This document shows, piece after piece, positions 1 through 52,174 of a stretch of 52,174 nucleotides of DNA. The notes under the pieces were generated by a model. That model ran no database searches, was not told the origin of the DNA, and worked only from the letters and a program-made list of their open reading frames with translations. The stretch spans positions 1-52,174 of IMG/VR virus record IMGVR_UViG_3300028044_000009; one strand, given 5' to 3'. Both the position numbers and the translations under genes were made by a program. Positions within the stretch are counted from its first letter, which is position 1, and every line of letters starts with the position of its first letter. The stretch comes from a virus.

Positions 1-2
1 AT

Positions 3-1925
3 ATAGAAACATATTACCCTATTATAAGACTATTTGCAAAACAAAAGTTAGAAGACCCAACACTGAATAAAACTAGATTTCAACAAAATTTAAATAATTT
101 TTTACTACAACAACAAACATTTAACTCAGAAAATTTAACACAAACTTTTTTAAAATTAAATGCAGACTTACCAACAATCAAACAGAATACACCACCAATT
201 AAAAACGCAACGGCAGGTAATGTTTCAAAGTTAGACACCTATTCTTTATTAAAAACAATGAACGACAAGTGGATTGCGGGTACAGACTTTTTAAATAAAA
301 CCATTTTTGAAGACTTTTTATTTCAAGATAAAGCGGCTAGAGATGTTGGTAATGAAATTACAATTGATTTAGAAAAAATTAAAGGATATCTAAAAGGTAA
401 CGACAACCAAAATATGTTAGCGATTATAAGTAATATTTGTGGGGATAACAATATGGTGTTTTTTGCACTTCCTGCATATGTTAACTTTTATGGTATACAA
501 CAGGCGGTCGCTAAAAGTGAACCAATTCCTGTTGATGCCACTGAAACTTTGTTTGGTACTTTTTTGGATGTTGATTATATAAAGGCAACACCGAAGTTTT
601 TACTTATGTATGTTGGAAAACCATCAGAACACGTTGCAACAAATGCTGCTTATTCTAAATTTGCCAGTGATACTTTTGATTTAAGAAAATCATCTGATAA
701 TCCTTTGCGTGTTCCATCAAGTCCCGATGAAGATTATTCTAAAAAAAATAGAGTAGTAGGGTTTAGTGTTGACTACGGTACTCAAAACCAAAGTATCTTT
801 AAAAGTGTGTCTATTGATATGTCAGAAAAGAAAAACACTGCAGAATCTAATAGAATATATGCTCAAATGGGAGCTTCGGTTAGTGGTGACAAAGTAGCAC
901 AACAAACAGTTTCATTATATAGTATCTACAAAAGTAGAAGTTATACCGCAACAATAGAAATGATGGGTAATGCTATGATGCAACCAACAATGTATTTGAA
1001 TTTAAGACACGTTCCTTTATTTTATGGACCATATATGATTATGAGTGTTAGTCACAAAATTAATACTAATGGGTTTTCAACGACAATAGAAGGACCTAGA
1101 ATTTCAAGATATAGTTTACCACAACCAAATAGTCTTATAGATACAGTTAATCAAAATTATTTAAATTACTACAAAGAACAAATTTTAAAAACTTCCAAAA
1201 CTTCAGAAGCGATTACTAATGTTGATACCCAACAAGGAACAGTACAAGCTGGTTCATTACAAGCTCCTGAAAATATTTGTTTATCTGCTACAACATTTAC
1301 TACAACACCATTTGTTTCAATAAATCTAACTCCAATAACTTCAAGTGAACTTCAGACTTTGTTGAATAGTAAAATATCAGCATCGTTAGAAAAATTAAGA
1401 CCACTATATTATGGAGTTGCATTTTCTAGACTTAATAATAAAATTGACCAAGTTGTTTGTAGTGCTCCAAATTACAACTTGTATGAAATATCAACATCTA
1501 ATAATTATGGTGGAAGTTTAAATGGATTAATAAGTCAACAAGTTTGTACGACGACTGCTTTGGAAGATACGAGTGTATCAAGACCATACGCAGCTTTTGC
1601 TAGTTTTGATGCGGGACTCGAGTTTTTTAATCTTCAAAACCAAGCTTTTCTTCCAATAATAGAAAGTTTGAAAAATGCGAGTACAGAAACTACTGATGCT
1701 AAAAAATATGCTGACGCTTACAGTGTTTATACATTGTTTAGAGTTGATGGTCGTTTTGTTAGTCCATCGGGTGGTCCACAGCTTTACACAACACTACCTG
1801 AAACCTTCGCCGATTTTACACTTAGAAAGGCCGAAAAAGTAAATCCAGGTTTTTCGGATATACTTGATATTTATAATAGGTATAAACAACTATTTGAAAG
1901 CAGTTACAAATTGTTTTTCCCATAA
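3..1925 (+). CDS. Baseplate hub/tail-like virion protein, 5' end outside window
   Basis: The reading frame is open from base 3, well before the first ATG at 258, so this is the 3' part of a longer gene and 258 is probably not its start. The segment around bases 940-1110 (TATIEMMGNAMMQP, then LRHVPLFYGPYMIMSVSHKI and TTIEGPRIS) resembles the closing part of hub domains in contractile tails, where a strand pair reports a GPYMI/SVSH pattern. The C-terminal 250 residues are rich in Ser, Thr, Asn and Tyr, with no motif I recognise. It lies directly upstream of small virion-associated genes. The virion role is inferred from composition and this motif; the exact T4 equivalent is uncertain. Confidence 0.6.
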   Translation: METYYPIIRLFAKQKLEDPTLNKTRFQQNLNNFLLQQQTFNSENLTQTFLKLNADLPTIKQNTPPIKNATAGNVSKLDTYSLLKTMNDKWIAGTDFLNKTIFEDFLFQDKAARDVGNEITIDLEKIKGYLKGNDNQNMLAIISNICGDNNMVFFALPAYVNFYGIQQAVAKSEPIPVDATETLFGTFLDVDYIKATPKFLLMYVGKPSEHVATNAAYSKFASDTFDLRKSSDNPLRVPSSPDEDYSKKNRVVGFSVDYGTQNQSIFKSVSIDMSEKKNTAESNRIYAQMGASVSGDKVAQQTVSLYSIYKSRSYTATIEMMGNAMMQPTMYLNLRHVPLFYGPYMIMSVSHKINTNGFSTTIEGPRISRYSLPQPNSLIDTVNQNYLNYYKEQILKTSKTSEAITNVDTQQGTVQAGSLQAPENICLSATTFTTTPFVSINLTPITSSELQTLLNSKISASLEKLRPLYYGVAFSRLNNKIDQVVCSAPNYNLYEISTSNNYGGSLNGLISQQVCTTTALEDTSVSRPYAAFASFDAGLEFFNLQNQAFLPIIESLKNASTETTDAKKYADAYSVYTLFRVDGRFVSPSGGPQLYTTLPETFADFTLRKAEKVNPGFSDILDIYNRYKQLFESSYKLFFP

Positions 1926-1930
1926 CATAA

Positions 1931-1938
1931 TATTTATA
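1931..1938 (+). promoter_or_regulatory. TATTTATA box (candidate late promoter)
   Basis: TATTTATA lies 11 nt before the ATG at 1950. The same octamer recurs before many virion gene blocks in this window. Its promoter role is inferred from recurrence only. Confidence 0.4.
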
Positions 1939-1949
1939 TAAAAAAAACT

Positions 1950-2174
1950 ATGGAAATTAAAATGTTATTAGATAATTATCTAAGAAAAGATACTAAAATT
2001 ACCCAAAGAGATAAAGGTAATGGATATCAAGAAGTTTGCGATTTGGATACAGGTGATTGTTACACAGTTAGAATGAAAGATGGTTTAATTGAAAGAGTAG
2101 ACAACACTATGAAAACAAACAGAACATTAAAAGTTGAAACTCCAACAGGAGTTAAAACATTATTAAATGGATAA
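1950..2174 (+). CDS. Small hypothetical protein (74 aa)
   Basis: Predicted 74-residue soluble protein with alternating charged and hydrophobic residues, including a CDLDTGDCYTVRMKDG segment that could form a small beta hairpin with two nearby cysteines. I do not recognise the family. It starts 11 nt after a TATTTATA box and its end overlaps the next possible start by 8 nt, so it is probably co-transcribed with the acidic repeat protein that follows. Lysine- and threonine-rich, no signal peptide or membrane segment. Confidence 0.6.
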   Translation: MEIKMLLDNYLRKDTKITQRDKGNGYQEVCDLDTGDCYTVRMKDGLIERVDNTMKTNRTLKVETPTGVKTLLNG

Positions 2175-2859
2175 AAAAATGAATATAGAAAAACAAATTC
2201 TTGAGGAATTAAAAAGATTCAATCAAATCACAGGTTATATTAATGAACAAGAGGCTTTACCTGCACCTGAAGCAGGAACACCACCAGCACCCGAAGCGGG
2301 GTCACCACCGGCACCTGAAGCAGGAACACCACCGGCACCTGAAGCAGGAGCACCACCGGCACCTGATGCAGGAGGGGCTGATGCAATACCTGAACCTGTA
2401 GATGTGGAGTCTGACCCTGATGTTGAAGAGGTTGATACTAAAAAAGACAAAGAAGAGGGAGGGACTGAAGAATTAGATATTACTGATTTGGTTACGGCTC
2501 AAGAAGAAATCAAGTCAAAACAAGAAGAGTTTATGGACGGAATGTTTCAAAAAATAAATGATTTGGAAACCAAATTAAATCAAATGGACCAAATTATGTC
2601 TAAAATTGATTCAATTGAAAGTAAAGTTGAAAAATATAGAACTAAAAGTCCTGAAGAAAAACTTATGTTACGTTCTTTAGATTCTTATCCATATAATCAA
2701 AAACTTACTGATTATTTTGAAGACAAAAAAGAAGACTTTGAAAAACAAGGAAAAGATGAATACATTTTAACTTCAGATGATGTTGAAAACTTTTCACCAA
2801 ACGAAGTTAAAAAAACTTTTGGTATTTTTGACCAAGACGATGATGAAAATACATTCTAA
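2167..2859 (+). CDS. Acidic PAPEAG-repeat protein with leader-like N-terminus
   Basis: A 230-residue protein. From the second Met (base 2179), which is preceded by an A-run and may be the true start, it begins with a short amphipathic helix ending in YINEQE. This resembles the leaders of the proteins at 40025, 40451 and 50627 and could be a head-targeting sequence cut after I-N-E. Nearly five copies of an eight-residue PAPEAGTP unit follow (bases 2260-2373), then a strongly acidic stretch, a predicted coiled coil (about residues 110-155) and an acidic C-terminus. There are no cysteines or membrane segments. A scaffold, core or internal virion role is a guess from the leader and composition. 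Confidence 0.65.
   Translation: MDKKMNIEKQILEELKRFNQITGYINEQEALPAPEAGTPPAPEAGSPPAPEAGTPPAPEAGAPPAPDAGGADAIPEPVDVESDPDVEEVDTKKDKEEGGTEELDITDLVTAQEEIKSKQEEFMDGMFQKINDLETKLNQMDQIMSKIDSIESKVEKYRTKSPEEKLMLRSLDSYPYNQKLTDYFEDKKEDFEKQGKDEYILTSDDVENFSPNEVKKTFGIFDQDDDENTF
2260..2373 (+). repeat. 24-bp tandem repeat coding PAPEAGTP units
   Basis: About 4.7 copies of a 24-bp unit within the acidic protein gene, coding PAPEAGTP, PAPEAGSP, PAPEAGTP, PAPEAGAP and a final PAPDAG. Copies differ mainly at third positions and at the Thr/Ser/Ala site, so the protein repeat is kept while the DNA has drifted. Confidence 0.85.
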
Positions 2860-2885
2860 AATTAATTATAATATTGAATTTTAAT

Positions 2886-2908
2886 GGAAGAATTATCTTC
2901 CCTTTTTT
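2886..2908 (+). terminator. Intrinsic terminator after acidic protein gene
   Basis: A perfect 6-bp stem GGAAGA/TCTTCC with an ATTA loop is followed by CTTTTTTA. It lies 27 nt after the stop codon and just before the gp32 promoter, separating the two units. Confidence 0.7.
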
Positions 2909-2909
2909 A

Positions 2910-2940
2910 TTTGACAAACACAAAAATTCACCTATATTTT
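2910..2940 (+). promoter_or_regulatory. Bacteroidota-type promoter for gp32
   Basis: TTTGACA (2910-2916) and TATATTTT (2933-2940) are separated by 19 nt, close to the Bacteroidota consensus TTTG/TAnnTTTG. The predicted start of transcription near 2946 would give a leader of about 30 nt before the gp32 ATG at 2976. Confidence 0.55.
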
Positions 2941-2975
2941 TCATAGATAAAAGAGTAATAATTAAAAATTTATTT

Positions 2976-3830
2976 ATGGCAAATTCAGTATTAGATTCAG
3001 TACTTGCGCAGTACGAAAAGAACTCAACATCAACGAGTTCACAAAAAACAAACATTTCACAAGAGGACAGATTGAAAAAGTATTTTTCAGCGATTCTTCA
3101 AAAAAATGAAAAGTCCGCATCACGAAGAATTCGTATTTTACCTACAAAAGATGGTTCATCACCATTTACTGAAGTATGGTATCACGAAATTCAAGTAAAT
3201 GGGCAATGGGTAAAGTTGTATGACCCTGACAAAAATGACAACGAACGTTCACCACTTACAGAAGTTTATAATGAACTTATTTCTACAGGTAGAAAAGAAG
3301 ATAAAGAATTGGCGTCACAATATCGTTCACGTTTATTTTACATTGTAAAAGTTATTGACCGTGATAACGAACAAGATGGTGTTAAATTTTGGCGATTCAA
3401 ACACAACTACAAACAAGAAGGTGTGTTAGATAAAATCTTACCTATTTGGAAAGCTAAAGGTGACGTTACAGACGCTGAAAAAGGTCGTGATTTAATCATT
3501 GAACTTACAAAGGCGAAAACCCCACAGGGAAAAGAGTATACCGTCATCCAAACTATTATGTATGATGACCCACAACCACTTCACGAAGATAAAGGAATTA
3601 TGGAAGGATGGGTACAGGATGAATTAACTTGGAATGATGTTTATTCTAAAAAACCTGTTGAGTACTTAGATGCGGTTGCGGTTGGTGAAACTCCAATTTG
3701 GAGTTCAGAACTTAAAAAGTATGTTTATGGAGAATCTGCCGAAATTTCACTTGGTGGTTCAAAACAAGAAACGGCTCCTATTGTTGACCCACAGGCAAAT
3801 GACGAACCTGCAGAAGATTTACCATTCTAA
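2976..3830 (+). CDS. 32: Single-stranded DNA-binding protein, gp32-like
   Basis: This is the T4 gp32-type ssDNA-binding protein, expected to coat replication and recombination intermediates. I chose the ATG at 2976 (MANSVLDSVLAQYEK) because it matches the family N-terminus; an upstream ATG at 2874 would add residues running through the terminator and promoter. The core segment RIRILPTKDGSSPFTEVWYHE is aligned by eye with the T4 OB-fold start. T4 gp32 binds zinc with one His and three Cys; this 284-residue protein contains no Cys at all, so that zinc site is absent. The C-terminus is acidic and ends EDLPF, like the tip of bacterial SSB proteins rather than T4 gp32. It is flanked by terminators and probably expressed alone. 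Confidence 0.88.
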   Translation: MANSVLDSVLAQYEKNSTSTSSQKTNISQEDRLKKYFSAILQKNEKSASRRIRILPTKDGSSPFTEVWYHEIQVNGQWVKLYDPDKNDNERSPLTEVYNELISTGRKEDKELASQYRSRLFYIVKVIDRDNEQDGVKFWRFKHNYKQEGVLDKILPIWKAKGDVTDAEKGRDLIIELTKAKTPQGKEYTVIQTIMYDDPQPLHEDKGIMEGWVQDELTWNDVYSKKPVEYLDAVAVGETPIWSSELKKYVYGESAEISLGGSKQETAPIVDPQANDEPAEDLPF

Positions 3831-3847
3831 TCCAAACTTTTATTTAC

Positions 3848-3876
3848 TCGGGCTCGGTAAATGGGCCCGATTTTTA
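3848..3876 (+). terminator. Intrinsic terminator after gp32
   Basis: An 8-bp stem TCGGGCTC/GGGCCCGA (one G-T pair) with a 7-nt loop is followed by TTTTTATT, 18 nt after the gp32 stop. The GC-rich stem stands out in this AT-rich sequence. Confidence 0.85.
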
Positions 3877-3898
3877 TTAACTTTTAAAAAAACAAAAA

Positions 3899-4117
3899 AT
3901 GAAGTCGTTTATCGCAGAAAAATTAAAAGATGCTCTTGTAAAAAAATATGAGGCAGAAATCGCAGACGCTGAAGCAAGACTATATGTTTATTTTACAAAT
4001 CCTGTTGGTATTGGTGAACACCCACAACATACAGAAGAAATGGACAACTTGGTTGAACAACTAGCAAATGCAAAAGATAAATTGGAAACAATTAATAATT
4101 TCAAAATTTACGAATAA
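3899..4117 (+). CDS. Small helical hypothetical protein (72 aa)
   Basis: Predicted to be almost wholly helical, with two helices (residues 1-30 and 43-70) joined by a segment containing NPVGIGEHPQH. It lies between the gp32 terminator and uvsX, 2 nt before the uvsX start, so it probably shares a transcript with uvsX. I do not recognise the family. An A-run precedes the ATG and there is no clear Shine-Dalgarno site. Confidence 0.65.
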   Translation: MKSFIAEKLKDALVKKYEAEIADAEARLYVYFTNPVGIGEHPQHTEEMDNLVEQLANAKDKLETINNFKIYE

Positions 4118-4119
4118 TA

Positions 4120-5118
4120 ATGGCAATCAAAAAGAATGATTTTAGTTCATTAAAAAAGAAGTTTTCAACTTCAGCTAAGTACAAACCACAAAGGTTTTTT
4201 GATTTAGGGTCAGACTTTTTGGATGCGGTTGGATTACCTGGCCCTGCAATCGGACACCTTAATATGTTTTTGGGTCACTCCGATACAGGAAAAACAACAG
4301 CCTTAGTCAAAACTGCGGTTGATGCACAAAAGAAAGGTATTCTACCCGTTTTCATTATTACAGAACAGAAATGGTCTTTTGAACACGCAAAACTAATGGG
4401 TTTTGAATGTGAGGAAGTGGTTGATGAAGAAACAGGTGAAGTTGATTGGGATGGATTTTTTATCTTTAACAATAACTTTGAGTACATTGAACAAATTACT
4501 GATTATATTAATAGTTTGTTAGATGCTCAAGAAAAAGGTGAATTAGACTATTCATTATGTATAATGTGGGACTCCGTAGGTTCTGTTCCCTGTAAAATGA
4601 CATATGAAGGTCGCGGTGGAAAACAACATAACGCAGCTGCACTGGCAGACAAAATTGGTATGGGAATAAATCAAAGAATTTCAGGGTCTCGTAAATCGGA
4701 TTCCAAATATGAAAATACTTTAATTATTGTAAACCAACCTTGGGTTGAACTACCTGATAATCCATTTGGACAACCTAAAATCAAAGCTAAAGGCGGTGAA
4801 GCTATTTGGTTGAACTCATCTTTAGTATTTTTATTTGGAAATCAAAAAGGGGCGGGAACAACAAAAATAACAGCAACAAAAGACAAAAGAACCGTAAAGT
4901 TTGCATCAAGAACTAAAGTGTCTGTGATGAAAAATCACATAAATGGTCTTGGATATGATGATGGTAAAATAATTGTAACACCGCATGGTTTTATTGCTGG
5001 CAAAGACACAACTGAAGAAAAAACAAATATAGAAAAATACAAAAAAGAATACGCAGATTATTGGAAAGACATAATTGGGGTGGATGGTGATTTTGATTTG
5101 AAAGAAGAAAAAGAATAA
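4120..5118 (+). CDS. uvsX: UvsX-like recombinase (RecA family)
   Basis: RecA/UvsX-family strand-exchange ATPase that would load on ssDNA with gp32 and drive recombination-dependent replication and repair. Walker A is GHSDTGKT (residues 52-59) and Walker B is LCIMWDS (146-152). A RecA-like segment after Walker B contains the ISGSRKS loop, and a KGGEAIWLNSS segment follows near residue 230. The 332-residue length is close to the T4 protein (about 390 residues) but shorter at the C-terminus, which is acidic. It is placed close to gp32 and upstream of gp41, as expected for this module. Confidence 0.92.
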   Translation: MAIKKNDFSSLKKKFSTSAKYKPQRFFDLGSDFLDAVGLPGPAIGHLNMFLGHSDTGKTTALVKTAVDAQKKGILPVFIITEQKWSFEHAKLMGFECEEVVDEETGEVDWDGFFIFNNNFEYIEQITDYINSLLDAQEKGELDYSLCIMWDSVGSVPCKMTYEGRGGKQHNAAALADKIGMGINQRISGSRKSDSKYENTLIIVNQPWVELPDNPFGQPKIKAKGGEAIWLNSSLVFLFGNQKGAGTTKITATKDKRTVKFASRTKVSVMKNHINGLGYDDGKIIVTPHGFIAGKDTTEEKTNIEKYKKEYADYWKDIIGVDGDFDLKEEKE

Positions 5119-5148
5119 GTAGAGTAGTAACAATTTAATTTTTAGGGA

Positions 5149-6156
5149 GTGTCAAAGACATTACTTGTAGACGGAAATAATTTATTGAAAATTGGTTTTC
5201 ACGGTGTTAGAGAATTTTATCACGAAGGGAAACACGTCGGAGGTATTTGGCACTTTCTAAACACTCTACGTAAATTTTTAGAAGAGTCTAATTTTGACAA
5301 AGTAGTTGTTTTTTGGGATAGTAATACAAGTACATCACAAAGAAGACTTATTTACCCAAAGTATAAGTTAAATAGAAAAAGTTCAGATAACGAACTAAAA
5401 GAAGAATCGTTTAATATTCAAAAACAAAGAGTTAAACAATATTTGGAAGAAATGTTTGTAAGACAACTTGAAGTTGAGCATTCAGAGGCAGACGATTTGA
5501 TTGCATATTATTGTAAAATATCTGAAGACGAACAAAAAACAATATTCTCAAGTGATAGGGACCTCACACAGCTCATTTCAGACAAAGTTACTATATATTC
5601 ACCATCCAACAAGTCATACTTCAAATTAGGGGATAAAATAAAACTTTATGAAAATCTAATCCCGCACTATAATGTTAAAACTTTAAAAATTTTAACAGGT
5701 GATGGGTCAGATAATATTGATGGTATATTTTATCTTGGGGAAAAAACATTAATTAAATTTTTTCCTGAGTTACTTGAAAAAGAAGTTAACTTCACCGATA
5801 TTTTAACAAAGGGTGAAATATTGTTAAAAGAAAATAAAGACAATATTGCACTTCAAAATCTGTTAAGTGGTAAAACAAAAGAAGGTGTTTTTGGTCAAGA
5901 GTTTTTTGAAATTAATGAAAAACTCGTAGATTTGGATAACCCTTTAATAAATGAATATGGTAAAGAAATGGTACACCTTTACTATTCTGAGAGCTTGGAC
6001 CCTGATGGTAGAGGATATAGAAATTTAATAAGAATGATGATGGAAGATGGATTGTTTAAGTTTTTACCTAAAACTGATGATAATTGGACGTACTTTCTAA
6101 AACCATTTTTAAAACTAACAAGAAAAGAAAAAACAAAATTTAAAAGAAAAAATTAA
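5149..6156 (+). CDS. rnh: 5'-3' exonuclease, RNase H/FEN type
   Basis: Flap/5'-nuclease family protein, comparable to T4 RNase H, which removes primers and flaps during lagging-strand maturation. Metal-binding acidic residues are visible: LLVDGNN (D8), EHSEADDL (E113, D115, D116), SSDRDL (D136, D138) and LTGDGSDNIDGI (D185, D188), the last belonging to the helix-three-turn-helix region. Length 335 residues, near T4 RNase H (about 305). The start is GTG at 5149, following the run TTTTTAGGGA; no nearby ATG keeps the LLVDGNN motif. In T4 the equivalent gene also lies in the gene 32 region. Confidence 0.87.
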   Translation: MSKTLLVDGNNLLKIGFHGVREFYHEGKHVGGIWHFLNTLRKFLEESNFDKVVVFWDSNTSTSQRRLIYPKYKLNRKSSDNELKEESFNIQKQRVKQYLEEMFVRQLEVEHSEADDLIAYYCKISEDEQKTIFSSDRDLTQLISDKVTIYSPSNKSYFKLGDKIKLYENLIPHYNVKTLKILTGDGSDNIDGIFYLGEKTLIKFFPELLEKEVNFTDILTKGEILLKENKDNIALQNLLSGKTKEGVFGQEFFEINEKLVDLDNPLINEYGKEMVHLYYSESLDPDGRGYRNLIRMMMEDGLFKFLPKTDDNWTYFLKPFLKLTRKEKTKFKRKN

Positions 6157-6160
6157 AATT

Positions 6161-6613
6161 ATGAAAGAGAATCACGACATTACTAAAGTTGAGTTTTTAA
6201 TCACATTAAATGACAACTTCGTTGTACAAAGATTTTTCAATGTCAGAAGTATGAACCAAAAAGCCAAAAACAGTCTTGAGCTTTTAAATTATATGAATGA
6301 GTTGTCATATGATTTACAAACAAAATTAAGAAACAAGTCGGTATTTTACATGTTGGAAAACCGATTCCAAATTGAAGAAGACCCAAGTATTTTAGATACG
6401 GCAAATACCGATGGACCTGAAGTGTTCAACCTAATTATTCGTATTGGAAATGAGACAATTTGTCATAGACAAATCGATGCTAAACTGTACCCGCCAAAGG
6501 CTAGATACACCCTGGATATACGACCAACAATAAAAACCATACTGAAAGACTTAACTGACATTTTTTCAGCTAAAAATTTATCTTATCGGTACCTTAATTA
6601 TTCGTTCGCTTAA
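6161..6613 (+). CDS. Conserved-looking hypothetical protein (150 aa)
   Basis: Soluble protein of mixed alpha/beta prediction, beginning with a strand (KVEFLITLNDNFVVQRFFNV), then a helical segment, then a strand-rich part (VFNLIIRIGNETICHRQID). It lies 4 nt after the 5' nuclease and before the helicase gene. I do not recognise the family. Position in the replication block suggests a replication-associated role, which is inference only. Confidence 0.65.
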   Translation: MKENHDITKVEFLITLNDNFVVQRFFNVRSMNQKAKNSLELLNYMNELSYDLQTKLRNKSVFYMLENRFQIEEDPSILDTANTDGPEVFNLIIRIGNETICHRQIDAKLYPPKARYTLDIRPTIKTILKDLTDIFSAKNLSYRYLNYSFA

Positions 6614-6616
6614 TCA

Positions 6617-6624
6617 TATTTATC
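6617..6624 (+). promoter_or_regulatory. TATTTATC box before gp41
   Basis: TATTTATC lies 27 nt before the helicase ATG at 6652, a near match to the TATTTATA box seen before virion genes. Weak candidate promoter within the replication block. Confidence 0.25.
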
Positions 6625-6651
6625 AAATACAAAAAGAAAAAATCATATAAT

Positions 6652-8031
6652 ATGTCAGACAAAAAAAACTTCGGATACTTAGGAAATACGTTTCAAATAC
6701 AGTTATTAAATAATATTATTTTATACAAAGATTTTTCGAATTCTATCCTCGAAGTAATTGACCCGCATTATTTTGATAATCAATATTTTCGTATTATTTG
6801 TCAAATGGTAAAGGAGTACTATTCCAAGTACGAGCATACACCAACTTTTGATACTTTAGAACAACTGACAAAGTCAGAAATTAGTTCACCTATGGCTCAA
6901 AAAAATATTTTAGATACAATTGAACAGGTAAAAAATGTTTCTGACGAAGGTTCATTATTTGTTCAAGAAAAATCACTTAAGTTTTGTAAACAACAAGAAT
7001 TACAAAAAGTAATGACCAAAGCTCAATCTATTATTGATAAAGGTGATTTTGAAAGTTACGACCATTTGGAAGAAATGGTAAGAGGAGCTTTACAAGTTGG
7101 TGAAATAGATAAAGGTACTGCAGATGTATTTTCAAATCTTGATGAGGTCTTAGATGATGACTATAGACATCCAATTCCAATAGGAATACCCGGAATTGAT
7201 AATCTTCTTCGTGGTGGTTTGGCAAAAGGAGAAATTGGTGTTATCTTAGCCCCCACAGGAGTAGGAAAGTCAACATTTACAACAAAGATTGCAAATCATG
7301 CTTTTAATCTTGGTTATAATGTATTACAAATATTTTTTGAGGATAACCCAAAAATTATTCAAAGAAAACACATCACTTTATGGACTGGAATTCATCCCGA
7401 TGATTTAACTGAAAATAAAAATGAGGTTTTAGAAAAAGTAAAACACATTCAAACATCAAGAAAGAATAAGTTGATTATGAAAAAACTCGCATCAGATACT
7501 GTAACTATTAGTCAGATTAAAACCCAAGTTAGAAAAATGATGGCTGAAGGTACAAGAATAGATATGATTATCTTGGACTACATTGATTGTGTTGTTCCTG
7601 ATAAAATGTTAAGTGATGAATGGAAAAGTGAAGGTTCAGTTATGAGAGGATTTGAGGCTATGTGTCACGAACTAGACATTGCTGGATGGACCGCAACACA
7701 AGGTAATCGTAATTCAATTTCATCTGAAGTTGTAACTACAGACCAAATGGGTGGGTCAATTAAAAAAGCCCAAGTTGGTCACGTTATTATTACGGTAGCC
7801 AAAAGTTTACAACAAAAAGAAATGAATTTAGCGACCATTGCCATCACAAAATCAAGGATAGGAAAAGATGGAATTGTATTTGAAAATTGTAAATTTGATA
7901 ATGCACTGCTTGAAATAGATACCGAACAAAGTATGACTTTTTTAGGTTTGGAAGAACAAAAAGAAGAAAGAAACAAAAATCGTGTCAAAGAACTCTTAGA
8001 AAAAAAGAGGTTAAAAGAACAACAATCTTAA
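6652..8031 (+). CDS. 41: Replicative DNA helicase, gp41/DnaB type
   Basis: RecA-fold hexameric helicase of the DnaB/gp41 group, which unwinds the fork and works with primase. The N-terminal domain (residues 1-150) is helical, like the DnaB N-domain. The C-terminal ATPase has Walker A APTGVGKST (200-208) and Walker B MIILDYID (305-312). The TQGNRNSI segment is typical of the family's sensor region, and KSRIGKDG matches the position of the arginine-finger loop. The C-terminus is a highly charged helix. Length 459 residues, about that of T4 gp41 (475). The matching primase is encoded about 33 kb downstream at 41010. Confidence 0.92.
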   Translation: MSDKKNFGYLGNTFQIQLLNNIILYKDFSNSILEVIDPHYFDNQYFRIICQMVKEYYSKYEHTPTFDTLEQLTKSEISSPMAQKNILDTIEQVKNVSDEGSLFVQEKSLKFCKQQELQKVMTKAQSIIDKGDFESYDHLEEMVRGALQVGEIDKGTADVFSNLDEVLDDDYRHPIPIGIPGIDNLLRGGLAKGEIGVILAPTGVGKSTFTTKIANHAFNLGYNVLQIFFEDNPKIIQRKHITLWTGIHPDDLTENKNEVLEKVKHIQTSRKNKLIMKKLASDTVTISQIKTQVRKMMAEGTRIDMIILDYIDCVVPDKMLSDEWKSEGSVMRGFEAMCHELDIAGWTATQGNRNSISSEVVTTDQMGGSIKKAQVGHVIITVAKSLQQKEMNLATIAITKSRIGKDGIVFENCKFDNALLEIDTEQSMTFLGLEEQKEERNKNRVKELLEKKRLKEQQS

Positions 8032-8044
8032 TTAATTAAAAACT

Positions 8045-8992
8045 ATGGAAAAAATATTAACAGAAAACCCTGGCCGCTTTGTCATCTTCCCGATTGAACA
8101 TAACGATATTTGGGAATATTATAAACAACACCAAGCTGCGTTTTGGACAGCAGAAGAAGTCGACTTAACAAATGACATTAGAGATTGGGAAAACCTAACC
8201 GATAATGAAAAGTATTTTATAAAAAATGTTTTGTCATTTTTTGCAGCTTCTGATGGAATTGTAAATGAAAACTTGGCGGAAAACTTCTATCGTGAAGTAC
8301 AATATCCTGAGGCAAAATTCTTTTATGGAATACAATTGGCGATGGAAAACATCCATTCACTTATGTATTCATTATTAATTGATACATATATCAATAACCC
8401 GAAAGAAAAAGATGAATGTTTTAACGCTATTGATAGATTACCTGCAGTACAGAAAAAGGCAAAATGGGCATTGGAGTGGATTGAAAATTCATCTTTTGCT
8501 GAAAGATTGGTAGCTTTTGCTGCCGTTGAGGGTATCTTTTTTTCAGGGTCTTTTTGTTCTATTTTTTGGATGAAATCAAGAGGAATTATGCAAGGTCTAT
8601 GTAATGCTAATTCACTGATATTTAAAGATGAAAACTTACATTGTGATTTTGCAATTCACCTATTAAATAATCACTTGGAAGAAAGGCCATCTGAAAAACG
8701 AATCAAAGAAATTGTATTATCGGCCCTTGAAATTGAAAAAGAATTTATAACTGAATCTTTACCTGTTTCTTTAATTGGTATGAATTCAAATTTAATGAAA
8801 CAATACTTAGAGTTTGTAGTTGATGGTTTATTAGTTAAAATGGGTTGTACTAAACATTTTAACGTAGAACAACCATTTAAGTTTATGGAACAAATTGCTG
8901 TTGAAACAAAAGGTAATTTCTTTGAATCAAGAACGGTTGAATATCAAAAAGCTAAATTAAACGAAACTATAACATTTACAGAGGATTTTTAA
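8045..8992 (+). CDS. nrdB: Ribonucleotide reductase class I, beta subunit
   Basis: Radical-generating small subunit of an aerobic class I ribonucleotide reductase, supplying deoxyribonucleotides. The di-iron ligands are all visible: D70, E101 and H104 (in [10 protein letters not shown]), E163 (AVEGIFFSG), E197 and H200 (KDENLHCDF). The likely radical tyrosine is Y108. The [16 protein letters not shown] pattern matches the eukaryote-like/T4-like group, with Leu where Glu is common before MYS. Length 315 residues is a little short for the family. The order nrdB-nrdA, with an 11-nt gap, suggests one transcript. Confidence 0.94.
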
Positions 8993-9003
8993 ATTTAAAA
9001 AAT

Positions 9004-11430
9004 ATGTCATTAAAAATTATTAAAAGAGTTGGGGACAATGCCGCATTCAACCCCCAAAAAATTTATAACAGAGTAAAACGTTCATCAAAAGGACTTAATG
9101 TTAATTCTGATGAAATATTCATCAAAGTTATTACATCAGTACCAACTGAAGGTGAAGTAACAACTAAAGAGTTAGATAAGTTAATTTATGAAATTGCTGC
9201 TGCGTATACTGGTAGTCATCACGATTATTCAAGATTGGCATCATCAGTTGCAATATCATCTTACCACAAAGAAACTTTAGATAGTTTTTCACAGACAATG
9301 AGAGAGTTATATGAAGATGGTGTAGTACATAAAGAATTGATTAAAAAAATTGATGAATATGGTGAAAATTTAATTGATGCTGTAATTAATCACGATAACG
9401 ATTACAACTTTGACTATTTTGCTTGGAGGTCATTACAAGAAATGTATTTGTTAAAAAAACCAAACGGTAAAGTTATTGAAAGACCACAACATATGTATAT
9501 GCGAGTTGCATTATGGGTCACCGATACATTTGAAACTGCTGTTGAATATTATAAATCTTTATCTAATCAGTTAATTTCTAAGGCAACGCCAATAATGATT
9601 AACTCAGGTACTAAAGTTCCTCAGTTGGCATCTTGTGTTTTACATTATAATGATTCTGATTCAAGAGAAGGTCTTTTAGGTACTCTTAATGATATATCTA
9701 CATTTTCTTCTGATGCCGCAGGAATTGGACTATCAATGTCTAATATTAGAAGTAAAGAAAGTAGAATTTCTACATCGGGAGGTTATGCTGGAGGACTATT
9801 AAAGTATTTAAAAATTGTAAACGAGTCATTAAGGTTTTTTAACCAACAAGGTAGAAGACCTGGGTCGGCAGCGATTTATTTAGAACCTTGGCACAAAGAT
9901 ATTTTTGATTTACTTGATATTAAAAAGAATACAGGTGCCGAAGAATTACGTGCTCGTGATTTATTTACCGCTCTTTGGATTCCTGACAACTTTATGAGAG
10001 CCGTTAAAAATAATGGTGATTGGTATTTGTTCTGTCCTAATGATATTAAAAAGGCGGGATTAAAATCACTTCAAGAAAGTTATGGTGATGAATACGAACA
10101 AACGTATAATCAAGCGGTTCAGATGGGATTAGGTAAAAAAGTTTCATCCCAAACAATTTGGTCTAAAATTATTGAGTCACAAGTTGAAACAGGTGTCCCA
10201 TATCTTTGTTCTAAAGATAGTGCTAATAAGAAAACTAATCACCAAAATATTGGTGTCATCAAACAATCAAATCTGTGTAATGAAATTTATCAATATACTG
10301 ATGAGAAAACTACGGCCATATGTACATTATCATCTATGGTTTTAAAAAACTTTGTTAATGGAAACAAATTTGACTTTGAAAAACTTTTTAATGAAGTAAG
10401 AAAAGTTGTTAGAGCCCTAAATAAAGTTGTTGATACTAACAACTACTCCACACAAAAGGGGTTAAAAGGTGGTTTAGAACAAAGAGCAATTGCTATCGGT
10501 ACACAAGGATTGGCGGATGTATTTTATTTAATGGATTATATTTTCACATCAGATGAGGCTAAAAAATTAAACAAAGAGATTTTTGAAACAATCTACTACG
10601 CGGCTGTTTACGAAAGCAACCAACTATGTATTGAAGGTAAGTACAAACCATATGATTTTTTTAATGGTTCACCGATGTCAAATGGAGTTTTCCAATACGA
10701 TATGTGGGGATTGACTGAAAATAATTTATCAGGTATGTGGGATTGGAATACACTTAAAGAAAATGTAAAAAAATATGGTATTTGTAATTCTTTATTTACC
10801 GCACAAATGCCTGTGGCATCTTCTGCTAAGATTACAGGGTCGTTTGAAATGACTGAACCAGCACATTCTGCATTATTTAATAGACGTGTTGTTGGTGGTG
10901 AAATAATGATTGTAAACAAATACCTAATTAATGACTTTGAAAAAATTGGTATTTGGTCTGAAGATTTAAAAAATGAAATTATTATGAATGAAGGTTCAAT
11001 TCAAAATATTAACTTCAATAACTATTTGGACCCTGAAGACAAAAACTACAATAAAAAAGTTAAAAGAATTGAACATTTGATTCCTAAATACAAAACCATT
11101 TGGGAGATTTCACAAAAACAACTGATTGATATGGCGGCAGAAAGAGCACCATTTATTGACCAATCACAATCAATGAATATCTATATGTCTAACCCAACAC
11201 TTTCAAAAATAACATCATCACATTTTTACGGATGGGAAAGTGGTTTGAAAACTTTATGTTATTATGTTAGAACTAAAGCAATTTCAACGGGAGCAAAACA
11301 CTTGGCACTTGATACGTCTAAAAAACAAGTACCACCTCCACCCCCACCTGTTGATAGGATAATTATAGAAGGTGTTTTACCTACAAGACCGTCTGATTCT
11401 GAATTTGAGTGTTTTGGTTGTTCTTCTTAA
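9004..11430 (+). CDS. nrdA: Ribonucleotide reductase class I, alpha subunit
   Basis: Catalytic large subunit. The N-terminal 90 residues form an ATP-cone, so activity is probably controlled by ATP/dATP. Catalytic residues are N423, C425 and E427 in QSNLCNEI, with the redox pair C211 (LASCVL) and C440 (CTLSS). The radical-path tyrosines are in TLCYYVRT. A proline run leads into a flexible tail ending FECFGCSS, the reducible C-x-x-C that regenerates the active site. All key residues are present and the 808-residue length is normal. A terminator follows. Confidence 0.95.
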   Translation: MSLKIIKRVGDNAAFNPQKIYNRVKRSSKGLNVNSDEIFIKVITSVPTEGEVTTKELDKLIYEIAAAYTGSHHDYSRLASSVAISSYHKETLDSFSQTMRELYEDGVVHKELIKKIDEYGENLIDAVINHDNDYNFDYFAWRSLQEMYLLKKPNGKVIERPQHMYMRVALWVTDTFETAVEYYKSLSNQLISKATPIMINSGTKVPQLASCVLHYNDSDSREGLLGTLNDISTFSSDAAGIGLSMSNIRSKESRISTSGGYAGGLLKYLKIVNESLRFFNQQGRRPGSAAIYLEPWHKDIFDLLDIKKNTGAEELRARDLFTALWIPDNFMRAVKNNGDWYLFCPNDIKKAGLKSLQESYGDEYEQTYNQAVQMGLGKKVSSQTIWSKIIESQVETGVPYLCSKDSANKKTNHQNIGVIKQSNLCNEIYQYTDEKTTAICTLSSMVLKNFVNGNKFDFEKLFNEVRKVVRALNKVVDTNNYSTQKGLKGGLEQRAIAIGTQGLADVFYLMDYIFTSDEAKKLNKEIFETIYYAAVYESNQLCIEGKYKPYDFFNGSPMSNGVFQYDMWGLTENNLSGMWDWNTLKENVKKYGICNSLFTAQMPVASSAKITGSFEMTEPAHSALFNRRVVGGEIMIVNKYLINDFEKIGIWSEDLKNEIIMNEGSIQNINFNNYLDPEDKNYNKKVKRIEHLIPKYKTIWEISQKQLIDMAAERAPFIDQSQSMNIYMSNPTLSKITSSHFYGWESGLKTLCYYVRTKAISTGAKHLALDTSKKQVPPPPPPVDRIIIEGVLPTRPSDSEFECFGCSS

Positions 11431-11439
11431 AAATCAATC

Positions 11440-11461
11440 CGAGTTACTACTCGTATTTTTT
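11440..11461 (+). terminator. Intrinsic terminator after nrdA
   Basis: A 5-bp stem CGAGT/ACTCG with a TACT loop followed by TATTTTTTG, 9 nt after the nrdA stop. Short stem but well placed at the boundary between the nucleotide block and baseplate genes. Confidence 0.6.
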
Positions 11462-11496
11462 GTTTTATTCTATTTAACTAAAAATATTCGATATTA

Positions 11497-11504
11497 TATT
11501 TATT
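11497..11504 (+). promoter_or_regulatory. TATTTATT box before gp25
   Basis: TATTTATT ends exactly 4 nt before the ATG at 11509, the same spacing seen at 37127, 44554 and 50615. A second weaker TATTTAAC lies at 11471-11478. Confidence 0.4.
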
Positions 11505-11508
11505 GAAT

Positions 11509-11973
11509 ATGGCAGATGGTAGAACATATGGTGTTACTTTCCCGTTTAGGGATAGCCCAAAATCTTATTACTTTGATTTAACTGAAAATGCTGGTGATGA
11601 AATCAGGACTAATTTATTACATCTAATATTAACTGCTAAAGGTAGTAGATACTATAATCCTGACTTTGGGACTAGAATATATGAATTTATATTTGACCCA
11701 TTAGATGGTGAAACTTTTGATGGGATAAAATCTGAAATACAACAACAGGTTGAAAAATATATACCAAACCTAACAATAAACGATATTAGTGTTGTTCCAT
11801 ATTTGCAATCTGATGAAGCACCTGGTGAAATAAATCAAGAATTACTTGGAACAAGTGATATATATAAAATACCCGGAAAAGAAACTCAAGAATATACGGC
11901 GAAACTAACTATTGATTACACTGATGATAATAATTCTTTTGGTTCAAGAGAATTTATAATAATTAACATATAA
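11509..11973 (+). CDS. 25: Baseplate wedge protein gp25-like
   Basis: GPW/gp25 family protein, the conserved sheath-initiating wedge component of contractile tails. The family pattern is visible: a first segment with NAGDEIRTNLLHLILTAKG, then GSRYYNPDFGTRIYEFIFDP, matching the usual R-(x)-NPxFG-(x)-FD run. I chose the ATG at 11509 (MADGRTYG); a TTG two codons upstream adds nothing. Length 154 residues, slightly longer than T4 gp25 (132). It is followed after 1 nt by gp6, the usual order in T4-like baseplate clusters. Confidence 0.9.
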   Translation: MADGRTYGVTFPFRDSPKSYYFDLTENAGDEIRTNLLHLILTAKGSRYYNPDFGTRIYEFIFDPLDGETFDGIKSEIQQQVEKYIPNLTINDISVVPYLQSDEAPGEINQELLGTSDIYKIPGKETQEYTAKLTIDYTDDNNSFGSREFIIINI

Positions 11974-11974
11974 T

Positions 11975-13813
11975 ATGGCTACACAAAAAATTAATTATAC
12001 AAGTAGGGATTTTGAAAGTCTAAGAAAGGACCTAATAAATTATACCCAACAATATTATCCAGATATAATTCAAAACTTTAATGATGCATCAATATTTTCA
12101 GTGTTGATGGATTTAAATGCTGCCATTGGAGATAACTTACATTTTCACATAGACCGAAGTATACAAGAAACAGTATTACAATACGCTCAACAAAGGTCTT
12201 CGGTATTCAATATCGCAAGAACATACGGTTTAAAAATACCAGGATTTAGACCCTCTGTTGCTTTAGTTGAGGTATCAATTCAAGTTCCCGCTTTTGGTGA
12301 CAATGAAGATAGTAGATATTTGGGTATTTTAAGAACAGGTGCTCAATTTAATGGTGGAGGTCAAATTTTTGAAACAGTGTACGACATTGATTTTTCAACA
12401 CAATATAATAACGAAGGATTTAACAATAGAACGAAAGTGCCCGTATTTGATGCGAACAACAAAATAATAAGTTATATTATCACCAAAAGAGAAGTTGTTG
12501 TTAATGGTGCAACAAAAGTTTATAAACAGGTTGTTAATGCTGCTGACGTGGTCCCTTTTTATAACTTTTTTCTACCTGAAAAAAATGTATTGTCAATAAC
12601 AACAATTATTCAAAAAGACGGAACGCAATACCAATCAACACCAACAAATGCGGAGTTTATCACAAGTAATAATAAATGGTACGAAGTTGATGCGTTAGCC
12701 GAAGATACTATTTTTATTGAAGATACAACTAAACCTATAGATAACGCAGGTATAAAAGTTGGTAGATACATTAAAACAGATAATAGATTTATTAGTGAAT
12801 ATACACCTGAAGGGTATATGAAAATACAATTTGGAGCGGCAACAACCACACCAAACCAACAGTTACAACTATTTGCAAATTTAGGAACTCCACTTAAAAT
12901 ACAAAATTACCAAAATAACATTGGATTGGGGTTAACAGTAACACCTAATTCAACACTATTTGTTCAATATCGTGTGGGTGGTGGAACTGCATCAAATGTT
13001 GGAGTTGGTGCAATAAATCAAGTTGGTTTAATAGATTTCGCAGTAAATGGACCGTCAACACAAATTAATCAAAGTGTTATACAATCACTGAAAGTTAATA
13101 ATATTACAAGTGCTGTTGGGGGTGCTAACCAACCAACCGTTGAAGAAGTAAGAAATATGGTTTCGTTTAATTTTGCATCCCAAAAAAGAGCGGTAACTGT
13201 AAATGATTATAAATCATTGATTGATACAATGCCTGGTAAATTTGGAGCACCTGCAAAGGTTGCAATTACCGAAAATAATAATAAAGTTACTGTACAAATT
13301 TTATCTTACGACTCTGAAGGTAATTTAACTCAAACAGTACCAAACGCATTGAAAACAAATTTAGCAACCTATCTTTCTAAATACAGAATGATTAATGACT
13401 ACATATCAATCGATGTTGCTAAAGTAATTGATTTAGAGTTTGAAATTTCGGTAGTTATAGAAAATAACACAGCTCAAAGTCAAATTATTACACAAATTAT
13501 TGACCAAGTGTCAACATATATGAACCCACAAAATAGAGACTTAGGTCAAAATGTGAATGTGTCTGATATAAGAAGGATAATACAAAATACTGCAGGGGTT
13601 AGTACATTAACCGAACTTAAAATTTATAATAGAGTTGGTGGTCAATATTCTTCATCTGAAACTTCACAAAGATATTCTAATAAAGATACAAAAGAGATAC
13701 TTTTAATTGACGACACTATCTTTGCAGAACCGGACCAAATTTATCAAATTAGGTTTGATTCAAGAGATATTAATGTTCGAGTAAAACAACTAAGAACTGT
13801 AGACTTCTACTAA
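11975..13813 (+). CDS. 6: Baseplate wedge protein gp6-like (baseplate J family)
   Basis: Baseplate J/gp6-type wedge protein. The N-terminal part (INYTSRDFESLRKDLINYTQQYYP, read across two segments) and the DASIFSVLMDLNAAIGDNL region are typical, as is the later QKRAVTVNDYKSLIDTMPGKFG segment that marks the conserved middle of the family. The C-terminal domain (residues 470-612) has the repeated hydrophobic pattern of the dimer-forming end. Length 612 residues, close to T4 gp6 (660). Sits directly after gp25. Confidence 0.9.
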   Translation: MATQKINYTSRDFESLRKDLINYTQQYYPDIIQNFNDASIFSVLMDLNAAIGDNLHFHIDRSIQETVLQYAQQRSSVFNIARTYGLKIPGFRPSVALVEVSIQVPAFGDNEDSRYLGILRTGAQFNGGGQIFETVYDIDFSTQYNNEGFNNRTKVPVFDANNKIISYIITKREVVVNGATKVYKQVVNAADVVPFYNFFLPEKNVLSITTIIQKDGTQYQSTPTNAEFITSNNKWYEVDALAEDTIFIEDTTKPIDNAGIKVGRYIKTDNRFISEYTPEGYMKIQFGAATTTPNQQLQLFANLGTPLKIQNYQNNIGLGLTVTPNSTLFVQYRVGGGTASNVGVGAINQVGLIDFAVNGPSTQINQSVIQSLKVNNITSAVGGANQPTVEEVRNMVSFNFASQKRAVTVNDYKSLIDTMPGKFGAPAKVAITENNNKVTVQILSYDSEGNLTQTVPNALKTNLATYLSKYRMINDYISIDVAKVIDLEFEISVVIENNTAQSQIITQIIDQVSTYMNPQNRDLGQNVNVSDIRRIIQNTAGVSTLTELKIYNRVGGQYSSSETSQRYSNKDTKEILLIDDTIFAEPDQIYQIRFDSRDINVRVKQLRTVDFY

Positions 13814-13867
13814 ATCCTTTATTTTATTTTTAAGGTTATTAGTTTTTAATAAAAAACCTAAATTATC

Positions 13868-13875
13868 TATTTATT
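13868..13875 (+). promoter_or_regulatory. TATTTATT box before the 1617-aa virion gene
   Basis: TATTTATT lies 12 nt before the ATG at 13888 in a 74-nt gap. An imperfect hairpin (AGGTT/AACCT, 13833-13859) lies just upstream but lacks a T-run. Confidence 0.4.
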
Positions 13876-13887
13876 TTAAAACGATAA

Positions 13888-16800
13888 ATGACCAAGACGT
13901 ACAGACTAAAGGCTCAACCACTAAAAGACCAAAATTTAAGAATCAACGTCACACAAGACTTCGATTTTTTGGAAATACTTTCCCTAAAATTAAGACAAGA
14001 AGATGTGTACACAAGATTCTGTGCCGATTATGGTGTTGTTGCTGGCCGAGTTATTGTTAATGGTGGTTACGGAGTACCAAATGCGAATGTTTCAATATTC
14101 GTACCTTTAGACGCTGTTGATGAAAATGACCCTATAGTGTCTACATTATATCCATACAAAAGACCTGACCAAAAAAATGAAGATGGGTTTAGATATAATT
14201 TACTTCCATACGTTAAAGAATACGGAGGTCACACCCCAACAGGTACATTTCCTGATGTTGAAGATGTTCTGAAACGAAAAGAAGTATTAGAAGTTTATGA
14301 AAAGTATTATAAGTACACTGTCAAAACAAATGAAAGTGGTGACTTTATGATTGTAGGGGTTCCGTTAGGAATTCAAACAGCGGTTTTAGATTTAGACCTT
14401 TCTAATATTGGGTGTTTTTCACTAAGACCTGCAGACTTAATTAGATTGGGTCGTGGGACTTCTGAACAATTTGATGGGGACCAACTTAAAGCATCAACAG
14501 ATTTGGACTCATTACCACAAATAGTTGGTCAGAAAAAAGATATTGATGTTGCATCTTTTTGGGGTGAAGAAAACATTTGTAATGTTGGTATTACAAGAGT
14601 TGATTTTGATTTAAGAGATTTAGGTATAGAAATCACACCACAGGCCGTTTTTATGGGTTCTTTATTTTCAACAAGTGAAGAAGACTTTTTAAAATCAAAC
14701 TGTAAACCAAAAAAAGATTCAGGTAATTTATGTGATTTAGTAACAGGTCAAGGTAGAATTTTAGCAATCAGACAAACAATTAATTACGACATTAACGGTA
14801 GACCCGCTTTAGAACAGTACTCTTTACCTGAAGGCGGAAAAATAATTGACGATAATGGTACTTGGTTGGCAAACGTGCCAATGAATTTAGACTACGTAAC
14901 CACAAATGAATTTGGAGAACAAGTACTTTCAACAGACCCAAACGTGGGTATACCAACAAAAGGTAAATATAGATTTAGAATTCAATACCAAAATGAAGAT
15001 GGTATGAACGCCAGTATATTACGCGCCGATTATCTTGTTCCTAATGTAAAAGAATGGGGATGGACAACGGCAAATGTGAATGCACCTACTGACCTAACAG
15101 CTCAGTTAAATTCATATGCGTTTAGTCTTGATTGGGATGACTACGGTGATGTAAACACAACTATTGGTCAACAAATGATTCAAGAGGCCGTTAATTGTGA
15201 TGATAAATTCTATGAATTTAATTTTAATAAAGTTTATACTGTTGCAAATTTTATAGATAGATGGAAATGGGGGTTCAATAGAAGTCGTCATTTAGGGATA
15301 AAAGAAATAACAGATAGAAGGTGTACAACAACAACAAATAGATTCCCTGTTAATGACGGTGTTAGAAATTTTGATTTTATATTCTTTTTATTTAGTTTAT
15401 TAACAATAATTATAACCCCTACTTTTATAATTCTTATAATACTTTTACACGTATTGGCGTTTATCTACCCAATATTAAGAATCATCATAAATTTATTAAT
15501 ATGGGTAATAAACGTTGTTATCTATGGTATTTGTTTAGCCATAAGAGCAATAACTTTTGGTGCTAGACCACAAGGTGGATGTAAAAAAGAAGCGATAAAA
15601 AAGTTAGGTAAAGAAAATATTTTTAAAAGAATATCTTTACCAATGTTATCATATCCTGATTGTGAGGCGTGTCCTTGTACCGATGAAACTTTACCTGAAG
15701 ATGATACACAAAGTGGATTTGCACAAAGTGCTAATGTATCAATATCATCAGAAAATAATAGTCCTTTGGGTGATACTAATTCAACAGTAAGTTATAGTAC
15801 GTACAATTCTATTTTATCGTCCACATCAAACGACCCAGCGGCATTTAACAATGGTATTGCTCAAGCTATGGCTGGATATCAATATCAAAATCTTGGAAAT
15901 GATAATGATAAATTAGTAAAAACTCCAATATCTGAGTTTCCTGCTCAAGGAGGGATAAAATTTTTAGCAAACGATGTTACATTATCCCAATCGTTAAACT
16001 TGGCAAATATAAGACAAAGGTATTTTGATGGGGATAACTTAATTCAAACAACAGTTAGAAACACAATACCTAACACGACAACAGTAGATGCGTCACAGCC
16101 GTTTACAGATAGTATTATGATGTTATTTGTTGATAGTGGAACATTCAATGGGTTACCACCTGGACAACTTTTAACATTCCAAGACACTGATTCAATCAAT
16201 GACCCTAACTTAACGGGAATTACAAATTCAAATCAATTTAATACTAATAGTATTACAGGTACAACACCTTACAATGCCTCAAGTTTAGTTACAGTCCCTG
16301 TTAATTATATAACACAAGGAGGTACACAGCAAACCGTAAACTTAAAGTTGAAAATATCTGAAGATGGTAAAGATTACAAATTCCCTGCCGGTGTTGAATA
16401 TTTCCAAGTAATTACAGGGGGGACTGTAACACAGTTTTCAGGACTTACAAATACAACTGGTGGTTTATTAAACAAATACCTATTCAAAAAAACACAAAGG
16501 TTCTGTTATGGAATTTTACCACAACAATGTGATTATGTATTCCCAATTAAGTTCATTGATGATTTTGCAAATTATGAAGTAATATTTTTGACAAGAGGTA
16601 CTGACCCATACACCGAAAAACAAAATATTAAATACGACTTATCTAAAATTTTTGGTTTTAACTTAGGTACAGGTCCTTTTGTTGAAGGAAGTTATTACTT
16701 GAACGTCCCAATACAACAAAACTCAGGAAGTGGTGCATGGTTTAATGACTATAAAACCCCTGAATCACATTCAGTATCAAATAACAATAATGCGACTCTT

Positions 16801-18741
16801 TATCACCCACCTTTTGGTTTTACACCTGATAGTACATTATTTACTGCATTTACAAACAATGCACCATATTACTACAACTCAACCGATAAATCACAAAGTT
16901 CATTTAAGTCTTATAACAGTGACGTTGTTAATTTAGGGTATTTTACATCAACACCTGGTGTGTACTCTAATATTCAACCAAGTGTTGGTAACAATAAGTT
17001 GGCGTTCCAATGGACAAATGGGGTATTAAGTCCTCAAGGTAATATTGAAGGTGGTTCATTAATTGCTTCAAATGCAACTCCAGGTTCCCCAATAAATGTT
17101 GCAACTACAACAACAAGAGTTTATTCCCCGGCTTACCACACAACAGCGGTTTCTAATATATCAGTATCTAACTCATTAAACATTGTATTTAGGTCTGATA
17201 GATTACCAACTTCAGATATAACAGAAGTAAGTGGTAATAGTTCATTTAGTTTATTTTTAAATGACAACTTTTCAGTTTATGCTGTTGATGAAGAAGGTGG
17301 AACGGCGTTGGCGCCAACAACAAATGGGCCCGGTGATACCACAAACAATGCTCAAGATTTGACAGGAGATACTCCAAGTCAAGTTTCAAGTACAGTCTTG
17401 GCTTCATTAAGTTGTGAAAATATGACAGTACTTAAATGTTATCAAGGGGGAGGAACCTCATTTTCTGTTCAAAATCCTTGTAGTGAAAACCCTAACGGCA
17501 AAAGAATGTCGGGGGGATGTTATAAGTTTGTTGATAACCCACTTATTGTTTCAATACCAAAAGACATTACTTACTTCTTTGAATGGAAGACAAGATTTAG
17601 AATGGTGTTTGCTGCGTGTAGAGGTATATTTTCACAAGTGTTTCAAAACAATTGGGTGAATGGTTCACTATATATGTTTTCGTTAAAAAAACAAACAATT
17701 TTCAATATTACAGGACAACCAAAAAAGTATAAGTTTTGTGGAACACCTGATAGTACATTAAGACCATATCAAGGACCAATATTTTATACTCGTGGAACAA
17801 CGAATTCACTTTTTTATAGAAGTGCGATTTACGATGGAACTAAATTTATTGGTCAAAAACCAAGACAAGGAACATTTGCAAGCCCAACTTTGCAAGATGC
17901 AAACTTTAAGGGAATGAATGTTCGTAATTTATTTTTCCCTACAACCATAATGGATTTAGGACCAAGAGATGAATTTACAAAAGAAATTTGTACTAACCCT
18001 AACTTTGAAGGTTATTTAATTGAGTCAATAAAAAGTACATCGTATAATGACACTTCTGAAATTTTACAGTTATTCATTATTTCAAGATTGATAAATTCAA
18101 ACTTTTGGGGACAAGTTTTAGGTTTAGGTGATGCATCAATAAACAGAATGTTTTCAAGAAGTGAAGACAGAATTGATGGGGATGTTGCACAAATGTTTTC
18201 AATAAATTCTGAATATGGGATTGAAGAATTTGATGAAGATAATTATTCAGATAATGAATTATACCTTGGTACAGGTGATGCTTTAATGGGTATATTCTTT
18301 AGTTCAAATACCGTTAATAGATTAACATTGAGTCCTGGTATTCAAACATTTACACCAACACTTACAAATTATTTTGGGTATCCAAATACCCAACTAGTAC
18401 CAACATATCAATGGTCATCAACCACAACATCATCAATATTTGGTTCAGATACAAATGATTGGAATACTAATGTTTTATCTAATGGTGGGTTTTACTCACA
18501 ACTATACCAAAACTTTAGTTTTAACCCCCCAACAACACCATACTTTAATCCATCAACAACAGGAAGACGAGGTTATATTTACAATCAAACACCACAAGGA
18601 TTGGCAAATCCAAACTGGCCGGCAGGTACACAACAGTCATTTATTGTTGGGGGACCAAACCATTTTTATTTTGGTTTGAATAAAGGTAAAAGTGCCATTA
18701 ACAGATACATTAAAGCGTATATATTAAACCAAGATGTCTAA
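13888..18741 (+). CDS. Giant baseplate/tail protein with hydrophobic segment (1617 aa)
   Basis: The largest gene in the window. The N-terminal 160 residues include a GVVAGRVIVNGGYGVPNANVSIFVP segment (given here as the start of a domain) and TNESGDFMIVGVPLG, resembling a carboxypeptidase-regulatory-like beta sandwich. Residues about 495-557 are a nearly unbroken hydrophobic stretch, enough for two or three membrane helices, followed by a CEACPC cysteine cluster (592-597). The rest is Asn/Ser/Thr-rich beta sequence, then a conserved-looking part around 1160-1480 with several Cys. It follows gp6 and overlaps the next gene by 8 nt, so a baseplate or tail role is likely. A strongly hydrophobic block is unusual in such a protein. 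I do not recognise the full family. Confidence 0.7.
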   Translation: MTKTYRLKAQPLKDQNLRINVTQDFDFLEILSLKLRQEDVYTRFCADYGVVAGRVIVNGGYGVPNANVSIFVPLDAVDENDPIVSTLYPYKRPDQKNEDGFRYNLLPYVKEYGGHTPTGTFPDVEDVLKRKEVLEVYEKYYKYTVKTNESGDFMIVGVPLGIQTAVLDLDLSNIGCFSLRPADLIRLGRGTSEQFDGDQLKASTDLDSLPQIVGQKKDIDVASFWGEENICNVGITRVDFDLRDLGIEITPQAVFMGSLFSTSEEDFLKSNCKPKKDSGNLCDLVTGQGRILAIRQTINYDINGRPALEQYSLPEGGKIIDDNGTWLANVPMNLDYVTTNEFGEQVLSTDPNVGIPTKGKYRFRIQYQNEDGMNASILRADYLVPNVKEWGWTTANVNAPTDLTAQLNSYAFSLDWDDYGDVNTTIGQQMIQEAVNCDDKFYEFNFNKVYTVANFIDRWKWGFNRSRHLGIKEITDRRCTTTTNRFPVNDGVRNFDFIFFLFSLLTIIITPTFIILIILLHVLAFIYPILRIIINLLIWVINVVIYGICLAIRAITFGARPQGGCKKEAIKKLGKENIFKRISLPMLSYPDCEACPCTDETLPEDDTQSGFAQSANVSISSENNSPLGDTNSTVSYSTYNSILSSTSNDPAAFNNGIAQAMAGYQYQNLGNDNDKLVKTPISEFPAQGGIKFLANDVTLSQSLNLANIRQRYFDGDNLIQTTVRNTIPNTTTVDASQPFTDSIMMLFVDSGTFNGLPPGQLLTFQDTDSINDPNLTGITNSNQFNTNSITGTTPYNASSLVTVPVNYITQGGTQQTVNLKLKISEDGKDYKFPAGVEYFQVITGGTVTQFSGLTNTTGGLLNKYLFKKTQRFCYGILPQQCDYVFPIKFIDDFANYEVIFLTRGTDPYTEKQNIKYDLSKIFGFNLGTGPFVEGSYYLNVPIQQNSGSGAWFNDYKTPESHSVSNNNNATLYHPPFGFTPDSTLFTAFTNNAPYYYNSTDKSQSSFKSYNSDVVNLGYFTSTPGVYSNIQPSVGNNKLAFQWTNGVLSPQGNIEGGSLIASNATPGSPINVATTTTRVYSPAYHTTAVSNISVSNSLNIVFRSDRLPTSDITEVSGNSSFSLFLNDNFSVYAVDEEGGTALAPTTNGPGDTTNNAQDLTGDTPSQVSSTVLASLSCENMTVLKCYQGGGTSFSVQNPCSENPNGKRMSGGCYKFVDNPLIVSIPKDITYFFEWKTRFRMVFAACRGIFSQVFQNNWVNGSLYMFSLKKQTIFNITGQPKKYKFCGTPDSTLRPYQGPIFYTRGTTNSLFYRSAIYDGTKFIGQKPRQGTFASPTLQDANFKGMNVRNLFFPTTIMDLGPRDEFTKEICTNPNFEGYLIESIKSTSYNDTSEILQLFIISRLINSNFWGQVLGLGDASINRMFSRSEDRIDGDVAQMFSINSEYGIEEFDEDNYSDNELYLGTGDALMGIFFSSNTVNRLTLSPGIQTFTPTLTNYFGYPNTQLVPTYQWSSTTTSSIFGSDTNDWNTNVLSNGGFYSQLYQNFSFNPPTTPYFNPSTTGRRGYIYNQTPQGLANPNWPAGTQQSFIVGGPNHFYFGLNKGKSAINRYIKAYILNQDV

Positions 18742-20449
18742 CGAAAGTGAAATAAGAATTGTACTTGGGTCTGAAAGAAGTGCCGGAAGTGTTGACAGAG
18801 ATGTTTGGATACAACCACCTTTAATTGGGGATAGAAGGGAGTTAATTGAAGGGGATAGAAGTATTCTTGTAAACCAACAAAATATTTTTGACCAAGAAAG
18901 ACAATCAAGTGATAAGTTTAGAGTTGCAGGTAAAATCACAAATGTGTTTGATAATACAGTAACAGGTAAAACTTCATATACCCCATTTAAAAATTATTTG
19001 TATTATACAAATGCTATTGCAAATGCAACAAATAACGCAAACTTTTGGGAAGGAAATCCTCAATTTGATGAGTTTTCTATGGTAAGAGTTAGTGGGATTA
19101 CTGGACATATTCCGTTTGTCACTAAAAGTGCATCATCATATAATTGGTCGTTTTATATGAGTTATGCATTTTCAAGTACAACGGCTCAAACTATGTCATA
19201 TACTGATGAAAAGTTTGGTGTTACTAATAGTGGTTTTTTGGCGGGTGATGGAATACCTTATGTATTAACAACAGGTAAATTTAATGGAAAACAACTTGTA
19301 TATTTTTATTGTGGTACAATTCATAACTTACAAGTGGGTCAATACGTTGAACTATCAACACCAATAAATAACAAAACAGTATTTCAAGTTTATTCTTTGG
19401 GTGATGGTACTATTAATTCAGAAGAAAAAGTTTTTACAATTTATGATTTAAAATACCCTACCATTGATGTTCAGACAGGTATTTACGGAAACCTAAAAAG
19501 AATAACTGAACCTGCAAACTCTGCGGAAACAAAATCAATATATTATGTAAGATTACATAAAATAATAAAAAATAGTGAGCAATGCAATGTAGGTAAAGTT
19601 GGATTTGAAAATAACCCTTTTGCAATTGATAAAAAATTAGAATACTCAGCACTTACACCAAACCAAGTACAAAGAGTTTCGGTAAAAAATAATTCACAAA
19701 GTTTTTCATTCACATTTGATAAGGATGTTAAAATTGGGGGGTATATTGACAATAATGGAAAACCAATCACCGAATTGTTTTTTACCATTATTAACCGAGG
19801 TTATATGGGGTGGTTTAATAAACCATTCCCAAATCAAAATAGTATACCAAGTGGTATTGATATTGGTTGGAACTTTAACTTTTTAGAAAACTCAATAGAT
19901 ACGTGGTGGAATCACAGTAGTAGTTTGAATAAAGATAACATTCCCACTTCTTCTTATTTATATAACGGTCAAACTTTTTATTATAACGATATATTAAATC
20001 AGGGTGATGTTATTTCAGGGGATTTTTGTGAGTACAACTATATAGAACAAAAAGAATATGTTTTATCAAGAATGGTTCATAAGTACTCATTTAATGACAT
20101 ATTGTTTTTAACAACAGGTAATCAAAACTATCCTGATGGTTACTTGTATAATCCACACTATTCTATACCAATTAGAGCGTTTAGTGATTATATTGAAAAT
20201 GGTGATAAAAAATCTGTAGTAGGAATACCTGGATATTCTTGGTTTAGTCAATACAATAATAAATGGTTTTGGAGGGATTTATACACCTATGGGTTTATTG
20301 ATAGTGATGGTATTGGTGTTAATAATCCATTTATAAATGGTTCCCATTACCCATTTTTAAACTGCATATTTTTACAGTACCCAATACTAAGAAACAACAA
20401 TACATTCTCTAATGAATATCAACAGATAATAAATGACGATTGTGAATAA
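18734..20449 (+). CDS. Virion structural protein (571 aa), unknown
   Basis: Predicted mostly beta, rich in Asn, Tyr, Ser and Phe, as are neighbouring tail proteins. The N-terminus (SERSAGSVDRDVWIQPPLIGDRRELIEGDRS, in outline) is charged, then strand-rich. It overlaps the preceding 1617-residue gene by 8 nt and the next gene by 17 nt, so translation is probably coupled within one late operon. No recognised domain; a baseplate or fibre-connector role is inferred from position. Confidence 0.7.
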   Translation: MSNESEIRIVLGSERSAGSVDRDVWIQPPLIGDRRELIEGDRSILVNQQNIFDQERQSSDKFRVAGKITNVFDNTVTGKTSYTPFKNYLYYTNAIANATNNANFWEGNPQFDEFSMVRVSGITGHIPFVTKSASSYNWSFYMSYAFSSTTAQTMSYTDEKFGVTNSGFLAGDGIPYVLTTGKFNGKQLVYFYCGTIHNLQVGQYVELSTPINNKTVFQVYSLGDGTINSEEKVFTIYDLKYPTIDVQTGIYGNLKRITEPANSAETKSIYYVRLHKIIKNSEQCNVGKVGFENNPFAIDKKLEYSALTPNQVQRVSVKNNSQSFSFTFDKDVKIGGYIDNNGKPITELFFTIINRGYMGWFNKPFPNQNSIPSGIDIGWNFNFLENSIDTWWNHSSSLNKDNIPTSSYLYNGQTFYYNDILNQGDVISGDFCEYNYIEQKEYVLSRMVHKYSFNDILFLTTGNQNYPDGYLYNPHYSIPIRAFSDYIENGDKKSVVGIPGYSWFSQYNNKWFWRDLYTYGFIDSDGIGVNNPFINGSHYPFLNCIFLQYPILRNNNTFSNEYQQIINDDCE

Positions 20450-21284
20450 TAACTACTATAGATTTAGTGTAACACCGGAAGACACATTTTTTAATATTCC
20501 TGTTGAAATAAGTTTTGATATGGCAGGAAGAAATGATGGTATAGTTGAATTTGAAAAAGATATATTACAAGATTTGATAAATGGTATTGATGATTTTGAA
20601 ACTACAAGATTTGCAAATACATCTTACTTACAAACACCCGATAAAACTGATATAAACTATGAGTTTTATTTTTTAGATTCAACCGTACAAGTTACCTCAG
20701 CAACTTCAAGTGATTGGTCCGTTGATTATGCAAATGCAACATTTACAGACCCTGAATTATATTATTTTGTAAACTCTTTTAAAGGTAGTTTTTTCAAATT
20801 AGATTTTTATGATACAAAAACAAATGAAAATCAAAAAGCATATTTTAGTGTTGTAATTCCAACACAACAAGGACAAACAAGAGTTGGGTTTTTAGGTCCT
20901 TTAAATAATCAAACCCAAGTAAATGTTAAAAAACCAAAGTTTAAGTTAGATTACACAGGGGCTGATAAAGAGGGGTTTTTTATCTATTGGTTAAAAGAAA
21001 GAGATTTTATTAATATTACAGAATTTTATATGACTGCAAAGTTTTTTAACGCAAAAACCGGTCAGTTTGTTAGATTTATGAATGAACCACAATCTACATT
21101 TTCTGCAGGAAATGAATTTAACTTTAATAAATCCCAATACTTTTACTACAAAGTGGAGTTAGATTTTACAAATTATGAATACCAAGTTTATAAAGAAATT
21201 CCACAACAAAACCAAGCACCAACATTATTAAGAGTTGGTGATACGACTAATGTCATAAAATGGTATGAATACGGAAACCCATAA
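20433..21284 (+). CDS. Virion structural protein (283 aa), unknown
   Basis: Soluble, mainly beta protein rich in Phe, Tyr, Asn and Thr, with no cysteine. The start codon lies inside the end of the previous gene (17-nt overlap), and its stop shares one base with the next start, so the three genes form a tightly coupled set. I see no domain I can name. Location within the baseplate region suggests a structural part of the tail. Confidence 0.68.
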   Translation: MTIVNNNYYRFSVTPEDTFFNIPVEISFDMAGRNDGIVEFEKDILQDLINGIDDFETTRFANTSYLQTPDKTDINYEFYFLDSTVQVTSATSSDWSVDYANATFTDPELYYFVNSFKGSFFKLDFYDTKTNENQKAYFSVVIPTQQGQTRVGFLGPLNNQTQVNVKKPKFKLDYTGADKEGFFIYWLKERDFINITEFYMTAKFFNAKTGQFVRFMNEPQSTFSAGNEFNFNKSQYFYYKVELDFTNYEYQVYKEIPQQNQAPTLLRVGDTTNVIKWYEYGNP

Positions 21285-22372
21285 TGGAGGCTGAAAAATA
21301 TTCAATAGTTGTTTCTCCTGAAAATATCTTATCAGATATTTTTACAGAAACTTATAGTGGTGACACAGGACTTGAAACGTTTGGTGTCTATTCTGGTATG
21401 TCTTATATTTTAAGTGGTGGTACAGGTGGAACTTCTTTACTTACAGGGTTAACAATTCCTATAATGTTAACCCAAACAATGAATGACATTGGATTTTATA
21501 GTGAATTTGACGGATTATTATTACAAAAAGATGTATTAGCAAACTTTGTTTTTTCTGCAAATACTTTAAGTCCGTATGATGTATATTTCTATAACACATC
21601 GGGGGATATTGAAATATCTTTTATAAGTCTTTCAAATTACTTTGTTGATTGGGGGGACGGTAGCCCAACACAACAAGTTTCAAACCAACCACTAAATCAT
21701 TTATATCCGACAACACCTGGTGATTATACTATAACCTTTTCAGGTCAAAACACATTTGGAATGACGGTTATTCAAAAACCAATTACTGTCCCTTTGACGG
21801 GTGTGACCATTTCCAATTTACAAGGTAATTTTACTTTTACACCACAAGGTGGTATTTGGTCAGGAATACCTGTTAGTTATGATTTTATTGCAACAGGTGA
21901 TTCACAAAACAACGTAGCGTCACAAATATCAAGTTCTTATACGACAGTACCTTTTCCTGTATCGGGGTTCACTAAATCTAAATTAACTGACGTAAAAAGA
22001 TGGGGACCTAACCCATATACTGTTGGATATACTTTTATAAAAAATGGAGTCCCATACGGTCAAATAAATTCAATAACTTCAGGGTATACCTCATACACAA
22101 TTAATGACATTACGTATTACGATTTTCCAAATGGGCAAACATTATACCTACTTCAAAGTTCAGGATTTACCCAAAACGACCTTTTATTTTCGGCAATAAC
22201 AAAAAATGAATATCTATTAGACTTTGTTATGGACCCCGAAGTTCAAAGTGATGTTTACATTGAAAGAGGTAAGTATAGTGCCTTTGAACCTTTACAAAGA
22301 TTAAATGAAGTTGATAATATAGGTGATATGGTTAGGTATGGATACGGATATTATAAAATTAATCAAACATAA
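21284..22372 (+). CDS. Virion protein with PKD-like domain
   Basis: Residues about 100-168 form a PKD-like Ig fold: the hallmark WGDGS (123-127) is followed by HLYPTTPGDYTITFSG, the usual closing strand. PKD domains are common in Bacteroidota surface proteins and in tail-associated adhesion proteins, where they act as spacers or carbohydrate contacts. Gly/Thr-rich N-terminal strands precede it; the C-terminal half has no recognised motif. Overlaps the upstream gene by one base and is followed by a new TATTTATA box, so it ends this transcription block. Confidence 0.7.
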   Translation: MEAEKYSIVVSPENILSDIFTETYSGDTGLETFGVYSGMSYILSGGTGGTSLLTGLTIPIMLTQTMNDIGFYSEFDGLLLQKDVLANFVFSANTLSPYDVYFYNTSGDIEISFISLSNYFVDWGDGSPTQQVSNQPLNHLYPTTPGDYTITFSGQNTFGMTVIQKPITVPLTGVTISNLQGNFTFTPQGGIWSGIPVSYDFIATGDSQNNVASQISSSYTTVPFPVSGFTKSKLTDVKRWGPNPYTVGYTFIKNGVPYGQINSITSGYTSYTINDITYYDFPNGQTLYLLQSSGFTQNDLLFSAITKNEYLLDFVMDPEVQSDVYIERGKYSAFEPLQRLNEVDNIGDMVRYGYGYYKINQT

Positions 22373-22386
22373 AAAATTACATAAAC

Positions 22387-22394
22387 TATTTATA
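22387..22394 (+). promoter_or_regulatory. TATTTATA box before 22405 gene
   Basis: Exact TATTTATA, 10 nt before the ATG at 22405, in a 32-nt gap between structural genes. Confidence 0.45.
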
Positions 22395-22404
22395 AAATAA
22401 AAAA

Positions 22405-23313
22405 ATGGCACTTGGCACATACGGCATAACTAGACCCGCTGACGTATCACCTGAAGATGTTGAAATCATTCTTCACTATACACCTTCACGAGATGTGACA
22501 GATAATTTTTTATTGAAAAAATTAAATGCTGCAAATATTTTAACACCATACTTCCATAATTCCGACACTGGTGGAAACAATAATGTAGAAATATTAGGAG
22601 GATTATACAATCTTAAACTACCGGCAACAGAGTTTAGTAGATTAGGAATATATACTTTAATGATAAGACCTGCAGAAATTAGAACAACAATTACCGATTG
22701 TGGTGTTCTATCTGCACTACCAAACGTTAAAGGTATCATTATTGATATTAACAGTGTTCCTTCACAGTATAGAAACAAGTTTGTTAACCAAGGACTCGTT
22801 GGGTTTAGAATTGAGTATTTAAATTCTGACGGCACCAAAATCCCAAATTTTTATAGAATAGTAACCTCATCATTTTATTGTGAACCCGTGGTGACAGAAC
22901 AAGTTAATACATCACAAAAGGCCATAAGATATAGATATGTTGATAACCCAACAGATTTAATTTTTTGTACTGTTTCACCGTCTTCATCACCGTCTAATAA
23001 ACCAAACGCAATACCATTTATTGGACAACCAAATCAAAACATTATAATAACTAATACATTTTTCAATCCGATAACTATCGATATTCAAATGGCTGAATAC
23101 GATATTGATACGTTGGCAATTGCTCTTTATGGGAACCAAACTAAAAGTATTGAAGATGGTATTTACACTCTTTACGATAGTGCTGGCAACATCTACAAAC
23201 AATACAACTTGTTTGAAATTAGAGATACATTCAATGAGCTTCTTTATGAAGTTAGACAAGATAGAAATAATAACATTGATTATAGTAAAAACTTTACGAA
23301 CATAGTTGAATAA
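22405..23313 (+). CDS. Virion structural protein (302 aa), unknown
   Basis: Begins MALGTYGITRPADVSPEDVEI, then alpha/beta sequence with GVLSALPNVKGIIIDI and a Ser/Pro linker (SPSSSPSNKPN, near residue 192) dividing two domains. The C-terminal part ends in a predicted helix rich in Asn and Asp. It shares one base with the next start (TAATG), so it is coupled to the gpI-like gene downstream. Its place between baseplate genes suggests a wedge or adaptor part; family not recognised. Confidence 0.7.
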   Translation: MALGTYGITRPADVSPEDVEIILHYTPSRDVTDNFLLKKLNAANILTPYFHNSDTGGNNNVEILGGLYNLKLPATEFSRLGIYTLMIRPAEIRTTITDCGVLSALPNVKGIIIDINSVPSQYRNKFVNQGLVGFRIEYLNSDGTKIPNFYRIVTSSFYCEPVVTEQVNTSQKAIRYRYVDNPTDLIFCTVSPSSSPSNKPNAIPFIGQPNQNIIITNTFFNPITIDIQMAEYDIDTLAIALYGNQTKSIEDGIYTLYDSAGNIYKQYNLFEIRDTFNELLYEVRQDRNNNIDYSKNFTNIVE

Positions 23314-26261
23314 TGGCAAAACAAATTTTTAGATATCCACCGGCTCCCCCTGTAGGTAGTTCTACTGCTTTTAACAATATTGTTGGATTTCAGTTGGTTA
23401 CTGGTGGTGGTTTAACACAAGGAAATTTTGAATTTACAACTGCCATTTATGAAAAGGTAAACAGAAATTTTGATTTAGGTGTATTTTCACAACTTTATAA
23501 TTTGGAAAATCTTAATATTGAAGATATTGAGCAAACCAAAAAAATAATACAAAAGAATTTTTCAGTTTATCCAAATTTTGATATTTCACAAGTCACAAGT
23601 TTTACCTTGTATGGTTCACTACAAAAAAGATTATCGGCATCTGTAACAAAAATAATTAGTTATTATCCAGCGGCTCTTGATGTAAGAAACCAAACATTGT
23701 CATTAACAACGGGTTATACGGCTATTAACATTACTTTTGACCCAATAGAAAATTTAACAACTTTTGATGTTAATGTTCCGTGGATTACAAATCCATTTGA
23801 CATTGATTTTTCTACAAATGCAAGAAGAAACTTACAAGTTAGACCAATCAAAGTTTCTAAATACCGAGATATAACAAACAATTATCAAGATTTTAGTTTA
23901 TACTTTTCAAGTGTTACTACAGAATATCCTTTAGTTGATTTTATACCCTCAACAACTTTAACTGCAGGTACCATCACGATGACAGTAATTGGAGACCCTT
24001 TTTCAGGGGTAACCGCATCAACTGATAATTTAATTATAAAACCCAATACACAAAAAACGGCAGAAATATTTCAAGATGAATTTGATGAAGTTGAGGATTT
24101 TATTTTAAATAGAAATAGTCAACCTAAATATACATCAACTTTTCAGTATCCTTACTATGACTCTAATGGTGATTTTACTTTAAAAATTGAAAGTGTTACT
24201 TGGTTTTTAGATGGGACTTGGAATTTAGATATAGTATCATCAAATTTTGACAATTACTTAGATAAGTTAAGTAATATATCATTAAATTTAGATGAATATA
24301 AAACAAATTTAATATCTAGATTTTTAACAACAGGGGCATTTAAAGACTTTGACACCCAAGACCAAAAAATGGAAAAAATTCTACAAATTTACGGTAGAAG
24401 TTTTGATGAGGTTAAAAAGTTTATTGACGCATTGGCTAATATGAACTCCGTTAATTATAAAGTTGGAAATGATATACCATCACAACTTTTGGTCAATTTA
24501 GCGCAAACACTCGGAGTAAATACCAACATATCACCGATTAATAATGACCAATTATTAGAGGCAGTATTTAGTACAAGTTCTGAACAAATTTATACAGGTC
24601 AGGCTCAAGACCAAACACCATCAGAGTTAAATTATCAATATTATAGAAACGTAATTTTAAATTCTGCCTATATGTTCAAATCTAAAGGTACAAGAAATTC
24701 TTTAGAATACATAATGAGACTTATTGGGGCACCTGAAGCAATTACAGAATTTAACGAGGTTGTTTATTTAGTGGATTCTAAAATTAATGTTGAGCAATTT
24801 AAAGAAAACTATGCTAAAATTAGTGGTGGGACAGTATATGTTGAAAGACCGGCATTAGACCCAACAAATACTTTTTCGGTGCATGGTGTTACTTATACAG
24901 GTTTTACTACTGATGGAAGAGTCGAAACGGTAACAACAACTTTAAATGACTACGGCATATCTGACGACGGATACCCAAAAGCTCCTCAACAAACTGATGA
25001 TTATTTTTATCAAAAAGGTTCAGGTTGGTTTGAGTCAAGTCCTAAACATAGGGCACCTCAAGTTGTTGATTTAGAAAATTCACAACTTAATCAAAATGTT
25101 CCTAGTGTTCTAACAAAGTTACAAGCACCTTCATACGGTCAAGAATACTTAAACCGATTTACAAAGTTTCCATATCTAAATGAAGGTTATACTATTACAA
25201 AAATATTTGATAATCAAAAGTCTTGGTCAGTTGATGATATTGGTAATAGAAAAAACGACTCAAATTTTAATGGAGTTGATTATACAGTAACGAGTGATAA
25301 GCAAATTATTAACTCTAAAAATATTGAACTAAACATTAATATGGGTCAAGGGTTAGTTTATGACGTTTGGGATATGTGTGTTAAATATGACTACCCAATT
25401 CCAAACTCAGGTCTTACATCACCTTACCCATATCCTGGTGCAATTGATTGGACATTTGTTAATCCAAAACCAAAACAAAAAACTTTCTTTGAGTTTGCAC
25501 AATCATTCTTTATGAATATGATTAATGTTCGTAATAGACAAACTATTTTTGATGGTAAAACAGGGGGATATCCAACACTCCAATCAATATATTGGAAATA
25601 TCTTCAGTCACAACAAACCGTAGGTATACCTTCTAATCAATTCACATATCAAAAAATGATTGATTATACTTTAGGTATTGGTGATTATTGGCAAAGATTA
25701 TTGGAACAATTGGTTCCAGCAACAACTCTTTGGTTAACGGGTCAAAAAATGGAGAATTCAATTTTCCATAGACAAAAGTTTGTATGGAGAAGACAAAGAG
25801 GATGCCAATTTATTCAAGTTGAATGTGTACCTTGTACATTCGACGGTCAGTTATTTGGTTATGATTGTATTGACCAAACCCTATCTTGTGAATTGAATTT
25901 CCAAAGCCCTCAAACATATTTAACTCAAGTGTTGAGTGCAGTTGTCGCTCAAAGTGGATATACACAGGCGAATTGTGATTTAACTAGTATAGTTTCGGAA
26001 TGGTTTGTTGATTGTAGATTGGATAATACAATATTAGTACAAGAACAATTCTATACGGGGTATGGGTTCTATGACGTTCCTACAGTTGCTCAAATTATAA
26101 CGGAAATCGATAACAAATTAGTAGGGTTGTATAACCAAGGTTTGAACTACTATTTTGCAGGTAAAACTTTAATAATTAGTAACTCAACTTGTTATGATGA
26201 CTTCACAAACAAAAAACTCTACTTAAATATAGGTATAAACGCTAGTATAAATTGTAATTAA
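23313..26261 (+). CDS. Baseplate/tail protein with gpI-like motif (982 aa)
   Basis: Large tail protein. Around residues 440-475 it has NSAYMFKSKGTRNSLEYIMR followed by LIGAPEAI, the pattern found in tail protein I (P2 gpI) and related wedge proteins, where KGT starts a conserved helix. Upstream lies a helical region (about 325-430) with FLTTGAFKDFDTQDQKMEKI. The C-terminal part has a cysteine group (RRQRGCQFIQVECVPC) that could bind metal or form disulfides. It precedes fibre genes, consistent with a role joining the wedge to the fibres. The gpI relation is by motif only. Confidence 0.72.
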   Translation: MAKQIFRYPPAPPVGSSTAFNNIVGFQLVTGGGLTQGNFEFTTAIYEKVNRNFDLGVFSQLYNLENLNIEDIEQTKKIIQKNFSVYPNFDISQVTSFTLYGSLQKRLSASVTKIISYYPAALDVRNQTLSLTTGYTAINITFDPIENLTTFDVNVPWITNPFDIDFSTNARRNLQVRPIKVSKYRDITNNYQDFSLYFSSVTTEYPLVDFIPSTTLTAGTITMTVIGDPFSGVTASTDNLIIKPNTQKTAEIFQDEFDEVEDFILNRNSQPKYTSTFQYPYYDSNGDFTLKIESVTWFLDGTWNLDIVSSNFDNYLDKLSNISLNLDEYKTNLISRFLTTGAFKDFDTQDQKMEKILQIYGRSFDEVKKFIDALANMNSVNYKVGNDIPSQLLVNLAQTLGVNTNISPINNDQLLEAVFSTSSEQIYTGQAQDQTPSELNYQYYRNVILNSAYMFKSKGTRNSLEYIMRLIGAPEAITEFNEVVYLVDSKINVEQFKENYAKISGGTVYVERPALDPTNTFSVHGVTYTGFTTDGRVETVTTTLNDYGISDDGYPKAPQQTDDYFYQKGSGWFESSPKHRAPQVVDLENSQLNQNVPSVLTKLQAPSYGQEYLNRFTKFPYLNEGYTITKIFDNQKSWSVDDIGNRKNDSNFNGVDYTVTSDKQIINSKNIELNINMGQGLVYDVWDMCVKYDYPIPNSGLTSPYPYPGAIDWTFVNPKPKQKTFFEFAQSFFMNMINVRNRQTIFDGKTGGYPTLQSIYWKYLQSQQTVGIPSNQFTYQKMIDYTLGIGDYWQRLLEQLVPATTLWLTGQKMENSIFHRQKFVWRRQRGCQFIQVECVPCTFDGQLFGYDCIDQTLSCELNFQSPQTYLTQVLSAVVAQSGYTQANCDLTSIVSEWFVDCRLDNTILVQEQFYTGYGFYDVPTVAQIITEIDNKLVGLYNQGLNYYFAGKTLIISNSTCYDDFTNKKLYLNIGINASINCN

Positions 26262-28567
26262 TGGCTTGTTATACAGGATTAACGGATGGTGTATATTATT
26301 ATATTGACTGTTGTGGTGTCACCAGAACAGGGGCATCTTTAGGTGAAAGTATTTGTGTAGATGGCGTATACTCTGGGTCGTCATATGGTATATATATTGA
26401 TGAGGATAGTTCTTGCGACCCAACTTGCGAAGAACAACCAATTGGATTATCATTTTCGGTAACAGGAACTTGTTCAGACCCAACAGGTTCGGTTACATTT
26501 TCACCCTTTGGAGGAATACCACCATACACTATTGATAATGTCATACCAGGAGGGATTACCGCTCAAACATCCTCAAGTCCAATAACCTTTACAGGGTTAA
26601 CTGCGGACACTTATGTATTTAGATTAAATGATTCATTGGGGTATGAAAATAATGAATTATATGTTAATGTAATAATCACTGGTTGTTTCTACACAGATAT
26701 TATTGAAGTCACAGGAACTTTTTGTGGCTCAAACGATGGTACTTTAACTGTAAGTGCAAATTCACAATCATCACCTTATGTTTTGTTTTTAAAGACAAGT
26801 GGTGGTACAATACAATCACAAAATACTACACTTTTTCCCTATACGTTCACAAATTTATCTGCGGATACTTATTTTGTTGAAGTTGTTGATTACGGGTTGT
26901 CAACCGCCACAACTGCGAATGCTATTATTTCTGCAAGTACTGCATTAGACTTTGGATTTTGGAAAGTAGATGCGTCGACTTGTGTGATAAATCAAGGCAA
27001 ACTTTCAGTCACTGGCGTAACAGGAACCGCACCATATACATATCTTTGGAGTAATGGTGAAACCGGTCAAACAATTACTGGTCTAACAATAGGCACATAT
27101 AGTTGTACCGTTACAGACTCAAATGGGTGTAGTACCACTAAAAGTGAAACCATAGGTCAAGCCGAACCATTAGGTTTAGGTATTGTCACATCAAACAATC
27201 CAAGTTGTTTTTCATCAGATGGGAGTATAACTTTCACAATTACAGGTGGTAGTGTTCCATATTACTATTCGGCAAGTACTTCACAAGTTGGATATACACT
27301 TAGTAATACACTAACACTTTCAGGTTTATCAAGCGGTAATTACAATTTAGAAATTACTGATGGTAATTTTTGTAAGGAAACTATAAGTGCATTTATAAAT
27401 GCTACTAACTCATTTTTTGTTGTTGATACACAAGTATCAAATTCGAATTGTAGTCAACAACTAGGTTCAGTTTCAATTTCATTACAAGGGTCAAACAACT
27501 TTTATACTTACAGTTTATCAGGACAAACCAATGGGCAAGTTTATACAAATACAACACAAAGTTTAACAAGTTCATTTTCAGGTTTGACTAACGATACTTA
27601 TGACTTAACAATATCGGCAACAGGAACTAATTGTGAGTATACAACAACATTTACAGTTTCTTCAACGGATAAGTTTAGTGCAACAACATTAACAACTGGT
27701 TCAACTTGTTCGCAAACTGATGGTGTACTATATATTGAAGTTAGTACAGGTTATACTTTACCATTAGATTACATCTTAAGTGATGGTCAGTCAGTGATTG
27801 ATACATCTGCAACGGCATATACATTTAATAACTTAACGGCTGGAAGTTATATATTAACAATAGTCGATGGAGAAGGTTGCGAAATAAGAGAATCAATAAC
27901 CATTTCAACAGGAGGTAGTTTAATTTCAGCAATTTCTACAACACAATGTTATAATGGTCAAAATGGCACTGCCGAAGTTTTAATTTACGATGGCGAACCA
28001 ACATTTACTTATGATTGGTCTGACAACATACCATCAGGACAAACAGGTTCCACAATTTCAGGATTAACTGCCGGCACTTACTCAGTTGAAGTTGTGGATA
28101 GTAGTGGTTGTTCACAAACTCACAATTTTACAATTACGTGTTCAGGAAATAACGTGACAACTTATTCTGTCGTTTCATTATGTAATGATGTGTTTACAAC
28201 AACAGTTGGCGCAAAAAGAGGCTTTTTAGAAATGTTAAATGAAGGTTATATTGACGTTACAAGTGGATATACGGGTTGTAGTTTAAATACTGCAGAATTC
28301 ATACTTGAGTTAGATATAAATGGTTCAGGTTTCACACAACCATTCTATACTGCCACAACATTAAACGACGTTCCACAAGACACATTATGGCAATCAACAA
28401 TAGAGGGTGTCTTAAGTGGTATTACAGATATTAGTCTTTACACAATAAGTTTAACTGATAATACAATACATATTGAATCAAATTGTGAAGGTGATTTTGA
28501 CCCATTATCAGATGCCAATTTTACATTGGAATTAACAATAGAGTATGATGTAACCTGTAACACGTAG
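26261..28567 (+). CDS. Tail fibre/adhesin with about seven SprB-type repeats
   Basis: A 768-residue protein made of about seven repeats of roughly 80-95 residues. Each has a Cys near the start, a GG-(x)-PY-(x)-Y or equivalent, a (S/T)GLTAGTYxxxVxD segment and often a closing GC. The clearest copy contains GTAPYTYLWSNGETGQ, ITGLTIGTYSCTVTDSNGC. This matches the SprB repeat of Bacteroidota gliding adhesins. The N-terminus (MACYTGLTDGVYYYIDCCGV) is Cys-rich. No signal peptide is present, as expected for a virion protein. A receptor-binding fibre is the likely role. The stop is TAG, immediately followed by the next ATG. Confidence 0.82.
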   Translation: MACYTGLTDGVYYYIDCCGVTRTGASLGESICVDGVYSGSSYGIYIDEDSSCDPTCEEQPIGLSFSVTGTCSDPTGSVTFSPFGGIPPYTIDNVIPGGITAQTSSSPITFTGLTADTYVFRLNDSLGYENNELYVNVIITGCFYTDIIEVTGTFCGSNDGTLTVSANSQSSPYVLFLKTSGGTIQSQNTTLFPYTFTNLSADTYFVEVVDYGLSTATTANAIISASTALDFGFWKVDASTCVINQGKLSVTGVTGTAPYTYLWSNGETGQTITGLTIGTYSCTVTDSNGCSTTKSETIGQAEPLGLGIVTSNNPSCFSSDGSITFTITGGSVPYYYSASTSQVGYTLSNTLTLSGLSSGNYNLEITDGNFCKETISAFINATNSFFVVDTQVSNSNCSQQLGSVSISLQGSNNFYTYSLSGQTNGQVYTNTTQSLTSSFSGLTNDTYDLTISATGTNCEYTTTFTVSSTDKFSATTLTTGSTCSQTDGVLYIEVSTGYTLPLDYILSDGQSVIDTSATAYTFNNLTAGSYILTIVDGEGCEIRESITISTGGSLISAISTTQCYNGQNGTAEVLIYDGEPTFTYDWSDNIPSGQTGSTISGLTAGTYSVEVVDSSGCSQTHNFTITCSGNNVTTYSVVSLCNDVFTTTVGAKRGFLEMLNEGYIDVTSGYTGCSLNTAEFILELDINGSGFTQPFYTATTLNDVPQDTLWQSTIEGVLSGITDISLYTISLTDNTIHIESNCEGDFDPLSDANFTLELTIEYDVTCNT

Positions 28568-28777
28568 ATGCCTTATTCTATAGACATAACGGGTTTAACA
28601 GGAGGAACGCCTCCAATTGATTATTATGTTTGTGACCAAAATGGTAACAACTGCTCACTTCTTGGTACTTCACTTGGTACTTATGTTTTAAGTGCATATT
28701 ACAGTGGTGCGAGTTCATTAGTTATAAAGGCTATTGATGATAACGGTTGTGAAACATTTCAAGAAGTAAATTGTTAA
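28568..28777 (+). CDS. Single-domain fibre mini-protein (69 aa)
   Basis: A 69-residue protein resembling one short repeat: an opening strand (IDITGLTGGTPPIDYYVCD), a middle strand, and a closing IKAIDDNGCETFQEVNC. It resembles the genes at 28781 and 33641, sharing GTxPxDxYxCD near the start and xIKxIxxxGC near the end. It starts on the base after the fibre stop codon, so translation is coupled. Probably a small beta protein with disulfides that decorates or caps a fibre; this is inference. Confidence 0.7.
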   Translation: MPYSIDITGLTGGTPPIDYYVCDQNGNNCSLLGTSLGTYVLSAYYSGASSLVIKAIDDNGCETFQEVNC

Positions 28778-28780
28778 ATT

Positions 28781-29068
28781 ATGATAATAGAAATTACTGG
28801 AGTAACAAGTGGCACAAGTCCATATGATGTTTATATATGTGACCCAACAAACGTATCTTGTTTTTATGTATCAGGGGTCACTTCTATCCCACCAAATGTC
28901 GTAATAGATTCATCAGTTTTTTTTCCAAATGAAGACATTGTTTATATTAAAGTTATAACTGCGGATGGGTGTATAAGAGAAATACAAATTGATTGTGGAA
29001 GTTATTTATTACAAGAAGATGGTTTTTATATATTACAAGAAGATGGATTTAGAATCAAAATAACATAA
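28781..29068 (+). CDS. Single-domain fibre mini-protein with LQEDGF tail (95 aa)
   Basis: Related to the 69-residue protein upstream: GVTSGTSPYDVYICD at the start and YIKVITADGCIREIQIDC at the end. A short tail follows with two tandem copies of LLQEDGF/ILQEDGF, a pattern often seen at the ends of phage tail proteins (LLQExG). It is 3 nt after the previous gene and followed by a TATTTATT/TATTTATA box. Function is inferred from the fibre context. Confidence 0.68.
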   Translation: MIIEITGVTSGTSPYDVYICDPTNVSCFYVSGVTSIPPNVVIDSSVFFPNEDIVYIKVITADGCIREIQIDCGSYLLQEDGFYILQEDGFRIKIT

Positions 29069-29072
29069 CAAA

Positions 29073-29084
29073 TATTTATTTATA
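29073..29084 (+). promoter_or_regulatory. Double TATTTAT box before collagen-like fibre gene
   Basis: TATTTATT (29073-29080) and TATTTATA (29077-29084) overlap, ending 7 nt before the ATG at 29092. Confidence 0.45.
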
Positions 29085-29091
29085 AAAACCT

Positions 29092-29898
29092 ATGCCAGAT
29101 TTACCAATATCCTCCTTACCGGCAGCAACCACAGGATACGCCAATTCATTATTAGTTATTGTTAATTACACACCAATTACAAGTGGTAGAACTGAGGCGG
29201 TACCTTTTAGTGCGATAACAGCATCAATTGCTGGAACTTCAGGTAGTAGTGGGACTAGTGGTTCCTCAGGGTCAAGTGGTACGAATGGTACTTCAGGTAC
29301 AAACGGAACTAGCGGCACAAACGGAACATCAGGTACTTCACCATCACTAAACTCAATAAGTGGGAATACAGATATTTTGGGTGGAGTTGCAATGAGAACT
29401 ATTTATACTAGAAATAATGTTATTACATATGGAGTTGGGTCAAGTGCTGATTTATTTAGTGGGGCAACAAATTTTGGCTCAAAAAATTTTACAACTCAAT
29501 TTTTTACTGATAGTGTTAATTATATTTCAAAAATTATACATTTTAGGGTAACGGGTATATGGGGGTCTTTGGACAACTCACCTACTATTGAAATGGTTAC
29601 AAAATTTGGTTCAGACACATTAATTAGTTATACTATCCTTGGTGCGTCTACCGCCCAAGCAAATAACCATCCATCCGAAATATTTGGTGAAATTGTTTTT
29701 AGTGGTGGTACAGCAATCGGTTGTTATTCTATTGGATGGTGTGACAATAATGGTGATTTTAAAAGATATGCACTTTCAGATGCGTCGACCCCCGTAACGG
29801 TTTCTGGTTTTACGGGAGGAGATTTTCAATTAATAATGAGTGGAGGAACAACTAACTCATTTACATCTTATTTAGGTTATATCCAAGTGTGGAATTAA
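29092..29898 (+). CDS. Short tail fibre with collagen-like GTS/GSS/GTN repeats
   Basis: 268 residues. The N-terminal 45 residues (DLPISSLPAATTGYANSLLV) resemble a baseplate-attachment domain similar to that at 33956. Residues about 48-83 are twelve Gly-X-X triplets (GTS, GSS, GTN), a collagen-like shaft with Ser/Thr in both X positions instead of proline. The remaining 180 residues form a beta-rich globular tip. Such fibres are normally trimers with a receptor-binding tip. The Thr/Ser-rich shaft lies directly upstream of two glycosyltransferase genes and could be their target. Confidence 0.78.
   Translation: MPDLPISSLPAATTGYANSLLVIVNYTPITSGRTEAVPFSAITASIAGTSGSSGTSGSSGSSGTNGTSGTNGTSGTNGTSGTSPSLNSISGNTDILGGVAMRTIYTRNNVITYGVGSSADLFSGATNFGSKNFTTQFFTDSVNYISKIIHFRVTGIWGSLDNSPTIEMVTKFGSDTLISYTILGASTAQANNHPSEIFGEIVFSGGTAIGCYSIGWCDNNGDFKRYALSDASTPVTVSGFTGGDFQLIMSGGTTNSFTSYLGYIQVWN
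29233..29340 (+). repeat. Collagen-like Gly-X-X coding repeat
   Basis: Twelve codon triplets coding GTS, GSS and GTN units in tandem. Codon use varies among copies, so the repeat is kept at protein level rather than by recent DNA duplication. Confidence 0.8.
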
Positions 29899-29946
29899 TT
29901 TTTAAAAAAATGTTTATTTGTATACTTTATTTGATAATTTTTCTTT

Positions 29947-31188
29947 ATGAAAATATTTGTTCAAATCGCATCTTATCGCGACCCCGAACTCTTACCAACA
30001 ATTAGAGATTGTATTAATAAAGCAAAATATCCTGAAAATCTAACATTCGGTCTTTGTTGGCAAAGAGACGAAAATGAATCCTTAGAAGAGTTTCAAAAAG
30101 ACGAAAGGTTCACAATTTTGGACTATCACTGGACCAAAAGTAAAGGTTTATGTTGGGCTAGAAGTCTTATTCAAAAACTATGGAAGGGTGAAGAATACAC
30201 AATGCAATTAGACTCACATCACCGTTTTTTACAAGATTGGGATGTAGAATTAATTGAAATGATGAAATTAACTGGTGTTGAAAAACCAATAATTACCGCA
30301 TACGCAGGTATGTATGAACCAAAAACTAATAAGTTATTAAACGAAGAACCATACAAGTGTGTTGCAAGAAAGTTTTCAGAGTATGGAACAATTTTCTTTT
30401 ATCCTGAACAAATACCAAATTGGCAAAAATTAGAAAAACCTATACCTGCAAGATTTGTAAGCGGTCATTTCTTTTTTACATTAGGTAAACATTGTGATGA
30501 GTACAAGTACGACCCAAATATATATTTTGCAGGTGATGAAATAAGTCTATCTATTAGGTCTTATACTTTGGGTTATGATTTATTCCACCCCCATAAGACA
30601 GTTGTTTGGCATGAATATACAAGAATAGGTAGAACTAAACATTGGGATGATTTTAATGAAGAAAATGTAAAAAGTGGTCTAATTGAAAAAGAATGGCATG
30701 TAATCAATTCAGAAGGGTTGGTTAGATTAAGACATATGTTACAAGAAGAAGATAATAATATTGATTTAGGGGAATTTGGTTTAGGTGATGTAAGGTCTCA
30801 TAGGGATTATGAGTTATATGCTGGTATTGATTTTAAAAAAAGAAGATTACACCCCGAAACATTAAAAGGGACTGACCCGCCAATTAACGACGACTCAAAT
30901 TGGTTTGAAACAAAACTAAATAAATTCACATACAATATAGTTGTTCCAAGAATTGAAGCACCTGAAGATAATTATGATTTTTGGGCCGTTTCATTTTTAG
31001 ATGAATTTGGTGGTGAAATATTTAGAGAAGATGCCTCTGAAGACGAATTAAAAACTTGTTATAGTGTTAAAAGTGACTACGTCCAAATTAAGAGAACCTT
31101 TATGGTTGATGATTCTGCTAAATCGTGGTCAATATGGTTACACCATAAAGAAAATGGGTGGATAAAACAAATAACAGGTGAAATATGA
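29947..31188 (+). CDS. Glycosyltransferase, GlcNAc-transferase family (GT60-like)
   Basis: Matches the polypeptide GlcNAc-transferase family (Pfam GlcNAc, related to Skp1 Gnt1) by motif. QIASYRDPELLPTIRDCI opens the sugar-nucleotide domain, a metal-binding DSH (residues 89-91, in MQLDSHHRF) takes the DxD place, and YDPNIYFAGDEISLSIRSYT followed by WHEYTR corresponds to the family's F-GEE-(L/I)-R...H-Y pattern. The C-terminal 110 residues are a separate beta domain. Members transfer GlcNAc to Ser/Thr or hydroxyproline. It lies between two fibre genes with Thr-rich repeats, so modification of the phage's own fibres is plausible. The next gene overlaps by 4 nt. Confidence 0.82.
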   Translation: MKIFVQIASYRDPELLPTIRDCINKAKYPENLTFGLCWQRDENESLEEFQKDERFTILDYHWTKSKGLCWARSLIQKLWKGEEYTMQLDSHHRFLQDWDVELIEMMKLTGVEKPIITAYAGMYEPKTNKLLNEEPYKCVARKFSEYGTIFFYPEQIPNWQKLEKPIPARFVSGHFFFTLGKHCDEYKYDPNIYFAGDEISLSIRSYTLGYDLFHPHKTVVWHEYTRIGRTKHWDDFNEENVKSGLIEKEWHVINSEGLVRLRHMLQEEDNNIDLGEFGLGDVRSHRDYELYAGIDFKKRRLHPETLKGTDPPINDDSNWFETKLNKFTYNIVVPRIEAPEDNYDFWAVSFLDEFGGEIFREDASEDELKTCYSVKSDYVQIKRTFMVDDSAKSWSIWLHHKENGWIKQITGEI

Positions 31189-31982
31189 AAATAGGTGCAT
31201 TTTATCAATCAGGGCATAAACTTGTTGCTTGTTATAAAGCGCTAGAACAGTTAAGAAAAATTTACCCAAACATTCCAGTTGCGTTATATGAAGATGGTTC
31301 TAAATTATTAGAGCCTGTTGCAAAAAAATTTAATTGTGACTATACTTGGATTGAACAACAAGGAATTAATAATCCTCATTCGGGTAGGGTTTTTTTAGGT
31401 GAAAATGGACCTTTGGATTGGTTAAAAAGAATTTATGATGCTTGTGTGACAACATTAAAAGACGTTGATTGGGTAATACATTATGAAGATGATGTTTGGT
31501 GTAAATGTGAAATAACAAAACCACCGACTTTTGATATTGCGGGAGCAAACGGACCTATGTATACTCCTGAACTTTACAAATATTTGAAAAACAAATTCAA
31601 TATAACAGACGAATCACGACATTATTGGAGTGAGATTGGCTCATTAGAAGGTTATGGTGCGTGTGGAGGGGCAATATTCAATCGTAAAAAATTTATTGAA
31701 ATATATAATAATTTAAACGAGGTTCCTTGGGGTGAAATATATCAGTTGGATTCAAGACCAATCGAGTGGTGTGATGCGACACTTTCATTTCTTTTTCAAT
31801 TTTTTGGTTATACAAGTGGTGTTTGGAATGATTGGGCAGAATACGATTCAAAAAATAAAGGAAATTGGTGGGATAAAAGTGGTTGGTCAATACCTATGGA
31901 AGAACAGCCCGATGTTGCTTTTATTCACGCATATAAACACTTTTATAACTATCTTCCTGAAGAAACGGACCTTGAGTTGTAA
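31185..31982 (+). CDS. Second glycosyltransferase-like protein (GT-A fold)
   Basis: 265 residues beginning KIGAFYQSGHKLVACYKAL, a nucleotide-sugar-binding first strand and helix. The motif VIHYEDDVW (EDD at 101-103) matches the metal-binding D-x-D of GT-A enzymes. SLEGYGACGGAIFNRKKF is typical of the acceptor-side loop of such enzymes (GGA-(I/V)-F). The ATGA overlap with the preceding GT suggests linked synthesis and perhaps sequential sugar addition. Donor and acceptor are unknown. Confidence 0.72.
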   Translation: MKIGAFYQSGHKLVACYKALEQLRKIYPNIPVALYEDGSKLLEPVAKKFNCDYTWIEQQGINNPHSGRVFLGENGPLDWLKRIYDACVTTLKDVDWVIHYEDDVWCKCEITKPPTFDIAGANGPMYTPELYKYLKNKFNITDESRHYWSEIGSLEGYGACGGAIFNRKKFIEIYNNLNEVPWGEIYQLDSRPIEWCDATLSFLFQFFGYTSGVWNDWAEYDSKNKGNWWDKSGWSIPMEEQPDVAFIHAYKHFYNYLPEETDLEL

Positions 31983-32000
31983 ATAAAATAAACATAAGCT

Positions 32001-32008
32001 TATTTATA
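32001..32008 (+). promoter_or_regulatory. TATTTATA box before Thr-Pro fibre gene
   Basis: Exact TATTTATA, 19 nt before the ATG at 32028, in a 45-nt gap. Confidence 0.45.
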
Positions 32009-32027
32009 TTATAAAGTTAATTTTTTA

Positions 32028-33638
32028 ATGGCGAATATACTCTTACAAAGTTGTTGTTATCCCGGATTACAATATTATACGGACCAATCAAATTGGACCG
32101 GTGCAACATCGGCTGTTACAACAGTTTTTAGTGTCACTTATGATAGTGTTGTTGTTAATGGATGTTATACTATAGTATCTGCATTCACTTCAGGATTCAC
32201 TGCAACAAGTATTGTACCTAACGGAATATACACCCAACAACTATCAGGTTGCTCATCATCATTTTGCGCAACGGGAGAATGTTGTTCAAATGTGTATTGT
32301 GTTCAAATTAACGATGTAAATTTTTCAGCATATAGTGGTAGTTATGTTGTGGCGGGAAGTTATAATACTTTACCGTTTTTTACAGGTGGAACACAACCGG
32401 GATACATTTATAAAGGACCTACAAAATGGTGTTTAGGTACAGCACCTGGAACAGGTTGTTATTTCTTTGGACAAGACCCAACATTATCAACTTGTCCAAA
32501 TTTATATACGGATTTATTTTACGCAGGTTCTTGTGTTACTCCAACGCCAACACCAACACCTGTTTGTGATATATTTGATTTTGAAGTTGATGTGTTATGT
32601 GTATCACCAACCCCAACTCCAACACCCACACCAACTCCAACACCCACACCAACTCCGACACCATCACCAACACCCGATATATGTTCAGGGTTTACCGTTG
32701 ATATTACAGTTAGTGGAACAACTCCTACACCAACTCCAACTCCTACACCAACTCCAACACCGACACCAACAATTAATTTAACGGGTGAAACTGTAACATT
32801 TACAATTGATGATGGAAACTTTGTATGTTTTAGAGTTAAAGAGTTAAGAGATTGTAATGAAAACGTCACTTATTATGTTTCAGGTTCTTTAGATATATCA
32901 GGAACACCAATAACAACAGGTCAGACGTTCTTGGGTGTCATTAACGACCAATTAAAATGTGCAACTTACATACAAGATACAACTGCTAGTCCAAACGCGA
33001 CAGTTAAACTTGTTGTTTCAGCGTACACAGGATGTACTGTTTGTCCAGCGCCAACTCCGACACCTACACCAACTCCGACACCAACTCCGACACCTACACC
33101 TACGCCGACACCTACACCAACATATGCCCCTGGTACTTACTTTGTGTTCACATCTTGTACGACAACATCTATGATTACACAAACAGCATATCCACCAACA
33201 AATCTAGACCCAGGAGAAGTAATTAGGGATTATTCCGGAAATTGTTATAGTTATGTAGGATACTTTATAAATTATGTTCCACCTTCAGGTTATATTGTGG
33301 TAAATGAAGATAGATTTACGGCGACAACAGCAACAACATATGTTGACTGCACAGAATGTTTACAAGTTGAACCACTCGTTGGTACATTTAATACTTGGAT
33401 AGGTAATGGTGCATATTCAGTTAATTGTCCAGGATGTCAATTAACAAACTTTGGAGTTCAAACAATATTCTATACCCACCCTTCAATTAATCAAATACAA
33501 ACAGGTGTTACAGTTTATAGTAATTCATCATTATTATATCCTTTGACGATTGATTATATAAGATACGGAAATAAAATTTATAGTGTTGATAATAGTGGTG
33601 TAATCACTGAGTTCTGCACAGTTAATGGAGTTTGTTAA
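32028..33638 (+). CDS. Tail fibre/adhesin with four Thr-Pro linker blocks
   Basis: 536 residues: a Cys-rich N-terminal domain (several CC and CxxC pairs), then small beta domains separated by runs of alternating Thr and Pro (bases 32538-32561, 32604-32675, 32718-32771, 33045-33122). Such runs form stiff, extended spacers and are common sites of O-glycosylation. The three short domains between linkers contain Cys pairs. The gene follows two glycosyltransferase genes, with a TATTTATA box between. Probably a long, jointed fibre component; assignment by composition and position. Confidence 0.75.
32538..33122 (+). repeat. Four blocks of (Thr-Pro)n coding repeat
   Basis: Tandem 6-bp units (ACA/ACT/ACC/ACG plus CCA/CCC/CCG/CCT) in four blocks of 8, 24, 18 and 26 codons, separated by unique sequence. 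They are prone to length change by slippage or recombination, which would alter fibre length without shifting frame in 6-bp steps. Confidence 0.85.
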
Positions 33639-33640
33639 AA

Positions 33641-33931
33641 ATGGCAACAATAGTAACACTTAACACAATTATATCAGGAACAAGTCCATACGACGTGTGG
33701 GTTTGCGATGAATGTGGTATATATGGTACTTGTCAATATATTGCAACAATTACTACCGTACCATATTCATTTACCTTACCTGTTTCCTTTGAATCAATGA
33801 ACAGTTATGTTATTAAAATAATAGATGCAAATGGATGTGAATTCTGTTCAGATAGTTTTTGCACATATAAACAATTTGAAAATTTAATATGTTTTGAATT
33901 CCAAGACGGAATACCATACGACTTTCAATAA
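33641..33931 (+). CDS. Single-domain fibre mini-protein (96 aa)
   Basis: Starts at ATG 33641, 2 nt after the previous stop; a TTG at 33632 would overlap it. The opening ISGTSPYDVWVCDECG and the closing YVIKIIDANGCEFC match the genes at 28568 and 28781, with extra cysteines. The last 25 residues (FENLICFEFQDGIPYDFQ) form a short separate tail. Third member of this small family, here linked to the Thr-Pro fibre. Confidence 0.68.
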   Translation: MATIVTLNTIISGTSPYDVWVCDECGIYGTCQYIATITTVPYSFTLPVSFESMNSYVIKIIDANGCEFCSDSFCTYKQFENLICFEFQDGIPYDFQ

Positions 33932-33938
33932 ACTATGA

Positions 33939-33946
33939 TATATATA
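33939..33946 (+). promoter_or_regulatory. TATATATA variant of the late box
   Basis: TATATATA lies 9 nt before the ATG at 33956, at a similar spacing to the TATTTATA boxes, but the sequence is less specific. Confidence 0.25.
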
Positions 33947-33955
33947 AAATAAAAA

Positions 33956-35530
33956 ATGGCAACTTTAACATCAAGGACATTCGCCACAGGGGCTTCACTT
34001 AATGACCTTATACATATTGTAATAACAGGTGATACATCACAAAGTGCTAGTGGTTCATCATATAAAGCATCACTAAGTCAGTTGGTACCTTTATTTGGGG
34101 GTTCACCTGATGTATATTTAACAGGTGGAACTGCAGTTTCTTCAGGAGGTACATTAACTTTTACCAATAGTACTGGCGGAACTTTTACCGTTTCAGGTCT
34201 TACAACACCATTTACAGGTGGTTCGGGAAATTGTATTACAAGTTTTTACACTGAAAATATTCATGCTTGTTCAAACGAAATAACAGTACATAATAGAGTT
34301 CAATCCACAGGTTCTGATGCTCAAGGGACTTTATCTTTTGCGTTTGGTAATAATACACAAGCGTTAAGTAATTACACACACGCTGAAGGTTCAGGTACAA
34401 TCGCGTCAGGAATTACTTCACACGCTGAAGGTGAAAACACACTTGCATTTGGAAATGCATCTCACGCTGAAGGTAAGACTACAATTGCAATAGGTACTTA
34501 TTCACACGCTGAAGGTTATAGAACTTTGGCCGGTACAAACAAAGGATATTTAGCAACAGGATTGACTGCTGGAGTTATTTACCTTTCAAGTTCTTATGGT
34601 GACATCACAACAGAATATACTTCAGATGATTATGTGTATATAAATGATGTGTCATATGCAAATACTTTAACTGAAACCTATAGAAAAGTATCAGGAGCAA
34701 CTTTTAACGGAAGTCAAACAATAATTTATTTGTACGATATTTCAACAAGTACTAGTTCATTTGCGGTTGTTGGAAATACTGCGCCTGTTTCTACTTGGAA
34801 TGGTAACCAAAACGTTGGTGGATTCATTTCTAACGCTAAAGGTAGCAGTGCTGCAGCCTTGGGAGATTTTTCAATGGCTATAAATGAAACTAATAACGCA
34901 TTAAGTAAATCTACTTTTGCACAAGGAAAATCCAACACCGTATTTGGCATCAATTCTTGTGTTTTTAATAATAATAATTATGTGGTCGGAACAAGTTCAG
35001 TTTCTTTTGGGGACTCTAACAAAATAGAAGGGAATAATTCATTTATTATTGGGGTAGCAAATCAAATTAACTCAGACAAAGCTTTTGCGGGGGGAAATGA
35101 CAACATAAATAACGGGGAATTATCTTTTGTTTATAGTAAACAATCTACAATTAATAATTCACAAGGTGCGATATTAGGAGGTATTTCTAATTTAATTCAG
35201 AGTGGTGATACGGATAACTCAACAATTTTAGGAGGAAAATATAATACCATCACGGGTTCTGGACCTTCAGCTCCAGTTTATGATTCTGCAATTATTGGTG
35301 GTTCAGGAAATACGGTAAATACATTTCGTTCAGTTATTTTAGGAGGGACTGGTATTACTGCAACATTATCAAATACAGTATATGTTCCAAACATTGTTTT
35401 GGCTTATTCAGGTACACCAACAAGTAGTTTAGACACATTAGGAGAACCCGGTTCTTTACGATGGGACAATAGTTATTTTTACTATAAAGACAACACAGGT
35501 TGGAAAAGAATAAGCGGAGCAACTTGGTAA
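33956..35530 (+). CDS. Tail fibre with YadA-head-like repeats
   Basis: 524 residues. The N-terminus (TSRTFATGASLNDLIHIVITGDT) resembles the attachment end of the fibre at 29092. Residues 142-190 contain four copies of HAEGxxTxAxGxxS, the YadA-head left-handed beta-roll repeat of trimeric adhesins; a looser set of G-(x)-S/N-(x)-I repeats continues to about residue 470. The C-terminal 40 residues (GEPGSLRWDNSYFYYKD, GWKRISG) match a common fibre end seen in Bacteroidota phages. It is probably a trimeric receptor-binding fibre. Confidence 0.82.
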   Translation: MATLTSRTFATGASLNDLIHIVITGDTSQSASGSSYKASLSQLVPLFGGSPDVYLTGGTAVSSGGTLTFTNSTGGTFTVSGLTTPFTGGSGNCITSFYTENIHACSNEITVHNRVQSTGSDAQGTLSFAFGNNTQALSNYTHAEGSGTIASGITSHAEGENTLAFGNASHAEGKTTIAIGTYSHAEGYRTLAGTNKGYLATGLTAGVIYLSSSYGDITTEYTSDDYVYINDVSYANTLTETYRKVSGATFNGSQTIIYLYDISTSTSSFAVVGNTAPVSTWNGNQNVGGFISNAKGSSAAALGDFSMAINETNNALSKSTFAQGKSNTVFGINSCVFNNNNYVVGTSSVSFGDSNKIEGNNSFIIGVANQINSDKAFAGGNDNINNGELSFVYSKQSTINNSQGAILGGISNLIQSGDTDNSTILGGKYNTITGSGPSAPVYDSAIIGGSGNTVNTFRSVILGGTGITATLSNTVYVPNIVLAYSGTPTSSLDTLGEPGSLRWDNSYFYYKDNTGWKRISGATW

Positions 35531-35531
35531 T

Positions 35532-37106
35532 ATGGGACTTTTAAGTGGAAATAGTTGTAATATAATAACACTTCTACCATTGGGGTTAGATTGTGATAGT
35601 ATTAATGCGTCAACACCTGATTCTACAAATGGTCTTATAACTCTTTATGTTACAGGAGGAACACCACCATATAATATTTCTTGGAGCAACGGAGCTCAAG
35701 GTTCTTTAATAACAAACTTACTACCTGGTGATTATACCGCAACGGTTATTGATTATTATGGTGATTTTACAGGAAGAACAACTTGTAGTGTTGACTATGA
35801 TAGTTTTTATTTGGAACAATTTGAGGATTGTCAAAATTCAGGAAACTTTGTTTATTATGTTGCCGATTTACCATCTAAGTTTGTTGATGGTAAAGTTTAT
35901 AGTTTAACAACACAAACGGGTTGTTGGACACATAGTGGTCAAACACTTTATACGGGACAATCCTATGTAAATAATTTTGCAGTAATTTCTACAGGGCCAT
36001 TTGATACTTGTTCAGATTGTTTACCACCACCAGTACCTACACCGGTTTACCCACAAAATTTATGTTTTGAATATACTCCTTCATTAAACAACACATATCT
36101 AACCACATACACAAGCGGTTCAACAATTAATGGATACCCATCTTGGACAAGTTCAACAACAACAATGTACTACAACACAGGAAATACAAGATGGGAAATA
36201 AGTGGATGGACTAATCCTGGTGTACCCGCACTACTTCAACCAACAACACCACCAACAGGAAATTGGTCATTGTTAGGGACTTATCAAGGAACCGTATTAG
36301 TTAGTACAGGAGTTTGCACAACACCACCACTTACATTATCTGTTGTAACAACCCAACCAACTTGCTCAAATACAAGTAATGGAGTGTTAAATGTGACAGG
36401 ATATGGTGGGGTCCCTTCTTACACTTATTCAATAAATGGGGTTAATTACCAAGCGTCAAATGTCTTTTTAGGTTTAGTTGCTGGAAATTATACAGTTCAT
36501 ATTAAAGATACCAATAATACTGTTACAACACAATCAGTAACTCTAACACCACAAAGTGCATTTACTAATTATGTTTTAAATTTAAGTTTGACACCTTTAG
36601 CTAATCAAGTGAATGTTGGGACTACCGTAACAAAAACTTGGTACTATCAAATTAATGTAAGTCCTACATTACCTGCTGGTAAAACTGTAAACTTTACAAT
36701 TAATACTGCCGTTGGATTTACAGGTAAAACATTCGCATCAAACGTTCCTGTAATTACAAATTCAATAACCGCAACAACTGTTGGTAGTGCAACACTTAGT
36801 TCACCTGTTAATTCAATTGTCACATCAACAGGATTAAGTAGACCTTCTTGTGCTTCATCTTATATAAACTTTAGTTCTTACACAAATACTTATACTGCGA
36901 CAATATCTTCAGGTGGACTTATAAACGGAACAATTACCCAATTTATTAACACACCAACTATAGAATTTAGAGGATGTCAATTAGAAGGGTATATATTGGA
37001 TTCAGTTTCAATTACAAATGTTACTATAACACCATCAACCTGTAGTGGTATAAGTGTTAACGGTTCACCTAAAACTATGCCTTTACAAAAAATAGGTTTT
37101 TCTTAA
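35532..37106 (+). CDS. Fibre/adhesin with SprB-like repeats (524 aa)
   Basis: Contains at least two SprB-like repeats: near the start, GGTPPYNISWSNGAQGS followed by LLPGDYTATVID; and near residue 275, TQPTCSNTSNGVLNVTGYGG followed by GLVAGNYTVHIKD. Between them is a Cys/Pro-rich part (CSDCLPPPVPTPVYP) and Trp/Thr-rich beta sequence. The C-terminal 150 residues form a separate beta domain. It is 1 nt after the YadA-like fibre gene, so probably part of the same fibre set. Confidence 0.75.
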   Translation: MGLLSGNSCNIITLLPLGLDCDSINASTPDSTNGLITLYVTGGTPPYNISWSNGAQGSLITNLLPGDYTATVIDYYGDFTGRTTCSVDYDSFYLEQFEDCQNSGNFVYYVADLPSKFVDGKVYSLTTQTGCWTHSGQTLYTGQSYVNNFAVISTGPFDTCSDCLPPPVPTPVYPQNLCFEYTPSLNNTYLTTYTSGSTINGYPSWTSSTTTMYYNTGNTRWEISGWTNPGVPALLQPTTPPTGNWSLLGTYQGTVLVSTGVCTTPPLTLSVVTTQPTCSNTSNGVLNVTGYGGVPSYTYSINGVNYQASNVFLGLVAGNYTVHIKDTNNTVTTQSVTLTPQSAFTNYVLNLSLTPLANQVNVGTTVTKTWYYQINVSPTLPAGKTVNFTINTAVGFTGKTFASNVPVITNSITATTVGSATLSSPVNSIVTSTGLSRPSCASSYINFSSYTNTYTATISSGGLINGTITQFINTPTIEFRGCQLEGYILDSVSITNVTITPSTCSGISVNGSPKTMPLQKIGFS

Positions 37107-37126
37107 AATAAATTTATAAAAAAATA

Positions 37127-37134
37127 TATTTATA
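37127..37134 (+). promoter_or_regulatory. TATTTATA box before tail-collar-like gene
   Basis: Exact TATTTATA ending 4 nt before the ATG at 37139. A further ATTTATAA is present 17 nt upstream. Confidence 0.45.
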
Positions 37135-37138
37135 AAAT

Positions 37139-39352
37139 ATGTCATATATAATCAAAAATACCTCAGCGTTAATTAACACCATAATCACTGACGCAGCAAG
37201 AAAAAAGATATCGCAAGGTAAATTTGATATTTCTTATTTTGAGGTAGGAGATAGTGAAGTTTGTTATAACTGTACAAGTAATACAGATTATGTACAACTT
37301 AATGTTTTAATGCCTCAATACAACGCACAAAATTTAGCTCCAATTCCTGAAAAAAATAGAATGCAAGTTAAATACCCGTTATTTGTGGACTCAACATCAG
37401 GAAGTACTTTAGGTGTTCCATTTGATGCGTCTTACATAGATAATGTTTTTAATAGTGCAGCTCCTCGTGGTTTTTTCACAGGGTCAACTGGCTCACCCGT
37501 TGTTTTTAGTGCATACACCTCAACAGCCTATACAATTAATCCAAATTTTATTGTTTCAAATTCGGCGGTAACCTCGGGAGATGTATTAACATTAACATAT
37601 TCAAGTATTGACCCAACGGTATCAGGTACAGTTACAAATGGAATGTTTTTATTTTTATTTGGAACGGATAACATACAACCATTTACAGGAGCGGCGCCGA
37701 TATTTAGTTATGTTGTGGTTGGAGTAACAGGTGACACATCTACTGCGACAACCGTAAATATACAAGTTGATAGACAACTACCAAACTTTAGTGGAATGGG
37801 TTATACTGGTGACTCAAGAGTTGTTTTTTACCCATCAGGTATGACTGTTATTTATGATTCTTTTACACCTGAACCTTATTGGCATCCGAATGTATTTAAT
37901 TTTGAAACTAATTGTGATGTTTCACAAAATGATGTTAAAGTTTGGAATATGAACATTCCGTGGACAGAATCACCGGCTGGTATTTTTGATACGGTAAACC
38001 AAGACTTTAATCAATTCGCATCAACAGGATATACGGGTTCTAAAGAATATTTGGGTTACTATTCCGATAGTGGTCAAACAGATACTGACTCAGTTTATTT
38101 TTATAATTCATTTTCTGAAAAAATAACTCTAAAACCATCCGAACAAAAGGCCATTGCGATTGTACATTACACAAATCAAGCAATAGACAATTATTATGGT
38201 GAAAAGTTTGCAATGCAAGATTTTGACGCAAACAATCCGGGAAATACAGGTCAAGCAATAAACTTCAAACTTTCAATTCCGTGGTTAATGTGGCATAAAA
38301 ATCCAAGTGGTACAACTGGTGAAGTATTATATACAGACCCATCAGGTTTTACTAGTTTAAATTTATTTACTCCACATTATATTGAGTCAAGAAAAAGTAT
38401 AAACTTTAATGCTCCTGGTTTAAGATATTATCATCTTTGGGACACTCACGCAAATTCAAATGGTATCCCAAATAGAGTTGGTAAGGTTTTTCCTGATTTA
38501 AAAATTATTGTTTTTGATGATGATGAAATAGTTGCAGCATTAAATTACAAATCAAATAGAAGTTGGACTTTACCGGCACCTAAATTAGGTTTAGTAACAC
38601 CAAATACATTTAGTGGCGTTTTAGGTGGAACTCAAGGATTGTTAACAGGAAATACTGAAACTTTGTTTTTAACATATAGATTTAATAACTCAGCATTTAC
38701 AAATTCACTTCATTGTAATTACTACCAAACAATCACAGGAAACGACCAAAGTTTATTACCGGGCGCTTCTGACATCCTTGTTAGGTTTGGTAATGAGTTC
38801 CCATTTTTACAAGTACCTTCAGTTGGATTACCATCAGGATTTACGGCAAATGATATAAAGTTATTGGCTCAAAAAGTTACAACAGCAACAACAAGACCTG
38901 ATGTAACGCAATGGAGAGAAATTGATGTCACATCACAGTTATCAGCAACAACGGTTGGTGGTTATCTAACTGTAACAGGTTTAACTGGAACAACTTTACA
39001 GTTGACAAAAAATATGTATGACACTGCACCAATATATGACCTTAATGATTATATAACATTACCTGTATTAAATCAAACGGGGGTTACATTAAACTTTGGT
39101 GGTGAATTCTTCTTTTTTGGTACAATTGAAACAGATATTCAAGCAACTATATATGTTATGAACTTCTTATGTAATTTAGGTCAAACACAATTCTTTGATT
39201 CTTCAAATCCAACTTGGGATGGTACGACACCACCTTATGTTACTGAAGTTGCACTTTACAATGCAGACAAAGAACTTATGGTTATTTCTAAGATACAATC
39301 ACCTGAAAAAAGACAAGGTGTCCAACAGTATCCTATTAAGTACGATTTTTAA
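37139..39352 (+). CDS. Tail-collar-like fibre/baseplate protein (737 aa)
   Basis: The first 45 residues (IIKNTSALINTIITDAARKK, then GKFDISYFEVGDSEV) resemble the N-terminus of tail-collar fibre proteins, in which a repeated A/G-rich helix and an AVGDG-like motif attach the fibre to the baseplate. The remaining 690 residues are beta-rich, with Thr/Ser/Gly repeats and no cysteine beyond the first 60 residues except a few. T4-like phages keep such proteins at the distal end of the tail gene cluster, as here. The collar relation is a motif-level inference. Confidence 0.65.
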   Translation: MSYIIKNTSALINTIITDAARKKISQGKFDISYFEVGDSEVCYNCTSNTDYVQLNVLMPQYNAQNLAPIPEKNRMQVKYPLFVDSTSGSTLGVPFDASYIDNVFNSAAPRGFFTGSTGSPVVFSAYTSTAYTINPNFIVSNSAVTSGDVLTLTYSSIDPTVSGTVTNGMFLFLFGTDNIQPFTGAAPIFSYVVVGVTGDTSTATTVNIQVDRQLPNFSGMGYTGDSRVVFYPSGMTVIYDSFTPEPYWHPNVFNFETNCDVSQNDVKVWNMNIPWTESPAGIFDTVNQDFNQFASTGYTGSKEYLGYYSDSGQTDTDSVYFYNSFSEKITLKPSEQKAIAIVHYTNQAIDNYYGEKFAMQDFDANNPGNTGQAINFKLSIPWLMWHKNPSGTTGEVLYTDPSGFTSLNLFTPHYIESRKSINFNAPGLRYYHLWDTHANSNGIPNRVGKVFPDLKIIVFDDDEIVAALNYKSNRSWTLPAPKLGLVTPNTFSGVLGGTQGLLTGNTETLFLTYRFNNSAFTNSLHCNYYQTITGNDQSLLPGASDILVRFGNEFPFLQVPSVGLPSGFTANDIKLLAQKVTTATTRPDVTQWREIDVTSQLSATTVGGYLTVTGLTGTTLQLTKNMYDTAPIYDLNDYITLPVLNQTGVTLNFGGEFFFFGTIETDIQATIYVMNFLCNLGQTQFFDSSNPTWDGTTPPYVTEVALYNADKELMVISKIQSPEKRQGVQQYPIKYDF

Positions 39353-39358
39353 TTTTAT

Positions 39359-39964
39359 ATGGGGACAAAATCAGATTTGAAGAACTCACCAAAAGTTCTT
39401 GGCTTAGACATATCAACTCGAACAATCGGGTGGTCTTTATTTGACATTCAATCAAAAGAGTTATTAGAATTAACACATTTTTCACCAGTGATAAAACCTA
39501 AACCTGAAGATAAAATCCAAGAGTTATTATTAAAGGTCGTTTCATTTGAAGAAAAACTTCAAAATTACAGAAACCTTGGTATTACTAAAGTAGTAATTGA
39601 GGAACCATTATTAAATTCAAACAATGTATGGACAGTTGGGATACTTTTAAGATATAATTCAATGATTACAAAATCAATTTATGATATTTTGGGTATTGTT
39701 CCAAACTACATTTCAACATACAATTCAAGAAAATATGCTTGGCCTGATTTAATACAAAAAAATGACAAAGATAAATTTGTATTGTTTGGTGGATTACCAA
39801 AAGATGCAGATAAAAAAGAAATTATTTGGAAAAAAGTTTCAGATAAAGAACCTCAAATCACTTGGCATTACACAAAGAATAACACTTTGAAAAAAGAATG
39901 TTTTGATATGGCGGATTCTTACACTTGTGTTCTTGGTTATATGAAAGAAAAAAAAATTTGGTAA
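39359..39964 (+). CDS. RuvC-like Holliday junction nuclease
   Basis: RNase H-fold nuclease of the RuvC type. The first strand VLGLDISTRTIGWSLFD carries catalytic D17, the second motif VVIEEPLL carries E81/E82, and the C-terminal ECFDMADSYTC carries D183 and D186. This D-E-D spacing fits RuvC/phage resolvases that cut branched DNA during recombination or before packaging. Length 201 residues. It stands apart from the recombination operon, just after the tail genes, 6 nt from the preceding stop. Substrate preference cannot be read from sequence. Confidence 0.78.
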   Translation: MGTKSDLKNSPKVLGLDISTRTIGWSLFDIQSKELLELTHFSPVIKPKPEDKIQELLLKVVSFEEKLQNYRNLGITKVVIEEPLLNSNNVWTVGILLRYNSMITKSIYDILGIVPNYISTYNSRKYAWPDLIQKNDKDKFVLFGGLPKDADKKEIIWKKVSDKEPQITWHYTKNNTLKKECFDMADSYTCVLGYMKEKKIW

Positions 39965-39991
39965 AGATTGGTTTTTTTTGTATTTGTAAAG

Positions 39992-39999
39992 TATTTATA
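39992..39999 (+). promoter_or_regulatory. TATTTATA box before leader-protein pair
   Basis: Exact TATTTATA, 25 nt before the ATG at 40025. The preceding T-run (39972-39979) may contribute to termination of the upstream gene. Confidence 0.4.
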
Positions 40000-40024
40000 G
40001 TAAAATAACTAAAAAAAAATAATT

Positions 40025-40084
40025 ATGAAAAGAATAGTAAGATTAACAGAATCAGATTTAACAAGAATTGTTAGAAGAATTGTT
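40025..40084 (+). repeat. 60-bp exact repeat, copy 1 (leader coding)
   Basis: Bases 40025-40084 are identical to 40451-40510, starting precisely at ATG and ending after the codon for Val20. No synonymous difference is present, so the duplication or gene conversion is recent. Confidence 0.95.
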
Positions 40085-40438
40085 AACGAAAATACAAATA
40101 TGCAAGCTGAAGTTGCTATAGAAAATTGTGACGAAAACAATGATATGGCAATGGAAAGATGTGTAGATAATTTATTTGCAGATATGACAGAAGAAGAAGC
40201 TGAAAACTACATAATGGAGTTATCAAGAAGAAAACCAAAATGGTTAAAAAAATTAGTTCAATGGTTTAGAAGAACGGGAAGAAAAATCAGAAGAGAAGTA
40301 AGAAGAACAAAAAAGTCAGACAAAATTGCTGCTGTTGGTGGTCTTGTTACTTTTGCAACTTTAGCTACTTTATTTATTAAAAACTTTCAATATATTGCAG
40401 ATAAAATTCGACCTGATAGAGGGGGAATGAATTATTAA
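40025..40438 (+). CDS. Leader-bearing small membrane-type protein (137 aa)
   Basis: Begins MKRIVRLTESDLTRIVRRIV, identical in DNA and protein to the next gene, followed by NE. An acidic segment (residues 30-62) is next, then a very basic stretch (residues 68-99: many Arg, Lys and Trp) and a predicted single membrane helix (IAAVGGLVTFATLATLFI, about 101-118). The leader could be a capsid-targeting sequence cut after V-N-E, leaving a basic, membrane-capable protein inside the head. That role is inferred; I do not recognise the family. Confidence 0.7.
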   Translation: MKRIVRLTESDLTRIVRRIVNENTNMQAEVAIENCDENNDMAMERCVDNLFADMTEEEAENYIMELSRRKPKWLKKLVQWFRRTGRKIRREVRRTKKSDKIAAVGGLVTFATLATLFIKNFQYIADKIRPDRGGMNY

Positions 40439-40450
40439 AAATATTTTAGT

Positions 40451-40510
40451 ATGAAAAGAATAGTAAGATTAACAGAATCAGATTTAACAAGAATTGTTAG
40501 AAGAATTGTT
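40451..40510 (+). repeat. 60-bp exact repeat, copy 2 (leader coding)
   Basis: Second copy of the leader-coding repeat at 40025-40084. Flanking sequences on both sides differ. Confidence 0.95.
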
Positions 40511-40924
40511 TTAGAACAATCTAATCCTGGAATGATGGGAGGAAATGCGGGACCATTAACGGGACAATTGCAAGTTATAAATCCACGTAAAACTCTTGTT
40601 GAATTTGGAGACACAATTGATTTTAAGTTTACAGGAGTTAAAAATGCTGGGTCATTACCTATCACAATATACGATATTCAACCTATGAACGATAATATGA
40701 GAATTAGACCTGACAAACAATTACCTTTTGTAGTACAACCAGGTCAAACTTTTGGTTTTACGGCGACACAAAAATTAGTAAAAGGGGGAACTGCAACAGA
40801 AAATATGGACGTGAATGGTAGGGTTGATTATGAACAAAGAATAATGGTTAAAACTGACGGTAAGAAAAAAAATTATCAATTATTTTGTAGACAAGAATTG
40901 ATTTTTTTTGATGGAAATAGGTAA
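40451..40924 (+). CDS. Leader-bearing small beta-domain protein (157 aa)
   Basis: Shares its first 20 residues and 60 bp with the gene above, then diverges (LEQSNPGMMGGNAG). The rest looks like an Ig-type beta sandwich: VINPRKTLVEFGDTIDFKF, LPITIYDIQP, FVVQPGQTFGFTATQKL. The arrangement, one leader on two unrelated bodies, suggests a targeting cassette. It is followed by a strong terminator. The body is similar in layout to DUF1573-like periplasmic domains, but I would not assign it. Confidence 0.7.
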   Translation: MKRIVRLTESDLTRIVRRIVLEQSNPGMMGGNAGPLTGQLQVINPRKTLVEFGDTIDFKFTGVKNAGSLPITIYDIQPMNDNMRIRPDKQLPFVVQPGQTFGFTATQKLVKGGTATENMDVNGRVDYEQRIMVKTDGKKKNYQLFCRQELIFFDGNR

Positions 40925-40942
40925 ATAAAATAAAATTAGAGT

Positions 40943-40970
40943 AACCCACCCCTCAAAGGTGGGTTTTTTT
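40943..40970 (+). terminator. Strong intrinsic terminator
   Basis: An 8-bp stem AACCCACC/GGTGGGTT with a 7-nt loop is followed by a T-run. It separates the leader-protein pair from the primase operon. Confidence 0.9.
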
Positions 40971-40975
40971 GTTAA

Positions 40976-41005
40976 TTGACATTTACCCTATAATTCTTAT
41001 CTTTA
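40976..41005 (+). promoter_or_regulatory. Bacteroidota-type promoter of primase operon
   Basis: TTGACA (40976-40981) and TATCTTTA (40998-41005), with 19 nt between TTG and the -7 box, match the Bacteroidota consensus except for the last base. It follows a terminator. The predicted transcription start coincides with the GTG start codon at 41010, so the message would be almost leaderless. Confidence 0.6.
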
Positions 41006-41009
41006 AAGG

Positions 41010-41927
41010 GTGGAAGCTGAAGAATTAATCATAGACCTTATAACAAACATTTTTGGAGAACCAAAGATGGTAAATGAAATTAGAGGACAAATTTCGGTAG
41101 ATTGTCCTGTATGTTCACACGAGATAAAAGGAATGGATAAGACAGATGGAAAAGGTAATCTTGAAATCAATTATCAACAACACGTTTATAAATGCTGGGG
41201 TTGTTCTGAAACACACGGTACTCACGGACATTTAGGAAAACTTATTGATAAGTTTGGTTCAAAAAAAGATAAAAAAATCTATAAGTTAATCAGACCCGAT
41301 GAGTTTGAAAAAAAAGAAAAGGTTTATAAAAAACTTGAACTACCAAAAGAATACAAAAAGTTTGATGAGGTCCACCCACTCCATATTCCAAGAAAAGAAG
41401 CCATAAATTACCTACATAAACGGGGAATTTCCGATTATATAATTGAAAAATATCAAATTGGTTTCTGTTTGGAAGGTGAATATGCAGGAAGAATAGTAGT
41501 CCCCTCGTTTGATAAAAAAGGAGAACTCAACTTTTTTGTATCAAGGTCTTGGAACCCACGAAGTAAATTAAAATACAAAAACCCCGAAGCATCAAAGGAT
41601 TTTCTAATTTTTAATGAAAGTTTAATTGATTGGAAAAAAGACATATACTTGGTTGAGGGGGTGTTTGATAGTTTCTTTTTAGATAATTCTATTTGTTTAT
41701 TAGGAAAGTTTTTAAATGACAATCTTTGGGAAAAATTATATACCAAAGCAAAAAAGAATATAATAGTTTGTTTGGATGGTGATGCTTACACTGACGCAAA
41801 AAACTTATATGATAAATTAAATGGTGGTGCACTTTACAATAGAGTAAAGTTAGTAAAACTACCAAAAGATAAAGATGTATGTGACCTTAGAGGTGACATT
41901 GAAAAATATTACGTAGAATTCAAATGA
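41010..41927 (+). CDS. DnaG-type DNA primase
   Basis: Primase that would make RNA primers with helicase gp41. The zinc-binding domain has CPVC (C32, C35) and CWGC (C62, C65). The Toprim catalytic domain has YLVEGVFDS (E216, D220), VCLDGDAY (D256, D258) and a closing DVCDL. The start is GTG at 41010: an in-frame stop lies just upstream, and the next ATG (41067) would remove the helix before the zinc motif. Length 305 residues, compact compared with bacterial DnaG. Overlaps the next gene by 4 nt. Confidence 0.88.
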   Translation: MEAEELIIDLITNIFGEPKMVNEIRGQISVDCPVCSHEIKGMDKTDGKGNLEINYQQHVYKCWGCSETHGTHGHLGKLIDKFGSKKDKKIYKLIRPDEFEKKEKVYKKLELPKEYKKFDEVHPLHIPRKEAINYLHKRGISDYIIEKYQIGFCLEGEYAGRIVVPSFDKKGELNFFVSRSWNPRSKLKYKNPEASKDFLIFNESLIDWKKDIYLVEGVFDSFFLDNSICLLGKFLNDNLWEKLYTKAKKNIIVCLDGDAYTDAKNLYDKLNGGALYNRVKLVKLPKDKDVCDLRGDIEKYYVEFK

Positions 41928-42790
41928 TAGATTTAAAAAAAATAGCAAAAGAAATAAGAGAAATAATAACTCAAAAACAAAGTGAGTTTCAATTAACTTT
42001 TGAAGAAGATAAACATAGATATACTATGTTGGATATTAATGGTGAAGTAAGAGACGACTTTCCATCTGTATCAAAAGTTATGAAATTGTTTTATGATGAA
42101 TTTCCATCAGAGGAAGTTGCAAGAAGAATGGCAAAAGGTGACCCATATTTGACTCATACCTATTTAGAAGAATGGAAACAAAGTGGTTTAATATCAACTA
42201 ATATGGGAAGTAGAGTTCACTATGAGTTGGAATTGGAAACAATAAACAGATTCAAAATTGATAAGGAAGTTAGACAACCACTTTTTGAATGTGATTTGGA
42301 ACTTGTTATGAAAGGGGATAAAATGATTAAGGGTGGTAAAAAGTTTTTATCACTTATGGAAGAAAGAGGTGCTGTATTACTTGATACGGAAATTGTTTTA
42401 GGTCATCCCGAACTTGGTTATACCGGTCAACCTGATAAGGTTTGGATTATGTTTAATAAACAAAAAACCGGTTTTGGGTTTGTGATTACAGATTGGAAAA
42501 CAAATAAGGAAAAAAATATGGAGATTAATAATTTTACAAAACCTATGAAAAAACCATTTGAAAACCTTCCAAATAATGCTCTTGGACATTACAACACACA
42601 ATTACCTTTTTATGGTAAATTACTTTTGAAAATGTTAGAAGGTAGTAAATATGAAAATACACCATTACTTGGAGGGGTAATTGTGCATTTAAAAGAAGAT
42701 ACTGAGTTTAAAGAATACCGCATTCCAAAAGAAGTTGTTGATATTATTTTAAAAATGGATATGACAAAGTATTTGACAAAAATAAATTAA
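41924..42790 (+). CDS. PD-(D/E)XK nuclease (RecB-like)
   Basis: 288-residue nuclease of the RecB/Cas4-like PD-(D/E)XK superfamily. Motifs in order: GSRVHYELE (H99), E156, GYTGQPDKVWI (D171), FVITDWKTNK (D190, K192) and QLPFYGKLL (Q226, Y230), the last matching the family's QxxxY motif. It would degrade or process DNA ends, and being coupled to the primase by ATGA overlap suggests a role in replication or recombination. No cysteine cluster, so no Cas4-type iron-sulfur site. Confidence 0.82.
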   Translation: MIDLKKIAKEIREIITQKQSEFQLTFEEDKHRYTMLDINGEVRDDFPSVSKVMKLFYDEFPSEEVARRMAKGDPYLTHTYLEEWKQSGLISTNMGSRVHYELELETINRFKIDKEVRQPLFECDLELVMKGDKMIKGGKKFLSLMEERGAVLLDTEIVLGHPELGYTGQPDKVWIMFNKQKTGFGFVITDWKTNKEKNMEINNFTKPMKKPFENLPNNALGHYNTQLPFYGKLLLKMLEGSKYENTPLLGGVIVHLKEDTEFKEYRIPKEVVDIILKMDMTKYLTKIN

Positions 42791-42806
42791 TAAATTATCT
42801 TTTAGT

Positions 42807-42899
42807 ATGGAAAAAAATATTACACCACTATGGTACACAACAACAAGTTGGGACCATTTAATAAAATTTAAAATAAACGTTAATTATATAATCAAATGA
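42807..42899 (+). CDS. Very small protein (30 aa)
   Basis: ATG at 42807 and TGA at 42897-42899 give a 30-residue product (MEKNITPLWYTTTSWDHLIK and ten more residues). Its stop overlaps the next start as ATGA, the same coupling seen elsewhere in this operon, which supports it as a real gene. Function unknown. Confidence 0.5.
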   Translation: MEKNITPLWYTTTSWDHLIKFKINVNYIIK

Positions 42900-43144
42900 A
42901 AATTTATATGACCAAAACTTATTCGGTTTTTGAATCCTATGGGCCGATTGAAATTAATTTGGAGGATTATCCAAACTTACAAGGAAAAAGTGAAGAAGAA
43001 ATTCTTGAACATTTCAATCAAATAATGTATGAAGAAACCATTGAAGGTGGTTCTGAGTCTAATTTAGTGGATGAATTTACATTCAATACTGAAATGATAA
43101 AACAAAAATACTCCAACGAGGAAGAAGAAATTGTAAATTATTAA
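42896..43144 (+). CDS. Small acidic hypothetical protein (82 aa)
   Basis: Strongly acidic, with about 20 Glu and Asp residues; starts with a strand (IYMTKTYSVFES), then helix. No cysteine or membrane segment. Coupled by ATGA overlap with a 30-residue gene upstream, and 3 nt from the zinc-ribbon gene. Family unknown. Confidence 0.65.
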   Translation: MKIYMTKTYSVFESYGPIEINLEDYPNLQGKSEEEILEHFNQIMYEETIEGGSESNLVDEFTFNTEMIKQKYSNEEEEIVNY

Positions 43145-43147
43145 ATT

Positions 43148-43366
43148 ATGAGTGAAGAAATTATTAGACCCAAAATAGACTTACGACAGCAAGAAACCGT
43201 CAAGTGTGAAAAGTGTGAATCAACATACTTTAAAGAAATTACTTTATTAAAAAAAGTTTCAAAATTACTAACAGGTAGTCACGAAGATACGATTGTACCA
43301 TTTCCAACATATATGTGTAATGATTGTGGTCACGTTAACAAAGACTTACAATTATTTGAAAAATGA
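43148..43366 (+). CDS. Small zinc-ribbon protein (72 aa)
   Basis: Two CxxC knuckles, CEKC (residues 19-22) and CNDCGH (57-61), 35 residues apart, form a likely zinc ribbon. Such proteins often bind nucleic acid or RNA polymerase. Its stop overlaps the next start at 43363. The specific target is unknown. Confidence 0.72.
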   Translation: MSEEIIRPKIDLRQQETVKCEKCESTYFKEITLLKKVSKLLTGSHEDTIVPFPTYMCNDCGHVNKDLQLFEK

Positions 43367-43512
43367 TAGAAATAGGAAAAATGACAGTATCACAAGCATA
43401 TCCTCACCTTAAAACTGTGGCACTTGCTTATGGATTAAAATTAAACAGAGCAAAAGAATTTAAGTTCGCAAGAATTGTATTGGCAAACCTTTATTGTAGA
43501 GAATTATGTTAA
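43363..43512 (+). CDS. Small basic protein (49 aa)
   Basis: ATG at 43363 overlaps the zinc-ribbon stop (ATGA), and the frame runs to TAA at 43510-43512. The product is a 49-residue, helical, basic protein (QAYPHLKTVALAYGLKLNRA segment). Its end overlaps the next start by 7 nt. Dense coupling supports it as real. Could be a nucleic-acid or protein-binding helix pair; no family recognised. Confidence 0.6.
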   Translation: MIEIGKMTVSQAYPHLKTVALAYGLKLNRAKEFKFARIVLANLYCRELC

Positions 43513-43748
43513 GTTATAAAGAATTTTATATTTGGTTAGAAGGGTATTTAACCGGTAAACTTGAAAACAAACACATAGATATCACACCTATTGTGGAAAA
43601 AATGGGGGAAGTAAAAGATGAACCAAAGATTGGAATAACTGAACCATACCGCGTACCAATACCAATTAACCCTTTTCCAAAAAATGATGACCCATTCAAA
43701 CCACCATACGAAATATACTGCGGAGATAAAACACAATTAAATGATTAA
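43506..43748 (+). CDS. Small hypothetical protein with Pro-rich tail (80 aa)
   Basis: Starts with a helical segment (LSYKEFYIWLEGYLTGKLEN), a form often seen in small phage proteins, then a Pro-rich tail (PYRVPIPINPFPKNDDPFKPP). It overlaps the start of gp47 by 8 nt. Probably an operon member acting as a partner; no family recognised. Confidence 0.65.
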   Translation: MLSYKEFYIWLEGYLTGKLENKHIDITPIVEKMGEVKDEPKIGITEPYRVPIPINPFPKNDDPFKPPYEIYCGDKTQLND

Positions 43749-44520
43749 AAAACTAGTTCACTTTTCAGATTTACATATTCGTCTTTTCAAAGACCACGAT
43801 TTGTATAGGTCAATTTTGGAAAACGCAATTGAACAATGGAAAGAATTGGGGCCCGATAGAATTATTTTTACCGGTGACCTTGTTCATTCTAAAAATCAAA
43901 TGACACCTGAACTTATTGAAATGGTTAGATGGGTTTTAACTGAATGTTCGTTTATTTGTAAAACAATTATTATACCTGGAAACCATGATGCAATTTTAAA
44001 TAATTTAGATAGATTGGATGCGTTATCACCAATTATCAATTCCTTGAATAGTAAGAATATTGTTTATTATAAAGATAGAGGTGTTTATGAGGACGACAAT
44101 ATTAGTTGGTGCGTATATTCGCAATTTCAAGGAAACATTCCACCAGATATTACAGATGCTAAAGGTGTGAGAATTGGTTTATTTCACGGACCAATACAAG
44201 GAATGAAAACTGATTTAGGGTTTGACTTTGGTGAAGAAGCATACGATGTTGAAAAGTTTGATGGTCTTGAAGTTGTCTTATGTGGAGATATTCACAAAAG
44301 ACAAGAGTTCAAATTCAAAACAGGAAAAGGATATATGGTCGGTTCACCAATTCAACAGAACATTGGAGAAAGTATTGGAAGACATGGTTATGGAATTTAT
44401 GATGTTAACACAAAAGAATATTCTTATGTCGATTTACCAAACCCTAAACCTTTTTTAAAATTTTCAATTAATTCATTTGAAGATATTGAAAATGGAACTG
44501 AAAAATTATTAAATATTTAA
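43741..44520 (+). CDS. 47: gp47-like recombination nuclease subunit (SbcD/Mre11)
   Basis: Calcineurin-like phosphoesterase, the nuclease partner of gp46. Metal ligands are visible in order: SDLHIR (D10, H12), TGDLVH (D46), PGNHDA (N81, H82), FHGP (H149) and CGDIHKRQ (D183, H185). At 259 residues it is shorter than T4 gp47 (339), with little sequence after the core. Its last 13 codons, coding DIENGTEKLLNI and stop, are duplicated at 45322-45362, across an inserted HNH cassette. All catalytic residues are present, so it should be functional. gp46 follows about 2 kb downstream. Confidence 0.9.
   Translation: MIKKLVHFSDLHIRLFKDHDLYRSILENAIEQWKELGPDRIIFTGDLVHSKNQMTPELIEMVRWVLTECSFICKTIIIPGNHDAILNNLDRLDALSPIINSLNSKNIVYYKDRGVYEDDNISWCVYSQFQGNIPPDITDAKGVRIGLFHGPIQGMKTDLGFDFGEEAYDVEKFDGLEVVLCGDIHKRQEFKFKTGKGYMVGSPIQQNIGESIGRHGYGIYDVNTKEYSYVDLPNPKPFLKFSINSFEDIENGTEKLLNI
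44480..44520 (+). repeat. 41-bp imperfect direct repeat, left copy (gp47 end)
   Basis: 35 of 41 bases match 45322-45362. It encodes the final DIENGTEKLLNI of gp47. Most differences lie after the shared 19-bp start and are either silent or L/Q. Confidence 0.85.
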
Positions 44521-44553
44521 TTAATAATATTCACACTTTTTAATTTATTAAGA

Positions 44554-44561
44554 TATTTATA
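44554..44561 (+). promoter_or_regulatory. TATTTATA box inside the HNH cassette
   Basis: Exact TATTTATA ending 4 nt before the RHH ATG at 44566. It is the only such box inside the 41-49 kb operon. Confidence 0.45.
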
Positions 44562-44565
44562 TTAT

Positions 44566-44727
44566 ATGGGAAGATTGAAAATAAAAGATGAAGATAAAAA
44601 AACAAAAGTATCGGTTGCGCTTGAACCTGAATTATTAAAATTTTATCGTTCTTTACACATTAACTTGTCTTCATTAGTAAATAAACTTCTTAAAGATTAT
44701 AAAAATGAAAAATACAAAGATTTGTAA
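44566..44727 (+). CDS. Ribbon-helix-helix small regulator (53 aa)
   Basis: 53 residues with the pattern TKVSVALEPELLKFYRSL then HINLSSLVNKLLKDY: a first strand (KVSVAL), a helix and a second helix beginning with N-L-S-S-L, typical of CopG/CcdA-type ribbon-helix-helix DNA-binding proteins. Its end overlaps the HNH start (44705) by 23 nt. It probably controls the HNH gene or binds near the target; inference from coupling. Confidence 0.62.
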   Translation: MGRLKIKDEDKKTKVSVALEPELLKFYRSLHINLSSLVNKLLKDYKNEKYKDL

Positions 44728-45331
44728 CATTTGTAATATTGAAAAAACCTTAAATGATTTTCATTTAAGAAAAGACTCAAAAGATGGTGTAAGAAATGAA
44801 TGTAAAATTTGCACAAGAATTAGAATTAATTCTTACAGAAAAATAAATAAAGAAAAAATTAACAATTGGAACAAAGAAACGTATTTCAGAAATCTTAAAA
44901 AACACAAAGAGACTAAGAAAAAATACAGAGAAAAAACTAAAGACGAACAAAAAATACGAGCTAAAAAATATCGAGAAAATAATAAAGAAAAAATTAATAA
45001 TTACGCTAAAGAGAGAAAAAAATATGACGATGTTTTTAAAATAAGGTGTAATGTTAGAAGTAGGATTAAGAATTTTTTAAAAAGTAAAAACATAACAAAA
45101 AGTAACTCAACATTTGACATAGTTGGGTGTGAACCAATTAAATTAAAAGAACACCTTGAAAAACAATTCAAAGAAGGGATGAGTTGGGAAAACTATGGTC
45201 TAAATGGGTGGCACATTGACCATATTATTCCACTCATAAGTGGTAAAACACAAGATGAAATATATGACTTATGTCATTATACGAATTTACAACCTTTATG
45301 GTGGTTTGAAAATTTAGAAAAAAGATATTGA
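44705..45331 (+). CDS. HNH homing endonuclease
   Basis: 208 residues. An N-terminal zinc finger has CNIC (C7, C10) and CKIC (C33, C36). A long basic, Lys/Tyr-rich helical linker (about 45-105) would contact DNA. The HNH core is WHIDHIIPL (H170, D172, H173) and CHYTNLQPLWW with N194 and N203, a layout common in phage homing enzymes. No intron is needed: it stands free between gp47 and a coiled-coil gene. The final codons lie in the right copy of the duplication. The target is probably the gp47 end in cassette-free relatives. Confidence 0.88.
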   Translation: MKNTKICNICNIEKTLNDFHLRKDSKDGVRNECKICTRIRINSYRKINKEKINNWNKETYFRNLKKHKETKKKYREKTKDEQKIRAKKYRENNKEKINNYAKERKKYDDVFKIRCNVRSRIKNFLKSKNITKSNSTFDIVGCEPIKLKEHLEKQFKEGMSWENYGLNGWHIDHIIPLISGKTQDEIYDLCHYTNLQPLWWFENLEKRY

Positions 45332-45362
45332 AAATGGAACAGAAAAACTCCAAAATATTTAG
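45322..45362 (+). repeat. 41-bp imperfect direct repeat, right copy
   Basis: In the gp47 frame this copy still reads DIENGTEKLQNI then stop, and in the +1 frame it contains the ATG (45334) of the next gene. This suggests gp47 and that gene originally overlapped here by about 29 nt. Confidence 0.85.
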
Positions 45363-45978
45363 TAAGGAAATATTTCAGACGGTTTTTGCATTTTGTGAAG
45401 ATGAAAATATAAAAGATATTGACAACTTCATGTATCTATGTTTTAAACAAGGGTTCGATATTAAAAGATATGGACTTTTGGGAAAAACACTTAATGATAG
45501 TGAAAAAGACTTAAAAACGAGTAGTATTGAAGAAAAACAGGTAATAAAGGAGTTAATTGTTGAAAAACGAGTGGAAATTCCTGTTGAAGTGATAAAAGAG
45601 GTGGAGAAAATTGTTGAGGTCATTAAAGAAGTTGAAAAGATTGTTGAAGTTCCAGTAGAAAAAGTTGTCACAAAAATTGAATATATAAGTGACAAAAGTG
45701 GTGAAAATGAACTGTTGTTAAAAATACAACAGTTGGAAAACGAAATGTCTAAAAAAAATGAAGAATTAGACAAACTTAGACAAAGTTTAGACATTTCTAA
45801 ACAAAATGTGGGGGATGATAAAGTTGCTCTTTTTCAACAAACAATTCAAAAATTGAATGAAGAGATAAGAGAATTAAAAAATAAAAATAAAGAATTAGAA
45901 AAAAAGTTATCAGAACAATCAAAGAATAATAGTTTTATAAATGCTAGATTTCATGGTAGTTCTAATCTAAACAGTTAA
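45334..45978 (+). CDS. Coiled-coil protein with EVIKEVEKIV repeats (214 aa)
   Basis: The first 55 residues (KEIFQTVFAFCEDENIKDIDNF, GFDIKRYG) form a small helical domain. Residues about 75-110 contain two copies of EVIKEVEKIVEV, then a long heptad coiled coil (about 125-200) and a short tail. I chose ATG 45334, not the TTG at 45328, which is inside the HNH stop region. It lies between gp47 and gp46, so it may be an accessory or adaptor for that complex; this is inference. Its start codon sits in the duplicated repeat. Confidence 0.72.
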   Translation: MEQKNSKIFSKEIFQTVFAFCEDENIKDIDNFMYLCFKQGFDIKRYGLLGKTLNDSEKDLKTSSIEEKQVIKELIVEKRVEIPVEVIKEVEKIVEVIKEVEKIVEVPVEKVVTKIEYISDKSGENELLLKIQQLENEMSKKNEELDKLRQSLDISKQNVGDDKVALFQQTIQKLNEEIRELKNKNKELEKKLSEQSKNNSFINARFHGSSNLNS

Positions 45979-45990
45979 AAAATAAAAAAT

Positions 45991-46338
45991 ATGAGTATTG
46001 TAGTTTGGTTTATTTTAAGTTATGGTTTGATGAACATAATGGTTTATGGTTCAATCTTTCAAGGATTAAGGAATTTTTTCCATAAATGGGGTGAAAACAA
46101 ATATACACCTTTAAGTTCTTTAGGTGAATTTATTTCAGGAATATTATCTTGCCCTATGTGTTTTTCAACTTGGGGAGGGTTTGTATTATCCCTGTTGATT
46201 TATTCACCAACAAATGTTATGTTTAACACACCCTTATGGTGTTCTTGGTTTTTTGACGGAATACTATCATCAGGGGCCGTTTGGGCAATCAATGCAATTG
46301 TTGAGTGGTATGAACAAAACAGACCTAGTAATCAATAA
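45991..46338 (+). CDS. Small membrane protein, DUF1360-like
   Basis: 115 residues with three likely membrane helices (about 3-20, 48-70 and 88-104). The ILSCPMCFSTWGGFVLSLL segment (C54, C57) matches the CPxC-(x)-W pattern of DUF1360-type proteins common in phages. Role unknown; it sits in the gp47/gp46 interval with no obvious link to recombination. Confidence 0.72.
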   Translation: MSIVVWFILSYGLMNIMVYGSIFQGLRNFFHKWGENKYTPLSSLGEFISGILSCPMCFSTWGGFVLSLLIYSPTNVMFNTPLWCSWFFDGILSSGAVWAINAIVEWYEQNRPSNQ

Positions 46339-46358
46339 AATAATTAAATAATATAAAA

Positions 46359-46610
46359 ATGGGAAAAGCGGCAAAAGCACATAAAGCAAAAGTTCAAAAA
46401 AGAAACAACAGAGTAAAACACGAAGAAAACATTTTAAAGAAAAAATGGAATGAAATGTTTGAAAAAAAGATGGAGGAATTAAAAGAAAGTTTTTCCGAAA
46501 TTAGCGGAGATACTGAATCAAATGATTTAAATGAAGATTTAGATACTACACTACCTGATGGTTCAAAAATTGAAGTTGCTGGATTTCACAATGTAACCGA
46601 AAACGACTAA
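46359..46610 (+). CDS. Small basic/acidic hypothetical protein (83 aa)
   Basis: The first 33 residues are very basic and rich in Lys (GKAAKAHKAKVQKRNNRVKH), then a helix, then an acidic C-terminal half (DTESNDLNEDLDTTLPDG). It ends 7 nt before gp46. Possibly a nucleic-acid-binding partner; no family recognised. Confidence 0.65.
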   Translation: MGKAAKAHKAKVQKRNNRVKHEENILKKKWNEMFEKKMEELKESFSEISGDTESNDLNEDLDTTLPDGSKIEVAGFHNVTEND

Positions 46611-46617
46611 ATAAAAA

Positions 46618-48990
46618 ATGGATTTATTTAATCCACCAAAACATTTCAACTATAAAATTATGATTAAGGACCTTGATTTTTCAAAGTTTATAAATCCAAC
46701 TATTCAAGTTGTTTGGGAAGATTTACCAGAAAACTTTACGCAAGATAAAATAAAGTCGGTTAAACATTACTTTTCTAAAAAGTATAACACCACTAATGTT
46801 AATGTCTTAACTAAAGCAAAAACAACAAATACGGAGGAAACTCAAAGTGTTGATGTGTCGGTAAACATAACTGATACAAACTACCAACTTGGTTTGATTA
46901 AACAATTCTTGGAAAACAGAGGTCTTTTTTCTAATTTAGATGATGTATTAACAATTAATAGAATAGTTGAAAACAAAATAATAGAAAAACAAGAAGAGAC
47001 CACACAATTCAAAAAGTGGTATATTAAAAACATTGAGTTTTCAAACTTTTTATCTTACGGAGAAAATCAAAAATTAGATTTTGAAAAACTTAATGGTATT
47101 GTAGTTGTTGAGTCAGACCCACCTAACTTTGGCGGGAAAACCGTTTTATCTGTGGACCTTTTAATGTTTTTGTTCTTTAATGAAACAACAAAAACAACAA
47201 AGGCTGAAGAAATATTTAACAGGTTTACAACAAAAGATAAAGTACACGTTAAAGGTGAAGTTTCAATAGATGGTGAGGATTACGTTATAGTTAGGAACAT
47301 TGAACGTAAAATGTCTAAGAAAGGTGAATGGAATGTAAAAACTGAGTTAGATTTCTTTAAAAAACTTTCAGATGGGAGTTTACAAAACTTTACAGGAGAA
47401 CAAAGAAGAGAAACTGAAGCGTTCATCAAATCTTCTATTGGGACAAAAGAAGACTTCTTAATGACCATTCTTACAACAGCATCAAACCTTGAGGAATTAT
47501 TGGAAGCAAAACCAACGGCGAGAGGTCAGGTCCTTTCAAGATTTATGGGATTAGAATTTCTAAAGAAAAAAGAAGAAGTTGCAAAAGAAGTTTACGGGGA
47601 TTTTTCTAAATCAAAAATGTCAAACGTTTATTCTTCACAACAATTAAAAGATGATATTTTATTAAGTGAAGAAAAAATTAAAGAAATCAAAACTCAAATT
47701 GAAGAAAAAGTTTCAGAACTACAAAATGTTGAAGACGCGATTGTAAAAGGTAAAACTTATCGTGACGACATGTTAAAGAAAAAACATTCTAATATTGATA
47801 AAGAACTATTACTTTTAAATCCAACAAAAACTCAAGAAGAAATCAATGCAATTGATTTTGAAAAGAAGGGTTATATTTCTAAAATCAACGAACTTAAAGT
47901 TGTTGAACCAAGTGAGTTTTATCACGAGGATAAACACGATGAGGTTAAAGAACAATACAACGAGGTTTATAAAGAAGTAGTTCATATTGATACAGAAATT
48001 GCATCAATTAACAAGTTGAAGTCTGAAGTAGAAGGAGGCATCAAGTGTGAACATTGTGGAATTGAATTAATGAATGCCGCAATTACAAATGCTAAAATTG
48101 CAGAGTTAGATGGACTTATCGTGCACAAAACCACAAAAACGACACTTATGCAGGATTTATCCCGCAAAGAACAAAGTTTTGTTCAGTTAAAAAAAGAGTT
48201 TGATGAATATGAAAAAAACAAACTTATAAAAGAAAAGTATGAAGTAAGTGTTGAGTCTTGTGATTTAAAAATTGAAAACCTAAAACAAAAAATCAAAAGT
48301 TGGGAAGAAATTCAAGATAAAATTCAAGAAAATCAAAAAATTGAATCTATGTTAATAAAAGCCGATTTAAGATTAGATGAACTTGAAATTCAAAAAAGTA
48401 ATATTAATAACACAATATCCAACAATAAGTTTAGTATCACCACTATTGACGAAAAAATAGAAAACAACAAAAAGTTGATAATAAGGATTAAAGAAGAGGA
48501 AGAAAAAGAAAAAATATACAAAATATATTTGGAACTATTTGGTAAAAATGGCATTTCTAAAATGATAATGAAAACTATGATGCCACTCATCAACTCAGAA
48601 CTTCAAAGATTAATGGAAGATAGTTCATACTTTAAACTTGAAATTAGAATTTCAGACAAAAATGAGGTAGAGTTTATGATGATTGATAATGGAACAGGAA
48701 TTGAAAAACTAATGGTTTCTGGTTCAGGATTTGAAAGAACAATTGCGGCCCTTGCTCTTCGTTCAGTGTTAAGTAAGATATGTAGTTTACCCAAACCCAA
48801 CGTAATTGTGTTTGATGAGGTATTCGGTAAAATCAGTAATGACAACTTGGAAATGGTTGCTGAGTTCTTCATTAAGATTAAAGAATACTTTGATAAAATC
48901 TTCGTTATAAGTCACAATCCGCTCGTGAATCAATGGAATGATAGTGTTGTGAAAATAAAAAAAGAAAATAATGTGTCAAAAGTTTTGTAA
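46618..48990 (+). CDS. 46: gp46-like recombination ATPase (SbcC/Rad50)
   Basis: ABC-type ATPase subunit that partners gp47. The ATPase domain starts near residue 134 (KKWYIKNIEFSNFLSYGENQ). The Walker A region is SDPPNFGGKT (166-175), which has GGKT but lacks the usual opening Gly. The coiled-coil arms carry a zinc hook CEHC (C477, C480). The signature-like MVSGSGFERTIAAL and Walker B VIVFDE (D733, E734) follow. At 790 residues it is much longer than T4 gp46 (560), partly because of about 130 residues ahead of the ATPase domain that I do not recognise. It follows the 83-residue gene after 7 nt. Confidence 0.9.
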   Translation: MDLFNPPKHFNYKIMIKDLDFSKFINPTIQVVWEDLPENFTQDKIKSVKHYFSKKYNTTNVNVLTKAKTTNTEETQSVDVSVNITDTNYQLGLIKQFLENRGLFSNLDDVLTINRIVENKIIEKQEETTQFKKWYIKNIEFSNFLSYGENQKLDFEKLNGIVVVESDPPNFGGKTVLSVDLLMFLFFNETTKTTKAEEIFNRFTTKDKVHVKGEVSIDGEDYVIVRNIERKMSKKGEWNVKTELDFFKKLSDGSLQNFTGEQRRETEAFIKSSIGTKEDFLMTILTTASNLEELLEAKPTARGQVLSRFMGLEFLKKKEEVAKEVYGDFSKSKMSNVYSSQQLKDDILLSEEKIKEIKTQIEEKVSELQNVEDAIVKGKTYRDDMLKKKHSNIDKELLLLNPTKTQEEINAIDFEKKGYISKINELKVVEPSEFYHEDKHDEVKEQYNEVYKEVVHIDTEIASINKLKSEVEGGIKCEHCGIELMNAAITNAKIAELDGLIVHKTTKTTLMQDLSRKEQSFVQLKKEFDEYEKNKLIKEKYEVSVESCDLKIENLKQKIKSWEEIQDKIQENQKIESMLIKADLRLDELEIQKSNINNTISNNKFSITTIDEKIENNKKLIIRIKEEEEKEKIYKIYLELFGKNGISKMIMKTMMPLINSELQRLMEDSSYFKLEIRISDKNEVEFMMIDNGTGIEKLMVSGSGFERTIAALALRSVLSKICSLPKPNVIVFDEVFGKISNDNLEMVAEFFIKIKEYFDKIFVISHNPLVNQWNDSVVKIKKENNVSKVL

Positions 48991-49047
48991 ATGGACTTAG
49001 TTTAATTAAGTTTGTAGAACAATTAGAAACCACACCAAAAGATATTT

Positions 49048-49638
49048 ATGAGAAAGAAGAAAACAGAAATGGAGTCAGAAGGAAAACAATATATGTTATT
49101 TATGTTTGGTGATTTTGCAGACAACGAAACCTTCGTAAATGACGTATCATATCAATTAATTACCGTTGTGAGCTCCAAATTTATGAAGTTCAACTATGGT
49201 GAGTTTGGTATGGTTATTAACTTTAGAACCAAAGAAACATTTCAAGATTTGAAAGAGTATGTTGATATGTGTATGAATGAAATTGTTGAGCAATATTTTT
49301 TAATGGAAGTGACATCAAACATTGACATTAAAATGGAACAAAAATTGAAGAGAGATTTTTTAAATATAGACGGAGTAAAAAAACCAACAAAAACTAAAGG
49401 AGTAAGTAAAGATGATTTAACAGAAGAAAAAAAGAAAAGAATAAGTGGGATGATGGAATTTATTTTTCCATTAACAGAAGGTGAAATTAAATTCCCATTT
49501 AACAGAGAAGAAAAAAAAGAGAAACCGACTGTGGACCAAATTTTGGATAAAATATCAGAAGAAGGGATAGAGTCATTAACAGAGGAAGAAAAACAAATAT
49601 TAGACAATTATGGAAAAAGAGAAGACCGAGGAAATTAA
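49048..49638 (+). CDS. Hypothetical protein with host-like EEK tail (196 aa)
   Basis: Predicted alpha/beta (MLFMFGDFADNETFVNDVSY, then FGMVINFRTKETFQDLKEY) with a charged linker and a C-terminal segment VDQILDKISEEGIESLTEEE. This tail matches a short helical motif found at the ends of several Bacteroidota membrane and rhomboid proteins, a possible host-derived element. It starts at ATG 49048 (49069 is possible) and overlaps the sigma gene by 29 nt, implying linked expression. Confidence 0.68.
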   Translation: MRKKKTEMESEGKQYMLFMFGDFADNETFVNDVSYQLITVVSSKFMKFNYGEFGMVINFRTKETFQDLKEYVDMCMNEIVEQYFLMEVTSNIDIKMEQKLKRDFLNIDGVKKPTKTKGVSKDDLTEEKKKRISGMMEFIFPLTEGEIKFPFNREEKKEKPTVDQILDKISEEGIESLTEEEKQILDNYGKREDRGN

Positions 49639-50425
49639 ATCAACAAACCCAATTAACCAAGACGAAATTCAACTGTACTTAAAAGACATCCGAAAATTAA
49701 AAGTAATGACACCTGAAAGGGAAAAGATACTTTCAAAAAAAATTACAGATGGGGATTGTACAGAAAGAGAAAAAGAACTTATCTATAAAGAACTTTTGGA
49801 AGGTAATTTACGTTTTGTTATTACCGTTGCAAAACAATATCAAAATCAAGGAATTGATTTATCTGATTTGATTGCTGAAGGTAATTATGGGCTATTAAAG
49901 GCAATCAAGAATTTTGATTGGACCAAAAATAACCGTTTCATTTCATATGCGGTTTGGTGGATTAAACAATCAATTCTACAATCTTTAAATGATAACTCAA
50001 GAACAATTAGACTCCCGGTCAATGTTGTTCAGGATATGCACAAAGAGAAAAAAGAATTGGAAAAAACAAATGGTGAATTATCTGCTAAATTTGCATCCCT
50101 TCCAAAGATTGTTGATTTGGACATGCATATTAACGAAGATGGTGATACTTTGATTGATGTAATTAAAAATGATGGAGCGTCATTACCTGATGAAGTATTT
50201 TCAACACAAGATACCTTGAAACAAAAAATGAATGAAATAATGTCAGTTTTGGATTCAAGAGAAAAGGTAATTGTTGAAGATTATTACGGTATTTCAGGAA
50301 CACCAAGAACTTTGGAAGATATTGGCTCGGATTTTAATCTAACAAAAGAAAGAGTTAGACAAATCAAAGAAAAAGCTCTTCGTAAACTTAGAAATGAATG
50401 TTCAGATTTATTTGAATATTTATGA
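49610..50425 (+). CDS. Sigma-70 family factor, Bacteroidota RpoD-like
   Basis: 271 residues. Region 1.2 (about 17-50), region 2 (62-132, with LRFVITVAKQYQNQGIDLSD and FISYAVWWIKQSILQSL) and region 4 (about 205-261, with RTLEDIGSDFNLTKERVRQI) are clear. The sequence is close to Bacteroidota housekeeping RpoD, not to T4 gp55. Region 3 is shortened, and region 1.1 is absent, as in Bacteroidota. It would redirect host RNA polymerase. Possible targets are the TATTTATA boxes; this is inference. It may have been acquired from a host. Confidence 0.9.
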   Translation: MEKEKTEEIKSTNPINQDEIQLYLKDIRKLKVMTPEREKILSKKITDGDCTEREKELIYKELLEGNLRFVITVAKQYQNQGIDLSDLIAEGNYGLLKAIKNFDWTKNNRFISYAVWWIKQSILQSLNDNSRTIRLPVNVVQDMHKEKKELEKTNGELSAKFASLPKIVDLDMHINEDGDTLIDVIKNDGASLPDEVFSTQDTLKQKMNEIMSVLDSREKVIVEDYYGISGTPRTLEDIGSDFNLTKERVRQIKEKALRKLRNECSDLFEYL

Positions 50426-50432
50426 TAAAAAG

Positions 50433-50464
50433 TTTGGCAGATGTCAACTTTTATATTATCTTTG
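50433..50464 (+). promoter_or_regulatory. Bacteroidota-type promoter of RNA 1
   Basis: TTTG (50433-50436), 20 nt, then TATCTTTG (50457-50464), an exact match to TAnnTTTG. Transcription would start near 50470, where the structured RNA begins. Confidence 0.65.
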
Positions 50465-50469
50465 TATCA

Positions 50470-50613
50470 CAAACGACGAGATATATCCTCAAGTTTGTCG
50501 GGAAGCTTACTTCTGGGGTCGTAAGTCGTCGGGACACCGCGGTTAGTGTGTCGGGTTTAAAATCCTCAAGTCGTACTGAAAAATTAAAGGGTGAGTTTTT
50601 TCTCACCCTTTTT
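50470..50613 (+). ncRNA. Structured RNA 1 of a two-member family
   Basis: About 144 nt between a host-type promoter and an intrinsic terminator. Predicted pairings: ACAAAC/GTTTGT (50469-50474 with 50493-50498), CGACG/CGTCG (about 50474-50478 with 50527-50531), which interleave as a pseudoknot; CTTAC/GTAAG (50506-50510 with 50521-50525); GACAC/GTGTC (50533-50537 with 50548-50552). GTCGGG occurs three times. It shares CGAGAT, GGGACAC and GGGTnnAAAATCCTCAA in order with the RNA at 51165. GC content is higher than in the neighbours. No protein reading frame is convincing here. I cannot name an RNA family. Confidence 0.68.
50586..50613 (+). terminator. Intrinsic terminator of RNA 1
   Basis: A perfect 10-bp stem AAAGGGTGAG/CTCACCCTTT with a 6-T loop, then TT. 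It ends RNA 1 just before a TATTTATA box. Confidence 0.9.
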
Positions 50614-50614
50614 G

Positions 50615-50622
50615 TATTTATA
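50615..50622 (+). promoter_or_regulatory. TATTTATA box before 50627 gene
   Basis: Exact TATTTATA ending 4 nt before the ATG at 50627, immediately after the RNA 1 terminator. Confidence 0.5.
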
Positions 50623-50626
50623 TAGT

Positions 50627-51163
50627 ATGAAACTATTACTTACATTAAAGAATATTATTTTAAACGAGGAAAATAATAAACCTAGAGGTACTACAATATT
50701 TTCTACAATTTCAAACGATAGGCTTATACAGTTGAAATCGACTTATCATCAAAGAAATGAAAGACATGGAAATGAAACATATAAAGACATAGTTGATAAA
50801 TACAACGATTTTTTATATACCAATAAATCGAAGTTTAGACAACCACCAAGATTTGCGGTTCCTGATACAATGATTAAAAATTTTTTCAGTGATAATGTTG
50901 ACAAAATATATGGAGCATTTGAGAACGAACAACCAAAAAATAACAAAATCATTTTTGTTCACAAAAGAAAAAACAATGAAGATGAAGAAAACTTTGATTA
51001 TATTGAAGTTTTATTACATAAAGATGGTAATTTTTTTAATATCATCACTTCAGCCTTTTCTAAAGATGGTCAATTTTTGAAAACTAAAAGACAAGAAGAT
51101 AATGCAGAAAGAGTGAGAGTTGAACAAAAAAGTATTGATAATTATATTGTGATACATATCTAA
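50627..51163 (+). CDS. Leader-bearing protein with possible toxin-like fold (178 aa)
   Basis: I chose the ATG at 50627, 4 nt after a TATTTATA box; an upstream ATG at 50591 lies in the terminator. The protein opens MKLLLTLKNIILNEENN, like the leaders at 40025/40451 in pattern (hydrophobic/basic helix, then x-N-E). The body is alpha/beta, with YHQRNERHG near residue 40 and a C-terminal strand series (KIIFVHKRK, YIEVLLHKDGNFFNIITSAF). That order loosely resembles small nuclease/RelE-like toxins, but no catalytic set is certain. Possibly a head-internal protein delivered with DNA. Confidence 0.68.
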   Translation: MKLLLTLKNIILNEENNKPRGTTIFSTISNDRLIQLKSTYHQRNERHGNETYKDIVDKYNDFLYTNKSKFRQPPRFAVPDTMIKNFFSDNVDKIYGAFENEQPKNNKIIFVHKRKNNEDEENFDYIEVLLHKDGNFFNIITSAFSKDGQFLKTKRQEDNAERVRVEQKSIDNYIVIHI

Positions 51164-51164
51164 A

Positions 51165-51297
51165 ATATGGGTTGAACCGAGATTACCCACACAACTCGGC
51201 GGAATGGGACACGAAGCTCCTTGGGTGAAAATCCTCAATTCTACATAAATGATAGAATGAAACCACACTACTCCCACGGTACCAATGGGGGTTTTTA
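51165..51297 (+). ncRNA. Structured RNA 2 of a two-member family
   Basis: About 133 nt ending in a terminator. TGGGT (51168-51172) pairs with ACCCA (51185-51189) and CCGAG (51177-51181) with CTCGG (51195-51199); the two stems interleave as an H-type pseudoknot with 4-, 3- and 5-nt connectors. Downstream are TTGGG/CTCAA (51221-51225 with 51234-51238, loop TGAAAAT region) and ATTCTA/TAGAAT (51238-51243 with 51253-51258). Blocks CGAGAT, GGGACAC and GGGTGAAAATCCTCAA match RNA 1 in the same order. A weaker host-type promoter (TTG at 51120, TATATTG at 51143) lies inside the upstream gene end. Confidence 0.65.
51270..51297 (+). terminator. Intrinsic terminator of RNA 2
   Basis: A 6-bp stem CTCCCA/TGGGGG (one T-G pair) enclosing CGGTACCAA, followed by TTTTTATTT. 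Confidence 0.8.
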
Positions 51298-51316
51298 TTT
51301 ATCTTTAGTATTTATC
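51296..51316 (+). promoter_or_regulatory. Two TATTTATC boxes before last gene
   Basis: TATTTATC occurs at 51296-51303 and again at 51309-51316. The second ends 16 nt before the ATG at 51333. Confidence 0.4.
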
Positions 51317-51332
51317 TATTATAGTTGATGTT

Positions 51333-52174
51333 ATGAAAGATAAAATGTTACCTTGGTTTTTACTATTTTGTGCTATTGGATTATCAGGGACCGCTGCGTA
51401 TTATAGTGTTGTTGGGTTATCAGTTGTTTTTATTGGTGTTGCCATTCCTGTGATTATTATGGGGTCATTTTTGGAATTATCTAAAATTGCAATTGCCACT
51501 TATCTTCACGACAATTGGAAAGAAACTTATGGGGGTTTAAAAATATATATGACAATAGCTCTTATAACCTTATCAATTATCACATCTTTAGGAATTTATG
51601 GACTTTTAAGTACGGGGTTTTCTTCAAACATTGCAAAATTAGAAATCAATAATAAAAAGATTAAAAACATTGAGGTAAAAAAAGAAAGGTTTGAAGAAAT
51701 AAAAAAAGAACACCAAACCGAAAAGTCAGTATTAGATAAAGACATTACAAATTTAAGAAACGCACTATCAACAAACACAACCACCCAATCTATTGATAGA
51801 ACATCAGGACAAGTTATTACAAGCGCTAACACAGGTAATAGAAGAGCGTTTGAGGACCAATTAAAAGTTGCCCAACAAAATAGGGACATATTGTCAAAGA
51901 AAATAGAATCATTAAATGACAGTATTACAAAGTTGGATATAGATGTGTTAAATTTAGAATCTGAAGAAATATCAGGTAACGAACTTGGAACAATTAAATA
52001 TATGAGTGAGTTATTAGATTGGGATATTAAAAAAACGGCAAATCTGTTCATTCTAATTTTAATCTTTGTGTTTGACCCATTGGCAATAACGTTAGTAATT
52101 GCAACAAATCAAGCGTTTAAAGCAAAAAGAAAAGAAGAGGATACCCCCCAAGTTACCCCCCAAGTTAAAGAAGA
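51333..52174 (+). CDS. Membrane-anchored coiled-coil protein, 3' end outside window
   Basis: The frame runs from ATG 51333 to the window edge without a stop, at least 280 residues. Membrane helices are predicted near 6-20 (LPWFLLFCAIGLSGTAA), 28-46, 70-92 and about 230-260 (LFILILIFVFDPLAITLVIAT), with a coiled coil of about 100-225 between the third and fourth. This layout, ISGxAAYYSV near the start and DPLA in the last helix, is shared by a widespread phage protein of unknown role. The tail is charged, with PQV repeats. Confidence 0.72.
   Translation, partial: MKDKMLPWFLLFCAIGLSGTAAYYSVVGLSVVFIGVAIPVIIMGSFLELSKIAIATYLHDNWKETYGGLKIYMTIALITLSIITSLGIYGLLSTGFSSNIAKLEINNKKIKNIEVKKERFEEIKKEHQTEKSVLDKDITNLRNALSTNTTTQSIDRTSGQVITSANTGNRRAFEDQLKVAQQNRDILSKKIESLNDSITKLDIDVLNLESEEISGNELGTIKYMSELLDWDIKKTANLFILILIFVFDPLAITLVIATNQAFKAKRKEEDTPQVTPQVKE

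Follow-up and report, generated by a model that had tools for sequence, protein, structure and literature searches.

The window, by which we mean the whole 52,174-nt stretch of DNA analysed (IMG/VR virus record IMGVR_UViG_3300028044_000009), carries gp47, a small RHH-like ORF, an HNH nuclease ORF and a coiled-coil gene (hereafter cc) in succession, together with a direct repeat that brackets the two middle genes. The features of the locus are as follows:

43741-44520, plus strand: gp47, gene for an SbcD-like nuclease subunit (PHROG 100, SbcD-like, E 6e-28; Metallophos; tail comparison)
44480-44520, plus strand: left repeat copy, the functional end of gp47, in which the cc frame is dead (MELKNY-stop)
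44521-44565, plus strand: cassette leader of 45 nt, TTAATAATATTCACACTTTTTAATTTATTAAGATATTTATATTAT, conserved among occupied loci
44566-44727, plus strand: 53-residue RHH/CcdA-antitoxin-like protein (Pfam CcdA, E 5e-6; synteny in 70 loci)
44705-45331, plus strand: 208-residue nuclease (HNH; PHROG 1035, endonuclease VII, E 2e-23; AlphaFold mean pLDDT 92)
45322-45362, plus strand: right repeat copy, native empty-site sequence, (near-)identical to the cassette-free alleles L009 and L083
45334-45978, plus strand: cc, which overlaps gp47 by 29 nt in phages lacking the cassette

The insert between the repeat copies thus consists of two genes preceded by the leader, and the RHH ORF overlaps the HNH ORF by 23 nt. 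The ORF listing places the cc start at a TTG (45328), the conserved start being the ATG at 45334. An SbcC-like gene lies downstream of cc at 46618.

Read directly, the left copy (AAGATATTGAAAATGGAACTGAAAAATTATTAAATATTTAA) and the right copy (AAGATATTGAAAATGGAACAGAAAAACTCCAAAATATTTAG) are identical at 35 of 41 bases, with every one of the six mismatches located within the final 22 positions, and repeat detection placed the two in a 40-nt family at 88%. The repeat is above chance: when the 200 nt upstream of the small ORF were compared with the downstream region the best ungapped match scored 25, the maximum in 113 control comparisons at related loci being 14. In the gp47 frame the right copy still spells the gp47 ending (..DIENGTEKLQNI-stop), which is intact but unused there, and in the +1 frame it contains the cc ATG. 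It also supplies the last codons of the HNH ORF and its stop codon (45329-45331).

The recurrence of the last 41 bases of gp47 and the two frames held by the right copy had been described with the same count in a sequence-only reading of this DNA, which proposed in addition that gp47 and the next gene overlapped before insertion and predicted that cassette-free relatives would have a direct overlap with a single copy of the repeat. Relatives of gp47 and cc taken from IMG/VR gave 80 distinct empty (cassette-free) alleles. The predicted arrangement was found in 65 of these, with a gp47/cc overlap of exactly 29 nt, an open cc frame and a single copy of the sequence; two further empty alleles have GTG in place of the cc ATG. 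Insertion into the gp47/cc overlap is confirmed and, as the same reading held, gp47 ends in the left copy and cc starts in the right copy in occupied phages. The RHH-HNH pair was present at the junction in seven distinct core phages (L001, L051, L057, L106, L132, L139 and L169), and the gp47, RHH and HNH protein sequences of L001 are the same as those of the window. The pair was also found at the junction in L173 and L257, which have more distant gp47 genes, and related RHH cassettes lie 3' of gp47 in L265, L271 and L278.

Another part of that reading did not hold up as well. It saw in the left copy a duplicate made on the spot, which then changed once the overlapping frame no longer constrained it, and it added that these changes may also destroy the HNH target. 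Left tails are nearly the same even in phages whose right copies are dissimilar and match the respective empty relatives. This was seen by comparison of the last 26 nt of the left copies, the right copies and the 65 overlapping empty alleles. Left copies have an identity of 0.945 to one another and right copies 0.80, and the left-left excess was reached in 0 of 5000 label permutations. The inserted gp47 end is in frame and unlike those of close relatives (mean identity to the empty alleles 0.73, maximum 0.81), whereas the native end kept downstream resembles them, the best empty match of the right copies being 0.88-1.0, with up to 26 of 26 bases identical. The identity of a phage's own left copy to its own right copy is 0.69-0.77. 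The marker TTATTAAATATTTAA is found in six of the seven core occupied tails and in none of 84 others, and the marker GAGGATATTGAAAACGG in five occupied tails and again in 0 of 84. A GAG codon (GAGGAT) is shared by the left tails of five phages; its position is 5' of the former overlap, so that freedom from the cc frame does not explain it. We relied on the left/right/empty contrast since comparing whole-tail identity between pairs matched for gp47-body identity did not by itself settle the matter, because the overlap is conserved among the empty alleles too. In a phage of 32% G+C, all-A/T codon choices such as those of the tails are to be expected, and hence part of the likeness among left copies could be convergence. 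No donor allele was identified.

The gp47 gene of L051 is chimeric. It agrees with that of the empty phage L039 at 597 of 630 positions (95%) and then at only 114 of 150 (76%) over the last 150 nt (Fisher p 9e-11), and L051 is native again to the right of the cassette, down to its NGFEKLQNI-stop ending. This breakpoint and the shared left tails are the pattern of co-conversion of flanking sequence. For the window phage, native sequence gives way to cassette-type sequence within AATGGAAC/TGAAAAATTATTAA and hence the carried tail of the window is short, about the last 22 nt of its gp47 being of the cassette-linked type.

As the left tails are alike, the right copies are native and L051 is a chimera, the left tail was most likely imported with the cassette, through homing with co-conversion, and did not decay in place. 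The main rival is in-place change, which we consider improbable but worth weighing. It supposes that one insertion duplicated the local overlap, after which the left copy, freed from the cc frame, lost the cc start and acquired A/T-rich codons and better gp47 residues as the right copy stayed unchanged. Such a course fits the death of the cc frame in all seven left copies (an in-frame stop in each, with ATG changed to ACG in five), the confinement of the six window differences to the end of the copy, the A/T-rich left codons and the similar EKLVN tail that ends deeper occupied lineages. It does not readily account for the appearance of the same residues (EKLLNI) and codons where native tails read EVLRNI, ELLKNF and the like, for the common GAG codon or for the foreign tract of L051, which at 120-150 nt or more extends far beyond the overlap. 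In-place change may nevertheless describe the first-ever insertion at gp47/cc, and for the window phage taken by itself in-place relaxation may apply. The right copy of L106 has lost the gp47 frame and, judged from their reading frames, the two copies decay in complementary ways.

The right junction takes two forms. One, seen in the window, L057, L132 and L169, reads ..AAAAAAGATATTGAAAATGG; here the HNH frame crosses into native sequence through AAAAAAGATATTGA and terminates immediately, 2 nt short of the cc ATG. The other, seen in L051 and L139, reads ..AATAAAATAAATGG, the cassette ending in AATAAAATA immediately before AATGG, and the HNH frame continues into the native gp47 tail in the gp47 frame (..NKINGFEKLQNI-stop and ..NKINGTEVLRNI-stop). 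Hence, in these two phages the nuclease gene inherits the 29-nt overlap of gp47 with cc.

The cassette is present sporadically at this one site, with seven occupied core phages and 80 clean empty alleles. The occupied phages are scattered over the gp47-body tree, on which they require six changes, and a single clade of the seven was rejected with a carefully built tree (AU p 0.017; 0.075 with a quick tree). Synonymous divergence of the RHH gene is below that of gp47 in 21 of 21 pairs and that of the HNH gene in 13 of 15, which fits horizontal transfer. For the L132/L169 pair the proportion of synonymous differences is 0.06 in HNH, 0.33 in gp47 and 0.45 in cc. The window HNH gene is separated from the other HNH genes by a dS of ~0.9-1.1, as diverged as some gp47 pairs; it is old relative to the others, and its divergence makes transfer into the window lineage less clear than transfer into L051, L132 or L169.

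These data also bear on whether a common ancestor already had the cassette, which precise excision by recombination between the repeats then removed on many occasions. Excision through the direct repeats would be possible and L128 has undergone partial loss at another site, primase, where RHH was kept and HNH is gone. However, ancestral presence is very unlikely given the low synonymous divergence of RHH (and mostly of HNH) relative to the gp47 body, the failure of the occupied gp47 bodies to form one clade and the almost exact match of right copies to their nearest empty alleles. Still harder to credit is a target-site duplication of ~41 bp made by a transposase-like insertion. The insert is indeed flanked by direct repeats, but it has neither a transposase gene nor terminal inverted repeats, the copies differ at 6 of 41 positions, the start of the right junction varies between phages and related cassettes at the primase site have no duplication beyond an overlap of 1-4 nt. 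A DDE-type transposon was rejected on the same features, together with the lack of a fixed-length identical target duplication. Homing nucleases often reside in introns, but a group I or group II intron whose splicing rejoins the overlap in the mRNA can be virtually dismissed, as an Rfam scan of 44300-45600 gave no intron family (a chance match only) and each of gp47, RHH, HNH and cc is a full ORF that needs no splicing.

The gp47/cc junction also hosts other inserts. L054 has a Dam-like methylase reading frame there (6781-7577), and further inserts are found in L047 (6781-7916; also in L048) and L066 (6781-7258). As different genes have been inserted, the junction is an insertion hot spot. 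DNA and protein searches of a named-phage collection gave no close relative having this junction.

The nuclease has an N-terminal CxxC..CxxC zinc finger, a long helical arm and a C-terminal HNH motif (H170, I, D172, H173 ... N194). The AlphaFold model contains the zinc finger, the arm and a C-terminal beta-beta-alpha fold, the metal motif of HNH/His-Me finger nucleases (strands 169-173 and 195-199, helix 200-206). D172, H173 and N194 are invariant across 45 homologues, of which 13 match Pfam HNH. Matches to the PDB were weak, the best being Hpy99I, and predicted viral HNH proteins matched well. Assignment to the endonuclease VII/DHHRN family (CX2-4C, DHDH plus R, CX2C) was rejected, as the protein has HIDH at 170-173, no CX2C around the motif and its cysteines (7, 10, 33 and 36) lie ~135 residues before the HNH motif. 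The dN/dS ratio is 0.10-0.22 in nearly all HNH pairs and 0.03-0.12 in most RHH pairs, which shows purifying selection on both genes, and the nuclease domain is intact and under selection.

Relatives of the RHH protein were found in 70 loci, where the next gene is almost always an HNH ORF that overlaps by 11-35 nt. A CcdA/CcdB toxin-antitoxin pair was considered and rejected, since the CcdA match is weak and the partner is an HNH nuclease at nearly all loci. Many leaders among these 70 loci contain a palindromic sequence (GTGAATATTCAC or TTGTTAAAAATAACAA), with (A)GATATTTAT directly preceding the start codon, which suggests autoregulation, and the RHH protein is likely to be a regulator of the nuclease. 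The window leader retains a degenerate half of GTGAATATTCAC, which is intact in related cassettes; this half is a putative operator or promoter.

Related cassettes lie at a primase/exonuclease junction, where the genes of empty phages overlap by 1 or 4 nt, and 3' of a UvsX/RecA-like recombinase gene (named from sequence only), where the genes of empty phages are separated by a gap. Overlapping genes as the preferred target were discarded on these grounds. The primase and uvsX sites indicate that what the element follows is the stop codon of a replication or recombination gene, an overlap as such not being its target; at gp47 the copied tail is long because the 29-nt overlap requires it. When RHH-HNH sites in general were screened for carried tails, the clear cases were those of the gp47/cc loci.

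Several further observations concern these elements and their neighbours. L275 presents a weak mirror image (4937-4965 and 5684-5712), in which a relic of the following gene's native start (ATGGATTTAAATAAAAT; 16/17) remains upstream of the cassette and a second version, ATGAATTTAAATAAAAT, starts the downstream gene. At the primase/exonuclease junction of L128 a lone RHH ORF (2708-2866) directly overlaps the exonuclease start, the nuclease being gone; it is a decayed cassette. RHH-like ORFs (MGRKKK../MGRHKID..) with leaders of ~50 nt lie 3' of the uvsX-like gene in many contigs (L335-L414) and hence the cassette family is common there. Elsewhere in the window, a 96-nt direct repeat (40004-40099 and 40430-40525; 85%) spans the starts of two short neighbouring genes encoding MKRIVRLTESDLTRIVRRIV-like N-termini, and similar MGKIIRLTE.DLTRLV starts occur in L384 and L408.

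We interpret 44480-45362 as a mobile homing-type cassette, composed of leader, RHH-like regulator and HNH nuclease, located at the 29-nt gp47/cc overlap, and assign this reading a probability of roughly 0.75. The cassette would have entered this junction more than once, and would travel with its own gp47 3' end such that both genes stay whole. The HNH protein is predicted to cut the empty site, and the conversion so driven would copy the cassette and, on its left side, donor gp47 sequence into the new phage, over a tract of variable length (~22-40 nt here, 120-150 nt or more in L051). To the right of the cassette, the overlap sequence would still be that of the recipient. The recipient would be left with a chimeric but whole gp47 that terminates in the left copy, followed by both cassette genes and then by a complete cc that starts in the native right copy. 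Hence, the apparent duplication would be donor and native copies side by side. We infer that transfer is by homing and that the RHH protein acts as the cassette repressor. A broader and tentative proposal, which we think doubtful as a whole, is that RHH-HNH is a self-regulated mobile phage element in which carried tails are kept as part of the element, both to repair the interrupted gene and as sequence recoded against its own nuclease. RHH would repress at a palindromic leader operator, and each arrival would rewrite the end of a replication gene and undo an overlap.

The 80 empty and seven occupied alleles form a natural before-and-after series for entry of a selfish nuclease into a site where every base serves two genes. 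They illustrate how homing can split gene overlaps and create chimeric ends of core replication genes, and at several core genes they connect HNH homing-type cassettes with a small RHH-like ORF that is widespread. To our knowledge, the carried-gene-end architecture is otherwise known only from fungal mitochondria. No phage example of such a carried end at a gene overlap turned up in a literature search, although this does not prove that none exists.

Several known systems resemble this cassette in part. The PHROG assignment is endonuclease VII-like, as in the F-CphI/endonuclease-VII-type homing endonucleases, but the CX2-4C/DHDH/CX2C arrangement that defines these is absent from the present nuclease (PMC6083498). 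The HNH insertion in phage methylases typified by ShiLan likewise leaves the host reading frame usable and has a disjunct distribution, although that element lies inside the gene and is read through, whereas here a carried tail completes the host gene (PMC11855218). The T4 seg and mob genes home without introns and co-convert their flanks (PMC2988022). As in T4, the nuclease genes adjoin replication and recombination genes (segA by uvsX in T4; gp47, primase and uvsX here), overlap neighbouring ORFs and show flank co-conversion, but the RHH companion gene and the duplicated, recoded end of the upstream gene are particular to the present cassette, and cutting is predicted here. The closest case is that of the fungal mitochondrial mobile ORFs that bring a foreign C-terminus to atp6, atp9, cox2 or nad3 and leave the native one (PMC3630166). 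In the Allomyces atp6 and Glomus atp6, atp9, cox2 and nad3 hybrids, as at gp47, a homing-type endonuclease ORF is accompanied by a foreign 3' end fused to the resident gene, and the native 3' end stays downstream and resembles those of close relatives, which the inserted end does not. As this is a virus record with phage genes and not a mitochondrial one, the cassette works like the fungal C-terminal hybrids but is not a member of that group. Its host is a phage and its nuclease is an HNH protein with an RHH partner (that of Glomus atp6 being LAGLIDADG), and the native tail left behind is no remnant, as the following gene, which used to overlap, takes its start from it. The window extends the carried-end architecture to phages.
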